The notes beneath the pieces are model-generated. The model worked only from the letters and a program-made list of their open reading frames with translations. It was not told where the DNA came from and did not search any database. From positions 434,001-498,000 of the forward strand of contig NZ_JXAL01000001.1 of assembly GCF_000829465.1 (NCBI RefSeq): a DNA stretch of 64,000 bases, written 5' to 3'. Made by a program: the position numbers and the translations under genes. Positions 1-64,000 of this stretch are shown here, in pieces (positions within the stretch are counted from its first letter, which is position 1; each line of letters begins with the position of its first letter). The stretch comes from Cohnella kolymensis. GTDB taxonomy: Bacteria; Bacillota; Bacilli; Paenibacillales; Paenibacillaceae.

Positions 1-315
1 CCGGCGCGCGATATTAAGCACGAGAATCTTGTGCATATCGCTCAGCACCGCTTGTTTGTCCTTCTCTTCAAGATGAGTGAGCACCGTCTGAGCCGGCTCA
101 GGCCCCATGTGCATGTCGAGCTCCTGCTTCATCGGATCGAATGCGCCTTTTGCACCCGCAAAATTGGGTGAGGCTCCATTTAATTCTGCAGCCATTTTTT
201 TGTACGCCTCTGCCAATGGCTCCTCGTTGGGATCTCCGTAAGAATAGGCCTGTACGCTTATCGGAGCAAGCAAGCAGCACACAAGCAGCATGGCAATTGC
301 AATCGTCGCCTTCAA
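1..315 (-). CDS. efeU: FTR1/EfeU-family iron permease, N-terminal part (runs off left edge)
   Basis: The minus strand is open from a TTG at 315 to the window edge, giving 105 residues. A GAGGAG ribosome binding site lies just upstream. Residues 1-20 form a signal peptide (hydrophobic MKATIAIAMLLVCCLLAP core). The next part is soluble and helical and ends in KILVLNIARR. This matches the extracytoplasmic N-terminal extension seen in Gram-positive FTR1-type ferrous iron permeases such as B. subtilis YwbL; the membrane permease domain with its REXXE motifs would lie off the left edge. It starts 19 bp after the lipoprotein gene and shares its Fur-type promoter, which supports iron uptake. Identification rests on the extension and context only. 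Confidence 0.72.
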   Translation of the reverse strand, partial: MKATIAIAMLLVCCLLAPISVQAYSYGDPNEEPLAEAYKKMAAELNGASPNFAGAKGAFDPMKQELDMHMGPEPAQTVLTHLEEKDKQAVLSDMHKILVLNIARR

Positions 316-334
316 ACAGCTCACTCCTCACACA

Positions 335-1549
335 TTACTTCCCGAAAGCCGTTAATTTGTTCAAATCAGCTTCAACAGCTTTGTACGTGCCTTCAGCTTC
401 CGCCTTCTTGCCGGCTTTCACTTGATCCAGCAGCTTCTGGGCATTATCGATCAATGCTTTGGCCGCAGCTTCTCCGCCAAGCGCTTTCGGCAGGTCGCTC
501 TCGATTACACTGATGAACAACGCGCCTTCGAGAGCAGTAATTGCGGCTTTATCCTTACCCCAATTCTCAAAGGTCTCCTTATACTCCCCTTTTGCTGTAG
601 CGGCAAATGCACGTACATAGGCCTGGTTGATCGGTTCGCCTTTAACGTTCTTAACATCATTGGCAAGATCGAATTGGCTTTCAATGAAATCAGCCGCTTC
701 CTTGTCATGTTCCTCTAGATAATTCTTTAAGGATTGGAAGAACGCCCAGCCTTCCGCTTGCTCTACCTTCGCGTCTTTGCTACCCTCTTTAACCGCTTTT
801 TCTATCTTGTAACCATATCCTTTTTCCGCGCCGGAAGCCAGATAGAATGCTTTCATCAACGATTTGTCGACAAGCTGCTTGCCTAGATTATAAGCCAGGT
901 TGTCACCCTTCCCGGCCGCTTGCTCCATCTCCGCAAACCCGCTGTCGATCACGCCCAGCAATTGGGTATGATAGGCGGTGTCGCGTTTCTCTACCATGCC
1001 TTTCAAGATACCTTCATATACGGTACGGGCTTCTTTGAGTTCATTATTTACAAATTCTTTATCAGTAAACTTATCATTCGCTTCTTTGAATTCGTGACGC
1101 AGAGTTAAGAATGCCACCTTCTGCAGCAGCTTATCATGAATCTGAGCGACGACCATCGGCTCGAGTGAACCGTCTTTACCTGCCGCTGCAGCCGCCTCCA
1201 GCTGTTGGTTCACTTGGCTTTCCGCTTCAGCATCGCGTGCCTCTACGCTCGGTTTGATTTTAGAGTTATACAGCTCTTGCGATTTGGCCCAATCTACATT
1301 CCCCGCTTCAGCGCCGGCTTTCATTCCATCGACCAGCTCTTTCACAGCAGAGACGAACGCCTCAGTGCCGCCCTCTTCCTTGTCAGCGGCATCCTCACTG
1401 TTGCTTGGCGATGCCGGTGCTGAAGCTGTAGCGCTAGGCTGGCTCGTTTCCGACCCCGATTGCGCAGGCGCCAATTCCTCATTGCCGCATGCGGATAAGA
1501 CGAAGCTTGCTGATATAATTAATGTAAGAGCAGCTTTCCACGATTTCAT
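335..1549 (-). CDS. Iron-uptake-associated lipoprotein (first gene of the FTR1 operon)
   Basis: A 404-residue lipoprotein with an ATG start and an AGAGGGG ribosome binding site. Residues 1-21 are a lipoprotein signal with lipobox LSAC, followed by a Ser/Ala/Pro-rich linker to about residue 60. The rest is acidic, helical and without cysteine, and its segments around 70-200 and 210-400 look loosely repetitive, like the helical extension of FTR1 proteins. The gene is transcribed from a promoter overlapped by two Fur-like boxes and is followed closely by the FTR1 permease. I infer that it is an extracytoplasmic iron-binding or iron-delivery partner, analogous in position to EfeO. The exact family name is uncertain. 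Confidence 0.68.
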   Translation of the reverse strand: MKSWKAALTLIISASFVLSACGNEELAPAQSGSETSQPSATASAPASPSNSEDAADKEEGGTEAFVSAVKELVDGMKAGAEAGNVDWAKSQELYNSKIKPSVEARDAEAESQVNQQLEAAAAAGKDGSLEPMVVAQIHDKLLQKVAFLTLRHEFKEANDKFTDKEFVNNELKEARTVYEGILKGMVEKRDTAYHTQLLGVIDSGFAEMEQAAGKGDNLAYNLGKQLVDKSLMKAFYLASGAEKGYGYKIEKAVKEGSKDAKVEQAEGWAFFQSLKNYLEEHDKEAADFIESQFDLANDVKNVKGEPINQAYVRAFAATAKGEYKETFENWGKDKAAITALEGALFISVIESDLPKALGGEAAAKALIDNAQKLLDQVKAGKKAEAEGTYKAVEADLNKLTAFGK

Positions 1550-1580
1550 TAAGTACTTCCCCTCTCAGCTTGTATGTTAT

Positions 1581-1595
1581 TGAGAGCGTTTCTCA
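1581..1595 (-). promoter_or_regulatory. Fur box 2 (weaker)
   Basis: TGAGAGCGTTTCTCA is a dyad with TGAGA/TCTCA ends and 9 of 14 matches to the Fur 7-1-7 consensus. It lies just downstream of the predicted transcription start. Paired boxes are common at strongly iron-repressed promoters. Confidence 0.6.
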
Positions 1596-1607
1596 ATTAC
1601 AATGTCT

Positions 1608-1636
1608 ATTGTATTGAGAGTGAGAATCGTTGTCAA
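1608..1636 (-). promoter_or_regulatory. Sigma-A promoter of the iron-uptake operon
   Basis: On the minus strand TTGACA (1636-1631) is followed after exactly 17 bp by TACAAT (1613-1608). This is a near-consensus vegetative promoter about 60 bp upstream of the lipoprotein start. Confidence 0.8.
1621..1635 (-). promoter_or_regulatory. Fur box 1
   Basis: TGAGAATCGTTGTCA matches the Bacillus 7-1-7 Fur consensus TGATAATNATTATCA at all but three positions. It overlaps the -35 and spacer of the promoter, so iron-loaded Fur would block RNA polymerase. Confidence 0.78.
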
Positions 1637-1675
1637 TGAAATTATTGATAATGGTCCCGCCTTTTTGTAAGGCAC

Positions 1676-1716
1676 GAAAAAACCCGCCCAGATCAATGAA
1701 TTGACCTGACCGGGCT
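1676..1716 (-). terminator. Rho-independent terminator of the ferredoxin gene
   Basis: On the minus strand an imperfect stem (CCCGGTCAGGTCAA pairing with TTGATCTGGGCGGG, loop TTCA) is followed by TTTTTT. Confidence 0.75.
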
Positions 1717-1732
1717 GCTTGTATTCTTATTC

Positions 1733-2056
1733 TTAATCTTCCGGCCGTTTGCCCGGCTCCATGCCGGATTCCGATGCCGTCATGACCGGTTTTACTGACA
1801 GGTCGGAACGCACACGAATCTGGCAGGAAAGCCGGATGTTGGATTCCGTAATCCCTTTAGTTTCCCGTATCGCGGCTTCCGCCTCGCCCATCGGCCCGGG
1901 ATCTCCAGCCAAGATCTCCACACGGCACGTGGTGCATCTCGCATTTCCCCCGCAGCGGTGCATGATATCCACACCATTATCCTCGAGCGCGAGCACCAGC
2001 TTTTTCCCCTCTTCGACCTGGAATGAACCTTTTCCTTCTACTTCAATAGATGGCAT
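1733..2056 (-). CDS. 2Fe-2S ferredoxin
   Basis: A 107-residue small electron carrier of the plant/mammalian-type ferredoxin fold. The cluster ligands are visible as Cys35, Cys41 and Cys44 in RCGGNARCTTC and Cys78 in RLSCQIR, the usual CX5CX2C plus distal Cys spacing. I chose the ATG at 2056 because GGAGGAGG lies nine bases upstream; the in-frame TTG at 2062 would sit too close to it. There is no signal peptide, so it is cytoplasmic. It is monocistronic, with a terminator just after the stop. The redox partner cannot be told from the sequence. Confidence 0.88.
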   Translation of the reverse strand: MPSIEVEGKGSFQVEEGKKLVLALEDNGVDIMHRCGGNARCTTCRVEILAGDPGPMGEAEAAIRETKGITESNIRLSCQIRVRSDLSVKPVMTASESGMEPGKRPED

Positions 2057-2189
2057 AGTCAAATTCCTCCTCCCATCAGTAATTACCTATCTACCGTAAT
2101 GTAAAACGGCTTGAACATCTCTTATGTACTGTACATTTCTGCCTAATACTAACATAATAACGGTACAGGAACACTTTACGGAGGCGCCT

Positions 2190-2549
2190 ATGAAAAAAAT
2201 CGAAGCCATTATCCGTCCCGAGCGACTGAGAGAGGTTATTGAGAAGCTAAGGGAAATCAAAGTCACCGGTTTCACTGTAAGCCAAGTACAAGGCCGCGGG
2301 CAGCAAAAGAATGCTACAGGCGTGTACAGGGGTAAAACATATACGGTGAACCTTCATCACAAAATAAAAATGGAAATTGTGGTCTCCGATTATTTGGTGA
2401 ACGATACAATCCAAACCATTATCAAAGCAGCACAAACAGGTGAAATGGGCGATGGAAAAATATTTGTCAGTCCAATTCTTGAAATGTATAACATCAGAAC
2501 CGGAACAATCGATGAAACGATCGACGAGTTAAGCGATAATAACATTTAG
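2190..2549 (+). CDS. glnK: Nitrogen regulatory protein PII (GlnK/NrgB type)
   Basis: A 119-residue PII signalling protein. The start MKKIEAIIRPE is typical, and the ATG at 2190 has GGAGGC seven bases upstream; an earlier in-frame ATG at 2124 lacks one. The T-loop segment GVYRGKTYTV places Tyr51 at the conserved modification position. The C-terminal signature GDGKIFVSP followed by IRTG is present. PII trimers sense 2-oxoglutarate and ATP/ADP and block the Amt ammonium channel, which is the next gene. The order PII-then-amtB with a terminator between them differs from B. subtilis nrgA-nrgB, where one transcript carries amtB first. Confidence 0.95.
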   Translation: MKKIEAIIRPERLREVIEKLREIKVTGFTVSQVQGRGQQKNATGVYRGKTYTVNLHHKIKMEIVVSDYLVNDTIQTIIKAAQTGEMGDGKIFVSPILEMYNIRTGTIDETIDELSDNNI

Positions 2550-2579
2550 AAGAACAAAGCTTCTCGCTTTGTTCTTTTC
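2550..2579 (+). terminator. Terminator after glnK
   Basis: A perfect 11-bp stem (AGAACAAAGC pairing with GCTTTGTTCT, loop TTCTC) followed by TTTTCT. It separates glnK from the amtB promoter. Confidence 0.88.
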
Positions 2580-2587
2580 TGTATTGA

Positions 2588-2604
2588 TGTCACAAAACAT
2601 GACA
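2588..2604 (+). promoter_or_regulatory. GlnR/TnrA operator upstream of amtB
   Basis: TGTCACAAAACATGACA is an exact match to TGTNA-N7-TNACA, the GlnR/TnrA site. Its centre (2596) lies about 51 bp before the predicted transcription start at about 2647. That is the position from which TnrA activates nrgAB in B. subtilis. In Paenibacillus, GlnR is known to fill both roles. Confidence 0.85.
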
Positions 2605-2611
2605 TGAGTCA

Positions 2612-2640
2612 TTGACACAGGTTTTGACCCTCCTTATACT
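2612..2640 (+). promoter_or_regulatory. Sigma-A promoter of amtB
   Basis: TTGACA (2612-2617), a 17-bp spacer, then TATACT (2635-2640). This is close to consensus and sits just downstream of the GlnR/TnrA site. Confidence 0.85.
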
Positions 2641-2675
2641 TAGTTGTGGCAAACGAATGTTAGGAGGCTCACATC

Positions 2676-3986
2676 ATGAATGCTGGACCCACTGTGGCAT
2701 TAAATACAATATGGGTGGTACTGGCGGCAGCTATGGTTTTGTTCATGGAAGGCGGGTTCAGCTTACTTGAAGCCGGTTTAGTCCGGACTAAAAATGCAGT
2801 AAACGTGACAATGAAAATATTCGTCGATTTAACAATAGGTGTTCTTGCATTTTTCCTTATCGGGTTCGGCATTTTGTTCGGTAAAGATTATGGCGGCTTG
2901 ATCAGCTTTGATTTCTGGGGCGCCTCGCAACACTTATCAATACCTATCGATTTACCGTTGTCTGCCTATATATTATTTCAGATAGGATTCGCTATAGCAG
3001 CCGTGTCGATTATTTCCGGTGCCGTTGCGGAGCGAATGTCATTTAAAGCTTACATCATTATCGCTTTGTTTGTGACTTCTATTCTATATCCCATCTCCGG
3101 TCATTGGATTTGGAACGCTGACGGATGGCTGGCGCAGCTCGGCATGAAAGATTTTGCCGGATCTGCTGTTATTCATGCTCTTGGTGGATGGGCCGCTTTT
3201 GCTTTTGCCTATGTGGTAGGACCTCGTAGAGGCAGGTTTAATACAGACGGCAGCGTGAACGTATTTGCTCCAAGCAACATTCCCTTAGCCTCGGCCGGGG
3301 CGTTCATTCTTTGGTTTGGCTGGTTTGGATTTAATGCCGGCAGCACACTGAATGCATTCGATAGCAATCTTTCTGTCATTGCACTGAATACAGCATTGGC
3401 CGGTGCGGCAGGCGGTACCTCTGCAATGATTTACACGACGTTCCGCTTCAAAAAAGCCGACCCGAGTATGACGATGAACGGTGCTTTAGCGGGATTAGTG
3501 GCTATTACAGCCGGGTGCGCATACGTCACTTCATATTCTGCCATTCTAATCGGGTTGGTTGCCGGGATACTTGTAATCTGGGGAACTCTTGTCATTGATA
3601 AACTAAAAGTGGATGATCCGGTCGGTGCTGTTGCGGTTCATGGAGTAAATGGGGTTTTTGGAACGATTGCCGTTGGACTCTTTGATGCAAAAGATGGATT
3701 TTTCACAACTGGTGGAACTCATCTTCTTGTTGTCCAAACGTTCGGCGTAATCATGATCGCTCTGTGGGGATTTGTCCTCAGTTATGGCCTGGCAAAGCTG
3801 TTGAAATCAACGATCGGCTTGCGAGTGTCCATATCAGACGAAGAAGAAGGCTTGGATATGGCCATGCATGGTATTCCTGCCTACAATGAACTGGAACGTT
3901 TCAGCGATCAGCCGATTATAGAAATGGCGCTAGCTCCGAAGCTTTCATTGGGAAAAGAACATACTGGCCTAACCGTTTCAAAATAG
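2676..3986 (+). CDS. amtB: Ammonium transporter Amt/NrgA
   Basis: A 436-residue membrane channel for ammonium, of usual family length, with 11 predicted hydrophobic segments. Family signatures are visible: the pore histidines in SAVIHALGGWAA and AVAVHGVNGVFG, the GHWIWNADGWL segment, and FILWFGWFGFNAGS. The cytoplasmic C-terminal tail begins near residue 380. The start has TAGGAGG at good spacing. It follows glnK, whose product binds the cytoplasmic face of Amt to stop ammonium entry when nitrogen is ample. It has its own promoter with a GlnR/TnrA site, so it should be induced under nitrogen limitation. Confidence 0.96.
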   Translation: MNAGPTVALNTIWVVLAAAMVLFMEGGFSLLEAGLVRTKNAVNVTMKIFVDLTIGVLAFFLIGFGILFGKDYGGLISFDFWGASQHLSIPIDLPLSAYILFQIGFAIAAVSIISGAVAERMSFKAYIIIALFVTSILYPISGHWIWNADGWLAQLGMKDFAGSAVIHALGGWAAFAFAYVVGPRRGRFNTDGSVNVFAPSNIPLASAGAFILWFGWFGFNAGSTLNAFDSNLSVIALNTALAGAAGGTSAMIYTTFRFKKADPSMTMNGALAGLVAITAGCAYVTSYSAILIGLVAGILVIWGTLVIDKLKVDDPVGAVAVHGVNGVFGTIAVGLFDAKDGFFTTGGTHLLVVQTFGVIMIALWGFVLSYGLAKLLKSTIGLRVSISDEEEGLDMAMHGIPAYNELERFSDQPIIEMALAPKLSLGKEHTGLTVSK

Positions 3987-3999
3987 TACTCGCAATACT

Positions 4000-4031
4000 A
4001 GTGCCGCGGTTCATCCGCGGCACTATTTTTA
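4000..4031 (+). terminator. Terminator after amtB
   Basis: A perfect 10-bp stem (AGTGCCGCGG pairing with CCGCGGCACT, loop TTCAT) followed by ATTTTTAT. Confidence 0.9.
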
Positions 4032-4149
4032 TAACCGTCGGCAGTTAGGTCTGACCTGTCTGGTGTTCAAGAAACTTTTGTTATAGCTGATCGGCTTTGC
4101 CAATATAATCTAAGAAAAACAATGGATTTTTTCGGGAAGGAAAGTGCTT

Positions 4150-5073
4150 ATGGCAATTGCTCCGCCAATTTTACGGAGCGGCGATACCGTAGGAATCGTA
4201 ACCTTAGGCAGCCCATTGGATGCAAATGTTATCAATGCGCGGATCGAAGCTCTGAGAAGAATGGGATTTAACGTCATACTGGGTCGATATGTATATTCCC
4301 AAAATGGGTTTCTTGCCGGCACAGACGAGCAGCGGGCCTCCGATTTGATGATGATGTTTCAAAACCAGCAGGTCAAATTAATACTCCCGACCAGAGGCGG
4401 CACAGGAGTGGCCGGTATTCTACCGTACCTGGATTATAATGTGATCCGCAATAACCCGAAAATCGTTACAGGCTACAGCGACATAACGGTATTGTCAAAT
4501 GTTTTGCATCAGTATGTGGATTTAATCACGTTCCAAAGTCTGCTTCTGCTTGACTTCAGGCCTGAAACTCCCGCCTATAATTTCAACCAGTTTTTTTCCG
4601 CGACATCCGTGTTTTCCACGACTCGGCAGATCCAAAATCCGCCTGGAATTCCGCTCGTAAGCAGGGTGCCGGGCAATGTCACGGGTCCGCTTGTCGGGGG
4701 CAATCTCACATCGTTTGTCGATACGCTTGGAACACCTTTCGAAATCGATGTGCGAGGCAAAATACTGCTTATCGAAGAAACACACGAGCCTACCAATACC
4801 GTCTACAGGTATATGAACCATTTGAAGTTAGCTGGAAAATTGCGAGACTGCATCGGTATTATTATGGGGGAATGCACAGGCTGCCTGGAGGCATACGGGG
4901 TGTCGTACCAGGATTTAATCGACAATTTCGTCGTACCGCTCGGCAAGCCGCTAATGACAAACCTGACAACTGCGCATGGATTGTATAAAGCCGCGATCCC
5001 GATTGGCGCAACAGTAAATCTGGATACAAATAATAATACATTGACTGTCCTCGAACCCACTGTCAGGGTGTGA
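4150..5073 (+). CDS. LD-carboxypeptidase family protein (peptidase S66, LdcA/MccF type)
   Basis: A 307-residue serine peptidase of family S66, which removes the terminal D-amino acid from L,D peptide bonds in muropeptides (LdcA) or cleaves microcin C-like adducts (MccF). Visible signatures are PTRGGTGV near residue 80, the nucleophile serine in GYSDITVL, the LIEETHEP segment carrying the catalytic Glu, and the TAHG histidine near the C-terminus. Length fits the family. I chose ATG 4150 because GGAAGG lies nine bases upstream; an in-frame GTG at 4144 is too close. No signal peptide, so it acts in the cytoplasm on recycled peptides. It is probably monocistronic. Confidence 0.88.
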   Translation: MAIAPPILRSGDTVGIVTLGSPLDANVINARIEALRRMGFNVILGRYVYSQNGFLAGTDEQRASDLMMMFQNQQVKLILPTRGGTGVAGILPYLDYNVIRNNPKIVTGYSDITVLSNVLHQYVDLITFQSLLLLDFRPETPAYNFNQFFSATSVFSTTRQIQNPPGIPLVSRVPGNVTGPLVGGNLTSFVDTLGTPFEIDVRGKILLIEETHEPTNTVYRYMNHLKLAGKLRDCIGIIMGECTGCLEAYGVSYQDLIDNFVVPLGKPLMTNLTTAHGLYKAAIPIGATVNLDTNNNTLTVLEPTVRV

Positions 5074-5076
5074 AAA

Positions 5077-5361
5077 ATGAATAATGATAACTCCGACAAA
5101 ACGATTCCATACTTGAAAACACACAAGCTAGCGCCTGAAAATCAAGAAACGCCCATTTTATTTTTTCCGCAGAAATCATTTCGCTTATCCGGTAAAAAAA
5201 TTCTCTTACCTGCAGGTTGACGGCAAAGTTAAACATCCAATTACGTTCAGCTATCATGATTTGCTTTCTATGCCATCAAAAACGTTAATTCTGCCGCTTG
5301 AATGTGCAGGCAATAAGCGTGCCTTATTTAAAATGATTTTTCCTGAACGATTCGCATATTA
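5077..5361 (+). pseudogene. Decayed sulfite-oxidase-type molybdopterin oxidoreductase (N-terminal remnant)
   Basis: Reading from ATG 5077 gives a family-like N-terminus (PYLKTHKLAPENQETPI), but the frame then breaks. In the adjacent frame the text continues with FFRRNHFAYP, DGKVKHPITFSYHDLLSMPSK and the hallmark LECAGNKRALF, and stops at 5361. The segment normally between ETPI and RRNHF is missing, and everything after LECAGNKR (the rest of the molybdenum-cofactor and dimerisation domains) is absent. So this is a frameshifted and truncated relic of the sulfite oxidase / YedY-like family. It starts 4 bp after the S66 peptidase and may once have been its operon partner. Confidence 0.8.
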
Positions 5362-5630
5362 ATTGCCTCACTTCCTCAGCAGATGTAGATGCTGATCTTT
5401 CATCCTATCTCTACTTACATGAGATAATCAAAGAATTTGGAGCACGCAAACTTAATATTAAGCCATCACCGCAAAAATTGCAGATTTCTAGTAGTTAAAG
5501 CAATATAATCACTATGTGGTGATGTAACGGAAGGAGACGTTTTGGTGAAATTACTCGGAGCGGTCGTCGCATTTTTTGTAACTGATTATTCCAGACTCAC
5601 GTATCGATGACTTCGTAATTACATGACTTC
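5362..5630 (+). other. Non-coding or degraded stretch with two short ORF relics
   Basis: About 270 bp between the molybdopterin relic and the convergent hydrolase gene. One frame is open from about 5359 to 5498, with a plausible protein-like text (DADLSSYLYLHEIIKEFGARKLNIKP) but no start site. A second frame (5545-5610, GTG start, GGAAGGAG upstream) encodes only 21 residues before TGA. Both look like leftovers of genes lost with the neighbouring relic. I recognise no family. Confidence 0.4.
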
Positions 5631-6515
5631 CTAATTATTTAGCAGGCCCTCTCTCAGAAATGGAAGCATCTCAGTCCAAAATTCCTTGTCCTTATGGGAG
5701 CTTCTATGGCCGGGCGTATGTATATACCGATAGTAGACCCCAGGGGCCTGACTAATCAGGTATTGTAACTCACTCACAGGAACAAAATCGTCATTTAGAG
5801 AATGCATCATAAGAACCGGTGTAGTCGTACTTTTGATGATTGGCACAAGATCAAAACCTGCTGCTTCTTTGCTGCTTATTCCTGCTCTCCAGAATCCGAT
5901 TTTCAATAGAAAATAAGCCAGAGGCAGACGCTTTAACCTTGATTTCGACAGATACGCTCTCATGATCGTATCGAAACGTGCCGGCATCGAATCAGTGACT
6001 AAGACCCGAATCCTTCTCGTTTCTTTCAAGGCCAATACACTGCCAAAGCCTCCAAATGAATGAGCCAATACAGCAATACGATCGGCATCCACTTCCTCCC
6101 GTCGGGAAACATAATCGACAGCAGCTAACACATCATCCCGGAAAGACTTAACCGTAGGCGCGTCGAACGACCCGCTCTCGCCATGACCTCTCGCATCGTA
6201 CAACAAAATAGCGTAACCCGCCTCATGTAAAGGAGCTGCATACCTTAGCATTTTGGATTTGTCTGAACCCCAGCCGTGAACGAGAATAATGACAGGTGAT
6301 CTCTGTGCTGGATCGCTGTTTTGATTTGGAATGAACCAACCCGAAATCGATGTTCCTTTACTGAAAAATGATTCTTTCTCATACGGATATTTCGGTACCG
6401 CCCTTGTCTCTGATCTTTTGGGCGACTGACTCTGGACGGTAAGATACCACAGACCTACAATCGCAACTGCCCCTAATAACAATAGCGCCCCTATGAATAC
6501 CAGCATGGTTTGCAT
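5631..6515 (-). CDS. Alpha/beta hydrolase, membrane-anchored
   Basis: A 294-residue protein with one N-terminal transmembrane segment (about residues 3-23) and an alpha/beta hydrolase domain. Visible elements are the oxyanion region LVHGWGSDKS, the nucleophile elbow AHSFGGFGS with its serine, the acid DD in SLNDDFVP and the histidine in PGHRSS near the C-terminus, so the catalytic triad is intact. The ATG at 6515 has GAGGAGATG upstream. It resembles cell-surface esterases/peptidases of the YqkD type. The substrate is unknown. It lies 60 bp after the metallo-hydrolase gene on the same strand and may be co-transcribed with it. Confidence 0.8.
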   Translation of the reverse strand: MQTMLVFIGALLLLGAVAIVGLWYLTVQSQSPKRSETRAVPKYPYEKESFFSKGTSISGWFIPNQNSDPAQRSPVIILVHGWGSDKSKMLRYAAPLHEAGYAILLYDARGHGESGSFDAPTVKSFRDDVLAAVDYVSRREEVDADRIAVLAHSFGGFGSVLALKETRRIRVLVTDSMPARFDTIMRAYLSKSRLKRLPLAYFLLKIGFWRAGISSKEAAGFDLVPIIKSTTTPVLMMHSLNDDFVPVSELQYLISQAPGVYYRYIHTPGHRSSHKDKEFWTEMLPFLREGLLNN

Positions 6516-6575
6516 TTGAACATCTCCTCACCTATGAATAGTTAGCAAACGGCGAAATGTCACTGAGTAAAAGGT

Positions 6576-7295
6576 TCAGCAAAGCTTGCCGGCAAAGGCT
6601 CGGATCAAAGGGTCGGCATTGCCGATACACGGTTTGCCATGCCCCTGACACAATGTCGCGACATTCATATCCGCAACTTTTCGAATCGAGCGTTTTGCTT
6701 CTTCCATATCCGGGGTTGCCGCTGCGATGGGCAGGAGAAAACGGCCGGAAGGAGCACGCATCAAGAGATCTCCGCCAAAGAAGAGGCGGTGCTCCGGATG
6801 CCAGAACCCGCATTGACCCGGGCTGTGGCCAGGAATATCAACAACCGTCAAGCCGGCGAGAACCTCGTCCAGACGGTCTCCTTCTGTAAGCTCGCAGTCG
6901 ACTGGGACCGACAAATTGAACTTCAAACGCGGCCGAACCCATACCGCCGCGATGACGCGGTCGAAACCGCCAAGCTGCGAATAGGGCGGATAGTCGGGCT
7001 TCCGTTCCCCGCGAAGGACCGCGCTTTCACAATGGTGGTGGGCATACACCCGCGCACCCGTCACTTCTTTCAGTTCTGCCAGACCTCCATGATGGTCCCA
7101 ATGGGCGTGTGTGATGAGAATTCGCTTGATATCGCTCAGCTTGCGGCCTGCACTCCGTAAGTCCTTTTCTATACGGGGAAGCGAACCGGGCACACTCGTA
7201 TCGACGAGGGTCATACCGTCCGCCGCCTCAATCACGTAGATATTGCCGAGACGAAGCCCTTCCACCATGTAAATTCCATTCATAATTTGCTGCAT
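6576..7295 (-). CDS. MBL-fold metallo-hydrolase
   Basis: A 239-residue metallo-beta-lactamase-fold hydrolase. The dinuclear metal site motif HAHWDHHGG is at about residues 65-73, with further ligands in the HSPGQCGF segment and the Asp in FFGGDLL. ATG 7295 has GGAGGG seven bases upstream; an earlier in-frame TTG at 7310 overlaps that ribosome binding site and is rejected. This fold covers glyoxalase II, lactonases and many others, so the substrate is not predictable. A copy of the MarR operator dyad lies about 50 bp upstream, so the neighbouring MarR protein probably controls it. Confidence 0.85.
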   Translation of the reverse strand: MQQIMNGIYMVEGLRLGNIYVIEAADGMTLVDTSVPGSLPRIEKDLRSAGRKLSDIKRILITHAHWDHHGGLAELKEVTGARVYAHHHCESAVLRGERKPDYPPYSQLGGFDRVIAAVWVRPRLKFNLSVPVDCELTEGDRLDEVLAGLTVVDIPGHSPGQCGFWHPEHRLFFGGDLLMRAPSGRFLLPIAAATPDMEEAKRSIRKVADMNVATLCQGHGKPCIGNADPLIRAFAGKLC

Positions 7296-7344
7296 AATAA
7301 ATCCCTCCAACGTTCCTTCACAGAAATTTGTAACTTAATAACTG

Positions 7345-7358
7345 TTGTATGTATACAA
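7345..7358. promoter_or_regulatory. MarR operator copy 1 (upstream of MBL hydrolase)
   Basis: TTGTATGTATACAA, a TTGTA-N4-TACAA dyad, about 50 bp upstream of the MBL-fold gene. The same dyad occurs at 7930-7943 beside the marR gene. Confidence 0.7.
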
Positions 7359-7415
7359 TTTTAGCTTACACCGGCAGCCTTGAATATGAATTTCAAGTTC
7401 CGCTGCCGATTTTGC

Positions 7416-7847
7416 TTAATGCTTTATCTCGGTGTGCTTGATGATTTTCAATAATATACCGACACTCTCCTCTACTTGTTTTTGCTGGCTCTTGGGCACC
7501 TGACTCAAAATACGCTCAAATAATTGCTTGTGCTTTTCGTGAGCCACCTCAATTACGCTTAACCCCTTTTCCGAAAGGCGGATCAATACCTCCCTCCGGT
7601 TATCCGGGTTAGACTTCCTGTCTACAAGATCGGCTTTCACAAGGGGATCCAGAGTCCTCGTCAACGTGGATGGATCAACCCCAAGGATGCTTGCCAAATC
7701 CCCATGCCGGTAGGTTCTCGAGCCTATTTCCATCAGGAGATGCAGTTGTTTAGGGGTAAGTCCTTCGACAAATGATTTGTCAGCGCCGAATACACCCGAC
7801 AATTTAATAATGGCATATGCTAACTCACCAAGTACATCATGGTTCAT
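7416..7847 (-). CDS. MarR-family transcriptional regulator
   Basis: A 143-residue winged-helix regulator. The recognition helix region is HGDLASILGVDPSTLTRTLDPLVKADLV and the wing is RKSNPDNRREVLIRLSEKG, both typical of MarR. I prefer ATG 7847, which has AGAGGTGATG eight bases upstream; an in-frame ATG at 7880 has no ribosome binding site. MarR proteins are dimeric repressors released by small phenolic or oxidant ligands. The gene lies between the MBL hydrolase and a divergent membrane protein gene. Matching TTGTA-N4-TACAA dyads sit in both flanking promoter regions, so it likely represses both and itself. Confidence 0.88.
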   Translation of the reverse strand: MNHDVLGELAYAIIKLSGVFGADKSFVEGLTPKQLHLLMEIGSRTYRHGDLASILGVDPSTLTRTLDPLVKADLVDRKSNPDNRREVLIRLSEKGLSVIEVAHEKHKQLFERILSQVPKSQQKQVEESVGILLKIIKHTEIKH

Positions 7848-7902
7848 TGTAATCATCACCTCTTTCGAGTGTTCTGCCATGTATCAATCGATAATTTGGT
7901 TA

Positions 7903-7930
7903 TTGACATGACGTAGAAATGTATTACATT
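7903..7930 (+). promoter_or_regulatory. Promoter of the 8011 membrane protein gene
   Basis: TTGACA (7903-7908), a 16-bp spacer, then TACATT (7925-7930). The MarR dyad starts at the last base of the -10 element. Confidence 0.6.
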
Positions 7931-7943
7931 TGTACATATACAA
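7930..7943. promoter_or_regulatory. MarR operator copy 2 (marR / membrane protein intergenic region)
   Basis: TTGTACATATACAA, the second TTGTA-N4-TACAA dyad. It covers the predicted transcription start of the divergent gene, the expected place for a repressor. Confidence 0.72.
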
Positions 7944-8010
7944 CAATTGTTTTACAACAACATTTATATCACAACCATTACATGAAAGCAATCATTAAGG
8001 AGAGATGAAC

Positions 8011-8496
8011 ATGAACATTCAATTATTACAATGGGGACTTGTATCTTTTACAATCGGTCTGATCCTATCGCTTCCGCTTGCCGCGGTATATTACGATAAC
8101 TCACCGCCGTGGGCGAAAATATTTAATAATCCCCGTAAACTAAAATCAGCTCATACCGATTTTTTCATGCAAGCATTTGCGGCTGGGTTTGTTTATTTAT
8201 TGGAATGGGCTGCAAAATCGGAGTTCCCTTTGTTTATCGTCATACCCTTGATATTCGGAACCATTTGTAATCCGTTGATTCTTCTTATTGAAGCAACCTC
8301 TCTTTATCGATCCGGATTTGCAGCCATTTTTTATCGGTTTCTCAAATCAACTAGCCCTGTCTCCCTGCTCTTCGCATGGCTTGCAATCTCTGTGTACTTT
8401 TTACCTCTGTATCTAATGCTTTTTCTCTTGCTACTTGTGCTGACAGGGTTGCTTATTATATGGAGTTGTAAACGTAAGGTCATCACGGAGGCATAG
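8011..8496 (+). CDS. Four-helix integral membrane protein, MarR-linked
   Basis: A 161-residue membrane protein with about four hydrophobic segments (residues 8-28, 50-70, 75-95 and 115-150) and a short basic C-terminus. The second ATG (8011) is chosen because AAGGAGAG lies eight bases upstream; the first (8005) is only two bases from it. A cytosolic loop reads FNNPRKLKSAHTDFF before the second helix. This loop resembles the NPR..SAH motif of hydroxylaminobenzene mutase / styrene oxide isomerase-like four-helix enzymes, but the likeness is weak and I assign no function. It is divergent from marR and carries the operator over its start, so it is probably induced by the MarR ligand. Confidence 0.7.
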   Translation: MNIQLLQWGLVSFTIGLILSLPLAAVYYDNSPPWAKIFNNPRKLKSAHTDFFMQAFAAGFVYLLEWAAKSEFPLFIVIPLIFGTICNPLILLIEATSLYRSGFAAIFYRFLKSTSPVSLLFAWLAISVYFLPLYLMLFLLLLVLTGLLIIWSCKRKVITEA

Positions 8497-8506
8497 TGCT
8501 GAACGA

Positions 8507-9100
8507 TCATTTGTTGGGGCTTGCCCAGACCAAATGGACCGCACCAAACATATAATGCTCGATTCTATTAATCTGCAACTTAGACTGTAATATCTGAATG
8601 ATCTCACGATTGAAATGACAGCCAACAACCTTTTTAAACAGCGGATCCACGAGAGTCTGCATTCCGCCGATTAGGCGATTAGAACTGATTCCGTGCTCCA
8701 TCAACAGTATTTGGCCATCATGCTTGCACCATTTTTGGAATGCATCCAGGACTGTGCCTGGATTTTCGTATCCGCAAAACGACAGTGTAGATACTATAGT
8801 GTCGAAAGAGTTATCGGGAAATGAAAGCGACTCAACATCAGAGAGTTGAAATTCCGCGTCAATTCCATAATCAGCAGCAGCGGTTTTAGCCTTGTTCAGG
8901 CTGAAATCGACCGCCGTCAATTCAATTCCCTTGGGATAGTAATGAAAATTAGCCCCTGCACCGACCGCAACTTCAAGAACACGACCTTTTGCGCAGCTGA
9001 TCAATTTTTCACGCCATACTCTTTCTGTCAGCTTCTTTCTTCTCGCTTCGTACACTTTTGCTTGTTTGTCAAATTTGCGGATTAACTTTTCGTTGCTCAA
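8507..9100 (-). CDS. Class I SAM-dependent methyltransferase
   Basis: A 197-residue methyltransferase of the UbiE/Methyltransf_11 type. The SAM-binding motif I VLEVAVGAGAN is at about residues 41-51, the acidic end of strand 2 is ELTAVDFS, and motif IV is NSFDTIVSTLSFCGYENP. Translation starts at TTG 9100, preceded by GGGAGGTG. No membrane segment is seen. The gene lies 17 bp after the MFS transporter and is convergent with, and 10 bp from, the membrane protein gene. The substrate is unknown; related small enzymes methylate phosphatidylethanolamine or quinone precursors. Confidence 0.83.
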   Translation of the reverse strand: MSNEKLIRKFDKQAKVYEARRKKLTERVWREKLISCAKGRVLEVAVGAGANFHYYPKGIELTAVDFSLNKAKTAAADYGIDAEFQLSDVESLSFPDNSFDTIVSTLSFCGYENPGTVLDAFQKWCKHDGQILLMEHGISSNRLIGGMQTLVDPLFKKVVGCHFNREIIQILQSKLQINRIEHYMFGAVHLVWASPNK

Positions 9101-9117
9101 GTACTACACCTCCCGAA

Positions 9118-10326
9118 TCAGGCTGTAAACGGCTTTGGTCGAGGAACGAGCCGCCAGATCAATGCCAATAGCAATAGAATGACAGCAGCCGCGGTGTATA
9201 ACTCTCTGTAATCTAACAGATAACCTAATAATGGGCCGATCGCTGCTCCTAAATCCAACATAAAAGAGTATAAGGTAATCTTGAATGTCTTTAAAGAGTG
9301 AGACGCGGCGTCGGCTGCAATCGCATCCGCAAGCGTAGTCAGCAAAGTAGCGGTCAGTTGTACTCCTAAGAGCAGGAGCAGCCACCAAGCTGCCGGCATT
9401 GTCACAGGTACGAAGGCAAACAACACTGCTGCCGCCACAAGAACGGCAATAAACACAGCAGGCCGATGTCTGGAACTGTCAGACCGCCGCCCGATCCACG
9501 GAGCGAGCCAAGGCTCCCATCCCCACCGCAACGCCTGCAGCATGGCGGCAAGCACAGCGGCCCCTATCGGAATCCCCCATATATAGAGCACTGACACATT
9601 TGCATCAATCAGATGACTCAAAGTGGATGTAAAAAACCCCTGATAGATCATCGCTATCGATAACCCGGAAAACAACGTCATCATTAAAAATTTGTCTTTG
9701 CCGACCACTGTAATGAGCGGATTCAACACGGATTGTCCCTTCGGCACAACCTCCATGTCAGTCGCGGGTACATAGCGGATGGCAAAAGGCATAGACAATA
9801 CGGCTAATAAAGAAAACACGGCGGCCGCGGCCGTCAAACTGATCAGCTCAGTCAACAATGCTCCCGCCAGCATTCCTACCAAACTTCCGATGCGGAACAA
9901 TCCGTTATATAACCCCATATGGTAGCCGTGCTTATTATTATCAGTCATTTGAACAATCGTTAAAAATGCCCCTAGTCTGAGCAACGTCCAAGACATTCCC
10001 CATAGACATCGGAGCACAAGCCATATCCAGAATCCTTGTACATAACCATAACCGAGCGTGACAACTCCTGATATGGCGACTGCAACGATTATGCCGTTCC
10101 TTAGGCCGATCCTTTGCAGCAGCCATGCAGCCACAGGGTTAAACGGCAGCCGAATGAACCGGTTCACGGATAAGAGGATTCCCACTTGGTACAAAGCGGT
10201 CAGACCCGCGTCCTTCCAATACAGAGGAAGAACAATATAGAGCATCGAATCGCCTAGCAAACAAGCTGCGGTTATTAAAGCTATCAGCTGGACTTGTTTT
10301 TTTCGTGATCTTTCTGCACTCTTCAG
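9118..10326 (-). CDS. MFS transporter (start uncertain, possibly CTG)
   Basis: An MFS permease of about 402 residues with 12 hydrophobic segments. The first one (QLIALITAACLLGDSMLYIVL) begins upstream of the nearest standard start (TTG 10260), which would cut the helix in half. The frame stays open back to CTG 10326, where the sequence CTGA overlaps the stop codon of the dehydratase beta gene exactly as ATGA overlaps do, with GGGG about ten bases upstream. I therefore infer a CTG start with translational coupling, or a mutated ATG. Position at the end of the tartrate/citrate operon suggests uptake or export of a related organic acid, but no substrate motif is evident. Confidence 0.72.
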   Translation of the reverse strand: MKSAERSRKKQVQLIALITAACLLGDSMLYIVLPLYWKDAGLTALYQVGILLSVNRFIRLPFNPVAAWLLQRIGLRNGIIVAVAISGVVTLGYGYVQGFWIWLVLRCLWGMSWTLLRLGAFLTIVQMTDNNKHGYHMGLYNGLFRIGSLVGMLAGALLTELISLTAAAAVFSLLAVLSMPFAIRYVPATDMEVVPKGQSVLNPLITVVGKDKFLMMTLFSGLSIAMIYQGFFTSTLSHLIDANVSVLYIWGIPIGAAVLAAMLQALRWGWEPWLAPWIGRRSDSSRHRPAVFIAVLVAAAVLFAFVPVTMPAAWWLLLLLGVQLTATLLTTLADAIAADAASHSLKTFKITLYSFMLDLGAAIGPLLGYLLDYRELYTAAAVILLLLALIWRLVPRPKPFTA

Positions 10327-10891
10327 GTTACGCCATCCCCTAGTGTTCTGTATTTCGCAATCTCTTGCTCGTACAGGTCGTTGCCGTAAGAATCATATGC
10401 AACAAGCACCGGGAAATCCCGAACCTCCAGCTTGCGGATGGCCTCAGGCCCAAGATCTTCGTAGGCGACAATTTCTACCGCGGTAATGCATTTGCTTAAT
10501 ATGGCGGATAACCCCCCTACGGCAGCAAAAGAAATGGCCCCGTACTCTCTGCAGGCTTCCTTGATCGAATCGCGGCGGGGACCCTTTCCTATAGTCCCTT
10601 TCACCCCGTATTCATACATGGCAGGTGCGTAAGGATCCATCCGATATGCCGTAGTCGGAGCGGTAGAGCCGATGACTTGCCCGGGTTTGGGCGGGCATGG
10701 ACCGGCATAAAATATAATTTCCTGCCGCAAATCGACAGGCAGCGGCTCGTTGTTCCCCAGCAGCTCGATCATCCGCTTATGAGCGGCGTCCCGCGCCATG
10801 TAAAGGTTCCTGTCAAATAAACCTGGTCGCCTATTTGAAGCTTTTTGATTTTTTCCTCTGTCAGAGGTGTATCCCAATGGTACACAGCCAA
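10323..10891 (-). pseudogene. Class I fumarase / L(+)-tartrate dehydratase beta subunit, frameshifted
   Basis: The beta subunit of a heterodimeric Fe-S hydro-lyase of about 190 residues. From TTG 10891 (GGAGAG seven bases upstream) the N-terminus reads LAVYHWDTPLTEEKIKKLQ and DQVYLTGTF. The frame breaks near 10803, and the next frame carries on with YMARDAAHKRMIELL, APTTAYRMDPYAP and GTIGKGPRRDSI, all family signatures. The expected ACC-TTT-TAC-ATG reads ACCTTTACATG, so one T of a four-T run is missing. The conceptual product is otherwise complete. It follows the alpha subunit directly and overlaps the MFS gene. A sequencing error is as likely as a true mutation. Confidence 0.87.
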
Positions 10892-10916
10892 GACGCATCT
10901 CTCCTTCGGCTGACAA

Positions 10917-11759
10917 TTACAGCACGGCCGATTTTTTGCGAGCCGCGTGACATTGAATATTCACGGCGACCGGTAAAGCGGTTATATGGCATGCATACGT
11001 TTCGACAGCCGCCCAGAGCGCCGTGCTTACTCCGCCCAGTCCTTGCGGACCGATGCCGGTCCGGTTGATTGCCTCGAGCAGATCTCTCTCCAGTTCAGCG
11101 ATATGCGGTTCGTGATGATGGACGCCTACTTCGCGTAGCACTGCTTCCTTGGCGATGGCCGTCACTTTGTCGAAAGTTCCGCCGATCCCTACGCCGACCA
11201 CGACGGGAGGACACGCTTTTCCACCGGCGGCCTCGATCGTTTCGATGACGAATTTTTTGACGCCTTCCGTTCCTTCTCCCGGAAGAAGGAATTTCATAGC
11301 GCTCATGTTCTCGCTGCCGCCGCCTTTAGGGAGCAATGTGAATTTAATCCGATCTCCGTCAACGATATCCGTATGAATGACAGCAGGCGTATTATCATTG
11401 GTATTGACCCTCAGAAGCGGGTCTCCAACTACCGACATCCTCAGAAAGCCTTCCTGATAACCTTTTCTGACTCCGGCGTTAATAGAGTCGGAGAAGCTTC
11501 CGCCAACAATGTGCACGTCCTGTCCGATCTCCGCATATACAACGGTCATCCCCGTATCATGGCAATAGGGAACGTGCTCCGCTGCCGCAAGCTCCGCATT
11601 TTCGATGAGCTGATTGATAATCGTCTTCCCTAAAGGCGACACTTCCTTCGCCTCGGCCTTCTTGAAGCCTGCTAATATATCTTCGGGCAAATAGTAACAA
11701 GCTTCCATACAAAGTCTTGCAACCGTGTCCCGGATTTCATCGGTATGAATTTCCCGCAT
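10917..11759 (-). CDS. Class I fumarase / L(+)-tartrate dehydratase alpha subunit
   Basis: A 280-residue alpha subunit of a 4Fe-4S hydro-lyase that interconverts fumarate and malate or dehydrates tartrate to oxaloacetate. Three cluster cysteines are visible, in YCHDTGM, GGKACPPVVVGVG and VNIQCHAARK, matching the three conserved cysteines of the family. The GGGSENMSAMKFLLPGEG substrate segment is present. The gene sits between tartrate dehydrogenase (15 bp upstream) and the beta subunit (25 bp downstream). Context favours tartrate or malate/fumarate as substrate, but sequence alone does not separate the two. Confidence 0.9.
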   Translation of the reverse strand: MREIHTDEIRDTVARLCMEACYYLPEDILAGFKKAEAKEVSPLGKTIINQLIENAELAAAEHVPYCHDTGMTVVYAEIGQDVHIVGGSFSDSINAGVRKGYQEGFLRMSVVGDPLLRVNTNDNTPAVIHTDIVDGDRIKFTLLPKGGGSENMSAMKFLLPGEGTEGVKKFVIETIEAAGGKACPPVVVGVGIGGTFDKVTAIAKEAVLREVGVHHHEPHIAELERDLLEAINRTGIGPQGLGGVSTALWAAVETYACHITALPVAVNIQCHAARKKSAVL

Positions 11760-11774
11760 GGATATCCCTCGCCT

Positions 11775-12836
11775 TTACGCTCTTTTCTTCAAGTTAGCGA
11801 TAATTGTATCCGTCACTTCCATCATCTTCGCACGGCCGCCCAAGTCAGGCGTTCTGACGCCGGCTTGCAGCGTGTCCTCAATCGCGCCAAGTATGAGCTC
11901 CCCTAATTCACGGTAGCCCATGAAGTCAAGCATCATCTTTCCCGTCCAAATCTGCCCGATCGGGTTGGCCACACCCTGCCCCATAATATCGGGCGCAGAC
12001 CCGTGGACAGGCTCGAACATCGAAGGATATTTCCGCTCGATGTTCAAGTTCGCCGCCGGGGCGATCCCGATGCTGCCCATTATCGCTCCCCCAAGATCGG
12101 TGAGGATGTCGCCGAACAGGTTTGATGCCACAATGACGTCGAAGATATGAGGTTTCATGACGAAGAAGGCGGCCAATGCGTCAATATGAGTGCTCGTCGT
12201 ATTCATCTCCGGGTAGTCCACTGCGACTTCTTTAAAAACCTCGTCCCAGAAAGGCATGCTGTGGGAAATACCGTTAGATTTCGTGGCGCTCGTAACATGG
12301 CCTCGTCTTTCTGCGGCCAAATCGAATGCATAGCGCATCGCCCGCTCTGTGCTTTTGCGGGTAAATACGGCATTCTGGATGGCGATTTGGTCGCTTCCCT
12401 GATGAATTCGTCCGCCGACCTCGGAATACTCGCCTTCCGAATTCTCACGAACGACAATCAAATCGAAATCCTTGGGGTTCTTCAGCGGGGATTCCAAGCC
12501 GCGCAGCAGTTTGGCCGGACGCACGTTGATCGACTGCTGGAACCCTCGACGAATTTTAATGAGCAAGCCCCATAAGGAAATATGATCCGGAACAAGCCCG
12601 GGCATCCCGACGGCACCCAAGAAGATTTGGTTAAAGCTGCGGAGCGTGTCTATTCCATCATCCGGCATCATCTGGCCGTGCTTCAGGTAATACTCGCAAT
12701 TCCAGGAGAATTGGCTCCATTGCAAAGACAGTCCTCCATGTATCTCGGCTGCTGCTTCAAGCACCCGCATCGCTTCGGGAACAACCTCATTTCCAATGCC
12801 GTCTCCCGGAATTACAGCTATCTCATATTTATTCAT
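11775..12836 (-). CDS. Tartrate dehydrogenase / beta-decarboxylating dehydrogenase (TtuC/YcsA/DmlA type)
   Basis: A 353-residue NAD-dependent beta-decarboxylating dehydrogenase, related to isopropylmalate and isocitrate dehydrogenases. Visible are the N-terminal AVIPGDGIGNEV, the ENSEGEYSEVGG region replacing the isocitrate phosphoserine loop, the metal-binding NLFGDILTDLGGAI and the NAD site FEPVHGSAPDIMGQGVANPIG. ATG 12836 has AGGAGG upstream; the longer reading to 12893 has none. This subfamily oxidises tartrate or D-malate. Coupled with the tct transporter upstream and the dehydratase downstream it points to uptake and oxidation of tartrate or malate to oxaloacetate and pyruvate. Confidence 0.9.
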   Translation of the reverse strand: MNKYEIAVIPGDGIGNEVVPEAMRVLEAAAEIHGGLSLQWSQFSWNCEYYLKHGQMMPDDGIDTLRSFNQIFLGAVGMPGLVPDHISLWGLLIKIRRGFQQSINVRPAKLLRGLESPLKNPKDFDLIVVRENSEGEYSEVGGRIHQGSDQIAIQNAVFTRKSTERAMRYAFDLAAERRGHVTSATKSNGISHSMPFWDEVFKEVAVDYPEMNTTSTHIDALAAFFVMKPHIFDVIVASNLFGDILTDLGGAIMGSIGIAPAANLNIERKYPSMFEPVHGSAPDIMGQGVANPIGQIWTGKMMLDFMGYRELGELILGAIEDTLQAGVRTPDLGGRAKMMEVTDTIIANLKKRA

Positions 12837-12865
12837 GGCAGCCTCCTGATGATCACAAGTGATGT

Positions 12866-12905
12866 GAAAAAGAGAAAGGGTATCATGCAACACCCTTTCT
12901 CTTTC
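12866..12905 (-). terminator. Hairpin between tctC and the dehydrogenase gene
   Basis: On the minus strand AAAGAGAAAGGGT pairs perfectly with ACCCTTTCTCTTT around an 11-base loop and is followed by Ts. It probably acts as a partial terminator or mRNA stabiliser, leaving transporter mRNA in excess over the enzymes. Confidence 0.75.
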
Positions 12906-12920
12906 AACTTAACTGGCGGT

Positions 12921-13919
12921 TTACTTGCGTAAACCTTTCTTGGTTGCGATGTCCGTATAATGTGCCGTCTCATCCGTTACGAATTTGCCGAAATCGGCCG
13001 AGTTCAAGTATGCGCCTTGGGCGTTAATCGCTTTGAGCTTCTCTTGGAAAGCCGGATCTTCAGACGCTTTTTTGAGCGCATCTTCCCATTTCTTAACGAC
13101 CTCTGCAGGCGTGCCTTTCGGGAATGAAACGCCTGACCACCACTTCGCTTTCATAGGAGGCAAACCTGATTCTTCAACCGTCGGCACGTCAGGGAAATAA
13201 GGGCTTCTTTCTTTTGCGATGATACCTAACATCTTGGCTTTACCGGATTTGACGATTACTGCTGATTCACTGACGCCTTGAATAGCCAGAACGGCATGTC
13301 CGCCGGCAATCTTCGGCATTGAATCAGCCGCACCTTTGGTGGTCACCATGCGGGCTTTCGAGAAGTCTCCTCCGACATTGTCCAGAAATTCAACCAGACT
13401 GAATGTGGCGATTGCCGTAGGACCGGAGCTGGTAAACGTCAACTGATCGGGGTTAGCCTTCACCCAATCGGCAAACTCTTTCAGATCTTTCCATGGCGCA
13501 TCCGCTTTCACAACGAAAGCCAGCGGATCTTCTACAATCTGGGCGCCGAATTGATAGTCGTCCACCGAGAATGTCAGATCGCTCTTTCCGCCCATCAAAG
13601 CAGATGTGCTGGATACGTTATGCACTAGCACGCTGTACCCGTCTTTCGAGCCTTGCTTCAGCACCGCATCTGTTCCCGTTGCGCCGGAAGCGCCGGGTTT
13701 GTTTACAACGGTAATGGCTTGGCCCCATTCTTTACTTAAGTATTCGGCCGCCGCTCTGGCAGAAAGATCCGTTCCGCCGCCTGCTGCGAACGGTACAACA
13801 ATCTCAATGCCTTTTGTCGGATAGTCCTTGCTTCCGCCTTTTGCATCGCCGCAGCCTGCCAACAGTGAGCCGGTTAGGAGCAAGCTTGCTGCCAGTGAAA
13901 ATAGTTTTCTTTTTTGCAT
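12921..13919 (-). CDS. tctC: Tripartite tricarboxylate transporter binding protein (TctC family)
   Basis: A 332-residue extracytoplasmic lipoprotein with lipobox LLAGC (about residues 19-23). It belongs to the TctC/BugT family: the N-terminal IEIVVPFAAGGGTDLSARA and the VNKPGASGATGTDAVL segment form the two ligand-binding loops seen in Bug proteins. Family ligands include citrate, tartrate, terephthalate and nicotinate. It is the third transporter gene after tctB and tctA, 65 bp downstream of tctA, and is followed by a strong hairpin. The operon's enzymes suggest tartrate or a similar C4 acid as ligand. Confidence 0.92.
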   Translation of the reverse strand: MQKRKLFSLAASLLLTGSLLAGCGDAKGGSKDYPTKGIEIVVPFAAGGGTDLSARAAAEYLSKEWGQAITVVNKPGASGATGTDAVLKQGSKDGYSVLVHNVSSTSALMGGKSDLTFSVDDYQFGAQIVEDPLAFVVKADAPWKDLKEFADWVKANPDQLTFTSSGPTAIATFSLVEFLDNVGGDFSKARMVTTKGAADSMPKIAGGHAVLAIQGVSESAVIVKSGKAKMLGIIAKERSPYFPDVPTVEESGLPPMKAKWWSGVSFPKGTPAEVVKKWEDALKKASEDPAFQEKLKAINAQGAYLNSADFGKFVTDETAHYTDIATKKGLRK

Positions 13920-13984
13920 GTTATTTCCCCCTCAAATGTATTTGTTTCTTGTATGTGTTGGTACATTGATGCTGAGTTTCATTC

Positions 13985-15502
13985 CTAGTCGGCAATAACC
14001 ATTTCCTCGCCCACGATTTCTTTCACACGGGATTTCGTACGGCGGATCAAACCGATCGACACGACCAGCAACACCACTGCCGCGATTAGGATCGCTAATG
14101 TAATCGGATGTTGGACAAAGATCAGCATGCTGCCGTTGGACATGGCCATCGACTGCATGAATGATTGCTCCATGATAGGACCCAATATGAAACATAAAAT
14201 TAAAGGTACGACCGGCCAGTGATATTTGTGGAAGATGAAGCCGAGCACACCGAACACCAAAGCAACGAAGACATCGAACATGCTGTTTCGAACGGTATAT
14301 GAACCGATAATGCTCAGAATGAGAATAATCGGAGCCATGACACCGAATGGGACCTTGGTGATCTTGGCCCATATCCCCACCAGCGGCAGATTTAACACGA
14401 GCAGCATAATGTTGCCTATGAACATACTGGCAATAATCGTCCAGACGAAGCTGCCGTTCTGTTCGAACAGAACGGGTCCCGGCTGCAGACCATAGATCAT
14501 CAACCCTGCCAGCAGGATCGCTAAAGGCGGGGAGCTCGGAATTCCCAGAGCCAGAAGCGGTATGAAGCCGGCGGAACTGTTCGAGTTATTCGCCGCCTCA
14601 GGGGCAGCCACTCCCTCCATTGCTCCATGCCCGAATTTCTCCGGGTGCTTGGACACTTTCTTTTCCAGGTCGTACGCCAGAAAGGTCGCCACAGCAGTTG
14701 AGCAGCCCGGCAGCAGACCCGTTAGGAATCCCACAATACTGCCGCGAATGGTAGCGCCTGCGCTCTTCTTTAAGTCAGCCGCGCTTGGATACACACTGCC
14801 TATGTTCTCGGTAGGGACCGGAGCGTGTCTTTCGGCCAACCCTTTCAGCACTTCGGTTATGGCGAAAAGTCCGATAATAATACTGATCATCTCGAGACCT
14901 GCCGTTAAAGTTTGATTGCCGTAATCGAACCGGGGGCTTCCGGAAGGGCCCATGCCGATCATCGCAAGCAAATAACCGAATAGTCCCATAATCAGTCCTT
15001 TAATAATGGAGCTGCCTGCCAGGTTTACAATCATGGTGAGAGCCAGCACCATTAACGCAAAATATTCCGGTGGACCGAATTTCAACGCCTGATCCGCAAG
15101 CATCGGAGCGAAAAACACGAGTCCGACGACGCCGATCGTGCCGGCGGTGAATGAGGCGATCGCAGCAATGCCAAGGGCGGGGCCGGCTTTTCCTTGCTTA
15201 GCCAGCGGGTAGCCATCCAAGCAAGTGGGCACGGACGACACTTCGCCTGGAATATTGAGCAGAATGGCTGTCGTAGATCCTCCGTACATCGCGCCGTAAT
15301 AGATTCCGGCCATCATGATTATCCCTTGCGTCGGCTCGAGTACTGTAGTGAGCGGCAGGAGAATCGCGATCGCGGATGTGGGGCCGAGTCCCGGGAGCAT
15401 CCCGACAAGCGTTCCGACCAGCGCTCCAAGCACGGCCATCAGCAAGTTGAGGGGCGTAATGGCTTCTCCAAATCCATGTAAAAGCATTCCTAGTGAGTCC
15501 AT
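13985..15502 (-). CDS. tctA: Tripartite tricarboxylate transporter large membrane subunit (TctA family)
   Basis: A 505-residue membrane protein with about 11-12 hydrophobic segments. The N-terminal GMLPGLGPTSAIAILLP and the central AVAPEAANNSNSSAGFIPLL-like region (GVAAPEAANNS..GFIPLLALGIP) are the signatures of the TctA permease. It forms the sodium- or proton-coupled translocation channel with TctB, fed by TctC. The gene follows tctB by 21 bp. Length is normal for the family. The nearest relatives transport citrate, but the family is broad in substrate. Confidence 0.93.
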   Translation of the reverse strand: MDSLGMLLHGFGEAITPLNLLMAVLGALVGTLVGMLPGLGPTSAIAILLPLTTVLEPTQGIIMMAGIYYGAMYGGSTTAILLNIPGEVSSVPTCLDGYPLAKQGKAGPALGIAAIASFTAGTIGVVGLVFFAPMLADQALKFGPPEYFALMVLALTMIVNLAGSSIIKGLIMGLFGYLLAMIGMGPSGSPRFDYGNQTLTAGLEMISIIIGLFAITEVLKGLAERHAPVPTENIGSVYPSAADLKKSAGATIRGSIVGFLTGLLPGCSTAVATFLAYDLEKKVSKHPEKFGHGAMEGVAAPEAANNSNSSAGFIPLLALGIPSSPPLAILLAGLMIYGLQPGPVLFEQNGSFVWTIIASMFIGNIMLLVLNLPLVGIWAKITKVPFGVMAPIILILSIIGSYTVRNSMFDVFVALVFGVLGFIFHKYHWPVVPLILCFILGPIMEQSFMQSMAMSNGSMLIFVQHPITLAILIAAVVLLVVSIGLIRRTKSRVKEIVGEEMVIAD

Positions 15503-15523
15503 GAAACGATTGCCACCCTCTCT

Positions 15524-15982
15524 CTAAAATCCGAAGATTCCGTCCGGGAACGGTGTTCTCAGCCAATAAATGAACAGTAAGTACAGCGCAGCGATTGTCA
15601 GCGCTCCATATAGTGACGATCTGATGAGGCTGTAAGAACCCATCACTTTGAACAAACCGGCCAAAGCCAATAAAGTGCTCAGTACATAGCCAAGAATAGG
15701 AATAAGCAGCCAATACAGAAACATGATCAGGATGACAAATCCGATATTCATCAACACTTTTCCCGTCGGAAAGTCCACCCGTATCGCCGGCACCGGTTGG
15801 AAAAGCAGCAATCCTCCCAGTACCAGCAGCGCAATGCCGATCAATCCGGCAAATGTGTGATCGCCGACAAATAACGCCGAGCGATCCGGAAATAAGCGTG
15901 CCGCTTCGACAAGAGCGGCGACGCCCAATAAGAAAGTAAGGATTGCGCCCACTCGGTCTGCCAGTTTAATGGATTCAGTCAT
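15524..15982 (-). CDS. tctB: Tripartite tricarboxylate transporter small membrane subunit (TctB family)
   Basis: A 152-residue protein with four hydrophobic segments, the usual TctB layout (helix, pair of helices, C-terminal helix ending LRTPFPDGIFGF). ATG 15982 is chosen because AGAGGTGAT lies just upstream; the upstream in-frame sequence to 16078 has no ribosome binding site and crosses the promoter and cre region. It is the first gene of the tct operon. Confidence 0.88.
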   Translation of the reverse strand: MTESIKLADRVGAILTFLLGVAALVEAARLFPDRSALFVGDHTFAGLIGIALLVLGGLLLFQPVPAIRVDFPTGKVLMNIGFVILIMFLYWLLIPILGYVLSTLLALAGLFKVMGSYSLIRSSLYGALTIAALYLLFIYWLRTPFPDGIFGF

Positions 15983-16007
15983 ATTATCACCTCTGATTTT
16001 GGACATT

Positions 16008-16041
16008 TTGAAACGCTTACAATTAAATGTAAGCGCTGTAA
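16008..16041. promoter_or_regulatory. Two cre-like sites forming a dyad upstream of tctB
   Basis: TGTAAGCGCTGTAA (16028-16041) matches the CcpA cre consensus TGWAANCGNTNWCA at 13 of 14 positions, and TTGAAACGCTTACA (16008-16021) at 12 of 14. Together they form a 26-bp inverted repeat (ACGCTTACA / TGTAAGCGC). They lie just downstream of the predicted start of transcription, where CcpA would repress. The dyad could instead bind the CitB-like response regulator. Confidence 0.72.
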
Positions 16042-16049
16042 TTAAGACT

Positions 16050-16055
16050 ATTATA
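16050..16055 (-). promoter_or_regulatory. -10 element of the tct operon
   Basis: TATAAT on the minus strand with no recognisable -35 element 16-18 bp upstream. This is what is expected for a promoter that needs an activator, here probably the response regulator encoded next door. Confidence 0.5.
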
Positions 16056-16087
16056 ATGTGCGATTTGTGTCGAAACACGTTAAGTAA

Positions 16088-16846
16088 CTATGTTAATCTT
16101 TTTGTAATTAAAGTAAGCGGAGAATTGCAGCGCAGTTTACAAATAGTTTTTGATGGTTTGGCCGGCGCCTCATTATACTTGTGCTTAAAGACCGGCCTGC
16201 CGATCGAACCGTAATTGATCTCGGATACCAAGATGTCGATTTCATTAAGGAAGTGAATGTACTTGCGGACTGAGATTCTGGATACCCCGACCCGAGCCGC
16301 CAACTCATCCGTTGAAAAGGGACTGTGCGCGAGTTGTTGGACGTGATCCCAAATGAGTTTCAGAGTTGTTCTTGTCAGCCCCTTAGGCAGCTCGGAGGTG
16401 CCGGCCGCCGGTTCCCTAAAGAACAGACGTTTGTCCAGCTCCGCCTGGCTTAATACTTGCTGATTCTCCATGAACCTTACTTCTTCTCTATAAGAGGCGA
16501 GCGCCGCCTGAAACCTGTCAAACTCAAACGGCTTGATTAAATAATCCACAGCGCCGTAACGCATGGCTTTTTTAACACTCTGCATATCGCAAGCCGCGCT
16601 TATCACGATCACATCGATGGCCTTTCCTGTTTTACGTATATACGACAGTAACTCCAAACCGCTTTTTCCCGGCATAAATATATCTAATAAGATCAATTCA
16701 ACGTCATGGGTTTGAAGCAGATCGAGAGACTCCTTCACCGATGAGGCAGAAGCCACTAGTCTAAACCCATCTACTCTTTCAAGGTATCGTCCGTTGAATT
16801 CGGCAACCATCGGATCGTCTTCTACGATCATTACTTTAATCATCAT
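16088..16846 (-). CDS. Response regulator, CitB/DctR family
   Basis: A 252-residue two-component regulator. The receiver domain (1-125) has the acidic pocket EDD near residue 9, the phosphoacceptor Asp in LILLDIFMPG, the conserved Ser of VIVISA and the Lys of DYLIKPFEF. A linker leads to a C-terminal helix-turn-helix (FSTDELAARVGVSRISVRKYIHFL) typical of the CitB/DpiA/DcuR group, which activates carboxylate uptake and fermentation genes. It overlaps the kinase gene by 11 bp and lies directly upstream of tctBAC. It most likely activates the tct promoter. Confidence 0.92.
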   Translation of the reverse strand: MMIKVMIVEDDPMVAEFNGRYLERVDGFRLVASASSVKESLDLLQTHDVELILLDIFMPGKSGLELLSYIRKTGKAIDVIVISAACDMQSVKKAMRYGAVDYLIKPFEFDRFQAALASYREEVRFMENQQVLSQAELDKRLFFREPAAGTSELPKGLTRTTLKLIWDHVQQLAHSPFSTDELAARVGVSRISVRKYIHFLNEIDILVSEINYGSIGRPVFKHKYNEAPAKPSKTICKLRCNSPLTLITKRLT

Positions 16847-18446
16847 CTTCTTCCTTTCCTGCGTATGGGATTGTAACCGTAAATCTCGTTCCTTGCTCCG
16901 GCTTTGACGTGAAATCCAGAGTGCCTCCTAAACGTTTCAAGCTCCGCTGTACTAAGAAAAGGCCTAAGCCTCTATTATCTCCCTTGGTAGAGAAACCTTT
17001 GGTGAAAAGATGGCTCTTGTGATGATCGGGAATACCCGGGCCGGTATCGCTTACTATGATGGTTAAGCCCATATTCTCATAGTCGAAGCAGACATCGACT
17101 GCTTTCCGCGCACATCCTTGCACCGCGTGCAGAGCATTATCGATCAGGTTGCCCACGATCGTGATCAGCTCATGAATCACTTCCGGATTATCAGGCTCCG
17201 GCAGCACAGAATCTCCTGAAAGCGTCAGCTCCGCGTCGACCTCACGCGCATAGCTGAGCTTTCCAAGAATAAATCCCGCTAAAGCCGCATTTCTGATTTT
17301 CCTGACAATAAAGCCGACCTCATTCTGTTGATGTCCCGCAATTTGATTTACATAGTTGGTCAGCTGATCATGATAACCCATATGGACCATACCCAGAATG
17401 ACATGGAGCTTGTTCATGAACTCATGGGCTTGCGACCGCAGCGCCTCCACATACATTTGGACACCGGTCAGCTGCTCCGCCATTGAAGTAATTTCGGTTT
17501 TATCCCGGAAGGTGGCGATGGCTCCGGCGGTTTTACCGGCGATCGATATGGGCACCCGGTTAATCAGCCACGTGCTTACGCCCAGATCATACTCTTGGTC
17601 CAACACCACCTCGCCTTTTTGAAGCAAAGTTTCCATAGGTGAGTTGGGCAGAAATTGTTTCACGCTTTTGCCGATCGGGTCGCCTTCAAGACCGGCCTGT
17701 TGAAACAACCGAACGGCCTCCGCGTTTACGAGAGTGATCGTGCCATTGATATCAACGGCCAGGATCCCTTCTTTCGTCGATTGCAGCATGGCGCTGCGTT
17801 CCTGCAGGAGTCTGGCAATCTCGTGCGGTTCCAAGCCGAATAGAATTTTCTTGATTTTTCGAGCGAGCAGCCAAGCCCCAAGCAAGCCCACTAACCCGCC
17901 GACGCCGATACCCGCGAAAATAATCATTCTGCTGTCCGCAATGGCCTGCTTCACATTGACTAGCAGAATGCCTACCGAGACCGCCCCGACTTGCCGCCCG
18001 TCCGCTGCATAGACAGGGACGAACGAACGCAAAGAGACGCCCAATGTGCCCGTTGCCGTGGATACGTGTTCGAAGCCTTGCAGGACCCGGCCTTCATCCC
18101 CTCCGACAAAGCGCTTGCCTACCTTGCCGGGATCCGGATGGGACTTTCTGATTCCCTGCATGTCCATGACAGTAATGAAATCGACGTTCGTCACTTCTTT
18201 GATCCTGTTCGCAAAAGGCTGAATGGCGCCTTCCTTTTCTTTGTCCAGCAGGCCTTCCATGACTACAGGCGAGTTGGCTACCATCCGCGCAATATCAGAC
18301 GTTTTCTCGATTTTATTGTTTTGAACCGTTGCGGCGATTCTGCCGCTGATGAGAAAGTCGGTTACAAATAACGCTAAAATAAAAATGCCGCAAACGAGCA
18401 TGATGATGGTGGTCTGGAGGCTGAAAAACCGGTTGTTCAAACGCAT
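16836..18446 (-). CDS. Sensor histidine kinase, CitA/DcuS family
   Basis: A 536-residue membrane kinase. Transmembrane helices lie at about 9-30 and 172-194 and enclose an extracytoplasmic PAS-like carboxylate sensor domain (containing FITVMDMQGIRKSHPDP and VPVYAADGRQVGAVSVG, as in CitA). A cytoplasmic PAS domain follows (about 220-310). The histidine box is SQAHEFMNKLHVILGM, and the ATPase domain has NLIDNALHAV, SDTGPGIP and GLGLFLV. This architecture senses di- or tricarboxylates such as citrate, fumarate or malate. It pairs with the overlapping response regulator gene. Confidence 0.93.
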   Translation of the reverse strand: MRLNNRFFSLQTTIIMLVCGIFILALFVTDFLISGRIAATVQNNKIEKTSDIARMVANSPVVMEGLLDKEKEGAIQPFANRIKEVTNVDFITVMDMQGIRKSHPDPGKVGKRFVGGDEGRVLQGFEHVSTATGTLGVSLRSFVPVYAADGRQVGAVSVGILLVNVKQAIADSRMIIFAGIGVGGLVGLLGAWLLARKIKKILFGLEPHEIARLLQERSAMLQSTKEGILAVDINGTITLVNAEAVRLFQQAGLEGDPIGKSVKQFLPNSPMETLLQKGEVVLDQEYDLGVSTWLINRVPISIAGKTAGAIATFRDKTEITSMAEQLTGVQMYVEALRSQAHEFMNKLHVILGMVHMGYHDQLTNYVNQIAGHQQNEVGFIVRKIRNAALAGFILGKLSYAREVDAELTLSGDSVLPEPDNPEVIHELITIVGNLIDNALHAVQGCARKAVDVCFDYENMGLTIIVSDTGPGIPDHHKSHLFTKGFSTKGDNRGLGLFLVQRSLKRLGGTLDFTSKPEQGTRFTVTIPYAGKEEDDD

Positions 18447-18594
18447 ATTGGCTGCCCTTTCCGCTCACTGAAAACGCATTCAATTTGGAATTGCGTAAAA
18501 TTTCGAATTATTTCACTTGTCATTCATTATAATTTTTTTCGGGTTAATCGTATATATTTGTCGAAAAAAAGAAAAACCTTGATTCATGAAAAAA

Positions 18595-18650
18595 TGAAAC
18601 AGCGGAATATATCCAAACTGTGAGTAGTGTTTGGATCTTCCGGTGTTTCA
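18595..18650. repeat. Long imperfect inverted repeat
   Basis: TGAAACA.CGGAA..ATCCAAAC pairs with GTTTGGAT.TTCCG.TGTTTCA over about 23 bp per arm around a ten-base loop (TGTGAGTAGT). It is not adjacent to a gene end, so it is not an ordinary terminator. Confidence 0.75.
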
Positions 18651-18787
18651 TTTGTCTTTACCTAAGATTAAATAGTCATAGTAACTCCAAATAATTCCCT
18701 TATATGTATTTTGTTTCATAATTGGCTTTCACTGAGTCATTCCCCGCTGCCTAAGTCACATCAAGTCCCTCACTGAAACACTCCATG

Positions 18788-18827
18788 GATATCACTGCAA
18801 CCAAATAACTTCACATAAAGTGATATC
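18788..18827. repeat. Inverted repeat in the SLH gene leader
   Basis: Perfect 9-bp arms GATATCACT and AGTGATATC, 22 bp apart. It could be an operator or a leader stem. Confidence 0.55.
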
Positions 18828-18867
18828 TCCTAAAATCCGACTCGTGTCGCAAACGGAGGTGATTACA

Positions 18868-18882
18868 ATGGTATCCCTGTGA
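18868..18882 (+). other. Four-codon ORF with optimal ribosome binding site (possible leader peptide)
   Basis: ATG GTA TCC CTG TGA preceded by GGAGGTGAT at five bases. The ribosome binding site is one of the best in the window, yet the frame ends after four codons. It lies about 110 bp before the SLH protein start. Confidence 0.4.
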
Positions 18883-18995
18883 GCGCATATATCATGATTC
18901 GACTGGGAAGCTGATTTCCGAGTACAAGCAAAGTTAGCAATTTATCATGGGGTCACAAGGCATCGTGACCAACTCATTAGGAGGAACCAAAAAGA

Positions 18996-21239
18996 ATGAA
19001 GAAAACTCTAGCTGGTGTATTAGCATTATTACTTATTCTGACGTCAATGCTATCTACAAGCTTTGCAGAATCCAAGTCGTTTTCCGATATCAATAAATCC
19101 TACGCCAAGAGTGCGATCCTTGAATTACAAGCAAAAGGCATTATTAACGGAATCGATGAAACTCATTTTAACCCGAAGGGTACTTTGACTCGTGCTGAGT
19201 TTGTAGCGATTATTGTAAGGGCGTTGGATATTCAAGCCAATGCAACGAGCTCTTCTTTTAGCGATGTATCCGGTTGGTCACTCCCCTATGTGGAAGCAGC
19301 ATCAAAGGCTGGTATCATCACTGGTATCGGTAATGGGAAGTTTGCGCCTCGAGGGGTCGTAACGAGAGAAATGGCTGCTACTATTTTAGTTAGAGCATTA
19401 CAAACCAAGGGCATGATTAATGATAGCAATGCTACTCTGAAGTTCAGTGACGCAAATAAAATTGCAGCATGGGCAAAATCTTTCATAGCAATTGCGCAAA
19501 AATACGGTTTAGTTAACGGAACTCCAGATGGCTCGTTTAATCCCAAAGGTGCTGCTAATCGTGAAATGGCTGCGGTAATGGCAATCAATTTATTTAAAGC
19601 AATTGCAGAAATTATCAGCAATCAACCGCAGCCGTCGCCGTCGCCTTCTCCGTCTCCAAGTCCAAGTCCGAGCCCAAGCCCAAGCCCTAGTCCTAGCACA
19701 CCTCCTAGCGGCGGTGGCGGCGGAGGCGGAACTCCTAGTCCAACACCTGTAACACCGACAGTAACGTTGTCGAGGCCGGAGAACACAAGTAACTTCCCCA
19801 ATAAGGAGAACTTGAATAAGTTCATGACAGCACTATGGGGCGGACAAAGTGGATCGGATGCTAGCACAGAAGTGGATGGAATTACTGTGAATAAGGTGTT
19901 TACGGTTGAAGGTGCAACACTCACCGTGAATGCTGAGAACGTCACTGAGGGTATGAAGCAATTTATCCATACTAACTATGGCGGCAGCAGCGTACCAGTG
20001 AAACTTAGCTTTAGTCACTCCTCACCAGCAAACATGACTACAGATGCAAACTGGGGTAACGCTTATCTGATCTGGGTTGATTTGAACAATCGTGTTGAAG
20101 ACACTAAGCCATTCAATATTCTTATGAACAATGGAAGACAAGCATCATACTCAATAAAAACGATTGTTGTCGCAGAGGTTGATACAGAGACCGAGTTATT
20201 GGCAGCTTTAGCAAAAACAAATGTACCTACTATCAAACTGGTTGGAAATGTAACCTTCACAAACAAGGAAGAGGCGGATTATTTACAGATTAATCGATCC
20301 GTACGCATTGATGGTCAGGCAAAAAGTCTCAACAAAGGCATTGCTATCGAAGCCTCCAATGTTATCCTTGATAATGTTGTAATCACCCCGTCTAAATTTT
20401 ACAATAATCAAGATTTTGATTGGTTCTATGGAGTAATGGTTGGGGATTATACCGGTGTACAAATCCTGAATAGTAAAATTGTAAGCATAGATGGTACTGA
20501 TTCCATCGGCATCAGCGATAAGACCGGAAGCACTGGCACACAATTCACAGTCAGTGATACCACCATTGAAAACGGATGGATCGGTATTATCGTGGACAGT
20601 GCGAAGACCAAAGCCACTATCACCGATAACATCATTCGTAACGAAAAACATGCCATATCGCTGGAGAATGCAACACTCTCAAATCTTACAGTTACAAGAA
20701 ACAAGATTGAGTCACTTAAGATGCTAAGTGATGGTTCCTCCGGTGACGGAATCACAATGCCAGTTGGAAGTACTGAAGCAGATAGATCTCTCAAGGAAAC
20801 AACAAATGAATTTGCAGCAGGCGTTCCAATCTATTACAGAGTCGTCTTTGCACGTGACGGCTTGGTATTGGATCCTACTCTAAAGGTTTACGAGCCGAAC
20901 AAAGATAAAACATGGGGTGAATATCCTCCAAATACCGTCTTCCAAGCTAATATAAACTTCCCCGATGGTACCACAAGCAGTGACTTTAAGTCGGCAGAGA
21001 TAAGCTTGTATAACGGCAACACTCTGTTGGCTACCAACACGGCTAAGCAAAAGTTACTTGATGGCAATCATCCAGGCTTGACGGACTTGTTCGGCATTGG
21101 AGACAAAGCAGATCCAGATATTGATGAGAATTGGAATATTGGTGCCTATGCTACTAACGCACCACCAACAAGAGCAGTATTTAAACTCGTCAGCAAAGAT
21201 GATAATTCTGTCCATATTGTTCAAGCAGCTTTGCAATAA
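18996..21239 (+). CDS. SLH-domain cell-surface protein with C-terminal beta-helix region
   Basis: A 747-residue secreted surface protein. Residues 1-24 are a signal peptide. Three S-layer homology domains follow at about 27-70, 85-130 and 145-195 (FSDI, GIINGIDETHFNPKGTLTRAEF, ITGIGNGKFAPRGVVTREM, LVNGTPDGSFNPKGAANREM), which bind pyruvylated wall polymer. A linker of repeated Ser-Pro ending in a Gly run lies at about 208-245. The remainder is Asn/Thr/Val-rich with regular IxLxNxxI periodicity (about 400-600), typical of right-handed beta-helix proteins. AGGAGG lies upstream of the ATG. Its role may be adhesion or polysaccharide binding; no catalytic motif is certain. Confidence 0.88.
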   Translation: MKKTLAGVLALLLILTSMLSTSFAESKSFSDINKSYAKSAILELQAKGIINGIDETHFNPKGTLTRAEFVAIIVRALDIQANATSSSFSDVSGWSLPYVEAASKAGIITGIGNGKFAPRGVVTREMAATILVRALQTKGMINDSNATLKFSDANKIAAWAKSFIAIAQKYGLVNGTPDGSFNPKGAANREMAAVMAINLFKAIAEIISNQPQPSPSPSPSPSPSPSPSPSPSPSTPPSGGGGGGGTPSPTPVTPTVTLSRPENTSNFPNKENLNKFMTALWGGQSGSDASTEVDGITVNKVFTVEGATLTVNAENVTEGMKQFIHTNYGGSSVPVKLSFSHSSPANMTTDANWGNAYLIWVDLNNRVEDTKPFNILMNNGRQASYSIKTIVVAEVDTETELLAALAKTNVPTIKLVGNVTFTNKEEADYLQINRSVRIDGQAKSLNKGIAIEASNVILDNVVITPSKFYNNQDFDWFYGVMVGDYTGVQILNSKIVSIDGTDSIGISDKTGSTGTQFTVSDTTIENGWIGIIVDSAKTKATITDNIIRNEKHAISLENATLSNLTVTRNKIESLKMLSDGSSGDGITMPVGSTEADRSLKETTNEFAAGVPIYYRVVFARDGLVLDPTLKVYEPNKDKTWGEYPPNTVFQANINFPDGTTSSDFKSAEISLYNGNTLLATNTAKQKLLDGNHPGLTDLFGIGDKADPDIDENWNIGAYATNAPPTRAVFKLVSKDDNSVHIVQAALQ
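19634..19700 (+). repeat. Low-complexity Ser-Pro coding repeat
   Basis: A run of about a dozen near-identical six-base units (TCNCCN / AGYCCN) encoding (Ser-Pro)n inside the SLH protein linker, followed by a GGN run encoding poly-Gly. The length may vary between strains by slippage. Confidence 0.8.
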
Positions 21240-21245
21240 AATAAT

Positions 21246-21280
21246 AAAAAGAGTCAAGACTTCGGTCCTGACTCTTTTTT
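21246..21280. terminator. Bidirectional terminator between SLH gene and hydrolase gene
   Basis: AAAAAGAGTCA pairs with TGACTCTTTTTT around a short stem-loop. It has a T-run on both strands and serves both convergent genes. Confidence 0.9.
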
Positions 21281-21317
21281 ATTTTCTGCATTTGTTTTTG
21301 CCTACAGGCGTCGGGTC

Positions 21318-22199
21318 TTACTCATATCTGCGGATAAAAGATTTGACGGCTCCGCCGGCCGCTTCGGCGAATTGCATCCATACGTAGGCATGCAGGGACC
21401 GGTCAATAAGCTGGATTTGCGACTTCTCGAGCATGCCTGCGAAGGCATGAAGACTGTGATGAATTCTTTCATTTTTCCATTCTTCTTCGCTGGGGAGGAA
21501 CAGAACCGGGCACCTTACCTCTCGGTAGTAGTCTTCAAAACGGAGATCCCAGTAACTTTTCATATATTCGGTTCTCACATGATTGGAAAAATAATGACCG
21601 ATGGTGCCATCGTCCTTCTCTTCAACACTGCCTTCGAAGAACGCCGCAAAATACGGATTCCACAAGCCGTCCTCCTCGAAAGCACCTTTCTTCTTCTCCA
21701 TAAACTCAGCAACTGACGGATATACGGGATCCTCTCTTTGGGCCAACTCGGCGAGCCAGGTTTGTTTTTTATTTTCGAATTCTTCCACGAGCCCGTTAAA
21801 CAACCCAAATTCCCCGAATTCGTTATAGAGCGCACCTTCGCACACTAAAGACAACACCATCTCCGGATGCGCAGCGGCCAAACTTACGCCAACCTCGGCT
21901 CCCAGCGAGCTGCCCACGACATGACATTTTTCCACGTTCAATTCTTTCAAAAGGAGATACAGATCGTTCGCCATGTCGTCGATATGATAACCCTGCAATG
22001 GTTTATCCGACTTACCGTGTCCCCGTAGATCGGCAGCCACGATGCTGTACTCCCTCTCAAATTGCGGAATGATGCCATCCCACATCCGTAAGTTGCCGCC
22101 GCTGAAATGAATAAATAGAATGACAGGCTTTTCATCAATGGAATATTTGGTATGAATACCTAGGGAATTCGGTAACACAATCTTTTTCTCTTCCAGCAT
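21318..22199 (-). CDS. Alpha/beta hydrolase
   Basis: A 293-residue cytoplasmic hydrolase. The oxyanion region is LFIHFSGGNLRMWD, the DLRGHGKSDKP segment is typical of epoxide hydrolase/esterase-like members, the nucleophile elbow is VVGSSLGAEVG with its serine near residue 96, and a His (SLHAYVW) lies near the C-terminus. GGGAGA precedes the ATG. It is the last gene of a small run with the aminotransferase (24 bp upstream) and the DUF2663 gene. The substrate is not predictable. Confidence 0.83.
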   Translation of the reverse strand: MLEEKKIVLPNSLGIHTKYSIDEKPVILFIHFSGGNLRMWDGIIPQFEREYSIVAADLRGHGKSDKPLQGYHIDDMANDLYLLLKELNVEKCHVVGSSLGAEVGVSLAAAHPEMVLSLVCEGALYNEFGEFGLFNGLVEEFENKKQTWLAELAQREDPVYPSVAEFMEKKKGAFEEDGLWNPYFAAFFEGSVEEKDDGTIGHYFSNHVRTEYMKSYWDLRFEDYYREVRCPVLFLPSEEEWKNERIHHSLHAFAGMLEKSQIQLIDRSLHAYVWMQFAEAAGGAVKSFIRRYE

Positions 22200-22223
22200 A
22201 GTTGTCTCCCTATATGTGGCTTG

Positions 22224-23063
22224 TCAGCTATTGAAAAGCTGCTCGAATTCCCTTTGAATCGCCTTTGTCAAAGCACCCGGTTTGCCGCTGCCTATTGGTC
22301 GGCCATCCACCTGGATGACGGGCATCGCATCAATGTTGGTACTGGATATGAAAACTTCATCAGCCTCGAGCAGGTCCTGCGTTGTGAATGTGCTCTCCAC
22401 GACTTTGATATTTAATTTGGCGCACATTTCAAGAATGGTCATTCTAGTAATTCCGTTTAATATAAAGTTATTGGCCGGATGAGTATATAGCGTCTCATTG
22501 TTAACGATGAAGACATTCGTCGAGCTGCCCTCCGTAACCATCTCGCCCCGATGCAAAATCGCTTCATATGCACCTGCCGTTTTCGCCTGTTGTTTAGCCA
22601 TAACATTCCCCAGCAGATTTAAGCTTTTGATATCGCATCTTAACCAACGGATATCTTCCGCAAATACACATTGAACGCCCTGTTGCTGCAGCTGGGCCGG
22701 GCGCGCCGATGTTTTCGTATAAGCGATCAATCGCGCAGGTACGGATGGCTCCGGAAAATGATGGATGCGGGGTGCCGTGCCGCGGGTTACCTGAAAATAA
22801 ATCATCCCATCCTCCAGCGGGTCCAGTTCAAATAACTGCAGCAGCTTATCTTTGATCGTTTCAACGCTGAAAGGCAGCGTTATTCCGATTTCGGAGGTAC
22901 TGCGAACGAATCTGGATAAATGCTCGTCCATTTTAAACAATTTCCCGCCATGGACGCGGACCACTTCATAAATGCCGTCACCAAACTGATAGCCCCGATC
23001 TTCTATGTCGACTCGTGCGGCTTCCCTTGATACAAAATCGTCGTTCATCAATACATAAGCCAT
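22224..23063 (-). CDS. dat: D-amino-acid aminotransferase (class IV PLP)
   Basis: A 279-residue PLP-dependent transaminase, close to the usual 282-residue Bacillus D-alanine aminotransferase. The N-terminal RGYQFGDGIYEVVRVHGGKLFKMDEHLSR is the family signature, the PLP lysine lies in CDIKSLNLLGNVMAKQQA (about residue 145), and EGSSTNVFIV plus GITRMTILEM form the phosphate-binding region. ATG 23063 has GGAGG eight bases upstream; the longer reading to 23078 overlaps that site. It makes D-glutamate and D-alanine for peptidoglycan or degrades D-amino acids. It lies 16 bp after the DUF2663 gene. Confidence 0.92.
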   Translation of the reverse strand: MAYVLMNDDFVSREAARVDIEDRGYQFGDGIYEVVRVHGGKLFKMDEHLSRFVRSTSEIGITLPFSVETIKDKLLQLFELDPLEDGMIYFQVTRGTAPRIHHFPEPSVPARLIAYTKTSARPAQLQQQGVQCVFAEDIRWLRCDIKSLNLLGNVMAKQQAKTAGAYEAILHRGEMVTEGSSTNVFIVNNETLYTHPANNFILNGITRMTILEMCAKLNIKVVESTFTTQDLLEADEVFISSTNIDAMPVIQVDGRPIGSGKPGALTKAIQREFEQLFNS

Positions 23064-23079
23064 AACCGGAACCTCCATC

Positions 23080-23523
23080 CTAATTTTTAAATCTGATATT
23101 AATGTCTTTGGAAGACAGCCTTTCAGACAGTTTGTCTCTCTTATTGGAACGATAATTTAACACCCAGTCCGCGTCAAGCCTCGTTACGACTTCTTTACGC
23201 AAATCCTCATATTTGTCTTTCGCCTTTTTATGTTTGACGCTGAGACTTCTAGAGTATATTAACAATGCTATCATAAAAAATATAGAGTAAAAGGATATCG
23301 GGTTCGCGAAAGCAGAAAGTATTCCCTGAACATTCAGCGAGCCAATCTTATTCATCCAAATGACCAATACGAACACGAGCATGAGACTGATCATCGACAC
23401 CGAGGTGTTGAGAAATTTGGCATGATCCAATTTGTCCTTCCGCTTCATTAATTCTTTTATCATCATTATGATGTCGTTAGGCAGGTTTAAATCGCTTAAA
23501 TCCGGATCCTTGTTCACACTCAT
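23080..23523 (-). CDS. DUF2663 (YpbF-like) membrane protein
   Basis: A 147-residue protein with an N-terminal soluble helix (MSVNKDPDLSDLNLPNDIIMMIKELMKRK), two transmembrane helices at about 44-64 and 80-100, and a charged C-terminal coiled-coil region rich in Lys, Asp and Arg. The layout and length fit the DUF2663/YpbF family of Firmicutes, whose function is unknown. ATG 23523 has GGAGGTGG upstream; the extra N-terminal sequence to 23610 crosses the neighbouring terminator and is rejected. It heads the run DUF2663-dat-hydrolase. Confidence 0.78.
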   Translation of the reverse strand: MSVNKDPDLSDLNLPNDIIMMIKELMKRKDKLDHAKFLNTSVSMISLMLVFVLVIWMNKIGSLNVQGILSAFANPISFYSIFFMIALLIYSRSLSVKHKKAKDKYEDLRKEVVTRLDADWVLNYRSNKRDKLSERLSSKDINIRFKN

Positions 23524-23574
23524 GCATACCACCTCCGGTAATGTATATGCTTGTCTTCCGATGAAATATGAGAC

Positions 23575-23616
23575 TCGAAAAAAAACAGCTGACAGGAATT
23601 GACCTGTCAACTGTTT
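23575..23616 (-). terminator. Terminator of the copper-amine-oxidase-domain gene
   Basis: On the minus strand AAACAGTTGACAGG pairs with CCTGTCAGCTGTTT and is followed by a run of eight Ts. Confidence 0.9.
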
Positions 23617-23658
23617 GTCGCGAACACAATATGCGGCTGGCTAAACGATGCTATTAGA

Positions 23659-24702
23659 TTAAGATGCCGGGGACTGCGTCGGTTCAGCCGGTGTCATATC
23701 TGTAGGTGTACCGGTGGAATCCGGTGTGACCGTATCGGCGGGCGCAGCGGCGTCTTCCGGAGCGGATCCGTCGTCAGTGCTCTCCGCCGGATCGTTAACG
23801 ATCACGCTCCCCGATTCCGGCTCGTATCCAACCTTCATGGCGAACGCTTCAGCAATGAAACGAAAAGGCACAAACACTCTGTTATGTTTCACAATCGGCG
23901 CAGCCGACAGCGTATATTCCTTACCGTCTACCAAAGCCGTAGTGCTTCCTGCTTTGAGTTCGATCACAACGCCGTCTTTGGTGACGGTTACTGTGCCGTC
24001 TTCCTTATACTCCACTGTGGCTTTCAAAGAGGCAGCGATGGCGCGGAAAGGCACCATGGCACGTCCTTTGATGAAAAACGGCTCAACATCGGAGACAACC
24101 GCCTCACCATTTACAAAAGCCTGCAAACCTGCTTTGCCTGCTTTCTTCTTGAGCTTACCGAGCTTTTTGTAGCCTTCCAAATCAGCCGGATTCTCGGCAA
24201 TGGCCTCCTCTTGCGTATCGATGGCCTCTGCCGGCTTGTCCAATTGATCGAATACGTCCGCCAGTTGTGTCAGACCTTCGTATGTTACTTTGTACTTGCC
24301 TTCCTTATGTCCTTTACGAATTGCATCCGCCACCGCTTCGACGTCCGCTTCAGCTGCTGGTTCCCCAGTCAAGTCGGCGGATTCTCCGCTCTCGGAAAGC
24401 TCGTCCAGAGATTCGATGATTTCATCCACCTCATACTTGGACGATAGCAGAATGGAAATGGTCTCTTCGGCAGGGGTGTCTTTCACTTGCTCAATAGCGC
24501 GGTGCAATCCCCTTTTCTTTTCTACATCCGCTTCCGATGCGGAGTCTGTCTTGCCTTGCTTTTCGGTGCTGGAACCTTCTTGCTTCGAGGCGCCTTGTGC
24601 GTGGTCATTCTTAGCCAACGCATGGACTGGCAAGAGTGCCAAGCCTGCCGCTAATGCCGCGGCCAACGTGGCTGTCATCAGTGATCTCGCTTTTTTCTTC
24701 AC
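23659..24702 (-). CDS. Secreted copper-amine-oxidase-N domain ('stalk domain') protein, riboswitch-controlled
   Basis: A 347-residue secreted protein with a signal peptide (1-30), an acidic helical region with TPR-like spacing (about 60-180), and a copper amine oxidase N-terminal domain in two halves (AMVPFRAIAASLKATVEY and RVFVPFRFIAEAFAMKVGYE, about 195-300). A Pro/Thr/Asp-rich tail follows. In this family the domain is a small wall- or surface-associated module, not an amine oxidase. Translation starts at GTG 24702, preceded by AAGGAGG. The gene lies behind a c-di-GMP-I riboswitch and terminator, so expression depends on c-di-GMP. This points to a surface, biofilm or motility-related role. 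Confidence 0.85.
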   Translation of the reverse strand: MKKKARSLMTATLAAALAAGLALLPVHALAKNDHAQGASKQEGSSTEKQGKTDSASEADVEKKRGLHRAIEQVKDTPAEETISILLSSKYEVDEIIESLDELSESGESADLTGEPAAEADVEAVADAIRKGHKEGKYKVTYEGLTQLADVFDQLDKPAEAIDTQEEAIAENPADLEGYKKLGKLKKKAGKAGLQAFVNGEAVVSDVEPFFIKGRAMVPFRAIAASLKATVEYKEDGTVTVTKDGVVIELKAGSTTALVDGKEYTLSAAPIVKHNRVFVPFRFIAEAFAMKVGYEPESGSVIVNDPAESTDDGSAPEDAAAPADTVTPDSTGTPTDMTPAEPTQSPAS

Positions 24703-24725
24703 TTTCCTTTTCCTCCTTGAAAATA

Positions 24726-24755
24726 TAATAAAAAAAGACTACGTCGCGTAGTCCG
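24726..24755 (-). terminator. Riboswitch expression-platform terminator
   Basis: On the minus strand GGACTACG pairs with CGTAGTC and is followed by seven Ts, immediately downstream of the c-di-GMP aptamer and about 25 bp before the GTG start. Confidence 0.88.
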
Positions 24756-24775
24756 GCAAGTTCGTTCATAACGAC

Positions 24776-24872
24776 TCGTCCGGCAGCTGGCTGGCATGGC
24801 CTGTTATCCCGGCGGTAGCCCCTTTAGCTTTGCGTCCCCATCTTTCAATGGGTTTGCCATGTGCGGCGGTGC
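24776..24872 (-). ncRNA. Cyclic di-GMP-I (GEMM) riboswitch aptamer
   Basis: Read on the minus strand the leader contains CGCACATGGCAAACC, then a GAAA tetraloop hairpin (CCCATTGAAAGATGGGG), then GACGCAAAGC, then a second stem ending in CAGCTGCCGG. These are the conserved elements of the GEMM-I aptamer: the GGCAAACC strand, the GNRA loop and its receptor, and the GACGCAAAGC core. It starts at the predicted transcription start and is followed by an intrinsic terminator, so it should act by transcription termination. Confidence 0.92.
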
Positions 24873-24876
24873 ATAG

Positions 24877-24905
24877 ATTATATCATTATATCGAAATTTG
24901 TGGAA
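24877..24905 (-). promoter_or_regulatory. Promoter of the riboswitch transcript
   Basis: TTCCAC, a 17-bp spacer, then TATAAT (24882-24877) on the minus strand. This puts the transcription start within a few bases of the aptamer's 5' end. Confidence 0.65.
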
Positions 24906-24956
24906 TAACATGGAAAATTCGATTTTCTAGAAGATTTAATGAGATGTTAAAAAGCA

Positions 24957-24982
24957 AAAGGGGTGCCATGCGGCACCCCTTT
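24957..24982. terminator. Twin hairpin A (left boundary of repeat array)
   Basis: AAGGGGTGCC pairs with GGCACCCCTT. It is almost identical to the hairpin at 25260-25285 on the other side of the repeat array, and has A/T runs on both sides. Confidence 0.8.
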
Positions 24983-25241
24983 CTGTAAGGCGGCATAACC
25001 GTCTTACACGAGCAAATTCCCCCGCGAAGCGAACTGTAAGGCCGGTTATCGGACTTAAATGATGCACAGAACGTTCCACCTTGCACTGTAAGGCTGGCCA
25101 TCAGACTTACACGATGCACTCAACGCTCAACATCCAGCTGTAAGGCTAACCATCAGACTTACACGATGCACTCAACGCTCAATCTCGAGCTTTAAGTCCG
25201 GCTATCGGACTTACACGATCACTCTGCGCCCAACTAAATTA
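24983..25241. repeat. Five-copy 52-bp tandem repeat with an internal hairpin per unit
   Basis: Units start at 24983, 25034, 25086, 25138 and 25190 (51-52 bp each). Each begins CTGTAAGGC or CTTTAAGTCC and contains a dyad of the type TAAGTCCGGNNATCGGACTTA, then ACGATGCAC and a more variable end. Units 3 and 4 are nearly identical; the outer units are diverged. There is no ORF across it on either strand. It fills the gap between the big secreted protein gene and the riboswitch promoter and is enclosed by two matching terminator hairpins. Confidence 0.9.
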
Positions 25242-25259
25242 ATCGGATGTAATAAAACG

Positions 25260-25285
25260 AAAGGGGTGCCATTCGGCACCCCTTC
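25260..25285. terminator. Twin hairpin B; terminator of the 1241-residue protein gene
   Basis: AAGGGGTGCC, loop ATTC, GGCACCCCTT, followed on the minus strand by TCGTTTTATT. It lies 16 bp after the stop of the large secreted protein gene. Confidence 0.85.
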
Positions 25286-25300
25286 CTCGATATTGAATTA

Positions 25301-28300
25301 TCATTTCGTGCCGTTAACGAATATCCATGTTGTACCTTCTCCTGTACCGGTCTTGGCTGTCACCCGGTGTTGGCCGGGCTCTATGGATGACGGCAAAGCC
25401 AGATGCACGGTAAAGTCACCCGTATCCGTGGTTTTGCCTGTGGCGGATACATTGGCTATCGCAATCGTGACCATTTTGTTCGATACGGCCTTTCCCGCAC
25501 CGTTTGTTACTTTTCCGCTGACTGTTACCCTTTGACCCCCGCGAACGCCGTTGGTCACCGCATTGACGGAAATGCGGTCGCGCGCAGCCGCATCTGCAGG
25601 TGTTCCCACGAACAAGGTGCCGCTGACGCTGTCTCTCACCACTTGTGTTTGTCCGCCGTCCGCTGTCGAAATAACAACGCCGGACTCAATCGGGTACAGG
25701 ATGATTGCGTCAATATTAGCCTTGAAGGACTGGCTGGGATTTTTCAAATGCAGCTCGTGCTTGCCGGCCGTTAAGGAAACCGTTGCAATCCGTTTCAAGC
25801 TGACATGGCCGGAAGGTGCGTTCTGCAGCGGAAACTCTTTCCCGGCTTGATCATCGACTCCGATGACCACAGCCGGCTCGGCACCGTCTCCCCCCGCCGC
25901 AACCGAGCTTAACATGATATCGTATACGCCGGGTTTAGGTACTTCAACGGCGAACGTCTTCTGTTGTCCCGCCGGCATTTCGACATAGGCGCCGCCGGAA
26001 GAGTCCGGGCTTGCGTAGCGCACTTCGGGGACGGTCATCTTATAGATCTTCGCATCCGCAATTGACGCATAGCCTTCATACGGTTTCGGATTATCCGCGT
26101 CAACCTCAAAACGCACAACCAACTCCACCGTGCCTTCCGGGATCGCAGCCCTTGGTGTCGTGCTTACCGCACTTTCACCCGCATACCACGTGCGGGGATG
26201 ATAGCTCATGTCGTTGGCGTCGGCGACAATCGTCTCTTCTCCTGCGGCGTTAATCGCAGCCACTTCTGCGCGCAGTCCGGTATCGAACTCTACCCGTCCG
26301 TTAAACTGAAGCCTGACAGAATCGCCTGGCTTAAAGCCGCCTTGCCCACCATCGAGCGGAATTCGGGTCCGGATCGCTCCGTCATCGAACAGCCGGATAT
26401 TGTTATGCCCGCTCGCGGCAACGAAAATCGTTTTCTGCCCCTTCCAGTTAGGGTAGATCAGCGTATCGGCCCCGACCTGCATGGCATCTTCATAAATTTT
26501 TGCTTCGTCGGAACCGGAATCCGCATCTTGCTTCATAACCGCCTTCTCCGGTACGTTCAGCTCCCCTCCGGGAAGCGTCATTTCGATATCGGCCGGCGCG
26601 GTGCCCTTGTACAAATTTTCGATCTCAATCGTTTGTGCGATATGCGCGTTTGTCGTTACTCCCGGCAGATAAGATCGCGCAACCGTGTTCTCATTGATCC
26701 GCAACAATGCTCGAAGCGCTTCGGCGAGCGACTCTCCCCCGCTGTTGATGTTCACCCTCGTATCATATAGTCCGTCGTAAGCGTACCCGTTTTTCTGATC
26801 GAACATCGAAAAGCTGCGCACATTGTTGCCCGTCCACCATGTGCCGGCTAATCCGGCCATCACAGCGTATTTGCGCTTGCCTGTTACTTCGTACAACGCG
26901 AGATAATTGTCCACATAGCTCGCCGTTCCGTAGTTGATGAGCGGATAAGGTTTTTTGTTGGGGTGAAGATTCTCGGCCCGGCCGGATATGAGCAAATCGC
27001 TCAAGAAAGCGTCCGCTGCCTGCTCAGCGGCTTCGATCCATTGGCTCTGGCCTGTAATTTCGCCCGCAAAGGCGAGCGCCCTTACCTGAATGCTTCCCCA
27101 TTCATCCCAGCGGTCGGGATTCGTCATCTCGCCGTTATGCTGCATAATGCCGCCGTAAGCAAAGTCTCGGAAGGAAGTCCCTCTTCTTGCCATGTAAATG
27201 CCTTCCCCGAGCTTGAGCAGCGATTCTCGTATCGATTTTTTGACCGACGCGTCGTTGGTAGCATGATAATGCTCCGTTAATGCGTTAACCGCAATGGATG
27301 ATACCCATACATCCCCCATCAGCAGCCATTTCGCCACTTTCACATCGCCAAAAGTATAATATTGTCCGTAATTCGGATCCGTTTTCTCCTTCAGACGTTT
27401 CAAAGAAAGATTCAGTCTAGCCGTTACGCGAGCCTCAAGCTCCCGATCCGTTTTCTTCAACTGGGGAAGAGACTTCGCCATCGCTTCATATGCCCGGACA
27501 GCCCACCAGCTGAAGCTTTTTTGCGATGAATGGCTGTCCTTCTTATGAATGGTGCCGTCTGCGTCCCTTACGACAAAATTGTCAAAATCGCCGTCGTCAT
27601 ACTGCATCCACATCAGAAACTCGAGTCCGCGCTTGATCATGTCATAGCTGTAGTCGTCCCCATAGGTTTCATAGTGTTCGACATACGCGATAACTGACCG
27701 GGACACATCGTCAACGGCCCCAAGGCCTTCCTGCGGGTCTCCGACCCATTCGTACCCTCTGGACAAATCGTTGCGGTCGACCGGTTCGGAGTACAGGTGC
27801 GTAATGAACATGGGGACGCCGTCGATCGTTATTTTCTCATTCATAAAATTGAAATGCTTCAGGTTGAGGTAGACTTCATCTGCTCTTTTCAGCCCGTATT
27901 TGCGGAAAAAGGACAAATCCTTGCCTGTAAGCTGCCCGTCAGCGTCGTAATCGTATTTCAAATCCGGCTTGCCGGTTCGGAGCATGGCGGTCAGCGCTTC
28001 TTCGTCCTTGGCATCAACGGCGTTGTCTCCATTGACATCATATTTGGATATCGATTCTTCCCGCTCGGCGGATATGCCGATATTTCGGATCCTTACAGGC
28101 TTGTCCGTTTCATTGTGCAGCTCCACCCAAATTTCCACCGCGTCGTCATGAAGGATACCGCCGTTCGTCCTGACGGAATCCTGCGCCGTAAACCAAGTGC
28201 CCCGCGGCGTATTTGCAATATCATTAATATCGACCTGCGTTCCCTTCGCGTCATGAACCCGAACAAATACGCCGTCCGTCCGGTTAACGCCATCCTCGAC

Positions 28301-29026
28301 GAACAAGTCGGATTTTACTTGTATTTTGTCGCCTGCTTGCGGCTCGCCGCTGCCGTCTCCAAAAGGAACACTGCGCCATGCCGCCGCGCCGGGCTGCATA
28401 AGAAGCGAGCTTGTCAAATAAGATTTGTCCGTTCCGTTGTTGTCCCAGCCCGCCATGCCTGAGGAGAAATCGTATGTCGCATAGTTTTTGACAACGCCAT
28501 TCGCTTCCCCCCAGACGACGATTTTGGCAATTTCGATCGTTCCGGGAGTATCGTTGTGAATTTCGATCCACAAGTCGTTCTGGCCGACCGGAATGACACC
28601 GTTATTGTCGATAAACTTGGTTGTCGATTCCGCTTCTTTGCCGCGTTGCAGCCCGCTCAAGTCGTTGATCTCCGCCAGAGTGCTTCCGGCGTTCAACCGG
28701 ATCAATACATTAGCGTCTGTCGTTACGTCGCCATTCAAAATGAACGTCGCTTTTGCATAGACGGAATCCCCCGCAGCAGGGGCGTTACCGTTACCTGTAA
28801 TCGGAATTGCCCGCCACAGCGCAGCACCCTGTTTCAAAGTCAGATGCTTCTGCGCGGCGAACTTGGATGCATCGCCTGTCTCCCAATTCGTTAATCCGGT
28901 GCTCAGATCGTCGTTGTCAATTATGTAATGCACGATGCTCGTTTCCGCCGCATGACTCCCGGGAGTAACGCCAAATGAGAAAATGAGGCAAAACACTAAT
29001 AGAGATACCAGTTGCTTTTTAATCAA
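25301..29026 (-). CDS. Large secreted multidomain protein, alpha/alpha-barrel glycoside-hydrolase-like with EF-hand (dockerin-like) pair
   Basis: A 1241-residue secreted protein. TTG 29026 is chosen because GGAGG lies eight bases upstream and a signal peptide (IKKQLVSLLVFCLIFSFG..SHAA) follows at once; the longer reading to 29089 crosses the ribosome binding site. Domains in order: two related beta-rich modules (about 35-175 and 183-320, each with GAALWR or GAAAWR and a WIEIHN or WVELHN strand), an EF-hand pair (DVNGDNAVDAKD at 330, DYDADGQLTGKD at 359), a helical barrel-like region rich in Trp (about 400-790), a third beta module (855-1000), a CBM6/35-like module (1010-1115) and an Ig-like C-terminus (1150-1241). 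Likely a polysaccharide-acting enzyme. The catalytic family is not certain. Confidence 0.78.
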   Translation of the reverse strand: MIKKQLVSLLVFCLIFSFGVTPGSHAAETSIVHYIIDNDDLSTGLTNWETGDASKFAAQKHLTLKQGAALWRAIPITGNGNAPAAGDSVYAKATFILNGDVTTDANVLIRLNAGSTLAEINDLSGLQRGKEAESTTKFIDNNGVIPVGQNDLWIEIHNDTPGTIEIAKIVVWGEANGVVKNYATYDFSSGMAGWDNNGTDKSYLTSSLLMQPGAAAWRSVPFGDGSGEPQAGDKIQVKSDLFVEDGVNRTDGVFVRVHDAKGTQVDINDIANTPRGTWFTAQDSVRTNGGILHDDAVEIWVELHNETDKPVRIRNIGISAEREESISKYDVNGDNAVDAKDEEALTAMLRTGKPDLKYDYDADGQLTGKDLSFFRKYGLKRADEVYLNLKHFNFMNEKITIDGVPMFITHLYSEPVDRNDLSRGYEWVGDPQEGLGAVDDVSRSVIAYVEHYETYGDDYSYDMIKRGLEFLMWMQYDDGDFDNFVVRDADGTIHKKDSHSSQKSFSWWAVRAYEAMAKSLPQLKKTDRELEARVTARLNLSLKRLKEKTDPNYGQYYTFGDVKVAKWLLMGDVWVSSIAVNALTEHYHATNDASVKKSIRESLLKLGEGIYMARRGTSFRDFAYGGIMQHNGEMTNPDRWDEWGSIQVRALAFAGEITGQSQWIEAAEQAADAFLSDLLISGRAENLHPNKKPYPLINYGTASYVDNYLALYEVTGKRKYAVMAGLAGTWWTGNNVRSFSMFDQKNGYAYDGLYDTRVNINSGGESLAEALRALLRINENTVARSYLPGVTTNAHIAQTIEIENLYKGTAPADIEMTLPGGELNVPEKAVMKQDADSGSDEAKIYEDAMQVGADTLIYPNWKGQKTIFVAASGHNNIRLFDDGAIRTRIPLDGGQGGFKPGDSVRLQFNGRVEFDTGLRAEVAAINAAGEETIVADANDMSYHPRTWYAGESAVSTTPRAAIPEGTVELVVRFEVDADNPKPYEGYASIADAKIYKMTVPEVRYASPDSSGGAYVEMPAGQQKTFAVEVPKPGVYDIMLSSVAAGGDGAEPAVVIGVDDQAGKEFPLQNAPSGHVSLKRIATVSLTAGKHELHLKNPSQSFKANIDAIILYPIESGVVISTADGGQTQVVRDSVSGTLFVGTPADAAARDRISVNAVTNGVRGGQRVTVSGKVTNGAGKAVSNKMVTIAIANVSATGKTTDTGDFTVHLALPSSIEPGQHRVTAKTGTGEGTTWIFVNGTK

Positions 29027-29166
29027 ACTTCTCAACCTCCAATAGACCCCTGAAGTATGTTCTAGGGGCCGCCATAGTGAGTGATGCAATATCGACAGAT
29101 AAGGTTATGTATCCTATAATTGCCTATCTGAAACTTTTCTATTGTGAGTAAGAATGGGAGTTTACC

Positions 29167-29713
29167 ATGATAATTAACAAACAAGAATTTGACGTTAACG
29201 GGCTAAAGTACACTGTTAGATCTGCAATCGAGAAAGATGCGCAAGATTTGTCTGAATTAAGATTACAGATTGATGGTGAGACCGAAAATTTGGACAGAGA
29301 AAAAGGGGAGGCCTTCATAGACGCGTCAGGGTTCCACCAGATTATAAAAACGGACACTGAGAAGCCGCGAAACTTATTTTTAGTTGCTGAAGTGGATGAT
29401 CGGATCGTCGGGTTTTCAAGATGCGAAGGCATTTATTTAAATAGATTCTCTCATAAAGTGGAATTCGGAGTAGGCGTATTAAAAGACTTTTGGGGATACA
29501 GCATTGGGAAAAATCTGCTGCAAGAATCTGTTTCTTGGGCGGACTCCAACGGCATTAAAAAAATGACTTTGAATGTTCTGGAAACAAATGATAAAGCTAT
29601 TAACCTGTATAAAAAGCTTGGCTTTGAGATTGAAGGTATATTAAAAAAACGACAAAATCCTTGCTGACGGTAAATACTATAACACCATTATTATGGGAAG
29701 GTTTCATGATTGA
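29167..29713 (+). pseudogene. GNAT-family N-acetyltransferase, frameshifted near the C-terminus
   Basis: An acetyltransferase of about 181 residues. Visible GNAT motifs are FLVAEVDDRIVGFSRCEG, the acetyl-CoA loop VLKDFWGYSIGKNLLQESVSWADSNG (a variant of Q/RxxGxG/A) and LNVLETNDKAINLYKKLGFEIEG. In a run of seven As at 29643-29649 the frame shifts and stops early at 29667. Removing one A restores a standard ending, NDKILADGKYYNTIIMGRFHD, to a stop at 29713. It resembles ribosomal-protein or spermidine-type acetyltransferases; the substrate is unknown. It is the only plus-strand gene between 21.3 and 37.9 kb. Either a sequencing error or a slippage mutation; even the short form keeps the whole catalytic fold. 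Confidence 0.83.
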
Positions 29714-29736
29714 TATCTGCGTAGTCCTACAGGGCG

Positions 29737-29932
29737 CCTTACGCCCATTTTGCCCGCATCAGCGGGAAATTGATAATGGAATGCTGCGTTTAAGGACGTT
29801 TTGGGCGTATCAGCAAGGGAAGAAGGCTAATCTTGAGCCAAGTGTCTGCTGATACGCCCATTTTGTCCGCATCCGCTTCTATTTGTCAGGAACATCGTGT
29901 GTTTAAGGACATTTTGGGCGTATGCGCCCGTT
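29737..29932. repeat. Dispersed palindromic repeat cluster (ACGCCCATTTTGYCCGCATC motif)
   Basis: ACGCCCATTTTGCCCGCATC occurs at 29741 and ACGCCCATTTTGTCCGCATC at 29854. The opposite orientation, GGACRTTTTGGGCGTAT, occurs at 29794 and 29908, each time after TTTAA. GGGCGTATCAGCA (29803) and TGCTGATACGCCC (29847) form perfect 13-bp inverted arms. This looks like a small intergenic repeat family. Confidence 0.72.
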
Positions 29933-30006
29933 ACAATTGTTGGGACAGTGACAATGTTCATGCCCGATCAGGATTCATACCCCGATGCAGCCGCAAATGA
30001 ATAGAA

Positions 30007-30046
30007 GGGCTGCCCCCTGCAGATGGCGATCTGCCTGGAGCAACCC
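30007..30046 (-). terminator. GC-rich hairpin after the ABC binding-protein gene
   Basis: GGGTTGCTCCAGGCAGAT pairs imperfectly with ATCTGCAGGGGGCAGCCC around GGCG. The T-run is weak (TTCTATT), so it is a probable rather than certain terminator. Confidence 0.55.
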
Positions 30047-30063
30047 TCCGTCATAAGAGATGA

Positions 30064-31500
30064 TTATTGCACTTTAATCGCGTTAAAGAATTGCTCCTGA
30101 ACGGTCTTGGCCGCCGCATCCAATTTCGCTTTCACATCGGTGTCTTTTTTGGAGAAAATCTCTTGGATGACGTTCGTCATCGCACCGTAATAATCTTGCG
30201 TATTATATTGGGCTTCAGGCTTGCCGTCCAGCAGCGCATTGGATTCCGCGTTGTAACGGTAGACGTTGTCATATTTCGCAAGAATGTCTTGCACCTTCTT
30301 GCCGTAGTCCGAGTCGGCGTTGAAATAATCCATGTGCGGAGGTACGTAGAATTTGCCTTCATCCTTGAATTTCTTGATGTTGTCTTCCAGCGACTTCAGG
30401 CCGTCCTCGGAAAAATAGTCAAATGTGATGTAGTTAAATGCCGCTTCTTGCTCGGCAGGCGTTGCATTCGGATTGATCACCAGGTAGTCGCCGCCCAGAA
30501 CGCCCGTATGTTTGCCGCCTTTCTCAGCTGCCGGCATCGGATAGACCAGCACCTCCTCCGGTTTAAGACCGCCTTGGTTCAGCGCTTGATCCAAAGGACC
30601 TTCGGCACCTGCAATCACCATCGCCGTGCGGCCTTGTGCAAAGGCGCCGACCGCGTCACCCCAACCGAGTGCCCAATCTTGTGGGATGACATTGGCATCC
30701 CAACGCAGCTTCTTGTAAAATTCCAGCGCTTTCACGCCGGCATCCGAGTTGAACGCTGCCGACACCTTGCCGCCTTCCACCTTTTGGATGTCTCCGCCGG
30801 CTTGGAATAGGAAATTCGTCCAGTTCCAGCCCGATTCATTGCCTTTGCCCATCGGCGCAATGCCCGCAATTCCTTTACCTGGGTCGGCAACCGCTTTCGC
30901 CGTATTCACCATGTCGTCCCAAGTCCAGTCATAGGAAGGAACCGCTGCGCCTTTTTCATCAAGCATTTTCTTATTGACGACGGTTGTTGTCACATACCCT
31001 TTTTGCGCGACTCCGTACACTTTGCCGTCGATAATAAATTGGTTTTGCAGAATCGGATTGATTTGATCTTTAAACTCGTAATTGTTCCACAGTTCCGTAA
31101 TGTCGGCCGCCCAGCCTTTTTCGACCAGGAACTTCGCTTCCGTCGCCCAGGTATTGAAGAAAGTCGGAGCCTCGTTTGCCGCCATTTTGATACCGATTTC
31201 GTTCACGTTGTAGTGCCAATCGCTTTTCTCGATCGTAACGTGCGGATACTTCTCTTCGAAGCGTTTGATTTTTGCGTCTTCAATCGCTCTCAATTCGGTT
31301 TGGTCCGGGTTCGGATAGTAGATGCTGATTGTGACCGGTTCCGCCGTTTTCGGCGTCTCGGACGCATCCCCGGAGCTCGACGGCGTGCTGCTGTTCGTCG
31401 GTGCGGACGCCTGTTCGCCTTTGTTGCTGCCGCCGCCGCATGCCGCCAGCAAGGATGCCAGCAACACAAGACAAAGCGAAATTGCAGAAATCTTTCTCAT
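30064..31500 (-). CDS. Sugar ABC transporter substrate-binding lipoprotein (CUT1 type)
   Basis: A 478-residue extracellular binding protein with lipobox LLAAC near residue 20, a Ser/Thr/Ala linker and a typical family 1 solute-binding fold (TISIYYPNPDQTELRAIEDAKIKRFEEKYPHVTIE, GWAADITELWNNY, VNKKMLDEKGAAVPSYDWTWDDMVNTAKAV). It is the last gene of the YesM-YesN-permease-permease-binding protein run, 122 bp after the second permease. Sequence does not reveal the sugar; YesMN-linked relatives often handle pectin or other plant-derived oligosaccharides. Confidence 0.92.
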   Translation of the reverse strand: MRKISAISLCLVLLASLLAACGGGSNKGEQASAPTNSSTPSSSGDASETPKTAEPVTISIYYPNPDQTELRAIEDAKIKRFEEKYPHVTIEKSDWHYNVNEIGIKMAANEAPTFFNTWATEAKFLVEKGWAADITELWNNYEFKDQINPILQNQFIIDGKVYGVAQKGYVTTTVVNKKMLDEKGAAVPSYDWTWDDMVNTAKAVADPGKGIAGIAPMGKGNESGWNWTNFLFQAGGDIQKVEGGKVSAAFNSDAGVKALEFYKKLRWDANVIPQDWALGWGDAVGAFAQGRTAMVIAGAEGPLDQALNQGGLKPEEVLVYPMPAAEKGGKHTGVLGGDYLVINPNATPAEQEAAFNYITFDYFSEDGLKSLEDNIKKFKDEGKFYVPPHMDYFNADSDYGKKVQDILAKYDNVYRYNAESNALLDGKPEAQYNTQDYYGAMTNVIQEIFSKKDTDVKAKLDAAAKTVQEQFFNAIKVQ

Positions 31501-31622
31501 GGAAATTCCCCTTTTCGAAAATGAAATGATCGCTACAGCTTCATCATAAGAGAGGCGCTTTCAAAGGACGATGTGTATTCTTATCTCGATCGTGTGTAAC
31601 ATTACGATGACGTTTCCTCCCG

Positions 31623-32492
31623 CTATCCCTTCACTCCTCCGAGCTGCAGCCCCCGCATGATGTACTTCTGAAACACGAGGAACACGATGATCGGCGGCAG
31701 CATGACCATGGTCAGAATCGCAAACCTGACATTCATCGGCAAACCTCTGGCATTGATGACGAACTTGTAAATCGCCGTGGCGAGCGGAATATTGTCGCCC
31801 TGCAGAACCAAGTTCGGCCAGAACCAATCATTCCACGCATTGGAAAATACGAAAATCGCCAAAGTAGAGAAAATCGGAACCGACAGCGGCAGCGCGATTT
31901 GAATGAAGCATCTCCATTCCGATGCGCCGTCGATGCGGGCGGCCTCGAACATCTCGTTATGGATGCCGTCGAAGAAATTTTTCAGCAGCAGCAGATAGAA
32001 TGCACTCGCACCCGCCGGCAGCCAAAAAGCCCAAAACGTGTTTAGCAGCCCTAAATCCCGCAGATTCACGAAGTTAGGAATGATATACGTGGTCGGCGGA
32101 ATGAACAAAGTCGACAGGAAGAAGAAATAAATCGGCTTACGGTATGGAATTTGCAGCTTGGATAAGCTAAAGGCGGCAAGCCCCAATATAAGCACGGTCG
32201 CGACAAGGTTGCCTGCGAAAATGGAGAGAGTATTCCTCAGAAACTGCATCAGGTCGATATAATGCCAACCTTTATCGAAGTTCTCCCATACCCATTGAGA
32301 GGGAACGAACGTCGGCGGAAAAGCAAACACCTCTTCCCTGCTCTTGAGACCGTTGAAAACCGTAATGAGAATAGGATAAAGCATCGAGGCGACCATGCCG
32401 ACAATTGCAATAACTGCTATGAAAAACAAAATAGAATTGGATTTTTTCCTGTAATCGTATACGGACAATATACCCCGGTCCAGGTTCTGCAT
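31623..32492 (-). CDS. Sugar ABC transporter permease (MalG/YtcP type)
   Basis: A 289-residue inner-membrane permease with six hydrophobic segments. The EAA loop, which contacts the ATPase, reads EAARIDGASEWRCFIQIALPLSVPI (split by one residue from the consensus EAA..DGA......I.LP). It overlaps the upstream permease gene by one base (TAATG). It forms the channel with that partner. Confidence 0.92.
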   Translation of the reverse strand: MQNLDRGILSVYDYRKKSNSILFFIAVIAIVGMVASMLYPILITVFNGLKSREEVFAFPPTFVPSQWVWENFDKGWHYIDLMQFLRNTLSIFAGNLVATVLILGLAAFSLSKLQIPYRKPIYFFFLSTLFIPPTTYIIPNFVNLRDLGLLNTFWAFWLPAGASAFYLLLLKNFFDGIHNEMFEAARIDGASEWRCFIQIALPLSVPIFSTLAIFVFSNAWNDWFWPNLVLQGDNIPLATAIYKFVINARGLPMNVRFAILTMVMLPPIIVFLVFQKYIMRGLQLGGVKG

Positions 32493-33418
32493 TACGCTCT
32501 CTCCCCCCGCTCGGAAAGTCTGTACTGGATAACCGCAAGTGCACCGAGAACGAGAAACATCAATACTCCCATAGCCGCGGCAACGCCATAATTCAATTGA
32601 TTGAACGCGGATTTGACGATCAAGAGTGCGTACGTCAGCGTCGCTTTATTCGGCCCGCCGTCGAGCATCGCTAATTGCGCCTGCAATCCTTGCGAAGTGG
32701 CGATTAGTTGAAGAATGAACAGCAAGCCGATCAAACCGCGGATCGAAGGAAGCGTCACGTGGCGAATCCGCTGCCAAATTCCGGCTCCGTCGATTTCCGC
32801 AGCCTCATACCAGTCTCTCGGAATGCTGAGAATGGCGGCCAGATAAATGAGCATCCCCGCTCCGAATTGCTGCCACGTCTCCATAATGACAATGGACACC
32901 ATGGACCACTTGGGATCGCTCATGAACAGAATCTGATCCTGTCCGAGCTGCGTCAGACCGGCGTTGACCGGTCCTACGGGATCGTAGAACCAACGCCACA
33001 AGCCGTATAAGACGATGACCGGAAGCACGTTGGGGAGGTAAGCGATAACCCTGACGAATCCTTGAAACCGTCTCAGCTCCGAAATGAGAATGGCAAATAA
33101 GATCGGCACCCAAAATCCGATGACGAGCCCTAAGAACATGTAATATAGCGTGTTTTTGACGGCGATCCCGACGTCCGGGTTGTCCAGCACGGCACGATAA
33201 TTGTCCCAACCGACAAATTCGTTGCCTTTGACGAAATCCACATGATAAAAGCTGTAAATGAAACCTTTCACGATCGGCATCCACAAAAACAGCAAAAAAA
33301 CAATCACCGCCGGGAGAAGAAATAGGATCCCCCAGAAGTATTTGCGTACGAAGGCCGCGGCCGCAATTCGCCTTGCGGCAGGCGCAAGTTCGGCACTCGC
33401 GTGGACTGGCTGGCTCAT
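32492..33418 (-). CDS. Sugar ABC transporter permease (MalF/UgpA/LplB type)
   Basis: A 308-residue permease with six hydrophobic segments. The EAA loop is EAAEIDGAGIWQRIRHVTLPSIRG. It follows the response regulator gene by 61 bp and overlaps the second permease by one base. No ATPase gene lies in this cluster, so the transporter probably borrows a shared MsmX/MsmK-type ATPase encoded elsewhere, as is usual for CUT1 systems in Firmicutes. Confidence 0.92.
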   Translation of the reverse strand: MSQPVHASAELAPAARRIAAAAFVRKYFWGILFLLPAVIVFLLFLWMPIVKGFIYSFYHVDFVKGNEFVGWDNYRAVLDNPDVGIAVKNTLYYMFLGLVIGFWVPILFAILISELRRFQGFVRVIAYLPNVLPVIVLYGLWRWFYDPVGPVNAGLTQLGQDQILFMSDPKWSMVSIVIMETWQQFGAGMLIYLAAILSIPRDWYEAAEIDGAGIWQRIRHVTLPSIRGLIGLLFILQLIATSQGLQAQLAMLDGGPNKATLTYALLIVKSAFNQLNYGVAAAMGVLMFLVLGALAVIQYRLSERGERA

Positions 33419-33479
33419 CTCATATCCCTCATTCCATTTTCTCTGGATATTTGCGAATCTATCTCAATGATGCGTGTTC

Positions 33480-34792
33480 TTACTTCTTTAGTTCGCTCGG
33501 GCTGATGCCGTAATATTTTTTGAAGATTTTGCTGAAGTGCTCCGGAGATTCATACCCCACGCGTTCCGCCACCTCGTATCGCCGCATATCGGTTTGCTGC
33601 AGCAGCCGCTTGCTCTCTTCCATTCGCAGCTTGATGACATACTCCCACAAGTTGATGCCCATATTTTTCTTGAACAAATAACTGAGGTAATTGGGACTCA
33701 CATGATTGTTTTGCGCGACTACGTGCAAGGTGAGACCTTTGCGGGCATAATTGCCGAGAATATATTCCTTCGCTTTATCGACGATCAGATTATGCTGGGC
33801 CGAAACTTCATCCGGTGTGGGCTCCTCCTGACTGAAATTCCACTTGAAATCGCCGTAATAGAACACATAATGATCGCGATGCTCGCCGTGCCATCCGATC
33901 GCTCTGCAGGCCTGCTGATTCAGCAGGTTGATGAACTGGGGGCCTTTCAGTATCTGGCTGATTCCGACAACGCAAGAAGTGGACAAATACTTCCGGATAT
34001 TATGATGGAGACTCCGTCCCAACATATCCAATTGGTCGATCTTATTGACCGCATCGTCTGCGTACTGCTCTTCTCTCCATTGCAGAATCGCGCTGATTTC
34101 CGTGCCGCCTGTATAAAAATTGACACTGTTCCACTGGCCTTCCAACACTTCGCTCACAATGTTTAAAGCCCCATATTGCAGCAAATGCGTGTCTTTAGCC
34201 GCCCGCTTCCCGTCAACGTTGTCTAAAAGCTGAATGCGAATGACCGCATAATACGGTCCCGGCAAAGGTGCGTCGGCCGCAGCAGCCGCACGCCCAATCT
34301 CCTCCGTGAACGGCTCGCCGAACAGGCGATTCAGAAGCTCCGTCTGTTCCTGACGCGGTTCGTCCATTCGAAAATGCTCATGAAAACCGGAGGCCCAGTC
34401 CGCTTCCGTGGTTTGGCGCTTATTCAAGTGCAGCAGCACGCTGCGAACGGAGTCGAGGAATTGCTCGCTTTTCAACGGTTTCACCAAATAATCTTTGGCC
34501 CCTAGCGAATGGCCATTTGAGCGTACTGAAACGTTTCGTGAGCCGAAATAATGATCGTTTCCACCCACGGTTTCAGGATTTTGGCCTGGTGCATCAGTTC
34601 GATGCCGTTCATGGCTCCCATCTGAATATCGGTAACGAGCAAATCGATATCTTCCATGCGCAAGTAATCCAACGCTTCGTAGCCGCTGTGAGCAGTATAC
34701 ACTTGCCCGATGTCCAAGCCGGATCCGGCAAGAAGGCTGCTTAATCCTTTGCAAATGAAAGGTTCGTCGTCCACAATGAGAATGCTGTACAT
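33480..34792 (-). pseudogene. AraC-type response regulator (YesN family), frameshifted
   Basis: A YesN-type regulator of about 437 residues interrupted by one base. The N-terminal receiver from ATG 34792 (MYSILIVDDEPFICKG, phosphoacceptor Asp in LLVTDIQMGAMNG, Ser in TIIISAHETF) stops at 34502. The next frame picks up exactly where expected with LGAKDYLVKPL (conserved Lys). The rest follows: a middle region and a C-terminal AraC double helix-turn-helix (LTLHVVAQNNHVSPNYLSYLFKK and YEVAERVGYESPEHFSKIFKKYYGISPSEL). One base is missing after ATTCGC (about 34502). It follows the YesM kinase by 20 bp and should activate the downstream sugar ABC genes. Confidence 0.88.
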
Positions 34793-34812
34793 ATCGATAC
34801 CTCGCCTTTGGC

Positions 34813-36621
34813 TTATTGTTCCGGCACCGGTGACGTCTCGCCGATCGGAAGGATAATCGTCGCGATTGTCGCAACTCCCGGCTCCCTTCGGTAAGTCAGA
34901 CCAAAGGCGTCGCCGAAATGGAGTCTGATCCGTTGATGTACGTTCCGAATGCCGTATCCGAGATCGGGGTGCGACTGTTCTTCGTTCAGAAGCTTGTCGA
35001 TCGCTTGCATGTCCGCTTCTTTATAGCCGTTGTCTTCGACGGTAATGATCATATCTTTGTCCCGCGCGTAAGCGGTTACGATAATACGGCCGTCTTCTCC
35101 CATGTTCTTCACACCGTGATTGATCGCGTTCTCGATGAGCGGCTGTAGCGTCACTTTCGGAATCAAGCGGTCCAGAACTTCGTCCGAGATGCTCCACTCC
35201 ACTTGGAAGCCGTATTCATACCGCTTCCGCTGCAGCCCGGTATAAGCCTGCGCGTGCTCCAATTCCTCTCTCAGGGTAATGAGTTCCCTTCCCCTGCTGA
35301 GCGCGATTTTCATCAACTTGGAAAGCTCTTTGATCATTTCCGCCGATTCCGAGTTGCCTTCCAGAATGCTCTTCCAATAAATGCTTTCAAGCGTGTTGTA
35401 CAGCAAATGCGGGTTGATCTGCTGATAAAGCAGCTGAAGCTGCGACTCCTTCTGCTTGAGTTCCATCAAATATTTGTACTCAACGAAATCGTTGATTCGC
35501 CTGGTGGAATCATAGACCGAAGCGATGAGCACGCCCACTTCGTCTCTCCTGCCGGCTCCGGGCGTACTCGGCACCAGCTTACCCGGCTCGTAGGTTCGGA
35601 TGAAAGACGCCAGTTTATGTAGAGGTGCGATCAAAGAGCGCCACTGGTATACCATGACGATTGCCGCGAAAGCGGCGTAGACGATCGAGATCAACTGGAT
35701 GACCCTCGTCAGCTCGCTCTGCTGCCGGAGCAGCGTTTTCACCGGAATCAGGTAGTACAGCTGCCGGGACAACGATGGATTTGCGTTCACTACATACACG
35801 TAACCGGAAGACATAAAATCGACCGTTCCCCCGGGCTTGATCTTCGCCTCGTATTCGGGATCGACCTGGAGGATGGACCCCATTTCAGGTGTTGTCGCGG
35901 CCAGGATTCGATTGTTGCTGTCGGTCAAATAAATTTCTCCGAAGGGCAAAGATACCGTACGCAAGGATTCGCGGATCGTATGCTCCATATTCGTTACGAC
36001 CAGCGCGCCGATCGCTTTGCCCCCATGAGCGGTACTGTTGACTGCCCGTACATATGCGAGCGTCTTTTTACCGGCGATCGGCCAGTTCTTGTCCAACAGG
36101 GTGAGGAATCCCGATCCTTTCCTGCTGACCGCGTCCTCCATCCAAACAGGAACCGTCTTATCGTTATAGAAATAAACGCCTTCGGTCGAAGTGAAATTAT
36201 CCGGCGCGAAGCTGTAATATTGATCCGGATCGTAGATATACAACGAGAAGGACATCGCTTCCCCGTCTACACCTCCCTGCGAATAACTGGTCAGCAGTTG
36301 TTCCATGTGTACGTATTCCCGTACACGTTCGTAAATGGTCTCGGATTCCCAAGTACCAAGAGATTGCACCAGGGGATTTTGAATGATCGTCCGGGTCACC
36401 TGATCGATCGCTCCGAGATCGCGGCCGATCAGAAGATGGTTCTCTTTATTCAGTTCCCTGTAGGCTTCGGTGACATGGCGGGTCAGGATTTGCTCCGCTT
36501 TCGAATTGCCGTACCAATGCAGCACGAAGACGGGACTGATTAGGAGTACAAAAAGCAGCAGAAACTGCTGTTTGACGCTCATTTTGGTCAGGGGATTACC
36601 GTTACCGAACCATGCTCTCAT
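34813..36621 (-). CDS. Sensor histidine kinase, YesM family
   Basis: A 602-residue membrane kinase. Helices at about 20-40 and 290-312 flank a large extracytoplasmic dCache-like sensor. A HAMP domain follows (LIAPLHKLASFIRTYEPG), then a His_kinase domain with YQQINPHLLYNTLESIYWKS (phospho-His) and an ATPase domain with LQPLIENAINHGVKN and DLGYGIRNVHQRIRLHFG. This is the standard YesM/LytS-type layout. It pairs with the YesN regulator directly downstream and likely senses an extracellular sugar or its binding protein. Confidence 0.93.
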   Translation of the reverse strand: MRAWFGNGNPLTKMSVKQQFLLLFVLLISPVFVLHWYGNSKAEQILTRHVTEAYRELNKENHLLIGRDLGAIDQVTRTIIQNPLVQSLGTWESETIYERVREYVHMEQLLTSYSQGGVDGEAMSFSLYIYDPDQYYSFAPDNFTSTEGVYFYNDKTVPVWMEDAVSRKGSGFLTLLDKNWPIAGKKTLAYVRAVNSTAHGGKAIGALVVTNMEHTIRESLRTVSLPFGEIYLTDSNNRILAATTPEMGSILQVDPEYEAKIKPGGTVDFMSSGYVYVVNANPSLSRQLYYLIPVKTLLRQQSELTRVIQLISIVYAAFAAIVMVYQWRSLIAPLHKLASFIRTYEPGKLVPSTPGAGRRDEVGVLIASVYDSTRRINDFVEYKYLMELKQKESQLQLLYQQINPHLLYNTLESIYWKSILEGNSESAEMIKELSKLMKIALSRGRELITLREELEHAQAYTGLQRKRYEYGFQVEWSISDEVLDRLIPKVTLQPLIENAINHGVKNMGEDGRIIVTAYARDKDMIITVEDNGYKEADMQAIDKLLNEEQSHPDLGYGIRNVHQRIRLHFGDAFGLTYRREPGVATIATIILPIGETSPVPEQ

Positions 36622-36762
36622 ACAGCTCTCCCTTCGACTTTGACCCAGTATATAAATATCCCGGCTATTGTTGTATGCCTGTTTCTATCGATTTAAAGTG
36701 TTTTATTACAATCTTATATTTCAAACGCGCAACTGCATATGTAAAAATAACAAATTAACATA

Positions 36763-36796
36763 AAAGCCGCCGGAACATAAAGCTCCGGTGGCTTTG
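36763..36796 (-). terminator. Terminator after the SDR gene
   Basis: AAAGCCACCGGA pairs with TCCGGCGGCTTT on the minus strand, then a T-rich stretch. Confidence 0.8.
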
Positions 36797-36823
36797 TCAA
36801 ACTTTTGCGCTTATTCCGGTTCT

Positions 36824-37723
36824 TCATGTTTCTGTCATAATGCCGCCGTTCACGTGCAGCACCTGTCCCGTAACAAAAGAAGAGTCTTCTGAAGCTAAAT
36901 AGATGTAGGTCGGCGCAAGCTCGAACGGCTGTCCTGCGCGTTTCATCGGTGTGTTCACACCGAATGTCCGAACATACTCGGCTGAATAACTGGATACGAT
37001 GAGCGGTGTCCAAATCGGACCCGGCGCCACGGCGTTGACGCGGATCCCTTTGTCGACCAGTTGGAGTGACAGCGAACGTGTGAACGATACGATTGCACCT
37101 TTGGTCGAGGAATAATCAACAAGCAAAGGCGCACCTGCATAAGCGGTTACGGAAGCCGTCGATATAATGGAGCTTCCCGGGCTTAGATAAGGAAGTGCGG
37201 CTTTCGTCATGTAAAACAGCGGAAATATGTTCGTGCGGTACGTATTCTCGAGCTGCTCGTCGGAAATGTCCAAGATGCTTGCCTGAGGAAACTGAACCCC
37301 TTGGTTCAATATTAATACATCAAGCTTCCCGTAACATTCCAAAGTTCTTCTTACCGCCTCTGCGGAAAAAGCGGGCTGGCGCAAATCGCCTTCAATCATA
37401 AGGCAGCGGCGCCCGTAACTCTCCACCATCCGCTTAGTCGCTTCGGCGTCCACCCGTTCATACAAGTAGACGATCGCAATATCTGCTCCTTCTTTAGCGA
37501 AACCGATTGCGACAGCACGGCCGATCCCGCTGTCTCCTCCGGTAATAATGGCGATTTTCCCGGCTAATTTTCCGCTTCCCTTGTATTGCGGATTGTCGGA
37601 GATCGGAACCGGATACATCAAATATTCCAAACCGGGCTGCACATTCTGATGCTGCGGCGGAAAAGTGATCGGCACCTGGCGGCAGCGTGATTCATAACCG
37701 TAATAAGGATACATTGGAATCAT
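36824..37723 (-). CDS. Short-chain dehydrogenase/reductase (YhdF/YdaD-like)
   Basis: A 299-residue SDR with an N-terminal extension of about 50 residues (MIPMYPYYGYESRCRQVPITFPPQHQ..), as in B. subtilis general-stress SDRs such as YdaD and YhdF. The NAD(P) motif is ITGGDSGIGRAVA, the catalytic residues are Ser in ISTASVTAYAG and YxxxK in YSSTKGAIV, and the NQG and RVNAVAPGPIWTPL segments are also present. ATG 37723 has GGAGG seven bases upstream. It is monocistronic. The true substrate is unknown. Confidence 0.88.
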   Translation of the reverse strand: MIPMYPYYGYESRCRQVPITFPPQHQNVQPGLEYLMYPVPISDNPQYKGSGKLAGKIAIITGGDSGIGRAVAIGFAKEGADIAIVYLYERVDAEATKRMVESYGRRCLMIEGDLRQPAFSAEAVRRTLECYGKLDVLILNQGVQFPQASILDISDEQLENTYRTNIFPLFYMTKAALPYLSPGSSIISTASVTAYAGAPLLVDYSSTKGAIVSFTRSLSLQLVDKGIRVNAVAPGPIWTPLIVSSYSAEYVRTFGVNTPMKRAGQPFELAPTYIYLASEDSSFVTGQVLHVNGGIMTET

Positions 37724-37969
37724 GGACAATCCTCCATTGCAATTCTGATCAACAGTAGGATATTCGCCCAGTGCCCGCTTGTGCTATCCTGTAATCCATT
37801 TTTAAGGTTGTGTCCGAGATTGGTACCCAGCCGAGCCTTAAGCGAACAAGCGGGGCTTGACTGTGTACATGCCGTTTTTATTGCAATTGTGCCAATAGAC
37901 TGACCGTATATTTATCTCCACAATATATTAGACAGGGTAATGACAATAACAAAAACGGTGGTGAGTTCG

Positions 37970-38086
37970 ATGTCTTATGCTGGTGGAGTTGGTTATTCCT
38001 GTGCCGGGTATGGCGCGGGTCGTGGGGCTGCGTTCTTTCTGGTGCTTTTCGTCTTGCTGGTTATCATTTTGAGAGCAGGCTTCTAA
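37970..38086 (+). CDS. YjcZ-family small sporulation-type membrane peptide
   Basis: A 38-residue peptide too short for most ORF filters. The Gly/Tyr-rich N-terminus (MSYAGGVGYSCAGYGAGRG) is followed by one transmembrane helix (AAFFLVLFVLLVIILRAGF). This is the classic YjcZ/SscA layout of small spore-associated proteins in Bacillales. GGTGGTGAG lies upstream and a strong terminator downstream, so it is a complete transcription unit. Its function in Paenibacillus is not established. Confidence 0.85.
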   Translation: MSYAGGVGYSCAGYGAGRGAAFFLVLFVLLVIILRAGF

Positions 38087-38106
38087 TCAAAGAATTTATT
38101 AGTTCC

Positions 38107-38152
38107 ATCCCCCTGAAGGCTGAAGTCCAGCCTGTGGGGGGACTTTTTTTTT
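38107..38152 (+). terminator. Terminator of the YjcZ-type gene
   Basis: TCCCCCTGAAGGCTG pairs with CAGCCTGTGGGGGGA and is followed by nine Ts. Confidence 0.92.
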
Positions 38153-38156
38153 ACAA

Positions 38157-38197
38157 CAAAAAACCTTGATATACCATGGGTGTGGTGTATCAAGGTT
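38157..38197 (-). terminator. Terminator of the RpiB/ABC/HIBADH operon
   Basis: On the minus strand AACCTTGATACACCA pairs with TGGTATATCAAGGTT and is followed by TTTTT, 15 bp after the reductase stop codon. Confidence 0.9.
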
Positions 38198-38211
38198 GAT
38201 GACTAACTTCA

Positions 38212-39075
38212 TTATTCTGCAAGAATGAACTTGCTGATGGCGGAAAAGTCCTGTTCCCCGCAGTCCCTTTCGCTCATCTTATACAGCTGCAGTGCGAGTG
38301 TGGCCAGTGGCAGCGTAAGATCCGCTCCTTCTGCAGCCGCGATTTGCATATCTTTTTTCATCAATCTATGTTTAAATCCAAGGGAAAAATCGCGAGTCGA
38401 AATACTGTTCGATTTGTTAAGCAGCATCCAAGAAGCACCTGAACTCTTCCCGATCACTTCTTTTAACATTTCAATATCAATATCCAGCTTCTCCGCCAAA
38501 GCCAACGCTTCTGCAGCCGCGATCATATGAATGCCCGCCAGCATCTGATTGATGGCTTTAATCGCTTTGCCGGCACCAACGGAGCCAACCAAAAAGATGT
38601 TTTGGGCCATCGCTTCCAGTACCGGACGAGCGCGCTCAAGAACCTCCGAAGTTCCGCCGGCCATGACGGTCAGTGTGCCTTTCTCGGCACCCGCCGTACC
38701 GCCGCTGACCGGTGCATCCAGCACTAAAATCTGCTTCTCCTGATAGGCGGCATGAACCCGCTTCATCATCTCCGGTGAGCCGGAGGTCATTTCAATCAAT
38801 AGGCTGCCGGACCGGAGGCCTCCCAACACTGCTGGAGATAGAAGCACCTCTTTTATTTCCCGATCCTCGGGCAAAATCGTGATCAATACGTCACAATGCG
38901 AAATCATGTCTGAAAGGAAGGCATGCGTATAAGCCCCTTCCTTCTTGAGCGCCTCAACTGAACCGGGACTCCTTGGCCCCGCCACATGCAGCTCGAATCC
39001 GTTACGGAGCAAGTTTCGAGCCATCGGCAGCCCCATGGCGCCAAGCCCGATAAAACCCACGCGTTTCGTTCCCAT
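38212..39075 (-). CDS. 3-Hydroxyisobutyrate dehydrogenase family reductase (GarR/tartronate semialdehyde reductase-like)
   Basis: A 287-residue NAD(P)-dependent beta-hydroxyacid dehydrogenase. The Rossmann motif GFIGLGAMGLPMARNLL is at the N-terminus, the substrate loop is DAPVSGGTAGAEKGTL, and the catalytic lysine lies in GAGKAIKAINQMLAG (about residue 170). The family includes HIBADH, tartronate semialdehyde reductase (GarR) and L-threonate dehydrogenase (LtnD). It is the last gene of the RpiB-ABC operon, 24 bp after a permease. This suggests it acts on a sugar acid or semialdehyde from the imported compound. Confidence 0.9.
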   Translation of the reverse strand: MGTKRVGFIGLGAMGLPMARNLLRNGFELHVAGPRSPGSVEALKKEGAYTHAFLSDMISHCDVLITILPEDREIKEVLLSPAVLGGLRSGSLLIEMTSGSPEMMKRVHAAYQEKQILVLDAPVSGGTAGAEKGTLTVMAGGTSEVLERARPVLEAMAQNIFLVGSVGAGKAIKAINQMLAGIHMIAAAEALALAEKLDIDIEMLKEVIGKSSGASWMLLNKSNSISTRDFSLGFKHRLMKKDMQIAAAEGADLTLPLATLALQLYKMSERDCGEQDFSAISKFILAE

Positions 39076-39099
39076 ACCTTTTCGCCTCCAGATGAGAAT

Positions 39100-39939
39100 T
39101 TACTTGATTCCGGATGTCGCAATCCCTTCAACGATAAAACGCTGGAAGAACATGAACATTAAAAATACCGGCACGATGGAAAGGAACGACATCGCAAACA
39201 AGGAACCGAGCGCGGATTCCCCCATGGCATCGAGGAAGATCCGAAGCGCAAGCGTAACCGTTAGTTTCTCTTGACCCGTCAGGTAGAGCAGCTGGCTGAA
39301 GAAATCGTTCCATGTCCAAATAAAGGTGAATATCGTCGTCGTCACAATCGCCGGCACGATCAACGGCAGAATGACTTTTGTATAGATGCGGAACGGACCG
39401 CAGCCGTCTACAGTGGCCGCTTGATCCAGCTCACGCGGCAGCGAACGGATAAACTGAACGGTCAGGAAAACGAAGAAACCTTCGGTTGCAAAAAACTTCG
39501 GGACGACGATCGGGAGGATCGTATTCATCCAATCCAGCTTGTTGAACATGATGTACTGGGGGATGACCAGGACATGCAGGGGGATCATCATGGTCATCAG
39601 CATAAGACCGAACATTAACTTCTTCGCTTTGAACTCCAATCTCGCAAAAGCGTAAGCCGCCAGCGAGCAAGAAACGACATTGCCTATAATCGCAATCGCG
39701 ACGAGTGTGATCGAGTTGAGATAATACGTCGTAAAAGTCGTCTTCGATATGCCGGCCCAACCTTTGATGTAATGATCCATGGTCACTTTTTTCGGCCACA
39801 GGCTGTTGTCGGTAAAAATCAGCTCCGACGGTTTCAACGAGCTGCTGAGCATCCACAGGATAGGGTAAAGCATGATGACGACCCCGGCGATGATCAGCGT
39901 ATGTAGCAGTATCTTTTGATAGCGGTTAGCCAATGCCAT
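39100..39939 (-). CDS. Sugar ABC transporter permease (MalG type)
   Basis: A 279-residue CUT1 permease with six hydrophobic segments. The EAA loop region reads DQAATVDGCGPFRIYTKVILPLIVPA. It follows the partner permease by 13 bp. It has no ATPase nearby and likely uses a shared one. Confidence 0.92.
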   Translation of the reverse strand: MALANRYQKILLHTLIIAGVVIMLYPILWMLSSSLKPSELIFTDNSLWPKKVTMDHYIKGWAGISKTTFTTYYLNSITLVAIAIIGNVVSCSLAAYAFARLEFKAKKLMFGLMLMTMMIPLHVLVIPQYIMFNKLDWMNTILPIVVPKFFATEGFFVFLTVQFIRSLPRELDQAATVDGCGPFRIYTKVILPLIVPAIVTTTIFTFIWTWNDFFSQLLYLTGQEKLTVTLALRIFLDAMGESALGSLFAMSFLSIVPVFLMFMFFQRFIVEGIATSGIK

Positions 39940-39952
39940 ATCTCATCACCCC

Positions 39953-40852
39953 CTAATTATCATAGTGAACCCATCGATCGGAGGCTTTGAACGCGAGCCA
40001 GGTGAACACACCGATGATGATAAACAACACCCAGGCCATCGAAGAAGCATAGCCCATCTGGAAGTTGCCGAATCCGTTCTGGTAGAGATACAACGTGTAA
40101 AAAAGCGTGGAGTTTACCGGTCCGCCGGTTCCTTCGCTGATAATGTACGCCGGGGTAAACGCCTGAAAGGAGCTGATCATCTGCATGATCGCATTAAATA
40201 GCAGAATCGGCGTCAGCATCGGCAGCGTTATATGAGCGAATTGTTTCCAACGTCCGGCTCCGTCCAGGGAAGAAGCCTCGTAAAAATCGCTTGGAATCTG
40301 TTTAAGTCCGGCAAGAAAAATGATCATCGGGGATCCGAACTGCCAAACCTTCAACAGGATGAGCGCCCACACGGCATAACCAGGCGTCCCGATCCAGCTG
40401 GGCATATCGAAGCCGAATACTCCAAGCGTCTGATTCACGATGCCTTCCGCGCCGAACACCTGCCGCCACAAGATGGCGATGGCAACGCTCCCGCCGATCA
40501 AAGACGGGATATAATATAGGGATCGGTACGTGCCCAGTCCGCCGATTCCTCTGTTCAAGAGCAGCGCCAACCCTAGGGCAAATGCCAGCTCCAGCGGAAC
40601 CGCCACGAACACATACATAAATGTCACTTTTAAGGATTGCAGGTATTGCGGATCGTCGGTGAACATCGTGAGGTAATTGCGTAAACCGATCCAGTTAGGC
40701 GTTCCTATGAAATTGTAATTCGTAAACGACAAATAGAGAGAAGTGAAAATCGGAATTGCGCTGAACGCCAGCACTCCAATCAGCCATGGAGCCAAAAACA
40801 GATAAGGGATTAGGCCTTCGCCACGTCTACGGGTAAGAACTCTGCGCATCAT
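39953..40852 (-). CDS. Sugar ABC transporter permease (MalF/UgpA type)
   Basis: A 299-residue CUT1 permease with six hydrophobic segments. The EAA loop is EASSLDGAGRWKQFAHITLPMLTPI. Start MMRRVLTRRRGEG at 40852 has AAAGGGG upstream; the longer reading to 40897 passes through the attenuator hairpin and is rejected. Confidence 0.92.
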   Translation of the reverse strand: MMRRVLTRRRGEGLIPYLFLAPWLIGVLAFSAIPIFTSLYLSFTNYNFIGTPNWIGLRNYLTMFTDDPQYLQSLKVTFMYVFVAVPLELAFALGLALLLNRGIGGLGTYRSLYYIPSLIGGSVAIAILWRQVFGAEGIVNQTLGVFGFDMPSWIGTPGYAVWALILLKVWQFGSPMIIFLAGLKQIPSDFYEASSLDGAGRWKQFAHITLPMLTPILLFNAIMQMISSFQAFTPAYIISEGTGGPVNSTLFYTLYLYQNGFGNFQMGYASSMAWVLFIIIGVFTWLAFKASDRWVHYDN

Positions 40853-40864
40853 ACGGACCCCTTT

Positions 40865-40908
40865 CAAGTAAAGAATAGCCTGCGCCTTGTGTAGCACAGG
40901 CTATTCTG
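40865..40908 (-). terminator. Hairpin between binding-protein and permease genes
   Basis: On the minus strand AGAATAGCCTG pairs with CAGGCTATTCT, with a short T-containing tail (TTTACTT). It is probably a partial terminator that keeps the binding protein in excess over the permeases. Confidence 0.78.
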
Positions 40909-40919
40909 CCTTTTACAGC

Positions 40920-42248
40920 CTATCTGTTCAAAATCTGTTGAGCTTGGGAGATAAAATCGTCAGCAGCTTGTTCAATGGTTTTCTGTCCGAAAGCGACCGC
41001 TTGATTTTCCGTCAATACAAGCTTCTGAACCGAGGTGCTTCCCGCCGGCATGGCCGGATAAGGCTTTGTTATCGGCAGCATATCATCCACAAACTTGTAC
41101 TCGATTTTTTCCGGTTCTCCCAGATTCGACAAGATCACGTCCTGCATCTTTTTCGAAGCTTGCGGACCGTGTTCGCCTCGGAAGATCGTAGCAGCGTCGG
41201 ATTCGTTGACAATAAAGTTAAGCAGCAAAGCAGCTTCCTTCGGATGTTTCGAATCCGGTGAAATGCCTGCTCCCGCAATAATCAGTGGGAATACTTTTTC
41301 CCCGCTCGGATTCAGCGGATAGCTGACGATGCTTAATTTGTCTTCTGTGCTTTTTTGGAAAATTTTCAGCTGGTTGGAGCTTTTGCTGATCATCGCTACT
41401 TTGCCGCGTGCCAGCATGGACTGCTCCTGCGGCTTGTCGCCTTGTTCCGCTTGAATGGCCGCGGGAGGAACGACACCGGCTTTGCGCATCTTGTCCCAGA
41501 ACGAGAACCAGTCTACCAGATCTTGCTTCTCGAAGCCGAGGGCCTTCCCGTTAAACATAGATTTTCCTCTTTGCATCAAGAACATATCGAAGCCTCTGTA
41601 AGTGCCGCCTTCGTCCTCCGAAGCCCAAGCATCCTTACCTAAGTATTTTTGCAGCTGCTGCGCCGTATTGAAGTAATCATCCCAAGTCCAATTATTTTTC
41701 GGCAGCGGCACGCCTGCTTTTTCAAAGAGAGTCGTGTTATGAATTACGCCTGTAATGTTATGGCCGAAGCTGATCATATACAGCTTGCCGTCCACTTTGC
41801 CGCCGTTTACATCCGCTTCACTGAAATCGCTTACGTTAAGATCGCCGGAAGCAACGAGAGGATCCAAATCCATATGAATATTTCTCGCCACGAAATCATG
41901 AAGGAAGAAACTGCTCGTCTGTACCACATCCGGGGCATTGCCGCCGGCAGCCTGCGTGTTCAATTTCTCTACGAACTGGTTCTCCGTTCCGAATTCCCGT
42001 TCGACTGTAATATGAGGGTATTTCTCCTCAAATTTATCAAGCAGGGAGTTCATCATGTCATGCCGCGCTTGGCCGCCCCACCAGGCCATCCGAATCGTGA
42101 CATCTTCCTTAGATGGCGCTTCGGATGATGACCCGCCGGCTGCCGGTGTTTCACTTGATGCATTCGGTTGTGCGTTCTTGCCACTGCATGCTGCAAGTAT
42201 CAGCAATAAACCAATCAATAAGACAGACACCCATTTTTGCTTTTTCAA
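40920..42248 (-). CDS. Sugar ABC transporter substrate-binding lipoprotein (CUT1 type)
   Basis: A 442-residue lipoprotein with lipobox LLILAAC near residue 20, then a Ser/Ala-rich linker. The mature part (TIRMAWWGGQARHDMMNSLLDKFEEKYPHITVEREFG..) is a family 1 solute-binding protein. Translation starts at TTG 42248 with GAGGAGG upstream. It lies between rpiB and the permeases. The bound sugar is unknown; the enzymes around it suggest a pentose, tetrose or sugar acid. Confidence 0.92.
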   Translation of the reverse strand: MKKQKWVSVLLIGLLLILAACSGKNAQPNASSETPAAGGSSSEAPSKEDVTIRMAWWGGQARHDMMNSLLDKFEEKYPHITVEREFGTENQFVEKLNTQAAGGNAPDVVQTSSFFLHDFVARNIHMDLDPLVASGDLNVSDFSEADVNGGKVDGKLYMISFGHNITGVIHNTTLFEKAGVPLPKNNWTWDDYFNTAQQLQKYLGKDAWASEDEGGTYRGFDMFLMQRGKSMFNGKALGFEKQDLVDWFSFWDKMRKAGVVPPAAIQAEQGDKPQEQSMLARGKVAMISKSSNQLKIFQKSTEDKLSIVSYPLNPSGEKVFPLIIAGAGISPDSKHPKEAALLLNFIVNESDAATIFRGEHGPQASKKMQDVILSNLGEPEKIEYKFVDDMLPITKPYPAMPAGSTSVQKLVLTENQAVAFGQKTIEQAADDFISQAQQILNR

Positions 42249-42391
42249 GGTAGTTCCTCCTCAACGAATGGTAACCGTACAATTTTTAGTTCAGGTACAG
42301 CCGGTCGGTCACTATGGTGAAGATTGTGATCATCCGCCTCTTGCTTGTCTTACAACAAGCATCACCTCCCCAAGTGGATGGAGCTTATCCG

Positions 42392-42865
42392 TCAGTTCCC
42401 TGCCTCCGGGTTATGGGACGCAAACTCCCGCTCCATGGCGTGCAGCTTCCGTACTCTTCTGCGAAACTCTTCATCCGTACTGAATTCCGCTTTCAAATAG
42501 CTTTCAATTAAATCGACCACCAGCCAAGGGCCTACAATCTGTGCGCCGACACACATCACATTAACGTCGTCGTGTTCCACGCTTTGGTGCGCGGAGTAGA
42601 CATCATGGCATACCGATGCTCGTATACCGGGAATTTTGTTCGCGGCTATGCACGCACCCACGCCTGTACCGCACACCAGGATGGCGCGCTCAGATTTGCC
42701 GGAGAGCACGGCGTCGCATACGGTTCTCGTGATATCCGGAAAATCGATGGGATTTTCGTCATGTGTCCCATAATCGGTAACTTCGTGACCCATGGATTTT
42801 AAAGCGTTTACAACTGTTGCTTTTAAAGGAAACCCTGCGTGATCTCCGCCAACTGCAATTTTCAT
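42392..42865 (-). CDS. rpiB: Ribose-5-phosphate isomerase B family sugar-phosphate isomerase
   Basis: A 157-residue RpiB/LacAB-family isomerase. The N-terminus KIAVGGDHAGFPLK, the active-site Cys in AILVCGTGVGACIAANKIPGIRAS and the HDDVNVMCVGAQIVG segment are all typical. ATG 42865 has GGAGG upstream. RpiB homologues in catabolic operons often isomerise allose-6-phosphate or tetrulose-phosphates instead of ribose-5-phosphate. This gene opens the transport operon behind its own LacI operator, so such a specialised role is likely. Confidence 0.92.
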   Translation of the reverse strand: MKIAVGGDHAGFPLKATVVNALKSMGHEVTDYGTHDENPIDFPDITRTVCDAVLSGKSERAILVCGTGVGACIAANKIPGIRASVCHDVYSAHQSVEHDDVNVMCVGAQIVGPWLVVDLIESYLKAEFSTDEEFRRRVRKLHAMEREFASHNPEAGN

Positions 42866-42897
42866 CTGATCATTTCCTCCTGTGTCATCCATCCATC

Positions 42898-42913
42898 ATT
42901 TAATCGATTAAAT
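42898..42913. promoter_or_regulatory. LacI-family operator upstream of rpiB
   Basis: ATTTAATCGATTAAAT is a perfect 16-bp palindrome placed at the predicted transcription start, just after a TATAAT (42926-42921, minus strand). It is nearly the same as the dyad in the adjacent lacI promoter. Confidence 0.8.
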
Positions 42914-42953
42914 AAACAAAATTATATATGCTTTTCACACGGTAACCTGCGAA

Positions 42954-43967
42954 TTAATGATCCGCCGGACACCCGCACGATTGCCTGACGATCAAAGCAG
43001 GATCCATATACATGATATCGTGTTTCGTTTTTCTATCTTTGATGCTGGCCATCATGAGCTTAGCAGCCTGAACTCCTAATTCGTAAGTTGGCTGGCGTAC
43101 GGAGGTCACGGGGGGATCCACGAGTTCCGCCCAATCGGGATCGTCAAATACAATAACTGCCAGTTGATCAGGAATGCTAATTTCTTTTTCCTTTAAATAT
43201 TTGTATCCACCCAGCGTCATGGAGTTATTGGAGACAAACACGGCATCCGGCTTATACTCTTGCTCCAGCAGCTCCTTCATTTTCTCGTAACCGCTCTCGA
43301 TATCGAAACGGCCTTCCTTGACCAAAGCGTCCTGCTCGCTGATCCCGTAATCCTCCAAGGCCCTGCGGTAACCGGTGAGCCGGTCTTTACCGGTACTCAG
43401 CGAAGTCGGTCCGGTGATGATGGCAATACGATTATATCCGTGACGGATCAGATGCTCCGTGGCGTCATATGCCCCTCTCGTATTGTTGGTCAAAATCACA
43501 TCACAGTTCATGAACTGCGGGCAGCGGTTCAAAAATACGATGGGCACGCCGGTTTCTTCCATCGAACGAAAATAATCACCGGTATTGCCTGCCGAGGATA
43601 CGATGAGGCCGTCAATTCTTTTACCGATCAATCCCTCCAAGTACTCCCGCTCTTTTTCAACACTGGAATCTGTGTTGCACAGCAGCACATTGTAGTCATT
43701 TGCCGCCAACTCCATCTCGATCCCTCTCGCCACGGAGGCGAAGAAAGGGTTTGCAACATCAGAGATGAGAAGACCGACAATGCGGGATTCCTGCTTACGC
43801 AGGCTTTTGGCGATGGTATTCGGCTGATAGTTCAAAGCTTGCATCGCCGAATAAACCTGTTCCTTGACTTCGCTTCTCACATACTTTTTATCGTTAATTG
43901 CATTAGAAACGGTTGCAGTGGATACCCCCGCTAATTGTGCGACTTCTTTCAGGGTGGGTCGTTTCAT
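42954..43967 (-). CDS. LacI-family transcriptional regulator (controls the rpiB/ABC operon)
   Basis: A 337-residue repressor. The N-terminal LacI helix-turn-helix and hinge are TLKEVAQLAGVSTATVSNAINDKKYVRSEV and LNYQPNTIAKSLRKQES. The periplasmic-binding-protein-like effector domain begins RIVGLLISDVANPFFASVARGIE. ATG 43967 has AAGGTGG at good spacing; the upstream ATG at 43985 does not. Palindromes with an AATCGATT core lie over its own start and that of rpiB, so it likely autoregulates and represses the operon until the sugar or a metabolite binds. Confidence 0.92.
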   Translation of the reverse strand: MKRPTLKEVAQLAGVSTATVSNAINDKKYVRSEVKEQVYSAMQALNYQPNTIAKSLRKQESRIVGLLISDVANPFFASVARGIEMELAANDYNVLLCNTDSSVEKEREYLEGLIGKRIDGLIVSSAGNTGDYFRSMEETGVPIVFLNRCPQFMNCDVILTNNTRGAYDATEHLIRHGYNRIAIITGPTSLSTGKDRLTGYRRALEDYGISEQDALVKEGRFDIESGYEKMKELLEQEYKPDAVFVSNNSMTLGGYKYLKEKEISIPDQLAVIVFDDPDWAELVDPPVTSVRQPTYELGVQAAKLMMASIKDRKTKHDIMYMDPALIVRQSCGCPADH

Positions 43968-43985
43968 TGTTGTATCCACCTTCAT

Positions 43986-43997
43986 TAAATCGATTAA
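43986..43997. promoter_or_regulatory. LacI operator in its own promoter
   Basis: TAAATCGATTAA, matching the core of the rpiB palindrome, lies about 5-16 bp downstream of the -10 element of the lacI promoter. Confidence 0.75.
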
Positions 43998-44001
43998 CTG
44001 T

Positions 44002-44031
44002 AGTATAAAAGTGGATATCGCTATATGTCAA
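44002..44031 (-). promoter_or_regulatory. Promoter of the LacI regulator gene
   Basis: TTGACA (44031-44026), an 18-bp spacer, then TATACT (44007-44002) on the minus strand. Close to consensus. Confidence 0.78.
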
Positions 44032-44134
44032 TTAAAAACGATACGGCAAAAGCTGTAGAACTCGGTATTTATTCAGTAATGCAGTAACACGGACGCCGGT
44101 GAAAGTGTTAATAACGGTAAAATTCAAGCTAATC

Positions 44135-45130
44135 TCATTCATTTCTGTTAAATCGTTTAAATACCTCTCGATTTACTAAATGCTCCGGAGCTTCACCCGT
44201 TAATGCCTGCAACAAATTGAATGTCGCAAGCTCCGACATACGGATTCTCGTATTGATAGAGGCGCTTCCGATATGCGGCAGCGTGACAATGTTGGGCAGG
44301 GAGAGAAGCGGATGATCCGGTTTCACCGGTTCCTCCTCGAACACATCCAGGCCTGCCGCCCACAAGGTTCCATCCTTCAAGGCCGTATATAAAGCCGCCT
44401 CATCCACGATTCCGCCGCGCGCCGTGTTAATGAGAATCGCCGACTTTTTCATGAGAGCAAGCTCGTCTTTTCCGATTAAATTCCGGGTTTCCGGTGAATA
44501 AGGCACCATGACGCATACGTAGTCCGATTGACTAAGCAATGCCGGCAGCTCGACGTACTCCAGCCCTAATTCCTTTTCCGCTTCTTCCTTGCGGCTTCTG
44601 TTGTAATACAGAACGCGCATATCAAACCCTTTAGCGCGTTTAGCGAGCGCTTCGCCGATTCTTCCTAAGCCGACGATGCCCATCGTGGCCCCGAATATGT
44701 CTTGTCCGGTCAACAGCATTGGAGACCAGGTTTTCCAGCTTCCTTGTCTCAAGAAATCGGACGCTTCGACAATTCTTCTGGCGGTCGCCATCAATAAGGC
44801 GAACGTCAGATCCGCCGTCGTTTCCGTCAGCACCCCCGGGGTATTCGTCACCATGACGCCCCGTTTCGTCGCCGCTTGCACATTGATGTTGTTGTAACCG
44901 ACAGCCATGTTGCTTATTGCTTTCAAATTTTTTGCGCGGTTCAGCAGATGTTCGTCGATCGTTTCCGTCAACAAACAATATAAACCGTCGACATGCTCGA
45001 TTTTTTCTTCCAGCACGTGACGAGGCACAGGTATGTCTTCGTGCTGCCACATTTCAACGTCGCACAAATCCGCGATTTTCCCTAAGGCATTGTCAGGAAT
45101 TCGTCTTGTAATATAAACTTTGGGCCGCAG
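44135..45130 (-). CDS. D-2-hydroxyacid dehydrogenase (glyoxylate/hydroxypyruvate reductase type)
   Basis: A dehydrogenase of about 331 residues. The NAD motif is GIVGLGRIGEALAKR, with catalytic Arg in INTARGGIVDE, Glu in EEEPVKPDHPL and His in LPHIGSAS. The N-terminal PKVYITRRIPDNAL lies upstream of the first standard start (TTG 45067), so the true start is probably the CTG at 45130, which has GAGGGTGAGG upstream. The alternative is that an ATG has mutated to CTG. Family members reduce glyoxylate, hydroxypyruvate or 2-ketogluconate. It closes the operon RraA-Ldh2-FeADH-ALDH. Confidence 0.87.
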   Translation of the reverse strand: MRPKVYITRRIPDNALGKIADLCDVEMWQHEDIPVPRHVLEEKIEHVDGLYCLLTETIDEHLLNRAKNLKAISNMAVGYNNINVQAATKRGVMVTNTPGVLTETTADLTFALLMATARRIVEASDFLRQGSWKTWSPMLLTGQDIFGATMGIVGLGRIGEALAKRAKGFDMRVLYYNRSRKEEAEKELGLEYVELPALLSQSDYVCVMVPYSPETRNLIGKDELALMKKSAILINTARGGIVDEAALYTALKDGTLWAAGLDVFEEEPVKPDHPLLSLPNIVTLPHIGSASINTRIRMSELATFNLLQALTGEAPEHLVNREVFKRFNRNE

Positions 45131-45159
45131 TTCCTCACCCTCTCTTATTCTTAATGAGA

Positions 45160-46647
45160 TTAATATTGAAAATAGACGACTTTTATCTCGGTGAAAAAGT
45201 GCTTGTTCGTACTTCCGATAGAATAGGCGCCGAATCCGGATTGCTTGACCCCGCCGAATGGCATATGGGCCGCACTTGCGGTTCCGTGGTTGACATGCAC
45301 CATGCCGCTTTCGATACCGTCGGCAAACCGGTAAGCAGAAGATAGGTTTTCCGTAAAGACAGCTGCCGCGAGTCCATACTCGACGGCATTCGCCGTCTGC
45401 AGCGCTTCCTGCTCGTTCTCCACGGCGATCACGCTCAGTACGGGGCCGAATATTTCTTCTTTGGCAATTCGCATATCCGGCGTAACTTGGTCAAATAGCG
45501 CAGGCGTCATATAAAAGCCGTTTGAGAATTCCTCGCCCGTGAGCGGCTCTCCTCCGGTAAGAAGTCGTGCTCCTTCATCCTTGCCGGCTTGCACATAAGA
45601 CAGCACGGTATCCAGATGGCTCTTGCCCACCAGCGGTCCCATGTTCGCGCCTTGCTCCCAAGCGGGACCTACTTTTATCTGTTTCATTTCCTTCAATAGA
45701 GCGTCGGTTAGTGCTTGTGCCCGATCCTGGAGTACGATGACCCTGCTGATCGCTGTACAGCGCTGGCCGCTGCAAGCGAAAGCGGCATTGACGATTTGCT
45801 TCGCCACATACTCTAAATCTTGATGGTCGAGCACAACCGCCGGGTTCTTGCCTCCCAACTCTAATTGGGTGCGAGCCAGCCTGCGGGCGGCAATTTCGTT
45901 AATCGCCAATCCTTGTTTGGTAGAGCCTGTGAAACTGATCCCTTTCACTAGCGGATGCTTTACGAGAGGATCGCCTACGCGTGAACCGCTTCCAACGACG
46001 AGATTCACTACGCCCTTCGGCACGCCGGCTTCCGCGTACAGTTCCATCAGTTTGACCGTTGCCCAGGGTGTTACCGAAGCGGGTTTAAATACGACCGTAC
46101 AACCATAGGCAAGAGCCGGCGCAATTTTACGCACGGGCGTTACGATAGGGAAATTCCAAGGAGCGATGGCTGCGATTACACCGATCGGATTGTGCACCGT
46201 GGAATTCCACACGTTACCCCGCTCGCCTGGCAGCGTTTCACCATCAATGCGTAGCGCATCACCGGCCGCAAATCGGGTTTCTTTCACGGCCCGGCCAACC
46301 TCGCCTCGGGATTCGCCTAATGTTTTCCCCTGTTCGGCGGACAGCATATATGCCAATTCTTCGATATCCCTTTCGAGCAGCCCGGCAAATTTCAACAAGA
46401 TCTCACTCCGCTCCGGAGCCGGCATTTTCGACCATGTTTGAAATGCCGTATGGGCGGCTTCGACCGCCTCGTTCACATCTGCTTCCGTCGAATCGGGGAA
46501 GTGTCCGAGCAGTTGATCTTTTCGGGCGACATGGTACAGCGGAAACGTTTTACCGCTCACGCTTGCCTTCCATTCGCCGTTAATGAAGTTGCCATGCGTT
46601 TTCCCTGTGTTCTCCTGCAGCCAAGCTAACATTTTATGTTGTGACAT
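45160..46647 (-). CDS. Aldehyde dehydrogenase (semialdehyde dehydrogenase-like)
   Basis: A 495-residue NAD(P)-dependent aldehyde dehydrogenase. Visible are the cofactor segment APWNFPIVTPVRKIAPAL, the general-base Glu in QLELGGKNP and the nucleophilic Cys in FACSGQRCTAISRV, with EEIFGPVLSV and a C-terminal MPFGGVKQSGFG. Start MSQHKMLAW at 46647 is chosen (GGGG nine bases upstream); the longer reading has no ribosome binding site. It resembles 2,5-dioxovalerate (alpha-ketoglutarate semialdehyde) and succinate-semialdehyde dehydrogenases. Together with the Fe-ADH upstream it could take an alcohol to an acid. Confidence 0.92.
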   Translation of the reverse strand: MSQHKMLAWLQENTGKTHGNFINGEWKASVSGKTFPLYHVARKDQLLGHFPDSTEADVNEAVEAAHTAFQTWSKMPAPERSEILLKFAGLLERDIEELAYMLSAEQGKTLGESRGEVGRAVKETRFAAGDALRIDGETLPGERGNVWNSTVHNPIGVIAAIAPWNFPIVTPVRKIAPALAYGCTVVFKPASVTPWATVKLMELYAEAGVPKGVVNLVVGSGSRVGDPLVKHPLVKGISFTGSTKQGLAINEIAARRLARTQLELGGKNPAVVLDHQDLEYVAKQIVNAAFACSGQRCTAISRVIVLQDRAQALTDALLKEMKQIKVGPAWEQGANMGPLVGKSHLDTVLSYVQAGKDEGARLLTGGEPLTGEEFSNGFYMTPALFDQVTPDMRIAKEEIFGPVLSVIAVENEQEALQTANAVEYGLAAAVFTENLSSAYRFADGIESGMVHVNHGTASAAHMPFGGVKQSGFGAYSIGSTNKHFFTEIKVVYFQY

Positions 46648-46687
46648 CCGAACTGCCCCTTTCGTCTCATTGTGCGGAAACAACCTA

Positions 46688-47854
46688 CTATTTGGCCATC
46701 GCGGCGCGGCAAATGTTTTTCAGGTCCTCCAGCGTCGGTTTACGTGGATTGACAGGCACATTGCCCGAAGTCATCGCTTCTTCGACAATCATGTCGAGAT
46801 GCTTCTCTTCCAAACCGTAATCGCTGAGTGTCTGGGTGATGCCGACATCGTTCTTGAGCTGACGGATAGCGTGAACCGAACGTTCCGCGGCTTCCCGTTC
46901 CGACAGATGGTCAGTCTTCTCTCCGAAGATCCGGGCGATTTCCGCATACTTGGAGGTGTTGCCGATTATGTTGAATTGCATCACCTCAGGCAGCAAGATG
47001 GCGTTGACCGTGCCGTGCGGAATCTTGAAATGTGCACCTAGCGGAAGCGCGAGCGCATGAGCGAGTCCCAGGCGGGTCGAGTTGAACGCCATCGCGGCGA
47101 TCAGGCTGGCGACGAGCATATCATGGCGTGCTGACACGTTCTCCCCTTGGACAACCGCGTGCCGCAGACTCTTCGAGATCATTTTCATAGCTTGAATGGA
47201 CAAGCCTTCCGAGATCGGGTGCGTAGCTTTGTTTACATATGACTCGAGAGCGTGCGTTAAGGCGTCCATACCGGTTGCGGCGGTGATGTGCGGCGGAAGC
47301 GAAACGGTCAGTTCCGGATCGCACAGAGCCAGGGTCGGGCAATTGTATGGGCTCCCGACGCTCAACTTCAGCTTCTGTTTCTTATCCGTCATAACCGACC
47401 AGATCGTCACTTCGCTGCCTGTTCCTGCAGTTGTAGGAACGGCGATGACCGGAGCCCCCTGGTGGATGACCTTGTTGATTCCGACATAATCGCGGATGTT
47501 GCCGGGATTCGTCAGCATCAGGCCGATCGCTTTGGCTATATCCAGTGAACTTCCTCCGCCGACGCCGACGACCAAATCGCAGCCTTGTGATTTCGCGATC
47601 TGTGTGCCCTTTTCTACCGATTCGATGTCCGGATCGGCTTCGATCTCCGAGAACAGCAAGTGCGGAATGCCGGCCTCTTCGAGAGGCTTCTTGAGGCGAT
47701 CGACTACACCGGCTTGCACGACACCGGGATCTGCAACGATTAACACTTTGGTGCCGGACAGCGCTTTCACATGATCGGCGAGTTTGCCGATTAATCCGGC
47801 TCCGAATTCAATGGCGGTTGGTATTTCATATCGAACGATGCGATTTGGCTGCAT
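46688..47854 (-). CDS. Iron-containing alcohol dehydrogenase
   Basis: A 388-residue group III alcohol dehydrogenase. The cofactor motif is VGVGGGSSLDIAKAIG, followed by PTTAGTGSEVTIWSV, and the metal ligands lie in MDALTHALESYVNK and GLAHALALPLGAHFKIPHGTVNAILLP (three His). A typical GGAGG precedes the ATG. This family acts on primary alcohols, 1,2-propanediol/lactaldehyde, 4-hydroxybutyrate and others, and the substrate here is open. Gaps to its neighbours are short (14 and 40 bp), so it is in the operon. Confidence 0.92.
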   Translation of the reverse strand: MQPNRIVRYEIPTAIEFGAGLIGKLADHVKALSGTKVLIVADPGVVQAGVVDRLKKPLEEAGIPHLLFSEIEADPDIESVEKGTQIAKSQGCDLVVGVGGGSSLDIAKAIGLMLTNPGNIRDYVGINKVIHQGAPVIAVPTTAGTGSEVTIWSVMTDKKQKLKLSVGSPYNCPTLALCDPELTVSLPPHITAATGMDALTHALESYVNKATHPISEGLSIQAMKMISKSLRHAVVQGENVSARHDMLVASLIAAMAFNSTRLGLAHALALPLGAHFKIPHGTVNAILLPEVMQFNIIGNTSKYAEIARIFGEKTDHLSEREAAERSVHAIRQLKNDVGITQTLSDYGLEEKHLDMIVEEAMTSGNVPVNPRKPTLEDLKNICRAAMAK

Positions 47855-47868
47855 GTGACATTCCTCCG

Positions 47869-48939
47869 TTATGTGGTTTGATAGGCCGCTTCCAACAATT
47901 CCAGGTCATAGCGCTTGCCGATTTCCGCCAACTCTTCCACTACTTTAAGCGGCAATGTGATCCCTTCAGCTTTCAACCTGTCCGTTTGGCGAAACTCCAG
48001 CTCCCCGGGAATCAAAATTTCCTTGACGCCTGGAGCTTTCGGCTCTTCCTTTAACGATCGTATGTAATCGTCCATACGCGACTTGAAGACGTCAATCGGA
48101 ATAAATTTATCGATATCCAGCGCGATGAAAAAGTGGCCGACATTCTGAGGCTGCTCCCAATTCTCGTACATGTTGTTGACATATTTGCCGAAGCCGGCAC
48201 CCGTCAGCACGCCGGACAATATATCGATGAACATCGATATCGCATAACCCTTCGGGCCGCCCACAGGGAGCACGGATCCGGCCAGAGCCGCATCGGCGTC
48301 CGTAGTTGGGTTACCGTCACTGTCGATCGCCCAGCCAAGCGGAATCGCCTCCCCTTTTTGAGAGGCGACGATAATTTTTCCCCTTGCCACGACGCTTGTC
48401 GCCATATCAAGAATGAATGGAAGCTGTTCACCAGCCGGCGCACCGACCGCGAGCGGGTTCGTGCCGATGAACGGACGCACGCCGCCTGTCGGAGGCATCG
48501 TTTGCGAAGCGTTAGACATGACCAGCAAAATCTGGTTCTGTGCAATCGCTTTCAGAGCATAGTAAGCACCGGTGCCGAAATGATTAGAGCCCTTCACTGC
48601 AGCAATTCCGACACCGAAGTCCTTCGCACGCTTCATGGCCTCTTGCAGTGCTTTCGTGCCGATCACCGAGCCGAAGTTGTTGCCGCCGTCGATCAATGCC
48701 ATGGCGCCGGTTTCATTGACAATGCGGATTTCAGCGGCCGGATCCATTCTTCCGGCCTCCACCCGCTTCAGATAGATGGCCGTGCGCACAACCCCGTGTG
48801 ACTCCACGCCTCGCAAATCCGCTTGAATGAGCGAATCGGCAATGATTGCGGCACTCTCTTGGGGAACGCCTGCCCGTTCGAACACGCGGGCGCAAAATTT
48901 CTCAAGTTTCCTCCAGTCAAATCTAAGCGGCAATGTCAA
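47869..48939 (-). CDS. Malate/L-lactate dehydrogenase family oxidoreductase (Ldh_2)
   Basis: A 356-residue NAD(P)-dependent oxidoreductase of the Ldh_2 family (malate, ureidoglycolate, 2,3-diketogulonate and sulfolactate dehydrogenases). Signatures: ADLRGVESHGVVR, KGSNHFGTGAYYAL with the catalytic His, and PFIGTNPLAVGAP plus LPVGGPKGYAISMFIDILSGVL. Translation starts at TTG 48939, which overlaps the stop of the RraA gene as TTGA; an in-frame stop just upstream excludes earlier starts. This coupling suggests the two enzymes act together on one pathway. Confidence 0.9.
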   Translation of the reverse strand: MTLPLRFDWRKLEKFCARVFERAGVPQESAAIIADSLIQADLRGVESHGVVRTAIYLKRVEAGRMDPAAEIRIVNETGAMALIDGGNNFGSVIGTKALQEAMKRAKDFGVGIAAVKGSNHFGTGAYYALKAIAQNQILLVMSNASQTMPPTGGVRPFIGTNPLAVGAPAGEQLPFILDMATSVVARGKIIVASQKGEAIPLGWAIDSDGNPTTDADAALAGSVLPVGGPKGYAISMFIDILSGVLTGAGFGKYVNNMYENWEQPQNVGHFFIALDIDKFIPIDVFKSRMDDYIRSLKEEPKAPGVKEILIPGELEFRQTDRLKAEGITLPLKVVEELAEIGKRYDLELLEAAYQTT

Positions 48940-49622
48940 CCAAATTCACAGCCCTTCTCCTTTAACGTCTTGTCGATCCAGCTTCTGTCCACGGTCCCGT
49001 CGGCGATCGAATCCATGATGGACTTTTCACGAATTTGCTGCTCGCGTACGACTTTAAGCAGTGCTTCAGCCTCGGCGGCAGGGATCGCCACTAAACCGTC
49101 TTCGTCGCCAAGCATAATGTCGCCCGGCCGAACGATCATCCCTCCTACCGATACCGGGACGTTCACTTCGCCGGGGCCGTCCTTATACGGACCGCGGTGC
49201 GTGATGCCCCTTGCGTATACCGGGAACACTCCGTCGGCGAACGCCGCCGTGTCGCGAATTGCGCCGTCGATTACAAACCCTGTTATGCCTCGTTTCTCAG
49301 CGAGTCGCAGCATGATTTCGCCCACGATAGCGTTCGTCAAATCTCCGCCGGCATCGACCACGATGACGTCACCCGGCTCAGCCATGTCGATTGCTTTATG
49401 TACCATCAGGTTGTCGCCGGGACGGGTTTTCACCGTCAATGCGACACCGAGCAGCTTACCGCCGCTATGATAGGGACGCAGGGCTGCGGACACCGCTTCC
49501 ATCCGGTTTAAATTATCGCTGACATGCGGCGTAACCACATCGCGGAACTGCTCCACCAATTGCTGCGGCGGCCGGTTCTTCATATCCAACACGCGAAATC
49601 CGATGTTCGGCAATGAAATCAA
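48936..49622 (-). CDS. RraA-family protein (4-hydroxy-4-methyl-2-oxoglutarate aldolase / oxaloacetate decarboxylase-like)
   Basis: A 228-residue member of the RraA/HMG-CHA aldolase family, a class II (divalent metal) pyruvate aldolase. Visible: VSDNLNRM near the N-terminus, the GDVIVVDAGGDLTNAIVGEI metal/pyruvate region, FVIDGAIRDTAAF with the catalytic Arg-Asp pair, and RGITHRGPYKDGPGEVNVPVSVGG. Starts TTG 49622 or TTG 49613 are both possible (AAAGGA nearby). Family members cleave 4-hydroxy-2-oxo acids to pyruvate or decarboxylate oxaloacetate. It lies first after the LacI gene, so it is probably central to the pathway. Confidence 0.88.
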   Translation of the reverse strand: MISLPNIGFRVLDMKNRPPQQLVEQFRDVVTPHVSDNLNRMEAVSAALRPYHSGGKLLGVALTVKTRPGDNLMVHKAIDMAEPGDVIVVDAGGDLTNAIVGEIMLRLAEKRGITGFVIDGAIRDTAAFADGVFPVYARGITHRGPYKDGPGEVNVPVSVGGMIVRPGDIMLGDEDGLVAIPAAEAEALLKVVREQQIREKSIMDSIADGTVDRSWIDKTLKEKGCEFG

Positions 49623-49632
49623 TCCTTTCTGC

Positions 49633-50655
49633 TCAAGTTGCTAGCGCGGTGCCGGAACTGGATTCGCGGATAATCAATTCCGGTTCCAATACCGTCATCT
49701 GCGGTTCTTTTATTTCAGTTGAATTTATAAGCTCAATGATCCGTTCCGTCGCGAGCTGTCCCATCTGCATAGCCGGCTGCCGGACTGTCGTGAGCGGCGG
49801 ATTCAAATGCTGAGACCATACGGTTTCGTCATAGCCCACCAGCGCGATATCTTGAGGAATCCGCAGCCCGGTCTCCTTGATTGCCGCCAGCACTTCCAAA
49901 GACATCATGTTGTTCGTGGAAAAGATGGCGTCCGGTCTGTTCTCCGAAGTAAGCAGGTGCTTGACAAGCTTTTGTACCTCGCCCTTTTTCTCTTCGATCT
50001 CGTGGAACATCTCAGCTTGGATTTCGATTCCGTGGTTGCTCAAGGCCTTCTTGTAGCCCTCGAACCGTTCCACTCTCGGTGACACGCCTTGCATCGGGTA
50101 AACAAGGAAAGCGACTCTTTTCCTTCCCTGCGCGATCAAATGCTCGACGGCAGCCTGCGCGCCGCTCACATTGTTCATCACCACCGAGTCTATGGCAAGA
50201 TCCGTAATTTTACGGTTGATTGTAACAATGGGATACCTGTCGCCGATGAGACTTTGAAAAAGGGGACTGTTAACGGCCGTTGGGTTGATGATAATTCCGT
50301 CCACCTGCCGCAAACGAAAGCTGCGAATATGTTCTTCCTCGATAGCAGGATCGTCGTTCGAGTTGCAAATCATGAGGCTGTAGCCTCGGCTCCTGCAGGT
50401 GTCCTCCACCCCCTCCAGCACCCGCATCCAGAACGGGTTGAGCAGGTTGGAGAGAATAATGCCGATCACCTTTGTTTTAACTTGCTTCAGCCCTTGAGCC
50501 AATGAATTCGGACGGTAGTCCAATTCTTGAATGACCCGCTGAACCCGCATAACCGTTTCTTCCGTCGCATTTCCGAAATTGCCGTTAAGAATGCGGGACA
50601 CGGTCGTTTTCGATACGCCCGCCCGCTTTGCCACTTCGACGATCGTTATCTTCAA
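49633..50655 (-). CDS. LacI-family transcriptional regulator (controls RraA/Ldh2 operon)
   Basis: A 340-residue repressor. The helix-turn-helix and hinge are TIVEVAKRAGVSKTTVSRILNGNFGNATEETV and LDYRPNSLAQGLKQVKTK, and the effector domain starts KVIGIILSNLLNPFWMRVLEG. It is the first gene of the RraA-Ldh2-ADH-ALDH-hydroxyacid dehydrogenase operon, 10 bp before RraA. An AAACCGGTTT palindrome lies just downstream of its promoter, so it probably represses the whole operon including itself. Confidence 0.92.
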   Translation of the reverse strand: MKITIVEVAKRAGVSKTTVSRILNGNFGNATEETVMRVQRVIQELDYRPNSLAQGLKQVKTKVIGIILSNLLNPFWMRVLEGVEDTCRSRGYSLMICNSNDDPAIEEEHIRSFRLRQVDGIIINPTAVNSPLFQSLIGDRYPIVTINRKITDLAIDSVVMNNVSGAQAAVEHLIAQGRKRVAFLVYPMQGVSPRVERFEGYKKALSNHGIEIQAEMFHEIEEKKGEVQKLVKHLLTSENRPDAIFSTNNMMSLEVLAAIKETGLRIPQDIALVGYDETVWSQHLNPPLTTVRQPAMQMGQLATERIIELINSTEIKEPQMTVLEPELIIRESSSGTALAT

Positions 50656-50699
50656 AAGCTAACCCCCTGCTGGAAAGCGATTTCAGGAACCGTTTTCGG

Positions 50700-50709
50700 A
50701 AACCGGTTT
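50700..50709. promoter_or_regulatory. LacI operator for the RraA/Ldh2 operon
   Basis: AAACCGGTTT is a perfect palindrome about 10 bp downstream of the -10 element. A related half-site pair (GGAACCGTTTTC, 50687-50698) adjoins it. Confidence 0.68.
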
Positions 50710-50718
50710 ACAAAAACC

Positions 50719-50747
50719 AATTTATCACACGATTCCTCCTTTGGCAA
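50719..50747 (-). promoter_or_regulatory. Promoter of the LacI/RraA operon
   Basis: TTGCCA (50747-50742), a 17-bp spacer, then TAAATT (50724-50719) on the minus strand. Confidence 0.62.
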
Positions 50748-50794
50748 CGCTTTTTTTCCGCTGGGTGATTAATTAGCAGAGCCTGAATAAAGCG

Positions 50795-50833
50795 AAAAAC
50801 CCTTGATGTACCAAGGATTTGGCTCATCAAGGG
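50795..50833 (-). terminator. Terminator of the ribose-type operon
   Basis: On the minus strand CCCTTGATG pairs with CATCAAGGG and is followed by TTTTTCGC. It lies after the MDR dehydrogenase stop and before the next operon's promoter. Confidence 0.82.
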
Positions 50834-50899
50834 TCTATTTAAAAGTTCAAATTCTACGCATGATAGTTACAACTGTTATAAGCATCCGCCACTATCAGC

Positions 50900-51889
50900 T
50901 CAATCGATTTTAATGACAGCTTTAATAAACCCGGAAGGTTTGGATTTCATGGACTCGTAAGCTTTATCTACCTCATCAAGACCGTAAACGTGAGTGACCA
51001 TGTCTTTCATGTTAAATAATCCGTTCTGGATCAGCTTCAAGCCGGCTTCCATCTGTTTCATGTGGACATGAGCACGCCGTTCATGCGCATTGATGACTGA
51101 AATGGCTTTCCAGTTCCATAACTCCATGTTAACGGATCGCACACCATCATTACCTTGGTGATAGCCTACCACTGAGAGTGCGCCGTGCACGGCCGTCATG
51201 TCTCCTGCCAGCTGCAGTCCTCCCTGGGAACCGGTCGCTTCTACAGCAATGTCCACGCCCTTAATCCCTTGCTCCATATGACTCCATTCCGTGATTTTAT
51301 ATGAAGCCGGTAGGTTCTGCGGTGTATAAATCTCATCCGCACCAAATTTCCTCGCATGCTGCAGGCTTTCCTCACGCATATCGACTGCGATGAGGCGACC
51401 GGCGCCTTTTAGCCGCATTAGCTGCAGAAAGCCAAGGCCCATGAACCCCGCGCCTACAATTCCGACGCTGTCACCCAGTGACACAGGCGTTCGATCCGCA
51501 CCGCTCATTAAACAAGAAAGCGGTTCTCCGATCGCTTCTATATCTTCTAATCCATCCGGCACTTTAACGATGTTACGATAATCGGCTTTCGCGTATTGTG
51601 CGAATGCGTTTTGAATAAGCCCGGTAACTCTGTCTCCGACAGAGAATCCATAGACCCGGCTGCCGACGGATTCGATGACGCCCACCGGCTCATGACCGAA
51701 TATCGGCTGCTGACCGGAAGCTTCAAGCCATCCGGCGCCTGCCGTCCATGGGTGGAGTTCGGAGGCGCAAACACCGCATACGATAACCCGAATGAGCACC
51801 TCCTCATCCCCAATGACTGGAATCGGCACCTCCGCGATCTCGCTCTTTTGCGGTCCGGCAATAACGCTCGCTTTCATGTTCATAGCCAC
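50900..51889 (-). CDS. Zinc-type alcohol/sorbitol dehydrogenase (MDR superfamily)
   Basis: A 329-residue medium-chain dehydrogenase. The catalytic zinc region is CGVCASELHPW and FGHEPVGVIESVG, and the cofactor motif is VGIVGAGFMGLGFLQL. The cysteine-rich structural zinc lobe usual for threonine/sorbitol dehydrogenases (four Cys after about residue 90) is missing; the sequence there reads VTGLIQNAFAQYAKADYR. GTG 51889 is chosen because AAGGAG lies nine bases upstream. It is the last gene of the ribose-type operon and probably oxidises a polyol or sugar. Confidence 0.88.
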   Translation of the reverse strand: MAMNMKASVIAGPQKSEIAEVPIPVIGDEEVLIRVIVCGVCASELHPWTAGAGWLEASGQQPIFGHEPVGVIESVGSRVYGFSVGDRVTGLIQNAFAQYAKADYRNIVKVPDGLEDIEAIGEPLSCLMSGADRTPVSLGDSVGIVGAGFMGLGFLQLMRLKGAGRLIAVDMREESLQHARKFGADEIYTPQNLPASYKITEWSHMEQGIKGVDIAVEATGSQGGLQLAGDMTAVHGALSVVGYHQGNDGVRSVNMELWNWKAISVINAHERRAHVHMKQMEAGLKLIQNGLFNMKDMVTHVYGLDEVDKAYESMKSKPSGFIKAVIKID

Positions 51890-51923
51890 AGAAATGCACT
51901 CCTTCACTTTGTATCGGAATCTA

Positions 51924-52514
51924 TTAGATCTCGTTTTGAGCTATTTTCAAATGTTTGCTGCAATTCAGCAAATCACAGCGCCAGCCTGACTCGTAAAAGT
52001 CCAGGACAGACAATGAAGTATTCGTCAAATGCTGCTGCACAACCGTACCATATCGATTAGCCAGAACAGGTTCAATAAGGCCGCCATGGCTAACGATTAA
52101 AATTCGTTTTCCAGCATGAATACGCGAATTTTCTTCTAAAAAAGAGTCCCAGCGAACAAGCAGAGAATCTAGCTTCTCTCTTCCCAAATCCAACTGCCGC
52201 CAGTTCTCTCCCCACCGTGCAACCCTTTCCGGTAATGTCGTCCCTTCCAACATCCCGAACCCACGCTCACGCAGCCGCGCATCCACGCCCAAGAAGGGAA
52301 TCGCGGATGAGCTTGCCAAGAGCTCAGCCGTTTGTGCTGCTCTGGTTAAATCGCTGGATAAGATGCCATCCCAATCCGCAGGTTGAAGGGACTTGCCTAA
52401 TAATATAGCTTGATCACGGCCAATTTCAGCAAGTGAGATGTCCGTCAGTCCCTGCATGCGGCCCTGCAAATTCCATTCGGTGGTGCCATGGCGAATGAAT
52501 CCGATTCTGATCAT
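51924..52514 (-). CDS. Histidine phosphatase family protein (phosphoglycerate mutase-like)
   Basis: A 196-residue phosphatase. The catalytic RHGTTEWN is at residues 8-15, the second part is LRERGFGMLEG with the acid Glu, and the distal VSHGGLIEPVL carries the second His. This clan includes phosphoglycerate mutases and small-molecule phosphatases such as alpha-ribazole phosphatase. It overlaps the DeoR gene by 4 bp (ATGA). Placing a phosphatase in a sugar kinase operon is unusual and suggests a dephosphorylation step or detoxification of a sugar phosphate. Confidence 0.9.
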   Translation of the reverse strand: MIRIGFIRHGTTEWNLQGRMQGLTDISLAEIGRDQAILLGKSLQPADWDGILSSDLTRAAQTAELLASSSAIPFLGVDARLRERGFGMLEGTTLPERVARWGENWRQLDLGREKLDSLLVRWDSFLEENSRIHAGKRILIVSHGGLIEPVLANRYGTVVQQHLTNTSLSVLDFYESGWRCDLLNCSKHLKIAQNEI

Positions 52515-53251
52515 GAAGCCACAAAATACTTGGCATGTTTCTCCAGGGTCTCGTTCGACTCATCGGTAATGATGATGCATTCCTCGATGCCGAAAGCCTT
52601 GCAGAAGGTCGTTTTATTCGCCTTGGAGCTGTCTAGCAGAACATAGGTATCCACCGAATTGTTCTTGACGATTTCCTTCTTCTTGGCTTCCTTCAGGTCC
52701 GGCGTATTGATCCCGCTCTTAAGGCTGTAACCGCTGGCGCCTATGAATGCCTTGTCAAAAAACATACTTTCCAGCTCGGTTTCCGTTAACGGTCCGGCGA
52801 TAGAAGCGATCGATTTCGTGATTTCTCCGCCCAGGACGATACAGCTGAATTTGGCATCATCAATATCGGCAATCACTTTCGTGTTGGAAGTGACGACTTT
52901 GATATTCTTCTGTTTCAAATATTTGATCATCTCGAATACGGTCGTTCCGGAATCGATGTAAATAACGTCTCCGTCATTCACCAGCGAAGCCGCGAACCGA
53001 GCGATCTGATCCTTTTTCTCAATGTTCAGTAACTCTTTGGTTTGGATCGGCGTTTCGTAGGCATCCTCCTTGATTCGGACGCCGCCGCCCCGCAAAAGCT
53101 CGATTTGCCCTTCTTCGGCTAAGGTCTTGAGATCCCGGCGGATCGTAGACAAAGAAGCGCTTTTCATCGATTGGGCCAGCTCTTCTACGTAAACAATTTC
53201 TTTCTTTTCGACCTCTTCAAGAATCTGCTTTCTGCGTACATACGGAATCAT
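52511..53251 (-). CDS. DeoR-family transcriptional regulator
   Basis: A 246-residue sugar-operon repressor. The N-terminal helix-turn-helix is YVEELAQSMKSASLSTIRRDLKTLAEEGQIELLRGGG. The C-terminal effector domain has the DeoR signature YIDSGTTVFEMIKYL and the IGASGYSLKSGINTPDLKEAKKKEIV region that binds a sugar phosphate. It overlaps the kinase gene by 4 bp. Likely effector: the phosphorylated product of the adjacent PfkB kinase, which would release repression of the operon. Confidence 0.92.
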   Translation of the reverse strand: MIPYVRRKQILEEVEKKEIVYVEELAQSMKSASLSTIRRDLKTLAEEGQIELLRGGGVRIKEDAYETPIQTKELLNIEKKDQIARFAASLVNDGDVIYIDSGTTVFEMIKYLKQKNIKVVTSNTKVIADIDDAKFSCIVLGGEITKSIASIAGPLTETELESMFFDKAFIGASGYSLKSGINTPDLKEAKKKEIVKNNSVDTYVLLDSSKANKTTFCKAFGIEECIIITDESNETLEKHAKYFVAS

Positions 53252-54191
53252 GATTGATTCACCTCAGCCTTCAGCCCATTCGGAACGGTCGTTTCAAGTT
53301 CTGTTGACGACGGCATCGCGGGCTGTCCGCCGATTTTTGTTACGGTAATCGCTGCCGCCCTTGTCGCGTACCCGGCTGCTTCGGCAGGTTCTTTCCCTTC
53401 GAGAAGCTGGCAGGCGAAAGCGCCAATATAGGAATCGCCCGCACCGGTCGTTTCGATCGCCTCAACCTCCAAAGCTGGCACGTGGACATGTGAGGCAGCG
53501 TCAAACAGCACGCTTCCGTTTTTGCCTAACGTAATGATCAACAGCTCACCCACCTTGTCATAGAGCTCGCGTCCATACTTCAACGCGGACTCCAGTCTTC
53601 GATGATCTCTCCACAATAGAAAGACGCCTCGGGTTCATTGACAACCAGACAATTCACCTTCGCCAATGCATCCGCCGAAATGGCTGCTGCAGGGGCGGCA
53701 TTCAGGATGACATAGCAGCCCGCCTCATGCGCCTTATGAATGCTGTATTCTACCACTTCGATCGGAATCTCCAGCTGAAGGATCACGATAGAGCTGCGTT
53801 TCAGAAGAGGCTCAATTTCATCGATCCTCTCTGGGGTCATCTCATAGTTGGCTCCCTTGGAGATGGTTGCGAGCAGGCTTCCATCCTCCAAAGCGTTGAC
53901 GACCCCGACACCTGTCGCTGCGTCCGTTCGACTGACGTAGTCGGTAATGACGCCGTAACGCGCCAAATCATTCAGCAATTGATCTCCCAGAACATCCCTG
54001 CCGACTGAACCGACCAGATAGGTGGAAGCTCCCAGCTTAGCGCATTGAACGGCCTGGTTGGCCCCTTTGCCTCCACCCGTGATCGTCAAATTCTCGGCCG
54101 AGTAGGTTTCTCCGATGACGGCTAACCGCTGCTGCTTAAAGATCATATCGAAATTCAAGCTGCCGATCACCGTAATGATTTTCTCCTTCAC
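53248..54191 (-). pseudogene. Ribokinase-type PfkB sugar kinase, frameshifted
   Basis: A PfkB-family kinase of about 314 residues split by one base. The first part, from GTG 54191 (AGGAG eight bases upstream), has VIGSLNFDMIF, the GGGKGANQAVQCAKLGA motif, VGSVGRDVLGDQLL and LNAAPA..VNEPEASFYCGEIIED, and then stops at 53580. The next frame continues ESALKYGRELYDKVGELLIITLG and the catalytic ETTGAGDSYIGAFA. The break is at GAAGACTGGAG (about 53588): one C appears missing from GAC-CTG-GAG. When repaired it is a complete ribokinase-like enzyme, which would phosphorylate the imported sugar. Confidence 0.88.
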
Positions 54192-54202
54192 CTTGCCCAC
54201 TC

Positions 54203-55222
54203 CTATCCAGCCTGCACCTTATCCGCTTTGTTGTCCGTTTGTCTTCTTCCGAACAATCTTTTGCCGAAACCGCTGAATTTGCTTTGGATAATTTCGAAAT
54301 AAGCGGCTACCGCAATAATTCCCCCAGTAGCGATGTATTGCCAGAACGAGTCAACGCCGACAACGACCAGACCGGTTTTGAGCGCAGATAAAATCAACGC
54401 ACCGAGCAGCGTGCCGAGGATGCTTCCTTTTCCCCCTGCCAAGCTGGTGCCGCCGATGGCTGCTGCAGCAATGGCGTACAACTCATAGCCTTGCCCGGCG
54501 GCAGGCTCTCCTGTGCCGAGTCGAGCCAGCATAACCATGCCGGCAAGCGCCGCCCCCACGCCGCACAAAGCGTAGGTAACGATTTTGGTGAAATCGACGT
54601 TGATGCCGGACAAGCGGGTTGCCTCCTCATTGCCTCCAATGGAGAATACAAAGGTACCCGTTCTCGTCTTTTTGAGAATGATGTGGCTGATAATCGCAAA
54701 CGCCAGCAAGATCGGGATCGATATCGGGAAATTTCCGACCAGGTCCCCATCCATCATATCGCGGTAATTTTGAGGAATATCCAATACAGGCCAGCCGTTG
54801 GTGATGATGTAAGCCACGCCGCGGAAGGCGCTCATAGTTGCCAATGTTGCGATAAACGGCTGGAGCTTGAACTTTGTTACGAGCAGGCCGTTAAAGATCC
54901 CAATGACCGCGCCGAGCAAGATTCCTAGAATGATGGCCAGAAAAGGGTTCATGCCATGTTTGGTCAGGAACCAGCCGACACTGACGATGACGATCGCCAT
55001 GATCGAGCCGATGGACAAATCGATTCCGCCCGTAATGATGACGAAGGTGATGCCGATGGCCAGCAGGCCGTTAATGGTGCTTTGATCCACGATATCCAGC
55101 AGATTACCGGGACTTAAATAGATAGGATCTATTGCGGCAAAAACCGCTATCATCAGGAACAGGGAGACGACCAATCCCAGTTCCCTGCCCATTTTTTTGG
55201 TCAATCCGTTGATTAGGTTCAT
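54203..55222 (-). CDS. Ribose-type ABC transporter permease (RbsC family)
   Basis: A 339-residue CUT2 permease with 8-10 hydrophobic segments. RbsC signatures: GITFVIITGGIDLSIGSIMAI, the GNEEATRLSGINVDFTKI loop and AAAAIGGTSLAGGKGSILGTLLGALIL. It overlaps the ATPase gene by 4 bp (ATGA) and is followed within 11 bp by the kinase. Confidence 0.93.
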   Translation of the reverse strand: MNLINGLTKKMGRELGLVVSLFLMIAVFAAIDPIYLSPGNLLDIVDQSTINGLLAIGITFVIITGGIDLSIGSIMAIVIVSVGWFLTKHGMNPFLAIILGILLGAVIGIFNGLLVTKFKLQPFIATLATMSAFRGVAYIITNGWPVLDIPQNYRDMMDGDLVGNFPISIPILLAFAIISHIILKKTRTGTFVFSIGGNEEATRLSGINVDFTKIVTYALCGVGAALAGMVMLARLGTGEPAAGQGYELYAIAAAAIGGTSLAGGKGSILGTLLGALILSALKTGLVVVGVDSFWQYIATGGIIAVAAYFEIIQSKFSGFGKRLFGRRQTDNKADKVQAG

Positions 55223-56727
55223 GACTTCTGCTCCATTCCGCCCATGGCGTAATGTAATATGGTTTCTTCATCCAGTTCCTGCCTGTTAAGCTCTTTGATG
55301 ACTTTCCCTTCATGCATGACCATCACCCGATCGCTCATCCCGATGACTTCCGGCAGCTCAGATGACACCATGATGATCGATTTGCCGGCCTCAAGCAGGT
55401 CTTCCATCAGCCTGTAAATCTCCGCTTTGGCGCCGACGTCGACCCCTTTGGTCGGTTCGTCAAAAATGAGGACATCCACGTCCGTGGTGAGCCACTTGCC
55501 GAGCACGACCTTCTGCTGGTTGCCTCCGCTGAGATTGTAGGTCATATAATAGGGATCTTTGGGGTTTAACTGGAGCTCCTTCGTGAAATGGCGGCAGCTT
55601 TCGACTTTCCGTTTACGGTTAATAAAGCCGAGCCGCGAAAATTTCTTCAGAGAGGCAAGTCCCATATTCTCGGCATTGGTCAGATTGTGAATAAATCCTT
55701 GGGTTTTCCGGTTTTCCGGGATCAACCCGATGCCGTGCTTCAAACCTTGCTTCGGTGTGTGAATCTTCACCTTCTTGCCTTTCACATATATGTCACCGGA
55801 CGTCTTCGGATCGGCGCCGAATACCGCACGCACGACATCGGTTCGCTTCGAACCGACCAGACCCGAAAAGCCCAAAATTTCGCCCTTGTTCAAGTGAAAG
55901 CTCACATTCTCGAAAACGCCGGTTCTGCTAAGATTCTTGACTTCCAGTACGACCTCATTCGTTCTCAGTCCCAGCTTTTTGCGTTCCGCGAATGCGGCGA
56001 CGTCCCTGCCCACCATACTTTGAATCAGCTTCTGACGCGTAATCTCCGCCGTGTGATAGGTGCCGACATATTTACCATCGCGCAGCACCGTGATGCGGTC
56101 CGAAATTTGAAACAATTCATCGAGCCGGTGCGAAATAAATATCACGGTGATCCCATTTGCCTTCAATTCCCGAATGATCTCGAACAACGCTCTCGTCTCG
56201 TTTTCCGTCAATGCCGCAGTGGGCTCGTCAAAAGAGATGATGCGGGATTCGTGAAAGAGAGCCTTGGCGATGGAGAGCATTTGCATCTCGCCCGTACTCA
56301 GCGTGCTGACCAAATCCGTGCTTTTGAACTTGCAGCGCAGACGTTTGAGTATCACATCCACTTTGGCATGCAGGGTTTTAAAGTCGATAAAAGGACCGTT
56401 CTTCGGTTCATGCCCGAGCGCAACGTTCTGTCCAACGGTCAAATCCGCAATCAAGCTCACCTCTTGATGGACTTTGGAGATACCGGCTTCGATCGCGTCT
56501 TGCGCATTCTTGAAGGCAGCCTTCTGGCCTGAGATCCAGACTTCACCTTCGTACTCGTTATAGATGCCGTGCAGAATGTTGAGCAAGGTGGATTTGCCTG
56601 CGCCATTTTCCCCGATCAACGCATGTACTTCGCCTTCAAGCACATCGTAACTGATGTTTTCGAGTGCCTTAACGCCGGGAAATGTCTTCGTTATCGCCTT
56701 AAAGCTTATAATCGGATTTGATGTCAT
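55219..56727 (-). CDS. Ribose-type ABC transporter ATPase (RbsA/MglA family)
   Basis: A 502-residue protein with two fused ATPase domains, as in all CUT2 systems. Domain 1 has the Walker A ALIGENGAGKSTLLN, the signature LSTGEMQMLSIAKAL and Walker B IISFDEPTAALT. Domain 2 starts near 255, has a degenerate Walker A region (GFSGLVGSKRTDVVR), the signature LSGGNQQKVVLGKWL and Walker B VLIFDEPTKGVDVG. It binds the permease and drives import. Confidence 0.94.
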   Translation of the reverse strand: MTSNPIISFKAITKTFPGVKALENISYDVLEGEVHALIGENGAGKSTLLNILHGIYNEYEGEVWISGQKAAFKNAQDAIEAGISKVHQEVSLIADLTVGQNVALGHEPKNGPFIDFKTLHAKVDVILKRLRCKFKSTDLVSTLSTGEMQMLSIAKALFHESRIISFDEPTAALTENETRALFEIIRELKANGITVIFISHRLDELFQISDRITVLRDGKYVGTYHTAEITRQKLIQSMVGRDVAAFAERKKLGLRTNEVVLEVKNLSRTGVFENVSFHLNKGEILGFSGLVGSKRTDVVRAVFGADPKTSGDIYVKGKKVKIHTPKQGLKHGIGLIPENRKTQGFIHNLTNAENMGLASLKKFSRLGFINRKRKVESCRHFTKELQLNPKDPYYMTYNLSGGNQQKVVLGKWLTTDVDVLIFDEPTKGVDVGAKAEIYRLMEDLLEAGKSIIMVSSELPEVIGMSDRVMVMHEGKVIKELNRQELDEETILHYAMGGMEQKS

Positions 56728-56744
56728 TCTCCCACCCTCTTATG

Positions 56745-56773
56745 AAGAAACAGCCGGAGGTTCCGTCCGGCTA
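56745..56773 (-). terminator. Hairpin between binding-protein and ATPase genes
   Basis: AGCCGGA pairs with TCCGGCT on the minus strand, then GTTTCTTC. Probably a weak attenuator giving excess binding protein. Confidence 0.65.
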
Positions 56774-56797
56774 TTTCTCTTGGCTCAGCTTGCTTGA

Positions 56798-57910
56798 TTA
56801 TTCGAACTTCGCGTTCTCCCAGCCGATGATTTCTTCAGCCGGAGTGTTTACGTTAGTGCTGTCAATCAAAGCTTGCGGCGTCCATACGACACGCGGCAGC
56901 TTCTGTCCGCCGAGGACGCGAAGCGCCACTTCCACGGAAATTTGTCCTTTGTATTTCGGGAAAGAATCGACGGTAGCGGCCAGTTCGCCTTTCTTGATGG
57001 ATTCGTAAGCTTCGCCGATGCCGTCAACGCCGACAACGAGGATATTCTTACCGGATGCCTTAACCGCTTCCACAATGCCGAGTGCCATCGTGTCGTTATT
57101 CGCAAAAATCGCTTTCAAATCAGGATGCTTCTTGATCCAGGTTTGAGCGAGATCCTTCGCTTTAGACCGATCCCAGTCCGCATTTTGCTTCTCTACGATT
57201 TTAACATCCGGCGCATTGGCTTTCATCCAGTTTTCGAAGCCAGCCGTGCGTTGACGAGCTGCAAACGCTTTCGGCATGCCGATCACAATGGCAACTTCAC
57301 CTTGCTTGTTAATTTTATTTGCAATCCATTCTGCTGCCAGTTCTCCATTTTGAATCGCTTTAGGACCTACGAAATTCGGAGCGGCGGCAATCAGGCCGTC
57401 ATTGACGTTAATGACCGGAATTCCGGCTTTCTTCGCGTCTTCTACACCCGGCGTCAGATTGCCGTCGGAGATCGGAGAGAGCAGCAGAGCAGAATATTTC
57501 TTGTTAATCATGTCTTTGACGACGGACAATTGGCCTTGTTCGTCCCCTTCACCTTGAGCCGCCTTGACGTCGATGCTTACATCGATGCCGGAGTCTTTCA
57601 TTGTCTTGGCGCCGAGTTCCATACCTTCTTTCAAAGTTCTCCAGTATTCATTCTCGAATGCTTTGGAAACTCCTCCCAGCTTAATGGATCCGGACGGTTT
57701 AGGCACCGCGCCAAGCTGCTCCCGCATTGCTTTAAAGTCGACGCCGTCCGCCTCATCAGGGTTGAACGCTGCGGTTTCTACCGGAGCAGACCCGGAAGAA
57801 CTCGGTGCAGCCGCGCCGTTGCCTCCTCCGTTGTTCGAACCGCAAGCTGCTACAAACAGTGCGAAAATCATAACCAATACAAGCGCTTTCAAAGAACCTA
57901 TTCTTCTCAT
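56798..57910 (-). CDS. Ribose-type ABC transporter substrate-binding lipoprotein (RbsB-like)
   Basis: A 370-residue lipoprotein with lipobox FVAAC near residue 22, then a Gly/Ser/Pro-rich linker. The mature protein is a family 4 periplasmic-binding-type fold (KLGGVSKAFENEYWRTLKEGMELGAKTM, LLSPISDGNLTPGVEDAKKAGIPVINVNDGL, IFANNDTMALGIVEAVKASG). ATG 57910 with GGGGGA upstream is preferred over the TTG at 57925. It is the second gene of the operon. Confidence 0.93.
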   Translation of the reverse strand: MRRIGSLKALVLVMIFALFVAACGSNNGGGNGAAAPSSSGSAPVETAAFNPDEADGVDFKAMREQLGAVPKPSGSIKLGGVSKAFENEYWRTLKEGMELGAKTMKDSGIDVSIDVKAAQGEGDEQGQLSVVKDMINKKYSALLLSPISDGNLTPGVEDAKKAGIPVINVNDGLIAAAPNFVGPKAIQNGELAAEWIANKINKQGEVAIVIGMPKAFAARQRTAGFENWMKANAPDVKIVEKQNADWDRSKAKDLAQTWIKKHPDLKAIFANNDTMALGIVEAVKASGKNILVVGVDGIGEAYESIKKGELAATVDSFPKYKGQISVEVALRVLGGQKLPRVVWTPQALIDSTNVNTPAEEIIGWENAKFE

Positions 57911-57954
57911 TCTTGTTTCCCCCAAATAATAGTATGAATGCTTGGCAAAGCAGT

Positions 57955-58875
57955 TTATTTCAGGCAGGCGAGCATGATTTCCTGCGCTGCGACGGCGTCG
58001 TTGCGATCGATGATCGATTGTATCCGATCCATTCCGATCTGGTCGATCAACTGGTCGAGTTTGTTAAACATCACAATATTGGCCTTGAGCTCTTCCAGAG
58101 GCTGTTCGCGAATCGGGAAAGTATCGAAATAAACAACACCTTGATAGCTATACTTCTTCAGATAATAGATGAACTCAAGCGATTGAATAAAGTTGACCGA
58201 GCCTACTATAAGTCCGTCATCATTGAGCTTGTTCCCGTCATTCAGATGAACGCCGTACAATTTGTTTCGCTCAGCGACCAAGCATAGCCCGTAGGCAGGA
58301 TTTTCGGCCTTCATCAGCATGTGGCAGAAATCAAGAGTGACACCCAGATTGACAGCGCCTACATCTCCGACCATCAGCAGCGTATCTGCATAACTGGAAA
58401 TGAACGAATAAGCGCGGGGTTGGAACGGTTTATACTCGATGCTGACTTTCAGATCGGAGCCGTAACGGCAAATTTCTTCGAATGCCTGGGCGACTTGCTT
58501 CCAAACCTTGGCGTAATTGATCTGGAAGGAGTAATCGAATCCCTCATAGCCCATCCACACAATGATATGTTCTCCGCCCAGTTCTCTGCAAATGTCAATT
58601 GATTCCTTGCACAGTTCAATGGCTTTGCGTGCGACATCCGGATTGGAGTTTCCAAGCTCGCCGTTGATGAACTCATTTCGAAACCGCGGTGCGATGGCGT
58701 TCAGCTTGATGTTGTTCCGCTCCAGCGCCTCTTTAATTTCTTGAACGGAGTTCGTTTGAAAATGTTCCGGGTAATTCAGGTCCACATGAGTGAGACCCGA
58801 TACCGCAGCGATCTGATCGATGGTCTCGACGATTGAGCGATTGGGAAAAGAATTAAGCCTTGTTGCGAATTTCAT
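57955..58875 (-). CDS. Sugar phosphate isomerase/epimerase (TIM-barrel, xylose-isomerase-like)
   Basis: A 306-residue AP-endonuclease-2-family TIM barrel. Metal ligands are expected in KVSIEYKPF (Glu), VTLDFCHML (Asp, His), GVHLNDGN (His, Asp) and YFDTFP, and all are present. The family includes D-tagatose/D-psicose 3-epimerase, L-rhamnose isomerase-like and hydroxypyruvate isomerase enzymes. GGAGAG precedes ATG 58875. It is the first gene of the operon, so it probably converts the imported sugar to a keto form before the PfkB kinase acts. Confidence 0.88.
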   Translation of the reverse strand: MKFATRLNSFPNRSIVETIDQIAAVSGLTHVDLNYPEHFQTNSVQEIKEALERNNIKLNAIAPRFRNEFINGELGNSNPDVARKAIELCKESIDICRELGGEHIIVWMGYEGFDYSFQINYAKVWKQVAQAFEEICRYGSDLKVSIEYKPFQPRAYSFISSYADTLLMVGDVGAVNLGVTLDFCHMLMKAENPAYGLCLVAERNKLYGVHLNDGNKLNDDGLIVGSVNFIQSLEFIYYLKKYSYQGVVYFDTFPIREQPLEELKANIVMFNKLDQLIDQIGMDRIQSIIDRNDAVAAQEIMLACLK

Positions 58876-58944
58876 GTATAGCTCTCCTTGTCAGTTAGGT
58901 TCTCTCTTTCACTCCTTGAAGGCCATTTCCGGCGCGGGTGAATG

Positions 58945-58958
58945 GATAAGCGCTTACA
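58945..58958. promoter_or_regulatory. cre-like site in the ribose-type operon leader
   Basis: GATAAGCGCTTACA matches the cre consensus at 12 of 14 positions and contains the perfect palindrome TAAGCGCTTA. It lies downstream of the promoter, consistent with CcpA repression. Confidence 0.65.
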
Positions 58959-59055
58959 AAGCGGTCGCTGGTGACCGAGCCCCCTCCCAAGTAACGTATC
59001 TGCGTTCGATAAATTTTGAAACTAGATGAAAGTTATTGAGTTATTGCCTACGTTT

Positions 59056-59084
59056 AACTTAAAATAATCGCTTGTTTTTGTCAA
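59056..59084 (-). promoter_or_regulatory. Promoter of the ribose-type operon
   Basis: TTGACA (59084-59079), a 17-bp spacer, then TAAGTT (59061-59056) on the minus strand. It lies about 180 bp upstream of the isomerase start. Confidence 0.7.
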
Positions 59085-59306
59085 GTATTTTCAATTATTT
59101 TCATTTTTTCATGAACATAAAAGAAATTTTATGACTTTATGTGATTTTTTCCAAGCGAGGTTAGATTCCTTCACGGCATGTCAACCAATAATATTCTAAT
59201 GTTTCAAAGCTGCGAATATAGAAACTAGTTGATACAAAGTGGCGTCTAAGTATCTGTTGATCGAAATAATCACCCAGACTAGATTGTGAGGAGCAAAGAA
59301 AGTATA

Positions 59307-60694
59307 ATGAAAAAGTTTTTTGTTGTTCTTGCCTTGTCATTTCTATTTATCACCATTGCGTTTGGACAAAAAACGTATGCCGCAGAAGTCACCCCGAGTA
59401 TATATCTAAATGGTGCTAAGCTCATTTTGTCACAGTCCCCAGTCATTAAAGATGGCACAACTCTTGTACCCGTTCGGGTAATCTCCAATTCGCTAGGCTA
59501 TGACGTTTATTATAGCGCACAAGACAAGATGGTTACGGTGACTGACGCCACAACAACGCTGCAATTACAGCTTAATCACTCTGATGCTGTAATGAACGGT
59601 CAAATCCTGCATATGCAATCAAAGCCTGTTGTAATCAAAGGCACCACAATGCTGCCATTTCGTTTTATAGCAGAACAATTTGGTTTAGAAGTGAAATGGA
59701 ATTCCGTAACAAAGACGGTGCATCTATCGAGTAATGTGGATACAAACGTGCCATCTTCAGGGGAAAACACAAAACCACCCGTTCATGACGCCCCCGACAA
59801 AACGGTGCTTCAGGATTTTGTAACCCAATCAGATCATTCGCTGGTGCTGTCATATGCGGGAAAAGCTTCATATTCTACTTTCACCCTTCAAAACCCGAAT
59901 CGTATTGTGGTTGATGTGCCGAATTCCAATTTTGAAAGTGGTTTTAATGGCTTAGTTAATTTGGATGACCCTGCGACTTTCGCCGGGACGATCCAAACAA
60001 GTCACCCGCTAATCAAACAGATTCGATATGGGCTATTCGACGAGAAAACCTCCACCATTCGATTTGTTTTTGATTTATCGCAAAATGCAACAATGACAGT
60101 GCGTCAAATGAACGACACGCAACAGATCTTGTTTAACTTCACCGCTAAACCGGCTTCTGCAGCTAAATATAAAGTGGTTATCGATGCCGGTCACGGTGGT
60201 AAAGACCCTGGCGCAATTTCGGTAACCGGCAGATCCGAAAAAAGCTTTACGTTGGCAGTAGCGAAAAAGGCACAAGCTCTATTAGCCAAAGAGGGTAATA
60301 TCGAAGTGTTAATGACCAGAACCGGCGACAGCTACCCGACTTTAAGCAATCGCACGAACCTAGCCAACAACAAAGATGCAGACGCTTTTGTTTCTATTCA
60401 CGCAAATGCAGGTCCGTCCTCGGCGCACGGAACGGAAGTGTTTTACATGCATGGCAACAGCCAACGACTGGCAAAGATTATGCACGACAATCTACAAACG
60501 ATGGTTGGCTTTAACGATAGAAAGATAAAGACAGCGAGTTCTATGTGATTAGGGAAACGACTATGCCATCCGTACTGCTGGAAATGGGCTTTATCTCAAA
60601 TGCCCAAGAAGAGCGGCAAATGTATAATCCAGCAGTGCAGGACAAAATGGCCTTGGCAATTGCGACGTCAATTAAGCAGTTTTTCAAAATATAA
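59307..60694 (+). pseudogene. N-acetylmuramoyl-L-alanine amidase with copper-amine-oxidase-N and AMIN domains, frameshifted
   Basis: A secreted wall hydrolase of about 462 residues. Signal peptide (1-24), a copper amine oxidase N-terminal module (LVPVRVISNSLGYDVYY and MLPFRFIAEQFGLEVKW), a linker, an AMIN-like module (about 165-285) and an Amidase_3 domain with zinc ligands in VIDAGHGGKDPGA, EKSFTLAV and SIHANA. The frame stops at 60548 in AGATAAAGACAGCG; one more A restores DSEFYVIRETTMPSVLLEMGFISN with the catalytic Glu and a stop at 60694. Without that ending the enzyme would be dead. A paralogue lies convergently just downstream. Confidence 0.87.
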
Positions 60695-60707
60695 GTAATA
60701 AAAAAGT

Positions 60708-60740
60708 AGACCCTTCCTTTTGACTTGGAGGGGTCTTTGT
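60708..60740 (+). terminator. Terminator of the plus-strand amidase gene
   Basis: AGACCCTTCC pairs with GGAGGGGTCT and is followed by TTGT. Confidence 0.75.
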
Positions 60741-60770
60741 ATAAATGCAATACATTAGTCATGTTTGTTA

Positions 60771-62171
60771 TTATGGCAGTTTCAAATACGTTGTGATTGC
60801 TGTAACCAGTCCCTGCGCGAGCTGATTTTGAAAATCTTCAGTATACATGAGTTGTTCTTCGTTCGGATTTGAGAGATATCCCGCTTCGAACAATACGGCT
60901 GGCATTGTTGTTTCTCTGGTAACATGCAGACTCTTTTGGAGAATACCTCGATCCTTCAAGCCAACTGCTGGAACGGCAAAATCATGAACCATTTTAGCAA
61001 AGTCCAGGCTTTCAGGCCGCGTATAGTAAGTCTCGCTTCCTACTATGCTGCTTTTAATATTGCTGTTGCCATGTACCGATAGGAAGAGGTCGGCATTCAG
61101 CGATTCCGCCAAGCTGACCCGCTCCGCCAAAGCGGGAAAGGAATCCCCATTTCGGGTAAGTACCACGTTAAGCTGTGGTTCTTGGTTAAGCAGTGCTTGC
61201 ACCTTCAATATGACGTTTAAATTAAAATCCTTCTCCCAGCGACCTGAAATGCTTTTAGCGCCGGGGTCCGTGCCTCCGTGTCCCGCATCCAGAACTACAG
61301 TATATAGCGAAGTGTTCTGCTGCGGCGTCTCTTCAGAATCAAATACAATCTGGATTTCCCCAGTTTCTGCGTTGTTATGTATCTCGTATTCCGATTTTTT
61401 ATTTAAATCCAACACGAAACGAATTGTCTTGGGATTATCGCTAAACACAGAATAACGAACCTTTTGCAGCACGGGATCGCCTGAGATGGGCAGTTCACCC
61501 AAACGCGGCGCCTTCGGGTCCGCGGAAAGCGCCGGCAAAAAATCGTCGGCGAAGTCTACTGCAGCCAAATCGACTACTATTCGATCCGGATTTTCCAAAG
61601 TCGTCACGGCAGGTGTCAGCACCCCATCGTACTTCAAATTGACCGATCCATTTTCGTAGATGACCTGACGTAGACGAGCGGTAACATCAACTGGATTAGC
61701 AGGAGTATCCGATTCATCAACTGTACCCGAATTGTCCGTTGATTCAGCAGAGTATAAGAACACAGTTTTGCTTACATTATCCCAGTACACTTGCAATCCC
61801 AAAGTTTCGCTAACAAATCTAAGAGGGATAAGTGTAGTACCCGAAGCTATCGTGGGTGGGGCTTCCAAAGTAAATGTCTTTTGATTCACCATTGCGGTTG
61901 AATTATTGAGCGTCATTACAATAGTGGAGCTGCCGTTTTTTACTGAAACACGCTCCGTTTTGTTATCATAACTCACTATGTAGCCAAGGCTCTCTCCTAC
62001 CGCGCGTACAGGAAGCATCATATGTTTTCCAATAAATCCAGGAGGCTCTTTGAGAGTTAGGACTTTGCCATTCAGAACGATACTTGGAGTTGGCGACTGC
62101 CCGTAAGTGATTCCGGCAGTCAAGCACAGCATAAATACAAATACGAAAAGAAAGGTCACCCAATTCTTCAT
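60771..62171 (-). CDS. N-acetylmuramoyl-L-alanine amidase with copper-amine-oxidase-N and AMIN domains
   Basis: A 466-residue secreted wall hydrolase that cuts the bond between MurNAc and the stem peptide. Signal peptide (1-24), copper amine oxidase N-terminal module (MLPVRAVGESLGYIVSY and LIPLRFVSETLGLQVYW, about 30-145), a Thr/Asp/Pro linker, an AMIN-like module (165-280) and an Amidase_3 domain (about 290-466). Zinc ligands are His in VLDAGHGGTDPGA, Glu in WEKDFNLNV and His in LSVHGNSN, and the catalytic Glu is in AVLFEAGYLSN. All are intact. It has the same domain order as the convergent gene at 59307, so the two are paralogues from a duplication. Confidence 0.92.
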   Translation of the reverse strand: MKNWVTFLFVFVFMLCLTAGITYGQSPTPSIVLNGKVLTLKEPPGFIGKHMMLPVRAVGESLGYIVSYDNKTERVSVKNGSSTIVMTLNNSTAMVNQKTFTLEAPPTIASGTTLIPLRFVSETLGLQVYWDNVSKTVFLYSAESTDNSGTVDESDTPANPVDVTARLRQVIYENGSVNLKYDGVLTPAVTTLENPDRIVVDLAAVDFADDFLPALSADPKAPRLGELPISGDPVLQKVRYSVFSDNPKTIRFVLDLNKKSEYEIHNNAETGEIQIVFDSEETPQQNTSLYTVVLDAGHGGTDPGAKSISGRWEKDFNLNVILKVQALLNQEPQLNVVLTRNGDSFPALAERVSLAESLNADLFLSVHGNSNIKSSIVGSETYYTRPESLDFAKMVHDFAVPAVGLKDRGILQKSLHVTRETTMPAVLFEAGYLSNPNEEQLMYTEDFQNQLAQGLVTAITTYLKLP

Positions 62172-62282
62172 GCTTCACCTCGGGAGTAAAATTTCTACCT
62201 TCCTATCGAATAACTATGCGGTAGTTTTCTTGCTTTCCCAACATTAGACGACCAAAGACAACAAAGGTTGCTTTGTAGAAGC

Positions 62283-62334
62283 AAAAAAATGGCACTTTGT
62301 CCCGATTATTGACGAATCGGATACAAAGTGCCAT
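62283..62334 (-). terminator. Terminator of the ABC-2 exporter operon
   Basis: On the minus strand ATGGCACTTTGT pairs perfectly with ACAAAGTGCCAT and is followed by TTTTTTT. Confidence 0.9.
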
Positions 62335-62343
62335 ATATCCCTG

Positions 62344-63603
62344 TTAAACCTTATAAGCCTTCATCGCCTTGAACAACTCTTTCATCGAAGGCTTCTTGCC
62401 GTACATCAGTACGCCCGCGCGATAAATCTTCGCAGAGATCCATCCGATAAGGAGTACCGACGCCAGCAGAATGCCGATGGCTAACACGACTTCCCACCAC
62501 GCGGGATCACCTAAGCCGATTCTCAGGAACATCAGGAACGGTGTGAAAAACGGAATGAATGAGCAGATGACGATAAGTATATGATTCGGATGTGTGAGCC
62601 CGAACATCGAAACATAGAATGCCACAACAGTTATGAGAGTGATAGGCATCACCGCTTGCGCCAAATCTTCCGTTCGACTTACGATGGAGCCGACCGCAGC
62701 GAATAAAGTCGCATATAGGAAGAAACCCGTTAAATAGAACAGTACTGCGAATGCTACAAGCGCTGGATCGATCGACTGCAGCTGCACGCCCATCGTTTCT
62801 AAAGCTCCAGCGTTCTGCGGCTGCAAAAGATTAAGCAGAAGCGCCCCCAACAATACGACGATTTGCAGCAATCCGATCAGGAACGTGCCGATGATCTTGC
62901 CGAACATCTGCTTCAGAGGCGAGACGCTCGTGACGAGGATTTCCATCACCCTGGAGCTCTTCTCCGCAGTAATCTCAGTTGCAATCAGCTGTCCTGTAAT
63001 CATGACCGCCATAAATAACAGAATAATGAGTACATAGGTTAAACCGATCGCCGTGCCTTGCTCTTCCTGAGTTTTACCGGTGTCATCGCCAGAGCTGACC
63101 TGAACCGGGGTTAACTCGACCGGCGCCGCCAACATCGTTCTCTGTGCTTCCGTAATACCTAAATCCTGGACAACCAATTCGTTCTTTGCAGCTTGCAGAC
63201 CCGTTAACAGCGATGGAAACGCTCCCGAACCCAGCGCACTGTCCGAGTTGTAGGTTGTCTTCGGAAAATGGATGACCGGATCGTCAACGAAGGTGAGATA
63301 GCCGTCAATATTGCCGTCCGTCAGCGTTTGTTTAAGCACCGATTCCGATTGATAAGCTTGAAGGGCAACTTCCGGTTCCTCCTGCGCGGAGTAATACTTT
63401 TGTAAAGCAGCGATGACGGCCGGTTGCTGCCCTTCTACATAACCTACGGCTGCCGGTCCGTTCGAATCGAATTTGCTTAAAATGTACGGCAGATTGCCAA
63501 CGACAACCAGCAATACCGCGAGTACGATGGTGGTGACTATAAAAGCTTTGCTCCTCAGCTTGTTGCGCATTGTAAACGCCATGACGGTCCATATACTATT
63601 CAT
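62344..63603 (-). CDS. ABC-2 type exporter permease (NatB/YhaP-like)
   Basis: A 419-residue membrane protein. One helix at about 20-40 is followed by a large extracytoplasmic domain (about 45-180), then five more helices in the C-terminal half, the ABC-2 arrangement. The segment TEITAEKSSRVMEILVTSVSPLKQMFGKIIG is the conserved coupling region of this family. B. subtilis relatives are NatB (sodium export) and YhaP. It overlaps the ATPase gene by 4 bp (ATGA). Substrate not evident. Confidence 0.9.
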   Translation of the reverse strand: MNSIWTVMAFTMRNKLRSKAFIVTTIVLAVLLVVVGNLPYILSKFDSNGPAAVGYVEGQQPAVIAALQKYYSAQEEPEVALQAYQSESVLKQTLTDGNIDGYLTFVDDPVIHFPKTTYNSDSALGSGAFPSLLTGLQAAKNELVVQDLGITEAQRTMLAAPVELTPVQVSSGDDTGKTQEEQGTAIGLTYVLIILLFMAVMITGQLIATEITAEKSSRVMEILVTSVSPLKQMFGKIIGTFLIGLLQIVVLLGALLLNLLQPQNAGALETMGVQLQSIDPALVAFAVLFYLTGFFLYATLFAAVGSIVSRTEDLAQAVMPITLITVVAFYVSMFGLTHPNHILIVICSFIPFFTPFLMFLRIGLGDPAWWEVVLAIGILLASVLLIGWISAKIYRAGVLMYGKKPSMKELFKAMKAYKV

Positions 63604-64000
63604 TGGTTCTCACCTACCGTTTTGATAAAGATTTCGTTTAAGGTCGGCTCCATGACTTCGAACTTCGTCACAGGCCCTTGCGCCAATGCATGCCGCAGTA
63701 TCGCTTGCCCTGCTTCCGGCGACTGCACCTTCAACTCGTAACCGCCATGCTCGTGACGAATGACCCGATTCACGCCGGCTACCGCTTCCAGTCCGTCGAT
63801 CGTGCCATCCGACGCCACAATTACACGTTCCTGCGGGAAACGTTTCTTGATCTCTTTGATCGGTCCCTGCAGCACAGGATTTGATTTATGCATAATTGTA
63901 ATATTGCGGCACAGCTCTTCCACATGCTCCATCCGGTGGGTGGAGAACAAGATGCTGGTTCCATTATCCCGCAGCTCTTTCACCGTTGCTTTCAGCAGCT
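63600..64000 (-). CDS. ABC transporter ATPase, C-terminal part (runs off right edge)
   Basis: The minus strand is open from the right edge to a stop at 63600, giving 133 codons. It holds the H-loop region (TSILFSTHRMEHVEELCRNITIMHKSNPVLQGPI) and the C-terminal extension ending VMEPTLNEIFIKTVG, typical of NatA/YhaQ-type exporter ATPases (DUF4162 region). The Walker A, signature and Walker B motifs would lie beyond the edge. With the permease it forms an exporter. Confidence 0.9.
   Translation of the reverse strand, partial: LLKATVKELRDNGTSILFSTHRMEHVEELCRNITIMHKSNPVLQGPIKEIKKRFPQERVIVASDGTIDGLEAVAGVNRVIRHEHGGYELKVQSPEAGQAILRHALAQGPVTKFEVMEPTLNEIFIKTVGENQ

Follow-up and report, generated by a model that had tools for sequence, protein, structure and literature searches.

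A c-di-GMP-I riboswitch before a secreted stalk-domain protein gene in Cohnella kolymensis: a known RNA class with an unusual target

Introduction

Two described leaders and one described protein are the closest to the locus analysed here. According to the available part of PMC9262584, the Cd1 RNA of Clostridioides difficile has a c-di-GMP aptamer and a terminator that can coexist, and the 3' strand of its P1 helix can pair downstream as an antiterminator, sequestering the ligand-binding cytosine. The ligand-contacting bases of Cd1 are named there as G11 and C87, and a change of G11 was without large effect. The same part of the paper describes the pilM leader of Geobacter metallireducens, which senses cGAMP and in which the terminator uses an aptamer strand. 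On the protein side, the available text of PMC10432803 reports that the PF07833-class domain of the Paenibacillus lautus protein PaSOD (8IMD) forms homodimers, with a fold termed novel by its authors and partly like the E. coli domain. PMC9765702 discusses type IV pili and c-di-GMP in Paenibacillus thiaminolyticus; in its accessible portion, the word 'riboswitch' appears a single time, among the references. The literature searched (titles and the openings of abstracts) contained no report that links the present target protein family with a c-di-GMP riboswitch.

Identity of the aptamer

The window is the whole stretch of 64,000 nucleotides of Cohnella kolymensis DNA that was analysed (GCF_000829465.1, contig NZ_JXAL01000001.1, positions 434,001 to 498,000), and all coordinates below refer to it unless stated otherwise. 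At 24726-24905, a first-pass annotation made from the letters alone had proposed a c-di-GMP-I riboswitch, with a promoter, a terminator and a GTG start, and had given no strand. All leader elements and the target gene lie on the minus strand:

24877..24904, minus strand: promoter-like sequence (promoter scan), with a -35 TCCACA (24904-24899), a 16-base spacer and an extended -10 TATAAT (24882-24877) preceded by TG
24779..24868, minus strand: c-di-GMP-I (GEMM-I) aptamer (Rfam match)
24864..24866, minus strand: 5' strand of P1, CCG (predicted)
24780..24782, minus strand: 3' strand of P1, CGG, the 'A' strand, able to change partner (predicted)
24753..24783, minus strand: alternative hairpin of CCGG (24783-24780) with CCGG (24756-24753) (predicted, no ligand)
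24730..24754, minus strand: intrinsic terminator GGACTACG-CGA-CGTAGTCT plus T-tract, hairpin 24754..24736 (terminator scan)
24712..24718, minus strand: ribosome-binding site AAGGAGG (read from the sequence)
23659..24702, minus strand: target gene, 347 aa, GTG start, with signal peptide, helical part, TPR-like part at about 142-187, PF07833 at 196-302 and disordered tail
23583..23616, minus strand: terminator-like hairpin 3' of the target gene (terminator scan)

The proposed riboswitch class is borne out by the Rfam covariance-model scan, in which RF01051 (c-di-GMP-I, GEMM-I) matches 24868..24779 over its full length (1-87) with 73.3 bits and an E-value of 1.7e-12, the cut-off being 35. This is the sole above-threshold Rfam match in a scan of the entire 64-kb window. 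In the Rfam alignment, model column 11 falls on a G (24858) and column 83 on a C (24783), which we take to be the equivalents of G20 and C92, the c-di-GMP contacts in the numbering of Vc2. The cGAMP subtype, GEMM-Ib, carries A20, and 24858 is a G. Therefore, c-di-GMP is the expected ligand on the basis of these bases. Three other RF01051 copies of the same genome have A at the G20 position, a point for an aptamer that senses another cyclic dinucleotide (3',3'-cGAMP), but with G and C at the two contact positions of the window copy we regard this as extremely improbable. Since the G11 change in Cd1 had little effect, as far as the available part of PMC9262584 goes, the G20 base points strongly to the ligand type but does not prove it.

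Judged from its sequence, the element is a genuine c-di-GMP-I riboswitch and, as an RNA, an ordinary one. It resembles the class in its full-length model match, in its G20 and C92 equivalents and in the putative transcription terminator (24754..24736) downstream as expression platform. It differs in the type of target, a secreted protein with a TPR-like and a stalk part.

Leader elements

The terminator had been identified correctly: the hairpin 24754..24736 with its T-run is identical in Cohnella sp. CFH 77786 (G018), a second species with the orthologous gene. In the 2-kb stretch, nine terminator-like sites were found versus 1.9 expected. The GTG start at 24702 was also rightly placed and aligns with the ATG of the orthologue. 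The promoter fared less evenly. An extended -10 site is present and its TATAAT is identical in the leader of G018, but the -35 differs there, and with three promoter-like sites in 2 kb versus 1.9 (sd 1.4) expected, the match alone is not beyond chance. A transcript start near 24870 is inferred from this site. Given the terminator-like hairpin after the gene, the target transcript is probably monocistronic.

A tandem array at 25033-25235 (period 52, 3.9 copies, palindromic unit GTAAGGCCGG..ATCGGACTTA) is flanked by two near-identical terminators, 25286..25259 and 24983..24956. Allowing up to 2 mismatches, a genome-wide search with the unit pattern gives 46 matches (28 forward and 18 reverse, some palindromic places being counted on both strands) and one with its reversed control gives 1. 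Many of the matches lie 51-52 bases apart, and the unit belongs to a dispersed intergenic repeat family. The upstream neighbour (25301-29089, minus strand) is a frame of 1262 aa; its sole Pfam match, to dockerin, lies below threshold, and it has no NCBIfam match.

Target protein

The stalk-domain gene directly after the leader had been named as the target, which is correct. PF07833 (Cu_amine_oxidN1, stalk) covers residues 196-302 with 107.7 bits, versus a curated cut-off of 24.2. No other Pfam family reaches E <= 0.001 across the 347 aa, and at the same threshold no amine oxidase catalytic domain was found in the protein. The earlier label 'copper-amine-oxidase-N domain' is thus right as a Pfam name, but should not be taken to imply an oxidase. 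A copper amine oxidase enzyme was considered and rejected, PF07833 being the sole family at this threshold.

A signal peptide and a disordered Thr/Pro/Ser-rich tail can be read from the sequence. For the target protein alone, the Pfam TPR models stay below their cut-off; a profile of 20 homologues matches solved TPRs at positions of about 125-187 (best E 2.2e-28) and domain 1 of the E. coli amine oxidase over 211-284. The predicted structure, made from 2 sequences, is weak overall (mean pLDDT 54.6, pTM 0.33) and only its stalk part was therefore used. This part superposes on domain 1 of the E. coli copper amine oxidase over 74 columns at 1.3 A (E 7.5e-06), and a comparison of the predicted model with 8IMD gave no match (E 0.91). 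PaSOD, as described in the available text of PMC10432803, is likewise a secreted Paenibacillaceae protein assigned to the same Pfam family, but the target protein has no SOD domain and its model fits the E. coli domain 1 rather than 8IMD. By analogy, the homodimers reported in that text are a hint at what PF07833-class domains can do. Our guess for the role of the protein is envelope or matrix binding.

Conservation in a second Cohnella species

Within the genome collection, a scan with both orthologues returned Cohnella sp. CFH 77786 only. The orthologue shares 63% identity with the target protein over residues 44-339, and 60% over the whole alignment. Its leader has an RF01051 match of 55 bits. 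In a pairwise alignment of the two leaders, a 30-base terminator block is identical and the aptamer is largely kept. The sequence of the spacer between aptamer and terminator is not conserved, and the distance between the two elements is equal in both species. With up to 2 mismatches allowed, the 25-base terminator pattern is present in 2 of 37 Cohnella genomes and its reversed control pattern in none of the 37.

The c-di-GMP circuit of the genome

Ten RF01051 matches (L001 to L010) were found in the genome of the window, one of which, L010, fits RF03167 better than RF01051. Downstream of L001 lies a 71-aa protein without Pfam match, followed by what by eye is a sensor-kinase-like protein, and L002 is followed by DUF192 and then by a Flp/Fap-like pilin (30.7 bits, just below the cut-off of 32.2). 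L003 precedes PilZ, L004 FapA, L005 the target gene of the window, L006 FN3 repeats and L007 a T2SSE protein with MshEN (PilB-type ATPase). No clear gene follows L008 and L009, and L010 is followed by a 149-aa protein without Pfam match and, further on, by a DUF6531 frame. The genome also has eight GGDEF and three EAL matches, each set including two adjoining fragments. Together with the riboswitch set, these domains make a c-di-GMP circuit plausible. Among the 31 PF07833 matches of the genome, a comparison of positions places an aptamer directly upstream of the gene in the window only.

The three copies with A at the G20-equivalent position, the cGAMP-type base, are L003 (G000:C4:26340-26427), L008 (C9:1240-1324) and L009 (C14:196451-196536). 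The leaders at L008 1240-1324 and L009 1501-1586 are very similar and lie on different contigs, in both cases less than 1.5 kb from where the contig ends. In the flagged rows of the 146 relatives' aptamers, the G20-equivalent position by eye is A in L118, L149, L188 and L189, U in L100, and C in L152, L165 and L186.

RNA folding and switching sense

The coupling between aptamer and terminator was computed with a penalty method for eight leaders, with swapped aptamers as the control. Of the ten aptamers of the own genome, the values cover L001, L003, L004 and L005 (the window leader). As the automatic finder had reported no terminator for L024 and L003, these two were chosen manually; the aptamer structure line of L014 was fitted manually to the RF01051 layout, and the P1 helices were chosen by script.

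In ligand-free growing transcripts of the window leader, P1 (CCG:CGG, extended) forms until about 100 bases. Once the second CCGG is made, the expected P1 pairs drop from 5.41 to 0.10 and the A:T pairs of the alternative hairpin rise from 0.00 to 6.71-6.98. In the full-length leader, 5.87 A:T pairs are still expected alongside the formed terminator. As the A:T pairing occupies C24783, the C92 equivalent, ligand and alternative hairpin are predicted to be mutually exclusive. The last base of the second CCGG, G24753, also opens the terminator stem, so that the two structures overlap by one base. The computed P(term) is 0.981 with the aptamer forced and 0.917 when free, and the coupling is +4.45 kcal/mol versus a mean of 4.57 (sd 2.12) for seven swapped aptamers. 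Positive coupling was therefore discarded as evidence for an OFF sense in the window, the swap control showing no specificity. An antiterminator of the P3 strand with the 3' arm of the terminator, seen in one computed state, was rejected as well: most of the strand is common to GEMM motifs in general, and the swap control came out negative.

Across the eight leaders, the native coupling exceeds that of every swapped aptamer in L024, L001 and L004, and does not do so in L005, L012, L036, L014 and L003. Four of these leaders precede homologues of the target gene. That of G042 (L024) goes from a P(term) of 0.011 when free to 0.999 when forced, with a coupling of 13.39 versus a swapped maximum of 9.92, and in this model is a clear OFF design. 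The G054 leader (L014) also moves in the OFF sense, from 0.195 free to 0.964 forced, with a coupling (6.90) below the swapped mean of 8.87. For G046 (L036), P(term) is 0.998 and 0.999 in the two states and the coupling of 5.57 falls inside the swapped range. In the second Cohnella species (G018, L012), the native coupling of 0.75 is lower than the mean with swapped aptamers (3.16), the alternative hairpin abuts the terminator without overlap, and folding predicts hardly any A:T pairing (0.06-0.20 expected pairs).

The reading that we favour, with modest confidence, is a c-di-GMP-I riboswitch that attenuates transcription of a probably monocistronic secreted-protein gene and turns it OFF at high c-di-GMP. 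In this mechanism, c-di-GMP would bind after C24783 and before the second CCGG (24756-24753) has been transcribed. Bound ligand would lock P1 and block the pairing of CCGG with the first base of the terminator, which could then form fully and switch the gene off. For the sense by itself, repression by c-di-GMP, the balance tips only a little beyond even: the lean comes from the ligand, which would free G24753 for the terminator, and it is weak because a terminator is likely to form whether or not the aptamer is forced, with a coupling that equals the swapped control. The window terminator is built without the 3' strand of P1, as in a Cd1-type OFF switch, and, as with Cd1 in the available part of PMC9262584, aptamer and terminator can coexist and the P1 3' strand can pair downstream over the ligand-binding cytosine. 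The difference is that the pairing in Cd1 is an antiterminator, whereas the A:T pairing predicted in the window overlaps the terminator by one base and its coupling is not above the control.

The opposite sense has its own arguments. c-di-GMP often increases the expression of pilus and adhesion genes, which would favour an ON switch if the target protein aids attachment. The co-targets in this genome, a Flp-like pilin, a PilB-type ATPase with MshEN, an FN3 protein and a PilZ protein, make up such a set. The alternative hairpin, flush with the terminator, would then aid termination without ligand and c-di-GMP would relieve it, so that the protein is made in the sessile state with pili and adhesins; in G018, the two hairpins indeed abut without overlap. 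Against this stands that forcing the native aptamer lowers P(term) in none of the eight leaders, and that no aptamer strand takes part in the terminator. The window leader shares the GEMM-I fold and a terminator-based design with pilM, but neither the cGAMP sensing nor the aptamer strand in the terminator that the available part of PMC9262584 describes for pilM is seen in it, so this ON layout does not apply. Overall, an ON switch is considered unlikely. A genuine aptamer with weak output, or one acting at another step (translation or RNA stability) while the terminator is mainly a constant attenuator, would agree with the high P(term) in both computed states and with a coupling no different from that of swapped aptamers. 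It fits poorly with a terminator block that both Cohnella species keep in full and equally far from the aptamer, and we hold it to be decidedly improbable.

Linkage of aptamers to homologues

An Rfam scan of 49 homologue loci, the best-scoring ones (29 + 20, L210 left out), found a c-di-GMP-I-type aptamer directly before the homologue in four: G018 (L012), G054 (L014, best fit RF03167), G042 (L024, before the second of two paralogues) and G046 (L036). These four span three families of the order, the window's own family included. In L040 the aptamer precedes an unrelated gene, and the second batch of 20 among the 49 loci gave no aptamer. With 302 matches in 60 genomes, aptamers number about five per genome versus several thousand genes; the linkage in 4 of 49 loci is far above expectation, although these cases share descent. 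The first-pass assignment to the c-di-GMP switch can hence be kept for some members of the protein family, but not for the family at large, given the single case among 31 PF07833 matches of the own genome and the 4 of 49 homologue loci.

In the reverse direction, a profile of 27 homologues was run on forward frames of at least 40 aa after 146 relatives' aptamers (the best 150 matches listed minus 4 of the window's own genome; 6 of the 146 stretches are shortened by contig ends). Among the matches listed, a stalk domain lies within about 1.8 kb after 2 of the 146, namely G046 again and G013. For a common domain this rate is near chance, and a general enrichment of stalk genes as c-di-GMP-I targets was rejected; the link thus belongs to the homologue sub-group and not to the PF07833 domain. 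The G013 case (L129, G013:C12) is an RF03167 aptamer (c-di-GMP-I-GGC type, 71.5 bits) followed by a frame of 544 aa that combines PF07833 with a GHL10 glycosyl-hydrolase-like domain. Three further homologue loci, from three genomes that belong to a single genus, have a c-di-GMP-I aptamer near a stalk gene (L029 771-857, L034 2599-2685 and L035 2660-2745), but it precedes another reading frame, which is short and looks secreted.

In a phylogeny of 20 homologues, the aptamer-linked genes, five with that of the window, do not form one clade. The linkage requires three changes, two of them forced by starred branches, a number equalled in 22 of 500 shuffles. A single origin of the linkage was rejected on this count, with the placement of L036 being unsure because of its long branch.

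Significance

The aptamer and its ligand-contact bases, the terminator, the gene, the conservation in a second Cohnella species and the repeated linkage to homologues in other families are features of the DNA itself. What makes the locus of interest is the recurring target rather than the RNA: a known riboswitch class before an unusual target. It is possible, although on the doubtful side, that c-di-GMP recurrently targets the small secreted TPR-plus-stalk protein in the order, through c-di-GMP-I-type aptamers gained more than once with differing platforms, and that the gene is OFF at high c-di-GMP. If so, the protein would act in the envelope or matrix of motile cells and not in the biofilm. 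To our knowledge, most PF07833 stalk domains have no role assigned to them. With a riboswitch ahead of one sub-group, and again in other families, there is a condition, the c-di-GMP level, under which a phenotype may be sought, and the ten-site riboswitch set of this genome offers comparison material for the target.
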